From: a virus
Direction: 5' to 3' (one strand)
Virus record (IMG/VR): IMGVR_UViG_3300037502_000557
Coordinates: 1 to 20,344 of that record
DNA: 20,344 nt
The notes under the pieces are model-generated. The model was not told the origin of the DNA. It saw nothing but the letters and a program-made list of their open reading frames with translations, and did not search any database. Positions 1-20,344 of this stretch are shown one piece after another (positions within the stretch are counted from its first letter, which is position 1; each line of letters opens with the position of its first letter). The translations under genes were made by a program, and so were the position numbers.

Positions 1-894
1 ATCTACCCTAATCTTAACATGGTTAGCACCAAGACAGGTAGATTGTCATGTAACAAACCTAACATTCAGAATCAAACTACAGAAGGTGGTATCAAGGATG
101 CATACGTAAGTAGATATGGTGACGATGGTGTACTTGTAGAGTTTGACTACTCTCAGTTGGAAATGGCAGGGTTGGCCTTTGTCAGTGGAGACAAGCAGTT
201 GACTGAGGACATTAACAATAACATTGACATGCACAACGAGTTGTATAAAGGTATGTATGGACGGTATCCGACGAAAGAAGAGCGTAAGCCATTCAAGCGG
301 CTATCGTTTGGATTGGTGTATGGTGCTGGTGCCAAGACACTATCAGAGCAAGCTGGTTGTAGTATAGAAGATTCCAAGAAGTTTATTTATGTATTCTACA
401 TGAGGTATGTTGGTGTACGTAAGTTTCACGAGGATATACAAGAGGAGGCAAAATGCAAGCGTAGAGTGATAGCAGAACACACACCAAAAGGATTTCCTAG
501 ACACGCATTCTTGAAGAAGATGCCTACAGGTAGAATGTACATATTCAAAGAGTATGACAACGAGTGGAAGCGTGAACCATCGTTCAGTCCTACTGAACTT
601 AAGAATTGGCCTGTTCAGGGATTCAGTACTGGTGATGTAGTACCACATATGGTTGGTACAGTTGTGAAGTTTATTTACACTCACGATGTTGATGCTGTAC
701 CAATTATGACGGTGCATGATAGTATGTTGTTTGATGTTCCTAAGAACAAGTTGTCTGATGTTGTAACTACATTGAGAACTATTCTCAATAGCACTACTAC
801 ATTATTTAATGATTTCTTTGGAACTTCTCTTGATGTAAAGTTGTCTACTGGTTGTAGTGTTGGTAAAACTTGGGGTACCTTAAAGGAGATTTAG
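1..894 (+). CDS. Family A DNA polymerase, C-terminal part (5' truncated by window edge)
   Basis: The reading frame is open from base 1, so the N-terminus lies outside the window. What remains is the palm and fingers of a Pol I-type replicative polymerase, which copies the phage genome. The first residues carry the TGRLSxxxPNIQN signature. Motif A is FDYSQLEMA, with its metal-binding Asp at bases 145-147. Motif B is RKPFKRLSFGLVYG, with the Arg, Lys, Phe and Tyr in O-helix spacing; the Phe at 307-309 corresponds to E. coli Phe762. Motif C reads VHDS (712-723) instead of the usual VHDE, but the catalytic Asp is kept. Family knowledge links Phe762 to virulent phages; that is inference here. A palindrome copy lies at 736-747. 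The gene ends one base before the next start, whose AAGGAG (883-888) lies inside this gene. Confidence 0.96.
   Translation: MYPNLNMVSTKTGRLSCNKPNIQNQTTEGGIKDAYVSRYGDDGVLVEFDYSQLEMAGLAFVSGDKQLTEDINNNIDMHNELYKGMYGRYPTKEERKPFKRLSFGLVYGAGAKTLSEQAGCSIEDSKKFIYVFYMRYVGVRKFHEDIQEEAKCKRRVIAEHTPKGFPRHAFLKKMPTGRMYIFKEYDNEWKREPSFSPTELKNWPVQGFSTGDVVPHMVGTVVKFIYTHDVDAVPIMTVHDSMLFDVPKNKLSDVVTTLRTILNSTTTLFNDFFGTSLDVKLSTGCSVGKTWGTLKEI
736..747. repeat. Dispersed palindrome copy 1
   Basis: GTTCCTAAGAAC inside the polymerase gene, read as V-P-K-N. Confidence 0.85.
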
Positions 895-895
895 C

Positions 896-1426
896 ATGGA
901 AAAGTCTGGTGTTGTAAAGTCGATGGGTAGTAAGGAAGTTAAGACCAAGTTTGGAATGAAGCCCACTTACTCCTTCAACATTGATGGAGAGTGGTTTAGC
1001 ATGGGGTTTAGTAAACCCAAGTTTGGTAAGGGTGATAGCATTTCGTTTGAATACTCTGAAACCACGTATGGCAACACCGTTGATGCCAAGAGTGTTAGCG
1101 TTGATGGTGCTGGTTCATCTGCACCTGTAACTTCTGCTAAACCTGCATTCACTGGTGGTGGTAAGGGTGTGTTTCCAATCCCTGCACTTGATGGACAGCG
1201 TGCCATTGTACGTCAGAATGCTCTAACCAATGCACGAGAGTTGGTTGTTGGTTTGCATGATGGCGAGGTTGACCATGAAGCTCTAGCTGAAAAAATCATC
1301 CGTCTTGCACGTAAGTTTGAGTCGTATGCTTGCGGTGATTTGGATGCTCAAATGGCACAGAAGATGATTGCTAAGAAGTCTGCTCCTGTAGCTGTTGAGG
1401 ATATGATTGAAGAGGAAGCTGCGTAA
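896..1426 (+). CDS. Putative ssDNA-binding protein (OB-fold-like, acidic tail)
   Basis: 176 aa, with ATG eight bases after a good AAGGAG. Residues 1-70 alternate short beta-like stretches (YSFNIDGEWFSMGF, DSISFEYSETTYG) as an OB fold would. A Gly/Ser/Ala-rich linker (72-92) follows, then a helical region (about 101-160) containing QRAIVRQNALTNA, a pattern I recall from phage replication-module proteins. The C-terminus is acidic (EDMIEEEAA), as in bacterial SSB tails and T7 gp2.5, where it recruits partner proteins. The gene sits between the polymerase and two nucleases and overlaps the next start as TAATG. The inferred role is coating single-stranded DNA at the replication fork or during recombination. 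No single motif is diagnostic, so an unrelated replication accessory protein is possible. Confidence 0.55.
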   Translation: MEKSGVVKSMGSKEVKTKFGMKPTYSFNIDGEWFSMGFSKPKFGKGDSISFEYSETTYGNTVDAKSVSVDGAGSSAPVTSAKPAFTGGGKGVFPIPALDGQRAIVRQNALTNARELVVGLHDGEVDHEALAEKIIRLARKFESYACGDLDAQMAQKMIAKKSAPVAVEDMIEEEAA

Positions 1427-2289
1427 TGATTGAGACATTGGTGCAAGACATCAATGCCTTCGTTCTTAAGAACCACACCGATACTGCCCTCTTTGGGGGT
1501 GGTATTGGTGACTTGGTTAAAGACGGATACGTAAGGCAATTGAAGAAGCGAGATAAGGTACGTGATGCCAAGACGCTGTATTTCTCAGAACTTGGTGACA
1601 CTTGCCCTCGTAGAATGTGGTTTAAATATCACAAGCCCAATATAGGAGAAGCACTACGTTCAGAAACCAAGATTAAATTTATCTATGGCGACATGCTTGA
1701 AGCACTTGTTCTTCAGCTTGCCCGTGATAGTGGGCATTCCGTAGAACGAGAGCAGGAGGTGGTCGAGTATGTTGATGATGCTACTGGTTGGCGTGTGCGT
1801 GGTCGTATTGACGCTGTTATTGACGGACATGTAGTTGACGTTAAGAGTGTTACGAAACAGAGTGAGCGTAAGTTTCACGATGGATTGGTTGACGATCCGT
1901 TTGGTTATTACGGACAGCTTAACGGCTATGCAAATGTTCTTAAGAGCAAGGAAATGGGTTTCCTAACCATTCAGAAAGAGTTGGGTCACATTAACTACTT
2001 TCCGTTTGGCTCAGATGACAAGGTGTTCAATCACACTGTCAATCGTGCTATCAAGAGTGTGGATAGGGACACACCTATTGATGATGTACTCTCTCCTGTT
2101 GCTCAGTCGGCTACTAGCAAGAACAAGAAGCTGTGTACTACATGTTCCTATTGCCCGTTCAAGCGTGAGTGTTTTCCTGCACTGAGAGCGTTTGCCTATT
2201 CCAATAAGGTTGAGTTTCTTACGGAAGTGGTGGATGTTCCTCGTGTTCCTGAGATTGATCTGAACAAGGTGGAAAATGAAAACGCCTAA
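1426..2289 (+). CDS. PD-(D/E)XK nuclease of the Cas4/RecB type with Fe-S cysteines
   Basis: 287 aa; the start overlaps the previous stop as TAATG. Nuclease core: Glu93 in GDMLEALV, Asp129 in GRIDAV, then DVK (138-140) as the D-x-K of the active site, and QLNGYA (164-169) as the RecB-type Gln/Tyr motif. One Cys near the N-terminus (Cys60, in TCPRR) and a C-terminal group C237-x2-C240-x2-C243-x5-C249 match the layout that holds a 4Fe-4S cluster in Cas4 and AddB-type nucleases. Known members are metal-dependent DNA exonucleases or endonucleases. Here the likely role is end resection, recombination or breakdown of host DNA in the cytoplasm. No CRISPR array or cas1/cas2 is nearby, so a CRISPR role is unlikely. 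It carries two palindrome copies (1462, 1936) and overlaps the exonuclease gene by 14 bases. Confidence 0.85.
   Translation: MIETLVQDINAFVLKNHTDTALFGGGIGDLVKDGYVRQLKKRDKVRDAKTLYFSELGDTCPRRMWFKYHKPNIGEALRSETKIKFIYGDMLEALVLQLARDSGHSVEREQEVVEYVDDATGWRVRGRIDAVIDGHVVDVKSVTKQSERKFHDGLVDDPFGYYGQLNGYANVLKSKEMGFLTIQKELGHINYFPFGSDDKVFNHTVNRAIKSVDRDTPIDDVLSPVAQSATSKNKKLCTTCSYCPFKRECFPALRAFAYSNKVEFLTEVVDVPRVPEIDLNKVENENA
1462..1473. repeat. Dispersed palindrome copy 2
   Basis: Perfect GTTCTTAAGAAC near the start of the PD-(D/E)XK nuclease, read as V-L-K-N. Confidence 0.9.
1936..1947. repeat. Dispersed palindrome copy 3
   Basis: GTTCTTAAGAGC in the nuclease gene, read as V-L-K-S. Confidence 0.85.
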
Positions 2290-3016
2290 AATACTATTCA
2301 TTGACATAGAGACAGCACCAAATGTAGTGTATGCATGGAGCTTGTTCGACCAGAACATTTCAATCGACCAGATTGTTACTTCTGGATATGTACTCTGTGT
2401 CAGTTGGAAGTGGCAAGATGGTAAGACAGAGTACATGCGTATTTCAGGTAATGAAGAGGAGTCGTTGAAGAGGGTGCATCAGCTATTGGATGAGGCTGAT
2501 TTTGTAGTGCATTACAACGGAACTAAGTTTGACATTCCTACATTGCATAGGGAGTTTCTACTGTATGGTATGTCTCCCCCTTCGCCTGTGAAAGAAATTG
2601 ACCTACTCCGCACTGTACGTAAGAAGTTTAAGTTTAGTAGCAACAAACTTGACTACGTATGTCAACGGCTCGGATTGGGTAACAAGGTGCATCACAAGGG
2701 TATGAAGTTGTGGAATGACTGCATGGCAGGGGATGTTGGTGCATGGAAGATTATGGAGAAGTATAACAAGCAGGATGTTGTGCTGTTAGAAAAACTCTAT
2801 AACAGAGTGCTGCCGTGGATTACCAATCATCCTAATGTCACAAAGTATAGTGAGGTAGTTGGATGCCCTCGCTGTGGTTCTGAGAAGTATCAATCTAGGG
2901 GTGTCTATCACACTGCTACATTGTCGTACAATCGTTATCAATGTAACAGTTGTCATGGATGGTTCAAGGAAATTGCATCACTAAAGGTTGACAAACCAGC
3001 ACACACTGGTGTATAG
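2276..3016 (+). CDS. DEDDy 3'-5' exonuclease (RNase H-like) with C-terminal zinc ribbon
   Basis: 246 aa. The RNase H-like exonuclease motifs appear in order: ExoI FIDIET (Asp10, Glu12), ExoII HYNGTKFD (Asp86), and ExoIII YNKQD (Tyr163, Asp167), the DEDDy form. This resembles YprB/PolB-type proofreading exonucleases that occur as separate proteins. A C-terminal zinc ribbon is visible as C197-PR-C200 and C223-NS-C226, which could grip nucleic acid. It starts inside the preceding nuclease gene (14-base overlap), so the two are probably co-translated. The likely job is 3'-end trimming during replication or recombination, or proofreading for the family A polymerase; the N-terminal part of that polymerase is outside the window, so its own exonuclease domain cannot be checked. 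Confidence 0.85.
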   Translation: MKTPKILFIDIETAPNVVYAWSLFDQNISIDQIVTSGYVLCVSWKWQDGKTEYMRISGNEEESLKRVHQLLDEADFVVHYNGTKFDIPTLHREFLLYGMSPPSPVKEIDLLRTVRKKFKFSSNKLDYVCQRLGLGNKVHHKGMKLWNDCMAGDVGAWKIMEKYNKQDVVLLEKLYNRVLPWITNHPNVTKYSEVVGCPRCGSEKYQSRGVYHTATLSYNRYQCNSCHGWFKEIASLKVDKPAHTGV

Positions 3017-3017
3017 T
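2988..3017 (+). promoter_or_regulatory. Candidate sigma70-type promoter with an inverted repeat in the spacer
   Basis: TTGACA (2988-2993), an 18-bp spacer, then TATAGT (3012-3017), one mismatch from TATAAT. The spacer holds ACCAG (2995-2999), CACACA, CTGGT (3006-3010), a possible operator or small hairpin. It overlaps the end of the exonuclease gene, just ahead of the sigma-like gene. The expected start point, near 3024, falls just inside the small gene at 3021, so this promoter would mainly serve 3172 onward. Predicted from sequence only. Confidence 0.35.
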
Positions 3018-3020
3018 GAA

Positions 3021-3185
3021 ATGAAAAAAGACCTACGAAAAAGTGGTGACGGTGATAATGTAAACAACAATCTTAAGCGGTTGATTAAGATGCACGAGGA
3101 AGAGGATATGGCAGACGAAGAGATTAAGGAGTATATGAGACAATGTAACAACAAAGACAGGGATAAGAAAAATGAAGAAGGATGA
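3021..3185 (+). CDS. Small charged protein, unknown function
   Basis: 54 aa from ATG 3021 (MKKDLRKSGDGDNVNNN...). The frame could be extended upstream only to a TTG at 2988, which has no ribosome site and would lie in the candidate promoter, so I prefer the ATG. The product is very rich in Lys, Asp, Glu and Asn and probably helical in its second half (HEEEDMADEEIKEYMRQ). It starts four bases after the exonuclease stop and overlaps the sigma-like gene by 14 bases, so it belongs to the same transcript. I do not recognise a family. Given its place directly before a sigma-like gene, a regulator or partner of that protein is conceivable but unsupported. Confidence 0.55.
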   Translation: MKKDLRKSGDGDNVNNNLKRLIKMHEEEDMADEEIKEYMRQCNNKDRDKKNEEG

Positions 3186-3603
3186 CTGGTCACGACTGTG
3201 TAACAAGTATTACAAAAAGATTGTACGGTGGGCCGTATACAAGTGGGGAGATCAGGGTGAGGACGCTGTACAAGAAGCGTTCTTAAGAGCATTTCAGCAG
3301 AGTCACAAGTTTAACGACAGCTTCAGCTTTGTTACTTGGGTATATGGATTTGTGCCTGTAATAATTGCAGACTGGTACAGAAATGACAAGTTGATGTTCG
3401 ATCACTCTGTAGATATATTTGAGATTCCAGACAACATGCGACCAGAAGATTATGTGTCGTGTGCAGAACTGATAGACTTCTGTAACAATCTTCCAGAAAA
3501 ACAGAAGTGTGCTATATTCGACAGGTTGGACAACAACGAGGTTGATAGAAAGAATCTTTGGTGGGCTAAACAAGCGATAAAGAGGGAATACAATGAGGAC
3601 TAG
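3172..3603 (+). CDS. ECF-type sigma factor-like protein
   Basis: 143 aa. Residues 28-70 match sigma70 region 2 as in ECF sigma factors: GEDAVQEAFLRAFQQ (the D-x-VQE-x-FLR-AF signature that binds the RNA polymerase clamp helices and -10 DNA), followed by FSFVTWVYGF and IIADWYRN. After a short linker, ELIDFCNNLPEKQKCAIFDRL resembles the start of region 4, but the helix-turn-helix that reads the -35 element looks shortened, with VDRKNLWWAKQAIKREY in place of the usual recognition helix. The expected role is redirecting host RNA polymerase to phage promoters. It could instead be a sigma-like decoy, or a sigma that relies mostly on -10 recognition. It overlaps the HNH gene by 11 bases. Confidence 0.75.
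   Translation: MKKDDWSRLCNKYYKKIVRWAVYKWGDQGEDAVQEAFLRAFQQSHKFNDSFSFVTWVYGFVPVIIADWYRNDKLMFDHSVDIFEIPDNMRPEDYVSCAELIDFCNNLPEKQKCAIFDRLDNNEVDRKNLWWAKQAIKREYNED
3279..3290. repeat. Dispersed palindrome copy 4
   Basis: GTTCTTAAGAGC inside the sigma-like gene in a different frame (read as F-L-R-A), falling on the conserved region 2 signature. The base sequence is kept although the peptide is not V-L-K-N. Confidence 0.85.
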
Positions 3604-3976
3604 AGTGATGGGGTGGACAGATGGACGAATGCGAGCTTTCATTACCAGTGCATTGCGTAGTGCATTCTCTCGCTATCCTAACAAGTTTAAGGCACTGAAA
3701 GCAGCGTTTGCTGGTAGGAAAAAGAACAGGGCTACAGGTAGGGATGCAGCACACTACAGGTGTGCCAATTGCCGCAGTGTGTATCCGGGTAAGGAGGTAC
3801 AGGTAGATCATATTGAACCAGTTGTGGATAAGGTTGTCGGATTCAAAGATTGGGACACGTACATTGACAGGATGTTCTGTGGTGAAGAGGGGCTACAAAT
3901 TCTGTGTAAGAAATGTCACGCTAAGAAAACTGCCGAAGAAAGGAAAGAACGTGGAAGAAAAACAAGCACTAGATGA
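3593..3976 (+). CDS. HNH endonuclease
   Basis: 127 aa. It contains a treble-clef HNH core: C57-AN-C60, the catalytic pair Asp72-His73 in VQVDHIEPV, and C105-KK-C108-H109 in LQILCKKCHAKKT. The usual Asn of the HNH name, in the G-N-L-Q position, is Gly here, so metal binding may use other residues. A basic N-terminus (residues 12-50, many Arg/Lys) and a basic C-terminal tail could hold DNA. Free-standing phage HNH enzymes nick or cut DNA. Options are a homing endonuclease, a packaging-associated nickase or host-DNA degradation; its place among replication genes does not settle this. It starts within the sigma-like gene and its end overlaps the next gene. Confidence 0.88.
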   Translation: MRTRVMGWTDGRMRAFITSALRSAFSRYPNKFKALKAAFAGRKKNRATGRDAAHYRCANCRSVYPGKEVQVDHIEPVVDKVVGFKDWDTYIDRMFCGEEGLQILCKKCHAKKTAEERKERGRKTSTR

Positions 3977-4127
3977 AGCCTACTACCATCAAACAATTGC
4001 ACACTTTGAAGATTTGTGTGACAATGTTGGTGTAGAACATGTTGCAAATAGTTTGCAGCCAGCTATTGTATTCAAGTTGATGTTGGCATTGAAAGCACGA
4101 GTTGATGATGATGGGAGTGGTAAATGA
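3951..4127 (+). CDS. Small protein, unknown function (GTG start)
   Basis: 58 aa from GTG 3951, with AGGAAAG (3941-3947) upstream. The frame extends further 5', but that part lies wholly inside the HNH gene and reads like its shadow. The protein starts VEEKQALDEAYYHQTI and includes VEHVANSLQPAIVFKLMLALKARV, an amphipathic helix, and ends DDDGSGK. It overlaps the HNH gene by 26 bases and the next gene as ATGA, both signs of translational coupling. No family recognised. Confidence 0.55.
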   Translation: MEEKQALDEAYYHQTIAHFEDLCDNVGVEHVANSLQPAIVFKLMLALKARVDDDGSGK

Positions 4128-4408
4128 ACGAACGCTGGCAGTTGATAAAAGAATCAGGTCTTGACTACGATGCATTGCCAATTGATGACCAGTTTGCAGT
4201 TGACAGTCTTATTTCAATCGTAGCCGCGCATGAGCGTGAGGCTTGTGCGAAGGTGGCAGACAGCATCTGTGACGATAAATGGGCGCTGTATTTAGGGCGG
4301 CCGCCATACACTGGAAAAGAACCTGAACGCGCCAGCGATTACATGCAAGGCAAGGCAGAAGGTGCCGGGTATTGCGCTGAAGCAATACGTGCAAGGGGAG
4401 AGAAATGA
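4124..4408 (+). CDS. Conserved phage hypothetical protein (EREACAKVAD type)
   Basis: 94 aa, starting at the ATGA overlap. The middle has AAHEREACAKVADSI, and the end has GYCAEAIRARGEK. Proteins with the block EREACAK...A..IRARG are very common small hypotheticals in phages and prophages of Proteobacteria; no function is known to me. The DNA here is clearly richer in G+C than its neighbours and holds the rare octamer GCGGCCGC (4297-4304), which suggests recent acquisition together with the next gene. It has no palindrome copy. Confidence 0.75.
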   Translation: MNERWQLIKESGLDYDALPIDDQFAVDSLISIVAAHEREACAKVADSICDDKWALYLGRPPYTGKEPERASDYMQGKAEGAGYCAEAIRARGEK

Positions 4409-4590
4409 CTGAAAGCAGAAGTTTTGAGGATGTCTACAAGGCGCAGACTGAGCGTATCGCGCAGCTTGAACACGAACTCGCAGCCCTGCGCGAGAGGCTG
4501 GCTTCGTGGGATGCGTTAGAGCGCATGGCCGATAACGCGAGAGAGTTAGGATTGGACTACGATGAGCCAATCAAGGAGAAGAACAAGTGA
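4405..4590 (+). CDS. Small coiled-coil protein, unknown function
   Basis: 61 aa, overlapping the previous stop as ATGA. Residues 8-35 (DVYKAQTERIAQLEHELAAL and on) form a clear leucine heptad coiled coil, followed by ALERMADNARELGLDYDEP. Small coiled-coil proteins of this kind often travel with the EREACAK-type gene in proteobacterial phages. G+C-rich codon use (GCG, CGC, CTG) continues from the previous gene and fades near 4560. Its 3' end carries AAGGAG for the next gene. Function unknown; it may dimerise. Confidence 0.65.
   Translation: MTESRSFEDVYKAQTERIAQLEHELAALRERLASWDALERMADNARELGLDYDEPIKEKNK
4573..4578 (+). promoter_or_regulatory. Ribosome binding site that fixes a GTG start
   Basis: AAGGAG eight bases before GTG 4587. 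It supports GTG rather than the later ATG at 4599 (spacing 20) as the start of the next gene. Confidence 0.6.
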
Positions 4591-4781
4591 AGTTGTTTAT
4601 GAAAAACTTGTTTGTTCCTAAGAACAAAACACTAGACTGTGGTTGTCCTGAAAAGAAAGGGGGCTTGTTGTCTGTATGGAACTCAGGGCATAATACAGAA
4701 CACTATGGAAGTTTGTGTATAGATCACTTCCATGAATATAATGCAGAGATAATTACGGGAGTTGACAATGGCAGGAATTAG
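4587..4781 (+). CDS. Small Cys/His-containing protein, unknown function (GTG start)
   Basis: 64 aa from GTG 4587, which overlaps the previous stop as GTGA. The sequence includes LDCGCPEKK, then SGHNTEHYGSLCIDHFHEYN. Two Cys in a C-x-C pair, a later Cys and several His could bind zinc, but the spacing fits no family I know. The coding DNA returns to the window's usual lower G+C and carries a palindrome copy (4614). Its end overlaps the following small gene by 14 bases. Confidence 0.55.
   Translation: MKLFMKNLFVPKNKTLDCGCPEKKGGLLSVWNSGHNTEHYGSLCIDHFHEYNAEIITGVDNGRN
4614..4625. repeat. Dispersed palindrome copy 5
   Basis: GTTCCTAAGAAC near the 5' end of the 64-aa gene, read as V-P-K-N. Confidence 0.85.
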
Positions 4782-4929
4782 CGTGTGTCTAAGTTTTGTT
4801 GGTGGTTTTATGGTGGGTGTTGAGTTTGTTTGGGGCCACAAAGTAATGATAGTTGATTTGGGTATTATCAGACTTACGATTGAGTATATTTCACAAGATG
4901 ATATTGAGAAGGATGACAAATATGAATGA
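4768..4929 (+). CDS. Small putative membrane protein (53 aa)
   Basis: ATG 4768 follows GGGAG (4758-4762) at good spacing. The product begins MAGISVCLSFVGGFMVGVEF, a glycine-containing hydrophobic stretch long enough for one membrane pass or a signal peptide, then a short acidic tail (ISQDDIEKDDKYE). The stop overlaps the reductase start as ATGAATGA, which would couple translation of the two. It could be a small inner-membrane protein; a holin role is possible but cannot be shown, and its place among early or middle genes argues against lysis. Confidence 0.5.
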   Translation: MAGISVCLSFVGGFMVGVEFVWGHKVMIVDLGIIRLTIEYISQDDIEKDDKYE

Positions 4930-6559
4930 ATTTCGTAGCAAGTTGGGTGAGAATGTATTTAGATTTAAGTATGCACAAGGTCCAGCAGATACGTGGCAGA
5001 TGTGCTCTGATCGCATTGTAGATGATGTATGCGGCACACGTAACGGTAGGGAGCGCCCTCTTATGTCTGAGGGAGACAGGAAACAGCTTGCTCAATATAT
5101 CCGTGAGTTTAAATTCATTCCCGGTGGACGCTACATCTACTATGCTGGTAGGCCAAACAGCTTCTTCAATAATTGCTATCTGCTTCGTGCAGAAGAGGAT
5201 TCGCGTGAAGAGTGGGCTAACGTAGCGTGGCGTTCCACTAGCTGCCTTATGACAGGTGGTGGTATTGGTATTGACTACTCCATTCTGCGTGGTAAGGGTA
5301 AGGCTATCAAGCGCACTGGTGGCACTAGCAGTGGTCCTATTAGTCTTATGTGCATGATTAATGAGATTGGTAGGAATGTTATGCAGGGTGGTAGTAGGCG
5401 TAGTGCCATCTATGCTTCACTCAATTGGAAGCATGATGACATTAACGACTTTCTTATGGCTAAGAATTGGCCTGAAGAAGTGCGTGCTCTTAAGAACAAA
5501 GACTTCAATTTCCCTGCACAGTTGGATATGACCAACATTTCACTTAACTATGACAATGCATGGCTTCTAAAGGAGAGTAGACACAATGACAGCACCTTCC
5601 TCACAAACTGCCGACAAGCAATGGAAACCGGAGAACCCGGATTCAGCTTTAACTTCGATGATAAACAAAATGAAACTCTCAGAAATGCGTGTACTGAAGT
5701 TACTTCAGAGGACGACTCAGATGTTTGCAATCTTGGCTCGATTAACATTGGTGCCGTTGAGTCTCTTGATGAGTTTCGTAGCATTGTCCAGCTTGCTTCT
5801 AAGTTTCTGGTGTGCGGCACTATCCGCGCTGACCTTCCATATGGTCGAGTGTACGAAGTACGAGAAAAGAATCGCAGGTTGGGTCTTGGGCTTATGGGTA
5901 TCCATGAGTGGCTACTTAAAAGAGAGGCTGGATATGAAGTGACACCTGAGTTGCACAAGTGGCTCAAGGTGTACAAAGAGGATAGCGAGAAGAGTGCTAA
6001 CGAGCATTGTGACCGACTGTTCCTCAGTCATCCTGTAGCCTATCGTGCAATTGCACCTACTGGTAGCATTGGTATCCTTGCTGGTACAACCACTGGCATT
6101 GAACCCTTGTTTGCAGTGGCGTATAAGCGTCGCTATCTGAAAGATGGTACACGTTGGCACTATGAGTATTGCGTTGATGCTACGGCTGAAATGCTGATTC
6201 AAGACGGTATCAATCCTAACAAGATTGAAACAGCATATAGCTTGTCTAATCAGTTTGAGAAGCGTATTAAGTTTCAGGCTGACATTCAGGACTATGTTGA
6301 CATGTCTATTAGCTCAACCATTAATCTGCCATCTTGGGGTAGTGAGCACAACAACGAAAGCAAAGTGAACGAATTTGCTAAAGTGTTGTCGAAGTATGCA
6401 CCTAGACTGCGTGGCTTCACTGCCTATCCTGACGGTAGTAGGGGTGGTCAACCTATCACTGAAATGGACTATCACGAAGCTATCAAGCACAAAGGTGTAG
6501 TGTTCCAAGAGAATGACATTTGTGACATCAGTGGTAAAGGAGGTAGCTGTGGAGTGTAA
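4922..6559 (+). CDS. nrdJ: Class II (adenosylcobalamin-dependent) ribonucleotide reductase
   Basis: 545 aa from ATG 4922, preceded by AAGGA; an in-frame ATG at 4853 lies inside the preceding small gene and lacks a ribosome site. The enzyme reduces ribonucleotides to deoxyribonucleotides for phage replication. Visible are NNC (Cys85, first redox Cys), N255-A-C257-T-E259 (thiyl-radical Cys with its Asn and Glu), DVCNLGSINI (Cys269, second redox Cys), NRRLGLGLMG and APTGSIGILAGTTTGIEP (378 on, phosphate binding). There is no ATP-cone. The C-terminus has C534 and C543, a plausible thioredoxin-accessible pair with unusually wide spacing. No small subunit gene (NrdB) follows, which supports class II. 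It is shorter than most NrdJ proteins (typically over 700 aa). A palindrome copy lies at 5486. Confidence 0.9.
   Translation: MNEFRSKLGENVFRFKYAQGPADTWQMCSDRIVDDVCGTRNGRERPLMSEGDRKQLAQYIREFKFIPGGRYIYYAGRPNSFFNNCYLLRAEEDSREEWANVAWRSTSCLMTGGGIGIDYSILRGKGKAIKRTGGTSSGPISLMCMINEIGRNVMQGGSRRSAIYASLNWKHDDINDFLMAKNWPEEVRALKNKDFNFPAQLDMTNISLNYDNAWLLKESRHNDSTFLTNCRQAMETGEPGFSFNFDDKQNETLRNACTEVTSEDDSDVCNLGSINIGAVESLDEFRSIVQLASKFLVCGTIRADLPYGRVYEVREKNRRLGLGLMGIHEWLLKREAGYEVTPELHKWLKVYKEDSEKSANEHCDRLFLSHPVAYRAIAPTGSIGILAGTTTGIEPLFAVAYKRRYLKDGTRWHYEYCVDATAEMLIQDGINPNKIETAYSLSNQFEKRIKFQADIQDYVDMSISSTINLPSWGSEHNNESKVNEFAKVLSKYAPRLRGFTAYPDGSRGGQPITEMDYHEAIKHKGVVFQENDICDISGKGGSCGV
5486..5497. repeat. Dispersed palindrome copy 6
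   Basis: GCTCTTAAGAAC in the reductase gene, read as A-L-K-N. Confidence 0.85.
6538..6543 (+). promoter_or_regulatory. Ribosome binding site that fixes a GTG start
   Basis: AGGAGG inside the last codons of the reductase, five bases before GTG 6549. It favours this GTG over the in-frame ATG at 6513, which has no such site. Confidence 0.65.
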
Positions 6560-6752
6560 CGTTGTCCATCCTAAACACTACATTCAACACCCTAGTGGTG
6601 TTGAGTGTATTACGATTACGGAACACATGAACTTTTGTCTTGGAAATGCTGTGAAGTATATCTGGAGAGCAGACTTGAAAGGAGGAGTTGAAGACCTAGA
6701 GAAAGCTAAGTGGTATATTCAGCGAGAGATTGAGAAGCGTACCCGTTCTTAA
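6549..6752 (+). CDS. DUF3310 family protein (putative nucleotide-metabolism protein)
   Basis: 67 aa from GTG 6549. The body matches DUF3310: HPKHYIQHPSGVECITITEH, then GNAVKYIWRADLKGGVEDLEKAKWYIQREI. Members are common in phages and are often labelled nucleotide kinase-like, but the biochemical role is not established. The start overlaps the reductase end by 11 bases, so it may be made in step with it, consistent with dNTP metabolism. Its stop codon TAA lies inside a perfect palindrome copy (6745-6756), directly before the tRNA gene. Confidence 0.85.
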   Translation: MECNVVHPKHYIQHPSGVECITITEHMNFCLGNAVKYIWRADLKGGVEDLEKAKWYIQREIEKRTRS

Positions 6753-6756
6753 GAAC
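6745..6756. repeat. Dispersed palindrome copy 7 (over stop codon, beside tRNA)
   Basis: Perfect GTTCTTAAGAAC. Its central TAA is the stop codon of the DUF3310 gene, and its second half is noncoding. It ends one base before the tRNA. This copy cannot be explained by a peptide motif. Confidence 0.92.
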
Positions 6757-6757
6757 A

Positions 6758-6833
6758 GCCCTTGTAGCTCAGTTGGTAGAGCAGCGCATTTGTAATGCGA
6801 AGGTCGTGGGTTCAAATCCTACCGGGGGCACCA
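6758..6833 (+). tRNA. tRNA-Thr (anticodon UGU), CCA encoded
   Basis: Full cloverleaf of 76 bases. Acceptor GCCCTTG pairs with CGGGGGC (6823-6829) with two G-T pairs; D arm GCTC/GAGC; anticodon loop TTTGTAA with TGT at 34-36; T arm GTGGG-TTCAAAT-CCTAC; discriminator A; encoded CCA at 6831-6833. The first anticodon-stem pair is G-A (27-43), a mismatch. It reads ACA, a Thr codon used often in this window, so it may offset host codon bias during late gene expression. No integrase is present to suggest an attachment site. Confidence 0.93.
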
Positions 6834-6849
6834 ACATAAGGAGATAGTA

Positions 6850-7083
6850 ATGCGACTTACGTTTAGGAAGGAAGAAGATGGACGAGTTGTAGAGTTGTCA
6901 AGTGACTCAACCGATGACCTGTGTTTTTGGACAACCCAAGCAGATATGTTTATGGATTTTCTTAGGGGTCAATCGTATGTAATTCCATATAATAGGTTGG
7001 GTCATTACATTAACGACCGTTGGAATGAACGTATCAGTGCAGAAGCAGACAAAGAGGAAGAGAAGCAAGAGTCTGCTGATTAA
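6850..7083 (+). CDS. Small acidic protein, unknown function
   Basis: 77 aa, with AAGGAGA (6838-6844) before ATG 6850, 17 bases after the tRNA. The N-terminal half looks beta-rich (MRLTFRKEEDGRVVEL), followed by DLCFWTTQADMFMDFLRG and an acidic helix at the end (AEADKEEEKQESAD). No family recognised. It is probably expressed from the same transcript as the tRNA, and a weak hairpin follows it. Confidence 0.7.
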   Translation: MRLTFRKEEDGRVVELSSDSTDDLCFWTTQADMFMDFLRGQSYVIPYNRLGHYINDRWNERISAEADKEEEKQESAD

Positions 7084-7089
7084 CGCAAC

Positions 7090-7119
7090 AACACTCCGCG
7101 TTTAAGAGAGTGTTATTTT
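7090..7119 (+). terminator. Possible weak intrinsic terminator or processing hairpin
   Basis: AACACTC (7090-7096) pairs with GAGTGTT (7108-7114) around an 11-base loop, followed by ATTTT. The stem is short and the T run weak, so it may be an mRNA stability element instead. Confidence 0.4.
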
Positions 7120-7120
7120 A

Positions 7121-7127
7121 AAAGGAG
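7121..7127 (+). promoter_or_regulatory. Ribosome binding site that fixes the start at 7134
   Basis: AAAGGAG directly abuts an ATG at 7128, which is too close for initiation, and lies six bases before ATG 7134. Confidence 0.65.
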
Positions 7128-7133
7128 ATGTAT

Positions 7134-7337
7134 ATGTACACTGTGAAACGTAAAGGTGGTATCCCGACTGCTCTTAAGAACAAACTGTTCAAGACGTATG
7201 AACAGGCACGTAAAGCTGTTCGTGCTTGGCTGTACACACAGTTTAAGATGAAGCGTGTTCGTCGTGCTGCCGTAGACATCACCAATCGCACTGCTACAAT
7301 TGGTAACTACGGCTTCTCCATCAGCAAAGCGGGTTAA
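7134..7337 (+). CDS. Small basic protein, unknown function
   Basis: 67 aa from ATG 7134. It is strongly basic: VKRKGGIPTALKNKLF, YEQARKAVRAWLYTQF and KMKRVRRAAVDI, ending in beta-like TATIGNYGFSISKAG. This may be a small nucleic-acid-binding protein; I recognise no family. It is the last + strand gene, ending just before the hairpin where the two gene blocks converge. A palindrome copy (7170) lies near its start. Confidence 0.7.
   Translation: MYTVKRKGGIPTALKNKLFKTYEQARKAVRAWLYTQFKMKRVRRAAVDITNRTATIGNYGFSISKAG
7170..7181. repeat. Dispersed palindrome copy 8
   Basis: GCTCTTAAGAAC in the 67-aa basic protein gene, read as A-L-K-N. Confidence 0.85.
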
Positions 7338-7347
7338 TAAGAAAGTT

Positions 7348-7384
7348 CCTCTGTGTGTGCTGCTCTAAACAGTACACACAGGGG
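7348..7384. terminator. Bidirectional hairpin at the convergence of the two gene blocks
   Basis: A 15-bp stem: 7348-7362 pairs with 7370-7384, including two G-T pairs in the + strand RNA, around a seven-base loop CTCTAAA. It lies between the stop of the last + gene (7337) and the stop of the last - gene (7392). There is no long T run on either side, so termination may be inefficient, or the element may mainly protect 3' ends. Confidence 0.75.
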
Positions 7385-7391
7385 AATAACA

Positions 7392-8102
7392 CTATCTAGC
7401 AGGTTGTCTAACCATCCCTGTAACAGCGCCAGCAGTAGTGGTTGATACAGTGGGTCTAGTCTCAGTAGGTTTAGGTGCTGCCATTTCAGATTCAAACATT
7501 GTAGAGTGATGTTGTGCTTTACGTAGATAGTCAGCAGTTTCCCTACTCTTTGGCATCTGGTTCTTAAGAACACTATTAGCTTGTCTTGGTCCACCGTTGT
7601 AGTCAGCAATGGCGGCTACAATGTTTCCCTTATATTGTTTGTTCAACACATGGCTGAAGTAGTCAGCAGCAAACCAAACATTCTCCAGTGGATCAAGAGC
7701 ATTGTGCATCCACCTATTCTGCATCAGCTTCATAGTGGCATCAGTAAACTGCATAATGCCTCTAGCCTTTGCCTTACTTACAGTGGTGCTGTCGTTATTC
7801 TCATTCAGCCTAACTCCACCTGTCTTATCGAAGTAGCTATTCTCAGAATACAGAAGAGTACGCAGAGAGTCAGTAGGAAGTTCAAACTGCCTCTCCACTG
7901 TACGCACATAGTCAATGATACGCGGATCGTTCCACTTCAGTTTAGTACGCTCATCAACAGAAAGCGTTTCAAGCTCTTTCCACGAAGACATATCAGTGAT
8001 TCCTTTCCAAAATAAACTTGGAACAATAATAGTCATGCACCCAACTAATAATAGGACGAGTGTTAGTGTATAACATTTGCTGTGTTGTTTTCTTATATGC
8101 AT
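7392..8102 (-). CDS. Lytic transglycosylase (SLT domain), virion-associated
   Basis: 236 aa from ATG 8102. The SLT fold is clear: catalytic Glu87 in LLYSENSY, GIMQFTDATM (115 on), NVWFAADYFSHVL and AAIADYNGGP. It cleaves peptidoglycan glycan strands, most likely as an ejected virion protein opening the cell wall for DNA entry; in T7 this domain is the N-terminus of gp16. Residues 11-31 are hydrophobic and contain LVGC, a possible lipobox. A second start at 7991 (MSSWKELE) has a better ribosome site and would drop this segment (199 aa). The C-terminus has TAGAVTGMVRQ, shared with the upstream gene. It is the last gene of the - strand block. Confidence 0.88.
   Translation of the reverse strand: MHIRKQHSKCYTLTLVLLLVGCMTIIVPSLFWKGITDMSSWKELETLSVDERTKLKWNDPRIIDYVRTVERQFELPTDSLRTLLYSENSYFDKTGGVRLNENNDSTTVSKAKARGIMQFTDATMKLMQNRWMHNALDPLENVWFAADYFSHVLNKQYKGNIVAAIADYNGGPRQANSVLKNQMPKSRETADYLRKAQHHSTMFESEMAAPKPTETRPTVSTTTAGAVTGMVRQPAR
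7560..7571. repeat. Dispersed palindrome copy 9
   Basis: Perfect GTTCTTAAGAAC in the transglycosylase gene (- strand reads V-L-K-N). Confidence 0.9.
8001..8005 (-). promoter_or_regulatory. Internal ribosome binding site for an alternative start at 7991
   Basis: On the - strand GGAAAGGA (8001-8008) precedes ATG 7991 with nine bases between AAGGA and ATG. This is stronger than anything before ATG 8102, so a shorter soluble form may be made. Confidence 0.5.
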
Positions 8103-8111
8103 CAATACGCA

Positions 8112-10274
8112 TTATTCCGCTTGTTCTCTAAACCTACGCAAATTATCCGCTACTGAACCACTAGTTGCTGGAGCAGAAGGTTCTGCCGCAGGACGCCTAA
8201 TAGGTTGCACAGGAGTTTGATTAGACACCCCTTCAGGAGCAGTGCGTGCAGAAGGAGTGCGTTGACGTACAACACCTGTTACTGCACCGGCTCTTGTTTG
8301 TTCAAAACTCATTGTTGGAGTAGGTGGAACTGTCTCTCTATACAAATCAATCAAAGTTTCTTGTGCTCTAGTTGTACTTCCAGTGAGTTTGTTGTAAACT
8401 CTGAGTAGTTGGTTTGCCTTGACAACATCCGATTGCAGAATTGCCATCTGCCCAATCTCTTGTGACGTTGTAGGTTGCTTACCTGTAATAACAAGCAGAC
8501 CTTCAGCATTTGCCTCAATACGAACACCTGGAACGTTCTTAAGAACCTCGCGCCACTTAATAGGATAGGAGTTGGCATTGTTAGGTCCAAGCCAGAAGTC
8601 TGTACGCTGAACCAAATTCCTGTTAAACGTTTCCAAATCCACTTCATTAGGAAGTACAGTGGCTACCCTATTTTCCATTACAGATTGATAGAGAGCATTC
8701 CAAGATGCTTCGTTAGGAGTGAAGTTGCCAGCAAGCATAGTAGCTGCACTAGCACCCAACGATGTAGCTGGTGCCCTAGCATTCAGCACTTCAACACCTT
8801 TAGCACTCTGTAGTTGAATGACAGCAGCCTTTGCTTCCCTACCTGCCGGTGTGGTGTCAGCAGCCGCTGCCGCAGCAGCAGCTTCAGGACGCGCTGCAAC
8901 ACCCATCATACCTTCACCAATCAGTATCATTTGGTTCATTCTTTCAGAAAAAGTCCTTTGCCTACCTTCAATCAGTGCAGCAAGTTCTTGAATAGCAGGG
9001 TTGTTAGGATAGTCAGCAAGCATCTGCTTTCGTATACGATCATCTTTCATTTTAGAAATCAGGTCATCTGACCAAGTGCTCTTAAGAACAAGATCGCTAA
9101 CTTGTGCAGCCTTGAGAATGGTGTCAGCACGAACATTAGCATCAGTATAGTTTTTTCTCAATTCAGAAAGCATGTCATCAAGATCAGCAGTGAGAGGAGT
9201 ATTCTTCAACCTTTCGCTAATACGTTTCACGGTGTCATCAACCACTGTTCTATCCATAGTGGGATTAGACAAGATACGAGCACGCAGATCAGACTCAGCA
9301 GCAAGTAGGCTGTTACGTTCAGCACTTTTCATACGACGAAATGCATCTGTAATAGCTTCACGCTGTGCTTCTGTAGGACTAACCATAGTGTTAATATTAA
9401 TTCCCTTCTGTTCAAGCATAGAAAACACTTGTTGTGCTGCTTGTGCTCTAGCAGCACCAGCACCCACAATGGTAGCGTTGTAAAACTGATTCATTTCACC
9501 AGACGTTCTAACTTTATTTGAATTTTCAATAAGGTTTTGTGATTGCAGAATTGTGTTCATACGAACACCAGCGTCAGTGCCACGAGCAATATTTTCAAAA
9601 ACTTCTGCACTACTTCTCATACCAAATTGGCTACCTACACCAGATTCAAAAATCTTTTGAGCATCTCTTTCAAGTAGACGAAGTTGTGTTTTCCTAAACT
9701 CATCCTCTTTAGCTTTAGCTGTAAGAGCAGCTTCAATAGGACGAACATCCCAATCACCCCTACCTGTAACTTCATTAAACACTTTACGAATGTTCTGAGC
9801 TTGTCCGGGATGAGCAGCAATGAGTTGACGCATATCCGCTGTAAGCCGTGTAACAGCTTGATCTTGTGTAAATGTTTTTGCAGCTACAGCATCAGCTACA
9901 CGCTTTGCACGAGCTTCGTAATCTGTAACAACACTCCTATCTCCACCAGCATCAGACAATTCTCTAGCAAGTGTGCTTGTCTCAGCTTGTATAGTGCGTT
10001 GCGCTTCTTCGCCAATGAAGTCAGGAGTGAATAGGTTTGTAGCTACTTTTGTAGCAGCGTTCTGTGCTTCAGAAGCAACATACCCTTCATACACTTGTTT
10101 ACCCGTTTCAGTAGCAGCAGTGATTAGACCAGCCATAGTCTTACCACCTATTTCACTAGCCCTACCCATACTCTGTCCAGCTTGAACAAGCAGACCATAG
10201 TCAGCAGATGCAGGAGCAGGAGCGAGAGAAAGGTCGGGAGACATAAACTGCCCACCACGTTTTTGTTCAGCCAT
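8112..10274 (-). CDS. Internal virion / DNA ejection protein (gp15-like by position)
   Basis: 720 aa, with GGAG (10283-10286) eight bases before ATG 10274; the start overlaps the stop of the giant gene as TAATG. The sequence is mostly helical, rich in Ala, Gln, Thr and Arg. It has an Ala tract near residues 463-472 and a Pro/Thr/Ala-rich C-terminus containing RAGAVTGVVRQ (662-671). I see no enzymatic motif. By position among T7-type core genes it is the likely counterpart of T7 gp15, which is ejected and forms part of the tube across the periplasm; sequence similarity cannot be shown here. It carries palindrome copies at 8535 and 9078. Confidence 0.65.
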   Translation of the reverse strand: MAEQKRGGQFMSPDLSLAPAPASADYGLLVQAGQSMGRASEIGGKTMAGLITAATETGKQVYEGYVASEAQNAATKVATNLFTPDFIGEEAQRTIQAETSTLARELSDAGGDRSVVTDYEARAKRVADAVAAKTFTQDQAVTRLTADMRQLIAAHPGQAQNIRKVFNEVTGRGDWDVRPIEAALTAKAKEDEFRKTQLRLLERDAQKIFESGVGSQFGMRSSAEVFENIARGTDAGVRMNTILQSQNLIENSNKVRTSGEMNQFYNATIVGAGAARAQAAQQVFSMLEQKGININTMVSPTEAQREAITDAFRRMKSAERNSLLAAESDLRARILSNPTMDRTVVDDTVKRISERLKNTPLTADLDDMLSELRKNYTDANVRADTILKAAQVSDLVLKSTWSDDLISKMKDDRIRKQMLADYPNNPAIQELAALIEGRQRTFSERMNQMILIGEGMMGVAARPEAAAAAAAADTTPAGREAKAAVIQLQSAKGVEVLNARAPATSLGASAATMLAGNFTPNEASWNALYQSVMENRVATVLPNEVDLETFNRNLVQRTDFWLGPNNANSYPIKWREVLKNVPGVRIEANAEGLLVITGKQPTTSQEIGQMAILQSDVVKANQLLRVYNKLTGSTTRAQETLIDLYRETVPPTPTMSFEQTRAGAVTGVVRQRTPSARTAPEGVSNQTPVQPIRRPAAEPSAPATSGSVADNLRRFREQAE
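8535..8546. repeat. Dispersed palindrome copy 10
   Basis: Perfect GTTCTTAAGAAC in the 720-aa protein gene (- strand reads V-L-K-N). Confidence 0.9.
9078..9089. repeat. Dispersed palindrome copy 11
   Basis: GCTCTTAAGAAC on the + strand; the - strand gene reads V-L-K-S. Confidence 0.85.
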
Positions 10275-13200
10275 TATTTATTCTCCAACGGTTTAGATTC
10301 TGTAAGACCACGAGAGCGTGAAGTAGGTACATCTTTAATGTTCCAGCTACCTTCCAAATACTCAGCCCTAGTTTTTGTTTGATTGTCAATGAACGGTGCT
10401 GTAGCATAAACACCTGTAGGTTTCTTAACAAGTTGCCAAAAATACTCACGTTCACCAGCAGGTAGAGGTGTGTGTAGCGTCGTCATATAGTCAGTGAGTG
10501 CTTTGTAACGCTTGCTCTCACCTTCGTTCTTAAGAACATCCAAAGATATTTTTTCTGTTTCCAAATAGGTTTTAGCAAACTCTTGAATAGCTTTACGCCT
10601 ATCAGAAATGCTGAGTTTCAATCTCCAATACTCTTCATATGAAGAACTACCAATACCAATAGCTTGTGCTATAATTTCAGGCTTGCTAAGTGTCACCATC
10701 ACGGTGTTATCTTTACTTATAAGTTGACCATCATGTAGGTGTGTATAGTAGGCTTTGCTAGCGTTCCTCCAACCACTAAACACTTCTTTACCAACAGAAT
10801 TAATTGATTCAATAAATGCTTCAGCAGAAAGGTCTTTTCTAACAAGTGGAGCAACCAATGCAGTTAATGAACCGAGTCTAGTTACAGTACCGTAAGACGG
10901 TCCTAAAACAACAGACCAAAAATCACTATCGCCTTTCATTATTGCCGTAGCTGTTTTTTGATACCATTCAAACGCACCAAATTTACTACCGACAGCAAGT
11001 TTTAAATCCTCACCAGTGGTAGATTGACTAATCTCGTTAATCAATGCTGCAATAGCACCTTGACTTATTGCAAGTTTCTCATTGTCTGTAACATCCCTGC
11101 CAACAACATTCTCATAGCCACCAATGATTTCATCATATAGAGACATTAAACCATTGCCAGCAAGTCCGTATGCAGCCACATGGAACGCAAGAATACGAGA
11201 AGCATCTTCAGCATTGTATCCACGATAGATAGGAGGTTTACCAGTAGCTTTAGACTTAGCCCACGCTGTACCAGCACTGAGGATGTTTGCACCAAGTTTC
11301 AAGTTATATTGCAAAAACTGTCCGGGGATAGACAATACACCACGTTGATAGAATGCCAAGTTAGCACGAGACATATTTTGTGTCAGGTCATCAGTCCTAT
11401 ACAGAATATCTCTAAGAGCAGCATCACTATTCCAAACACCACCGGGGTTAGCATCAATCCAGTTTCTACGAGCAACATCAAAAGCTACTAGTCGTGCAAA
11501 CTCTTCACCACGATTGAAGAAGAATGCAGTTTTTTCACCAAGTTTGTTAAGCATTCCTGTGAATAGATTAAACCTACCTGTTTCAGCACCATGCATAGAC
11601 GTAGCCACAATACCGTCAAGCAAACCCGACCTACGAATACTGCTAACAAGAGACACAAACTCATCAGCATTAGAAAGGCCAAGTGTTGACAATTTTTCAA
11701 GTGTAGCAACACTTCTCCATACTTGAGGATTGTCACTCATTAGTGCTACACGCAACAACGGTGCAGTGTAAGCAGCTTTAAGTCCGTGTTTAGGAGACAC
11801 AGCAACAGCATTAATAGCACCACTAGCTTGCACAAGTAGCTGTGCAGGATTGAATGCAGCAAGCATTGTAAAGAAGTTAAAGCTACGAATAAACTGTAGC
11901 GGGTCAGCGTTCCTAAGAACATGTCCAGCAGTAATTAAACTATCACCAATTTCAATACCTGCAATTTTGGCATCACCAGACCATGAACTAGTAAAACTTT
12001 TCATAGCTGTTTCAATTAGTCGTTCATCATATGTTTTAACACCAAGCTGTGCAAGGATGTATTTACGCTGGTTTTCAGCAAAATTACCTAACTGATCTCC
12101 CTTTGTGTACACAGAAAGTTGCAATGCAGGGTCAGACATCACTGCTAGTGGAGACTTGTATTTGTTCCTAAGAGCAGGAGGCAGACTATCTGAGAACGTA
12201 TTCCACCATGTTTGCACCCACTTGTCGCGCCATTCATCAATGTTACGATGACGAGCAATGTTACTAATCTCTGCTTGAATGGCTTTAATAGGATCAAGAA
12301 TGTTGTTATTATCACTATCAATTGACTTGAGACGAATGCCCCTACCTTCAGCTTTATACAAGTCATCATCCCATTGTGCTTTAACCAATGTGTCTAAATA
12401 GGCATCCGATGATCTATCATAGTGGTTTCCAAACGAAGTGTAGTTGTCCCACTCACCACGCTGAATAGCTTGCATAATCTCAGCAGCATCTTCAAACCTA
12501 CCCAATTCTTTTTCTATGATAGAATGAGTAATACTGGTAGGATTGGTTTTATACATCTTAAGCAATCTATTCATACCTTCAGACCACTTGATAATATCTT
12601 TACCACTATTAGATGTACGAAGATGCAGCGTATCCTCAATTAATTCGCCATTTACAAGTCTGTTAATTTTTACATCACCAAAATAATCTTGTGTGTAATA
12701 ACGCCGGAATGTTCCGGGAGCATTAGGAATTTGATTACGCAGTCTACCAAACGACACAGTTGTAGAGTCACCAATAATGCGAGTGTACTCTTTACCACCA
12801 ATCATAATTGGTTTTGCAAGATCATAAACATTTAGTCCAGCAAGTTTAGCTGGATCAATACGCTCTTGTTTCTTAGACAGTATGTTGTATGCCAACCTAC
12901 CAGCATTCTCTGCCGTAGACACTACTTTTGCAGGAGCAAAGTGAGTTAGCAAACCATCTTTAACAAACCCTTGAGTAAATCCTTTTCTAGTCAAGTTCTC
13001 TTTAATAGTTTGGTTCTTAAGAGCAAGATCAAGGTTAGAAACAGTGCGATATGTAAAGTAGGCACGTTGTTCTTTTTCTGTAGTGAGGCCACGAGCAATT
13101 ATTTCAGGAACACCAAACTCTTTACCAAATGTATCACCCTCTTCAAGCACACTAATAACACGAGCATTTTGTTTTTTACCCAATCCTTTAAAACCACTGT

Positions 13201-15883
13201 TAAGCAAGTCATTAAGTGCTCTGCTATCTTTTTGTTCTTGAAGCATAGCAATAAACCTATCATGCACAGCCAAGTCAGATGCGCGATGAAGTGGATCACC
13301 ACCTAATGCAAACCTGCTATTAATCTCATTGGAAGTGTGTGTCATGGCTTTTCCAGCATGTTTGACATACCATCCGTGTGCAAGTGGTGCAGCTTCTTTC
13401 AAGTCTGTCTCAAAGATTTCAGTCATACGCTCAATTGAGACACCTTCTTTAGCCAGTTTATTAACCAGAGTTTGTTGGTCAGGGTCCATTGACTTAATCA
13501 GGCGAGTGCTTTGCTCAATCAGTTCTGAGTATGCATCAGCTTGTTTTGGAGGAATGCCAAGTGCTTTCAAGAACGTTCTAGTAAACGCATCCCAAGCATT
13601 CTTAAATATGCCAGCATTCTTATCATTTTGACGAATAGCCTCAACAGCTTCGTCACTGAGTTTAATATCTTTCAACAACTCAATAAACTCACGGCTGCTA
13701 AATCCTTCGCTAATCATTTCGTGAACATCTTTTAGTCCGTATATCTCACGATAGACTTCGCTAAGTTCTCCTTCAGCAACACGTTGACTAATCTGTGCGC
13801 GAACATCTTGGTAGATTTCACGAATGTTTTCAACCGCAGATATTTGTTCAGGACGTATATTTGCTATCTTACGTACTTTTTTACCACCAACACGCACAAC
13901 GTCAATAAGTTGTGAAACTGCTGCGTGCATAATTTCATGGAGTGTCAGACTAGTAGAACCAGCCAAACTTTCATGGAAATAAACAGTGTTATTTTTCCAA
14001 TGATATTTTCCTTGATAAGATTTAGCTTCATCAAGTTCGTTAATGCCAAGTTCTTTTGCAAGTTGTTTTGCATTTTGAAATGTTTTAATTTTTACATTGT
14101 CAAGTGCAGGTAGCTTTGCCAACATTCTTGCAAGTGCTTTTTGATCGGCTGTAGCTTGTTTACTTTTTGAAAGTTCTTCAAGCATACTTTGTGCGCTTAG
14201 ACGCCCCGGACCAGTCATTTCAAACAACCCTGTGCGTCCTTCTTCAAGAAGAAGTACCAACCTATCATCAATGTCATTTACAGTGTTAGTAAAACTAAAC
14301 CGACTAAGTTTAGTTGTAACATTGTCGTTAGCAGCAACAACGTCCCACTTCAACCCACTATTTTCAGACAATGTTTTAGCATATGCAATAGCATTGCCCA
14401 TATTCCTAAACGGATTACCACTAGGATGTTGAACAACCAATTCGTTTGTATCTAGATTGGCAGCAACAATGCTTTTAGAATACTTTTCCGTATACCTAGA
14501 AAGAAAGTCTTTTGTCTTAATAGCTTCAGGGTCTTCAGCCAAACGAATACGCTGATTCAGTGTTTCAAGTGTTTTTGTAAGAGCAGTTTCAAGTTCTGCT
14601 TGTGCTTTAGCAGACATGCCAACAACACCATCAGGCATGTATTGATTCAAGTCTGCCGAGATTGTGTAGCCAATTTGAGAACCATTGTCGGCACCCATCT
14701 TGTTTGTGCCATTGACAATATCTTTACCTAGCACTTTACCTGCTTCAGCAGATCCAACTGTTTTGGATGCAATCTTAGGCGCAGTGAAGGCTTTACGTAC
14801 AAGCCCCAATGCACCAGCAGTGTCTAGTCCAAGCCCCAACCTATCCAAAAACTGTTGTGTTTTAAGAGAGAGTGAGAATGTTTTCCAGTCATCCACTTCA
14901 AACTGATCTGCAAGGCGCATCACATTCAATACAGTGAACACCTTACCTACATCACCCGGAAGTGCTTCTTTGCTAGCAATGTAATCAAATACATCAGAAA
15001 TGTTCTTAAGAGCAGCTTCCGCTGGCATAGCCGACAACTTTTGTCGCCATTCAGCAATTTGTTCTGCGTAAGAAAATCCTGCACGACTCTTAACGCCACC
15101 TACTTTTTCAAGTGCATCAGGGATTGTTTTAAATGCATCATACGCAAACTTGCTACCAACACTAACACCAGCAACCAAACCCGGAACACCGCCAGCAACC
15201 ATGCCCACGTTAATAGGGCCGAGTATAGCCATGCCAAGTGTTCCAACAAATGCAGTGCGGTCTACAGCCAAACCTTTAGCCACCAGCAGTTTTTGAAGTA
15301 CTTCGGACATACCTGCCGTACTACCCAAATCAGTAGCTTCAATAAAGATTTTATTTACATTATTGTTTTCTAGTGTAGTAGGATTGGATGTTGCAAGATT
15401 AGCAGCAGCTTCTCTTGTAATTGTTGTAACATCTTTTTCTTTAGGTGCATCACTTACAGCAGCAGACAACTTATCAATGTATCGAGCATGTTTCTCTGCT
15501 TCAACAACCATGTTACGTGAAGCGGCAGCATCAAACATTTCTTTTTGTGTTTGAAGTTGGTTTACATACAAAGCAGCAGCATGTTCCCTAATGGTATTGC
15601 TACTAAACCCACCATCAGCCATAAGACGTTGATAGGCATCTTGATAGGTGAGTTTGCCTAGCGTAGCTGCTTCCAACGCAAGCGCCATTTGATTTACATC
15701 TTGCGTACCAACTTCAGGAGGTTGTGGTTTGGTAGCACCATTCTTATAAAGAATGTCATCTACTGTTTCAGTAGGAGTGTCCACAACACTTTGACCCGGA
15801 TGAGTAAGTGGTTGTGCTTCAATGTTGCTCAGATCATTATACGGAGTAGCAACTACATCAGTTGGTGCCATAGGTTCAGCCAT
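10274..15883 (-). CDS. Giant internal virion/ejection protein with zinc-metalloprotease motif
   Basis: 1869 aa, with AAGGA just ahead of ATG 15883. It is the largest gene in the window and sits in the place of the T7 core genes (gp15/gp16), longer than gp16 (1318 aa). Residues about 211-241 are glycine-rich and hydrophobic. H649-E-I-M-H653 in SLTLHEIMHAA is a zincin HExxH motif, and Glu722/Glu726 in HEMISEGFSS is a fitting third zinc ligand, a pattern seen in large polyvalent phage proteins. More hydrophobic stretches lie at about 1338-1368 (NPAQLLVQASGAINAVAV), 1564-1584 and 1654-1678, as expected for a membrane-crossing ejection protein. The inferred role is ejection into the host, a conduit for DNA, and possibly cleavage of a host or virion protein. 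It carries five palindrome copies. Confidence 0.8.
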   Translation of the reverse strand: MAEPMAPTDVVATPYNDLSNIEAQPLTHPGQSVVDTPTETVDDILYKNGATKPQPPEVGTQDVNQMALALEAATLGKLTYQDAYQRLMADGGFSSNTIREHAAALYVNQLQTQKEMFDAAASRNMVVEAEKHARYIDKLSAAVSDAPKEKDVTTITREAAANLATSNPTTLENNNVNKIFIEATDLGSTAGMSEVLQKLLVAKGLAVDRTAFVGTLGMAILGPINVGMVAGGVPGLVAGVSVGSKFAYDAFKTIPDALEKVGGVKSRAGFSYAEQIAEWRQKLSAMPAEAALKNISDVFDYIASKEALPGDVGKVFTVLNVMRLADQFEVDDWKTFSLSLKTQQFLDRLGLGLDTAGALGLVRKAFTAPKIASKTVGSAEAGKVLGKDIVNGTNKMGADNGSQIGYTISADLNQYMPDGVVGMSAKAQAELETALTKTLETLNQRIRLAEDPEAIKTKDFLSRYTEKYSKSIVAANLDTNELVVQHPSGNPFRNMGNAIAYAKTLSENSGLKWDVVAANDNVTTKLSRFSFTNTVNDIDDRLVLLLEEGRTGLFEMTGPGRLSAQSMLEELSKSKQATADQKALARMLAKLPALDNVKIKTFQNAKQLAKELGINELDEAKSYQGKYHWKNNTVYFHESLAGSTSLTLHEIMHAAVSQLIDVVRVGGKKVRKIANIRPEQISAVENIREIYQDVRAQISQRVAEGELSEVYREIYGLKDVHEMISEGFSSREFIELLKDIKLSDEAVEAIRQNDKNAGIFKNAWDAFTRTFLKALGIPPKQADAYSELIEQSTRLIKSMDPDQQTLVNKLAKEGVSIERMTEIFETDLKEAAPLAHGWYVKHAGKAMTHTSNEINSRFALGGDPLHRASDLAVHDRFIAMLQEQKDSRALNDLLNSGFKGLGKKQNARVISVLEEGDTFGKEFGVPEIIARGLTTEKEQRAYFTYRTVSNLDLALKNQTIKENLTRKGFTQGFVKDGLLTHFAPAKVVSTAENAGRLAYNILSKKQERIDPAKLAGLNVYDLAKPIMIGGKEYTRIIGDSTTVSFGRLRNQIPNAPGTFRRYYTQDYFGDVKINRLVNGELIEDTLHLRTSNSGKDIIKWSEGMNRLLKMYKTNPTSITHSIIEKELGRFEDAAEIMQAIQRGEWDNYTSFGNHYDRSSDAYLDTLVKAQWDDDLYKAEGRGIRLKSIDSDNNNILDPIKAIQAEISNIARHRNIDEWRDKWVQTWWNTFSDSLPPALRNKYKSPLAVMSDPALQLSVYTKGDQLGNFAENQRKYILAQLGVKTYDERLIETAMKSFTSSWSGDAKIAGIEIGDSLITAGHVLRNADPLQFIRSFNFFTMLAAFNPAQLLVQASGAINAVAVSPKHGLKAAYTAPLLRVALMSDNPQVWRSVATLEKLSTLGLSNADEFVSLVSSIRRSGLLDGIVATSMHGAETGRFNLFTGMLNKLGEKTAFFFNRGEEFARLVAFDVARRNWIDANPGGVWNSDAALRDILYRTDDLTQNMSRANLAFYQRGVLSIPGQFLQYNLKLGANILSAGTAWAKSKATGKPPIYRGYNAEDASRILAFHVAAYGLAGNGLMSLYDEIIGGYENVVGRDVTDNEKLAISQGAIAALINEISQSTTGEDLKLAVGSKFGAFEWYQKTATAIMKGDSDFWSVVLGPSYGTVTRLGSLTALVAPLVRKDLSAEAFIESINSVGKEVFSGWRNASKAYYTHLHDGQLISKDNTVMVTLSKPEIIAQAIGIGSSSYEEYWRLKLSISDRRKAIQEFAKTYLETEKISLDVLKNEGESKRYKALTDYMTTLHTPLPAGEREYFWQLVKKPTGVYATAPFIDNQTKTRAEYLEGSWNIKDVPTSRSRGLTESKPLENK
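10526..10537. repeat. Dispersed palindrome copy 12
   Basis: Perfect GTTCTTAAGAAC near the 3' end of the giant gene (- strand reads V-L-K-N). Confidence 0.9.
11909..11920. repeat. Dispersed palindrome copy 13
   Basis: GTTCCTAAGAAC on the + strand; the giant gene reads V-L-R-N. Confidence 0.85.
12164..12175. repeat. Dispersed palindrome copy 14
   Basis: GTTCCTAAGAGC on the + strand, the only copy with two changes from the perfect palindrome; the giant gene reads A-L-R-N. Confidence 0.75.
13013..13024. repeat. Dispersed palindrome copy 15
   Basis: GTTCTTAAGAGC on the + strand; the giant gene reads A-L-K-N. Confidence 0.85.
15002..15013. repeat. Dispersed palindrome copy 16
   Basis: GTTCTTAAGAGC on the + strand; the giant gene reads A-L-K-N. 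Confidence 0.85.
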
Positions 15884-15887
15884 TTAT

Positions 15888-16427
15888 TTATCCTTGCATC
15901 GGCGGTGCGGGGAAACCAGCCGGACGTTGTGTTGATGCAGTTTGACTAAAAATATTTTTAAATCCACCTGTTTGACCAAAGATGGTTCCACCAAGATTGG
16001 CAAAAGCAGCACCTTGTGCAGCTTGTCCAGCAGCAGCCCCATAGTCAGCTTGTGCTTGACCAATGAGTGCAGCTTGTTGCCCCATAGCGGCTTGTGTAGA
16101 AGCAACGTCGGACATGTAGTTAAGATTAGCAGCTTGTTGTGAACCTAGTGACGCCAGTCCACCAGCAACACCACTACTACCTAGTGTCCCTGTAGTAGCA
16201 CCACGCGCTGTTAGTGCAGCAGAAGCAGCATAACGTTGACGCAATTGTTGCCTCACTGCACGAACGTTTTGAATCTCAGCTTGTTGTTGAGAGATACGAA
16301 ACTGTTCTTGTTGAGCAGCAGCTTGCCTACCCATAGCTTCTTTCTGTTCTTGACCAGCTTGGTATTGTTTATATGTTCCTGTAGCAGTAAGAGCCAGTGC
16401 TGTAAGTGTAAACGGATCAACTCCCAT
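15888..16427 (-). CDS. Internal virion protein, T7 gp14-like
   Basis: 179 aa, with a strong AAGGAG (16434-16439 on the - strand) before ATG 16427. A short hydrophobic N-terminus (DPFTLTALALTATGTYKQY) is followed by a Gln/Ala-rich helical region (AAAQQEQFRISQQQAEIQNV) and a Gly/Ala/Gln-rich second half, ending QRPAGFPAPPMQG. This composition and length, and the position after the adaptor, nozzle and gp13-like genes, are typical of the gp14 family. T7 gp14 is ejected and forms the pore in the outer membrane. Identification rests on composition and gene order more than on a motif. Confidence 0.75.
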   Translation of the reverse strand: MGVDPFTLTALALTATGTYKQYQAGQEQKEAMGRQAAAQQEQFRISQQQAEIQNVRAVRQQLRQRYAASAALTARGATTGTLGSSGVAGGLASLGSQQAANLNYMSDVASTQAAMGQQAALIGQAQADYGAAAGQAAQGAAFANLGGTIFGQTGGFKNIFSQTASTQRPAGFPAPPMQG

Positions 16428-16726
16428 TATATACTCCTTGTAGAACGAGCCATAAGAATGGCATTGTCATTTCGTTGAATTTCTTCAAAGCCGAACATTT
16501 GTTCAAACTTGTATAGCTTTTTATCGTTGTCAGGTATGATTACAAACACAGCATCTATTCCATCTTCTGCCAAATCCAACAACCACATTTCAAAAACTAT
16601 TTGATATTTTTTAAACAGCAATTTACTCCATTTGTACAACTCAAGATGAATGAAGTATGCTCCTTTGTAAACATGATATTGTAAATGTCCGTATTCGTTC
16701 TTAAGAACAGTGACACGATCAGACAT
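16427..16726 (-). CDS. GNAT-fold protein, T7 gp13-like
   Basis: 99 aa from ATG 16726, which has GGAG six bases upstream; an in-frame ATG at 16738 lies deeper in the nozzle gene without a ribosome site. The protein shows a compact GNAT-like layout: VFEMWLLDLAEDGIDAVFVIIPDN, then KKLYKFEQMFGFEEIQRNDNAILMARS, the usual end of an acetyltransferase fold (x-x-GF-x-x). The acetyl-CoA loop (Q/RxxGxG/A) is not evident, so it may be a structural rather than catalytic member, as suspected for T7 gp13, which is needed for virion assembly. Its stop overlaps the gp14-like start as TAATG. It carries a palindrome copy (16697). Confidence 0.7.
   Translation of the reverse strand: MSDRVTVLKNEYGHLQYHVYKGAYFIHLELYKWSKLLFKKYQIVFEMWLLDLAEDGIDAVFVIIPDNDKKLYKFEQMFGFEEIQRNDNAILMARSTRSI
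16697..16708. repeat. Dispersed palindrome copy 17
   Basis: Perfect GTTCTTAAGAAC in the gp13-like gene (- strand reads V-L-K-N). Confidence 0.9.
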
Positions 16727-18926
16727 TAGTGGCTCCATACACAGTCATGCTCCATCCAAGTATTCGCATATCATAGTCAGGATCAGCAGTGAATTTAAGT
16801 TGCACTGCCCTACCCCTTCCTCTTACTTTGTTCTTAGTGATGACTACAGGGTATCCATCATCAAACGCAGAGGTAGACGGAATGAACATACGCTTATGCC
16901 TATACACTTCTTGTCCAGCATCCCACTTATTAGGATTGGCATTGTCAGTAAAGTCCCACCTAGTTTGCATAGTGCAACTACTTTCATTCAGCGGATTAAA
17001 ACTGCCATCAAATCCTGTTTCTGTGCGTTCCATAAACACCACGCAATAAGTGGATTGAGAAAACTTAGCAGGGCCGTTAGGTGCGAAGTTATAGCCGGTA
17101 AGTAAGTAGCAGTCAAACTCAACGCCAGTTGAATCATAGGTATACCAATCGTAAAATTTAGTGGGAGCATTACGCTCGTTTAAAAAGTCTGCAAATGTAA
17201 CTTCATAACTAGCACCATCAGGAATTACAGTGAATAGTTTAAATTGTTTTTTACTAGCCACTGTAGTAATAAATGAAGCAACAACAATGTTGCTACTACC
17301 ATCAATTACAGTGTTGCCAGAATTATCAACCACTGTGTAATCTAGTTCTTGGTTATTAGTTTCTTTCGTAACAACAATGTCTGTAAACGCTGGAAGCGTT
17401 GTAGATGTAGGGAAAGACAGTGTATAGAATGCATTTGTACGAAGGTCTAATGCCAACACATTTGTTTTATGGTATGCAAATTCTGCATCGTTTGTTGCTA
17501 GATTTTCGTTGTATGCCCAATACACTGTCTTATCAGAAGGATTGTACGCCCCTGCCGAATACTGCCTTGCCACTGAAGGAATGTTGTTGTATAGTGTTTT
17601 GATAGTGAGGTCAGTGATGGACTCAACACCCAATGTAGCAACTTGTGTCCTACCAAGTTTGCAAATGCTGCTATAACTCCAAAACAAAATAGCGTCATCA
17701 ACGTCAACAACACTCTTATAACTAACACAACCAAAGCTACTAATCTTCTGCACTTCGTAACCAGTAGCAGTGAAGCCATTAGAAGAAGTGCCAACAATAG
17801 TCCAAATGCCGTTGGTAGCAAGCACAACAATACCATTGTTATAAGTGATAATGTCTACTATCTCACCACAGTCTTGAATAAAGACAACGCCACCATCGCT
17901 ATCCACCAAGTCAGACAACACTTCAGATGTAGGATCAGCATCTTGGTAACACTTACCATACTTAGTTGAATCAAGAGCTACTTGACTAAAGTAGATAGCA
18001 GCGCCAAGTCGCGTACTTTGAACGCCACCAAACCACGCCCTACCTGCAAAGAATGCACAAACAGAAGGGCGATAGTTTTCTGCAACTGTAGGAAGTCCTG
18101 CTATTCCTGAAGCTGTACTCCTGTCTTCATTGAACGCATCAAGAATATATCTTCCTTTTGGCGCAGACGAGGTTCCAAAATCTTGCTTGTCAAGCACATT
18201 ACTATCAAAATTGTCGTTAGAATCTTTTCCATAAATCCAACTCTGTGCGTTAGAAGGGTAAACAGCTTTAGCTGCAAAGTAAGCATTAATCTTTGTATCA
18301 TCCCAACCTTGATTTAGAAGGTTGTATTTATGCTCGTCACTAAGGGTAAGAGGCTTTTCATCAATTGCCAAACCATCATCAATACCTTCAAAGTCTCGTA
18401 CTTTAATTATAATTTCATTGACAGTGATAGTGTCTGTAGAAAGGTTGTATTCTACGGAAATAGGATTGGTATCACGCGAAGTGATGATGAGTTTACCAGA
18501 AGCACTAACACATTTAATAGGAGAAGTGCCAATAATTGACGGATTAGATGTAGGTTTGTAAGTGTTTAGATCAATACTAAATGACTTCTTTTCAGAAGAT
18601 GTTGCAATAGGTGTGTCCAAATAAAAATAGACATACCTACCAGCTTGAGCAACAATAAAGTTAAGATCACCATCACCACCTACAGCAACCCATTTACCAG
18701 TAGTAAATGCAAACAAATCTTTGTCTGTACTAGAAATGTTTTGTGTGGTGAGTTGATAGTCAGCTTCCAAGTCAAGAGCAAGCCGTTTAGTCAGCTTGCC
18801 ATTAACATTAGGAACCAAATTGTCGCCATCTTTCCAAGTGTTTTTAGGAAAGGTGAAATAGGATGCTTCTGTATTTAACCCTGCGACAAATGTAAACTGC
18901 TCGTCTTGAGCAACTTGTACACTCAC
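16719..18926 (-). CDS. Tail tubular protein B (T7 gp12-like nozzle)
   Basis: 735 aa from GTG 18926, with AAAGGA about nine bases upstream. The N-terminus has the nozzle hallmark of a short tail-binding stretch followed by LNTEASYFTFPKNTWKDGDN and NVNGKLTKRLALDLE. The body is beta-rich with repeated Thr/Ser/Asn-rich strands, and near residue 290 it has AFFAGRAWFGGV, a pattern common in podoviral nozzles. In T7 gp12 forms the hexameric tip of the tail tube, closing the channel and joining the tail fibres. Length is close to T7 gp12 (about 790 aa). It lies after the adaptor and the 88-aa gene, overlapping the latter as GTGA. Confidence 0.88.
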   Translation of the reverse strand: MSVQVAQDEQFTFVAGLNTEASYFTFPKNTWKDGDNLVPNVNGKLTKRLALDLEADYQLTTQNISSTDKDLFAFTTGKWVAVGGDGDLNFIVAQAGRYVYFYLDTPIATSSEKKSFSIDLNTYKPTSNPSIIGTSPIKCVSASGKLIITSRDTNPISVEYNLSTDTITVNEIIIKVRDFEGIDDGLAIDEKPLTLSDEHKYNLLNQGWDDTKINAYFAAKAVYPSNAQSWIYGKDSNDNFDSNVLDKQDFGTSSAPKGRYILDAFNEDRSTASGIAGLPTVAENYRPSVCAFFAGRAWFGGVQSTRLGAAIYFSQVALDSTKYGKCYQDADPTSEVLSDLVDSDGGVVFIQDCGEIVDIITYNNGIVVLATNGIWTIVGTSSNGFTATGYEVQKISSFGCVSYKSVVDVDDAILFWSYSSICKLGRTQVATLGVESITDLTIKTLYNNIPSVARQYSAGAYNPSDKTVYWAYNENLATNDAEFAYHKTNVLALDLRTNAFYTLSFPTSTTLPAFTDIVVTKETNNQELDYTVVDNSGNTVIDGSSNIVVASFITTVASKKQFKLFTVIPDGASYEVTFADFLNERNAPTKFYDWYTYDSTGVEFDCYLLTGYNFAPNGPAKFSQSTYCVVFMERTETGFDGSFNPLNESSCTMQTRWDFTDNANPNKWDAGQEVYRHKRMFIPSTSAFDDGYPVVITKNKVRGRGRAVQLKFTADPDYDMRILGWSMTVYGATNV

Positions 18927-19189
18927 GCTAGAATATCCTTTCCATAACGTGCAACAACTAGCGCACGTACACGTTTGATTGACGTAAACTTACCTTTCAA
19001 CTCATACGGAAGATTGCCGCCACCCTCAAATCGAAGTGTGTACAAGCCACTAGGAGTAGTGTCAACAACCAACTTCTTGTCACCTTTCTCCACACTCTCT
19101 TGAAAGTTTTTCTTTCCTTCACGTTGTTTTTGTTGACGTTCTGCACCTTTACGCATCACTTCTTCAAACACAGTATCATTTTCTTCCAT
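18923..19189 (-). CDS. Small protein between tail adaptor and nozzle, unknown function
   Basis: 88 aa from ATG 19189, overlapping the adaptor gene by 14 bases and the nozzle start by 4. The first 40 residues form a highly charged helix (EEVMRKGAERQQKQREGKKN), likely a coiled coil; the rest is beta-like (LVVDTTPSGLYTLRFEGGG) and ends in a basic region (KFTSIKRVRALVVARYG). T7 has no gene between 11 and 12, so this is a lineage-specific insertion. A tail-assembly or virion component is the natural guess from context; no family recognised. Confidence 0.7.
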   Translation of the reverse strand: MEENDTVFEEVMRKGAERQQKQREGKKNFQESVEKGDKKLVVDTTPSGLYTLRFEGGGNLPYELKGKFTSIKRVRALVVARYGKDILA

Positions 19190-19883
19190 AGTTCACCCGT
19201 GTGTTCCATTTAGCTTGTCCACTAGAATTACGCCATGCTTCGTTCTGCATGATGTTCCTACCACGTTGTGCCTTCCTTGCTTCGTTAGCATTTGCTTGTT
19301 GTTTCAAATTAATAAACGCAGTGCTCTTTGATTCTGACAGCAGTGTTGGAAACATCTTTGCTGGCATGTCAGGAATAAATGCATCGTCATGCGTCCACGT
19401 AGGAACGCGAGTACCAAAGCAAGTGTTTTTAGAAGTTTGCAATGTTGTGTCAACACTCAAATCAATTGCATCAAAAATAAACAACTCATCATCAAATGTA
19501 GTAAAGTACATCGGATCACGATTGATAACAAACTTGTTGCTATCCACTACGTTTGCAGTGACTACACGTTGATCCAGCATATCTTGAAAGTCTTTGGGGT
19601 CAAGGTAGTCAACTTCTACACCATTATACTTAACCCAATCAATCTTTGAATAGGTGTCTAGCAATTGCAAATAAGTGCGGCGTGTCACATCAGCCAGCCC
19701 TGTCATGCTAAACTTTGTTCCTAAGAACGGCCAATTACGTTGGCTAATCAAATCAAAATAAGATTCTTTAATAATGAGAGCAACTTGAACACTTTCTACA
19801 GTGTCATCAATTGAGTTGACATCATCACTGTCCATAGCATTAAGGACAGATTGCGTCATTTCCAAAAGAGTCATTGTAGCCAT
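19176..19883 (-). CDS. Tail tubular protein A (T7 gp11-like adaptor)
   Basis: 235 aa. The pattern is that of podoviral adaptors: an N-terminal helix-rich part (TQSVLNAMDSDDVNSIDDT, then LIIKESYFDLISQRNWPFLG), a beta-rich middle, and a C-terminal Gln/Asn/Ala helix (FINLKQQANANEARKAQRGR) ending NTRVNYGRK. Such adaptors form a ring of twelve under the portal, to which the nozzle binds. Length is close to T7 gp11 (196 aa). The start ATG 19883 overlaps nothing and has only a weak ribosome site. A palindrome copy at 19717 lies in the region encoding P-F-L-G-T. Confidence 0.85.
   Translation of the reverse strand: MATMTLLEMTQSVLNAMDSDDVNSIDDTVESVQVALIIKESYFDLISQRNWPFLGTKFSMTGLADVTRRTYLQLLDTYSKIDWVKYNGVEVDYLDPKDFQDMLDQRVVTANVVDSNKFVINRDPMYFTTFDDELFIFDAIDLSVDTTLQTSKNTCFGTRVPTWTHDDAFIPDMPAKMFPTLLSESKSTAFINLKQQANANEARKAQRGRNIMQNEAWRNSSGQAKWNTRVNYGRK
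19717..19728. repeat. Dispersed palindrome copy 18 (different reading frame)
   Basis: GTTCCTAAGAAC in the adaptor gene, where the - strand reads F-L-G-T, not V-L-K-N. It is the most isolated copy, 3.0 kb from its neighbour. Confidence 0.85.
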
Positions 19884-19884
19884 A

Positions 19885-20344
19885 TTATGTATTCTTCAAA
19901 AGAAGCAAATTAAAACCAGCTTGTGTAACTGTAATTGCTGTACCGCTACTGGTGCCATCACCACCAGCGTGAATAGATACAATGTCATTAGCAGCAAATG
20001 TAGCAATACCAGAACCAGCAACATGCAAACTATCTGCATTATTTGTAATTTTTTGCACTGAAATAGTACGTGTAGATGTAGTGCCATTCACTGCATATTT
20101 AAAATTGTATTTAGTGCCAGACGCAATTGCTGCTGTTGTAAAGTTTGCCCAAAACTCAAGTTTGTAAGTACCCGGAGCTACAATTACAATTTCACCATCT
20201 GTAGCATCTAGTGTAACATTATTAAATCCATTTGCTTGCCAATCTGTACCCGGATCAAGTCGTGTATATGCACTTGCAGCAGCAAGAGTAAATGCAGTTG
20301 TACCACCTACAATGTACAACTCACCATAAGTAATACCCGGACAA
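19885..20344 (-). CDS. Jelly-roll-like virion protein, C-terminal part (5' truncated by window edge)
   Basis: The frame is open to the right edge (codons before the TTG at 20319 read P-G-I-T-Y-G-E), so the start lies outside the window. The visible 152 or so residues look like a compact beta sandwich of the C1q/TNF type: VTLDATDGEIVIVAPGTYKL, EFWANFTTAAI, KYNFKYAVNG, then ATFAANDIVSIHAGG and ITVTQAGFNLLLLKN as the closing strands. Phages use such domains at the ends of tail fibres, head fibres or decoration proteins. Placed directly before the adaptor gene, it may be the end of a capsid-associated or fibre protein. Identification is by strand pattern only. Confidence 0.6.
   Translation of the reverse strand, partial: CPGITYGELYIVGGTTAFTLAAASAYTRLDPGTDWQANGFNNVTLDATDGEIVIVAPGTYKLEFWANFTTAAIASGTKYNFKYAVNGTTSTRTISVQKITNNADSLHVAGSGIATFAANDIVSIHAGGDGTSSGTAITVTQAGFNLLLLKNT

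Follow-up and report, generated by a model that had tools for sequence, protein, structure and literature searches.

A lineage-specific peptide match between the tails of a transglycosylase and an adjacent putative ejection protein in a Zobellviridae-like podovirus

Ejection modules and the locus compared with them

T7 gp16 (gp16-N) combines a transglycosylase domain with a following flexible 'molecular tape' that keeps the gp15 tunnel assembled (PMC8954989). The locus considered here lies in a 20,344-nucleotide stretch of viral DNA (IMG/VR record IMGVR_UViG_3300037502_000557; the whole stretch is termed the window) and resembles this arrangement in that its internal virion set pairs a transglycosylase (TG) with a helical protein of about 700 aa (p720, 720 aa), and in that a flexible segment beyond the TG domain could attach to the conduit protein. 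Unlike T7 gp16, however, the window TG is a separate small protein; T7 gp15 shows no sequence match to p720, and no T7 counterpart was found for the ten-residue peptide that TG and p720 share. A second comparison is offered by the capsid targeting sequences of T4 and P1 (IPIII, Alt, DarB), short peptides that are common to internal virion proteins or sufficient for their packaging. These sequences are N-terminal and are cleaved off in T4, whereas the window peptide lies near the C-terminus and is not conserved among close relatives.

Zobellviridae carry ejection modules in which a small internal protein, a giant protein, a 600-800 aa protein and a peptidoglycan-cutting protein are encoded in succession, and the window shows the same gene order, with a homologous giant protein. 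Examples of the internal virion module in this family are CRP-5 gp39-gp38-gp37 and GX1 ORF17-19. The gene after the 600-800 aa protein is gp37 in CRP-5, annotated as a lytic transglycosylase, and the peptidoglycan-cutting position in T5S1 is held by ORF64, with a phage lysozyme domain; the positional counterpart of p720 in GX1 (804 aa) shows, close to its C-terminal end, an SLT match that falls below threshold. The Zobellviridae modules differ in that their tails contain no AGAVTG-like peptide and in that p720 is not detectably homologous to its counterparts by sequence. Eight Zobellviridae loci yielded no tail peptide common to neighbouring module proteins. A short repeat also occurs in another virion transglycosylase, Roseobacter phage CRP-5 gp37, which has an N-terminal peptide repeated twice (ANFWDNDEVVPV / ANFWDKDEVIPA; L027 12518-13192).

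The late genes of the window, encoding tail and internal virion proteins, run on the minus strand from 20319 down to 7392 and are faced by a plus-strand early operon comprising part of a DNA polymerase, exonucleases, a sigma-like factor, ribonucleotide reductase and tRNA-Thr. The tRNA-Thr (TGT; 6758-6833) lies a short way downstream of the reductase region, close to where the two gene sets meet, and is present in the three related contigs described below as well (L001, L003, L004). The giant internal virion protein (1869 aa; 10274-15883, minus strand) matches PHROG 12003, 'internal virion protein' (E = 1.6e-47), and gives tblastn matches to Zobellviridae members, while a 179-aa protein (15888-16427, minus strand; PHROG 8168, function unknown) stands, by gene order, where the small internal virion protein would be expected. 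Judged by giant-protein homology and gene order, the source is a Zobellviridae-like podovirus and the module is of the Zobellviridae ejection type. TG and p720 are probably carried inside the virus particle.

Pfam recognises an SLT domain in TG (7392-8102, minus strand; E = 1.4e-14), and the protein also matches PHROG 342 (E = 4.9e-15), annotated as 'internal virion protein with endolysin domain'; weak fold neighbours of its model include lytic transglycosylases and 7k5c chain B, from the T7 ejectosome tunnel. Its start may lie at 8102, which includes an N-terminal hydrophobic helix, or at 7991 (MSSWKEL). The frame is open upstream of MSSW/MPTW in all four loci compared and encodes a hydrophobic helix there (window 8102-7992, minus strand; L003 867-1000; L001 3359-3518; L004 5941-6061), overlapping, in a different frame, the last part of the upstream gene in L001, L003 and L004. 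The window helix, LTLVLLLVGCMTIIVPSLFW, includes a lipobox-like LVGC. This stretch is possibly an N-terminal membrane anchor or an alternative start, with frame bias as the other option.

p720 (8112-10274, minus strand) has no Pfam or PHROG match. Its model, at pLDDT 53.5 too poor for a verdict on the fold, is mostly helical with a disordered C-terminal tail, and among its Foldseek neighbours are phage proteins containing LT_GEWL and F1D0W4 of ICP2. By its gene position, p720 is probably a protein of the ejection module. The p720 homologues of L003 (840-997) and L001 (3360-3516) have an extra conserved end segment, SLTKEQ..AYNKQ.TVKGK..VLLDAGVDRS.IEQLVRRPI..ILAG, that is missing from window p720 (window 8112-7992).

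The peptide pair

The shared peptide reads AGAVTGMVRQ near the end of TG (7433-7404) and AGAVTGVVRQ in the tail of p720 (8291-8262), both on the minus strand; the plus-strand translation at either site is nonsense. The original prediction was right about the location of the pair and its identity at nine of ten residues. It had also placed both copies near the C-terminus. In TG the peptide lies three to five residues from the end and only PAR follows; in p720 it spans about residues 662-671 of 720 (zero- or one-based count) and is followed by 49 residues, so that TG alone has it at the extreme C-terminus. BLASTP lengthens the match slightly, to 13 of 19 residues (PTVS--TTTAGAVTGMVRQ / PTMSFEQTRAGAVTGVVRQ; E = 0.005 for the pair). 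Both copies fall in low-confidence stretches of the models (TG residues 209-236 and p720 residues 647-710, pLDDT < 50) and are predicted to lie in disordered C-terminal tails.

The codons of the TG peptide are GCT GGC GCT GTT ACA GGG ATG GTT AGA CAA and those of the p720 peptide GCC GGT GCA GTA ACA GGT GTT GTA CGT CAA, with 20 of 30 bases identical. As had been noted originally, seven of the nine identical residues use different codons, the same codon recurring only twice (ACA and CAA). Independent codon draws would give 3.7 such coincidences (P(<=2) = 0.21), and copies dating back no further than the divergence from the nearest relative would give so few with P(<=2) = 0.07; the earlier view that the peptide is not a recent copy holds. 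Differing codons alone do not, however, prove selection, because an old duplication or copy and convergence give the same pattern.

Related contigs and constraint on the copies

Three related viral contigs encode close relatives of TG, 66-78% identical, and the comparison covers four related genomes including the window (L003 is the same contig as L002, L017, L024 and L034). In L003, TG is 78% identical and its tail (...PTVAETPAGAVTGMVKPVDSKKERVLSYDANGRRVYLY) keeps AGAVTGMV without RQ, and the p720 homologue is 71% identical and lacks the peptide (...YQGTPAPVAGVRPAQVFNQTPVQPIRG versus ...YRETVPPTPTMSFEQTRAGAVTGVVRQRTPSARTAPEGVSNQTPVQPIRR in the window). Neither protein carries it in L001, nor in L004, whose p720 counterpart is similar only in its N-terminal part (28%). 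The p720 copy of the window belongs to an insert, some 20 residues long, that is missing from the two closest homologues (L001 and L003). A search for the GAVTG pattern in the records of the three relatives gave no further copy, and within the window the 1869-aa and 179-aa proteins have none, leaving TG and p720 as the only internal proteins with the peptide.

A DNA pattern scan of 2.9 million viral contigs found AGAVTGMV in 17 stretches and AGAVTG-hydrophobic-V-x-Q in one. A widespread motif was rejected, as only L017 among these stretches is a transglycosylase and the rest belong to unrelated contexts. No new related contig came from scans that used the alignments of TG and of p720 or the proteins of L003 and L001; genome contigs gave no further relatives, plasmids nothing relevant, and in a phage collection the only TGs were distant and p720 was absent. 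No paper describing the AGAVTG peptide as a phage protein motif was found in the literature.

Between the TGs of the window and L003, the core is identical at 136 of 164 residues and the tail outside the motif at 12 of 27, while AGAVTGMV is retained at eight of eight despite four silent changes (motif versus rest of the tail, Fisher P = 0.005 from one pairwise comparison). This comparison gives modest support to constraint on the TG copy. Selection on the p720 copy finds no support, both closest homologues lacking the peptide together with the surrounding insert. The proposal that the peptide is under selection therefore has modest support for TG and none for p720, where no homologue keeps it.

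The persistence of the peptide in homologues, a check put forward in the original prediction, went against it, the peptide being absent from one or both proteins in all three relatives. A shared docking or packaging tag in its general form is thus not supported, and a general virion or capsid-targeting tag was rejected: L003 keeps the peptide in TG only and L001 and L004 in neither protein, and such a tag should occur in most packaged internal proteins, of which the 1869-aa and 179-aa proteins have no copy. The other role first suggested, a maturation protease cleavage site at which the tails of TG and p720 are removed, is very improbable. Ejection proteins of some large phages are indeed cut by head proteases at a short motif (PMC7411985), and the tail position of the peptide would suit such processing, but a cleavage site should be conserved along with its protease and these relatives do not conserve it; a cut in TG would remove only a few residues, and no protease gene is seen in the window, which does not include the head end.

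The window and L017, its nearest relative, are, by sequence comparison, mosaic genomes. Their DNA identity is 87% in the early region (4614-7388) and 76-79% over TG and p720 (7409-8974), and in L017 these parts are separated by roughly 4 kb of additional DNA that encodes a Gly-rich 1089-aa protein. The tail of L004 TG (6061-6903) contains an insert some 75 aa long (DGLPARRNADGTYSTEVSITVTNPKLNGGRPTNIPSLWGG...) that is 39% identical to a protein of Sinorhizobium phage PBC5, DarB-like by one record's annotation; the insert is matched by PHROG 938 (endolysin) and read as a mobile module.

Module exchange in the tails of the TG and p720 genes, as in this PBC5-related insert, bears on a further explanation, in which a tail segment was copied long ago between the neighbouring genes by recombination or duplication and now persists as a largely neutral remnant. 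The extension of the similarity to 13 of 19 residues with one gap and the local insert in p720 relative to L001 and L003 are compatible with such copying. The DNA, however, shows no similarity beyond that forced by the shared residues (20 of 30 bases), the synonymous sites are as different as random codon choice would make them, and a neutral remnant of such age should not retain nine of ten residues; old copying is rather unlikely.

Docking and coincidence as readings of the match

Judged from the sequences, the match between TG and p720 is real and lineage-specific rather than a general tag, with a putative docking role. The reading tentatively preferred is that of a lineage-specific short linear motif in the disordered, fast-evolving tails of two neighbouring ejection-module proteins, perhaps docking both on one partner. 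In both tails the motif would serve as a weak docking peptide for this common partner, for which p720 itself, the giant internal virion protein and the portal region are candidates, and the free-standing TG would thereby be loaded and ejected together with the conduit protein, much as gp15 is bound in T7 by the tape behind the TG domain of gp16. We infer that p720 of the window lineage may have gained the motif of TG for the same partner. Docking is favoured by an identity of nine of ten residues, far above that of shuffles and rare in other ORF pairs, by the position of both copies in low-confidence tails, by the retention of AGAVTGMV in L003 TG, by the T7 precedent of a tape linked to TG, and by the adjacency of TG and p720 in an ejection module whose gene order is that of Zobellviridae; the absence of the p720 copy from both near homologues, of both copies from L001 and L004, and of any copy from the 1869-aa and 179-aa proteins argues against it. 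As one or both proteins do without the peptide in relatives, the docking contact must be accessory or replaceable, and the peptide would be at most a local accessory contact, not an essential tag. An extended version, in which matching tail motifs tie TG to the ejection conduit as a quickly replaced 'same-address' label and each phage lineage evolves its own peptide pair, is improbable. If real, docking would show how the enzyme stays with the conduit in podoviruses whose TG is split from the giant ejection protein. At present, the match is a small, lineage-specific one with a single supporting relative, and it matters little.

Coincidence and neutral old tail exchange are serious rivals of a docking motif. 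In the former, the same ten residues would have arisen by accident in two fast-evolving disordered tails rich in A/T/P/V/Q, and the p720 copy would be functionless, which is somewhat unlikely. The expected number of 10-mers matching at nine or more positions is 1.8e-5 (about 2e-5) for the TG/p720 pair, from the composition of both proteins or from shuffles, 4.7e-6 for the two tails alone and 0.0018 when every one of the window's 276 gene pairs is counted, among which the next best reach 7/10. Among 2709 ORF pairs from 19 loci, which include the window itself (L023), only two pairs besides TG/p720 reach 9/10, one of them the fibre-type LP-AGGAMTG repeat. Per window, the match is probably not pure chance, and the adjacency of the pair, the position of both copies in tails and the conservation of the TG copy in L003 likewise speak against coincidence. 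Tails, however, turn over fast and gain unrelated pieces, the p720 copy lies within an insert not common to its homologues, and a scan of very many windows would meet matches expected at about 0.002 per window several times; a few matches of such quality are expected from a scan of thousands of windows. The LP-AGGAMTG repeat, common to two consecutive proteins of L013 (414-3255), is a superficially similar motif of the fibre type and was judged unrelated to the AGAVTG peptide.
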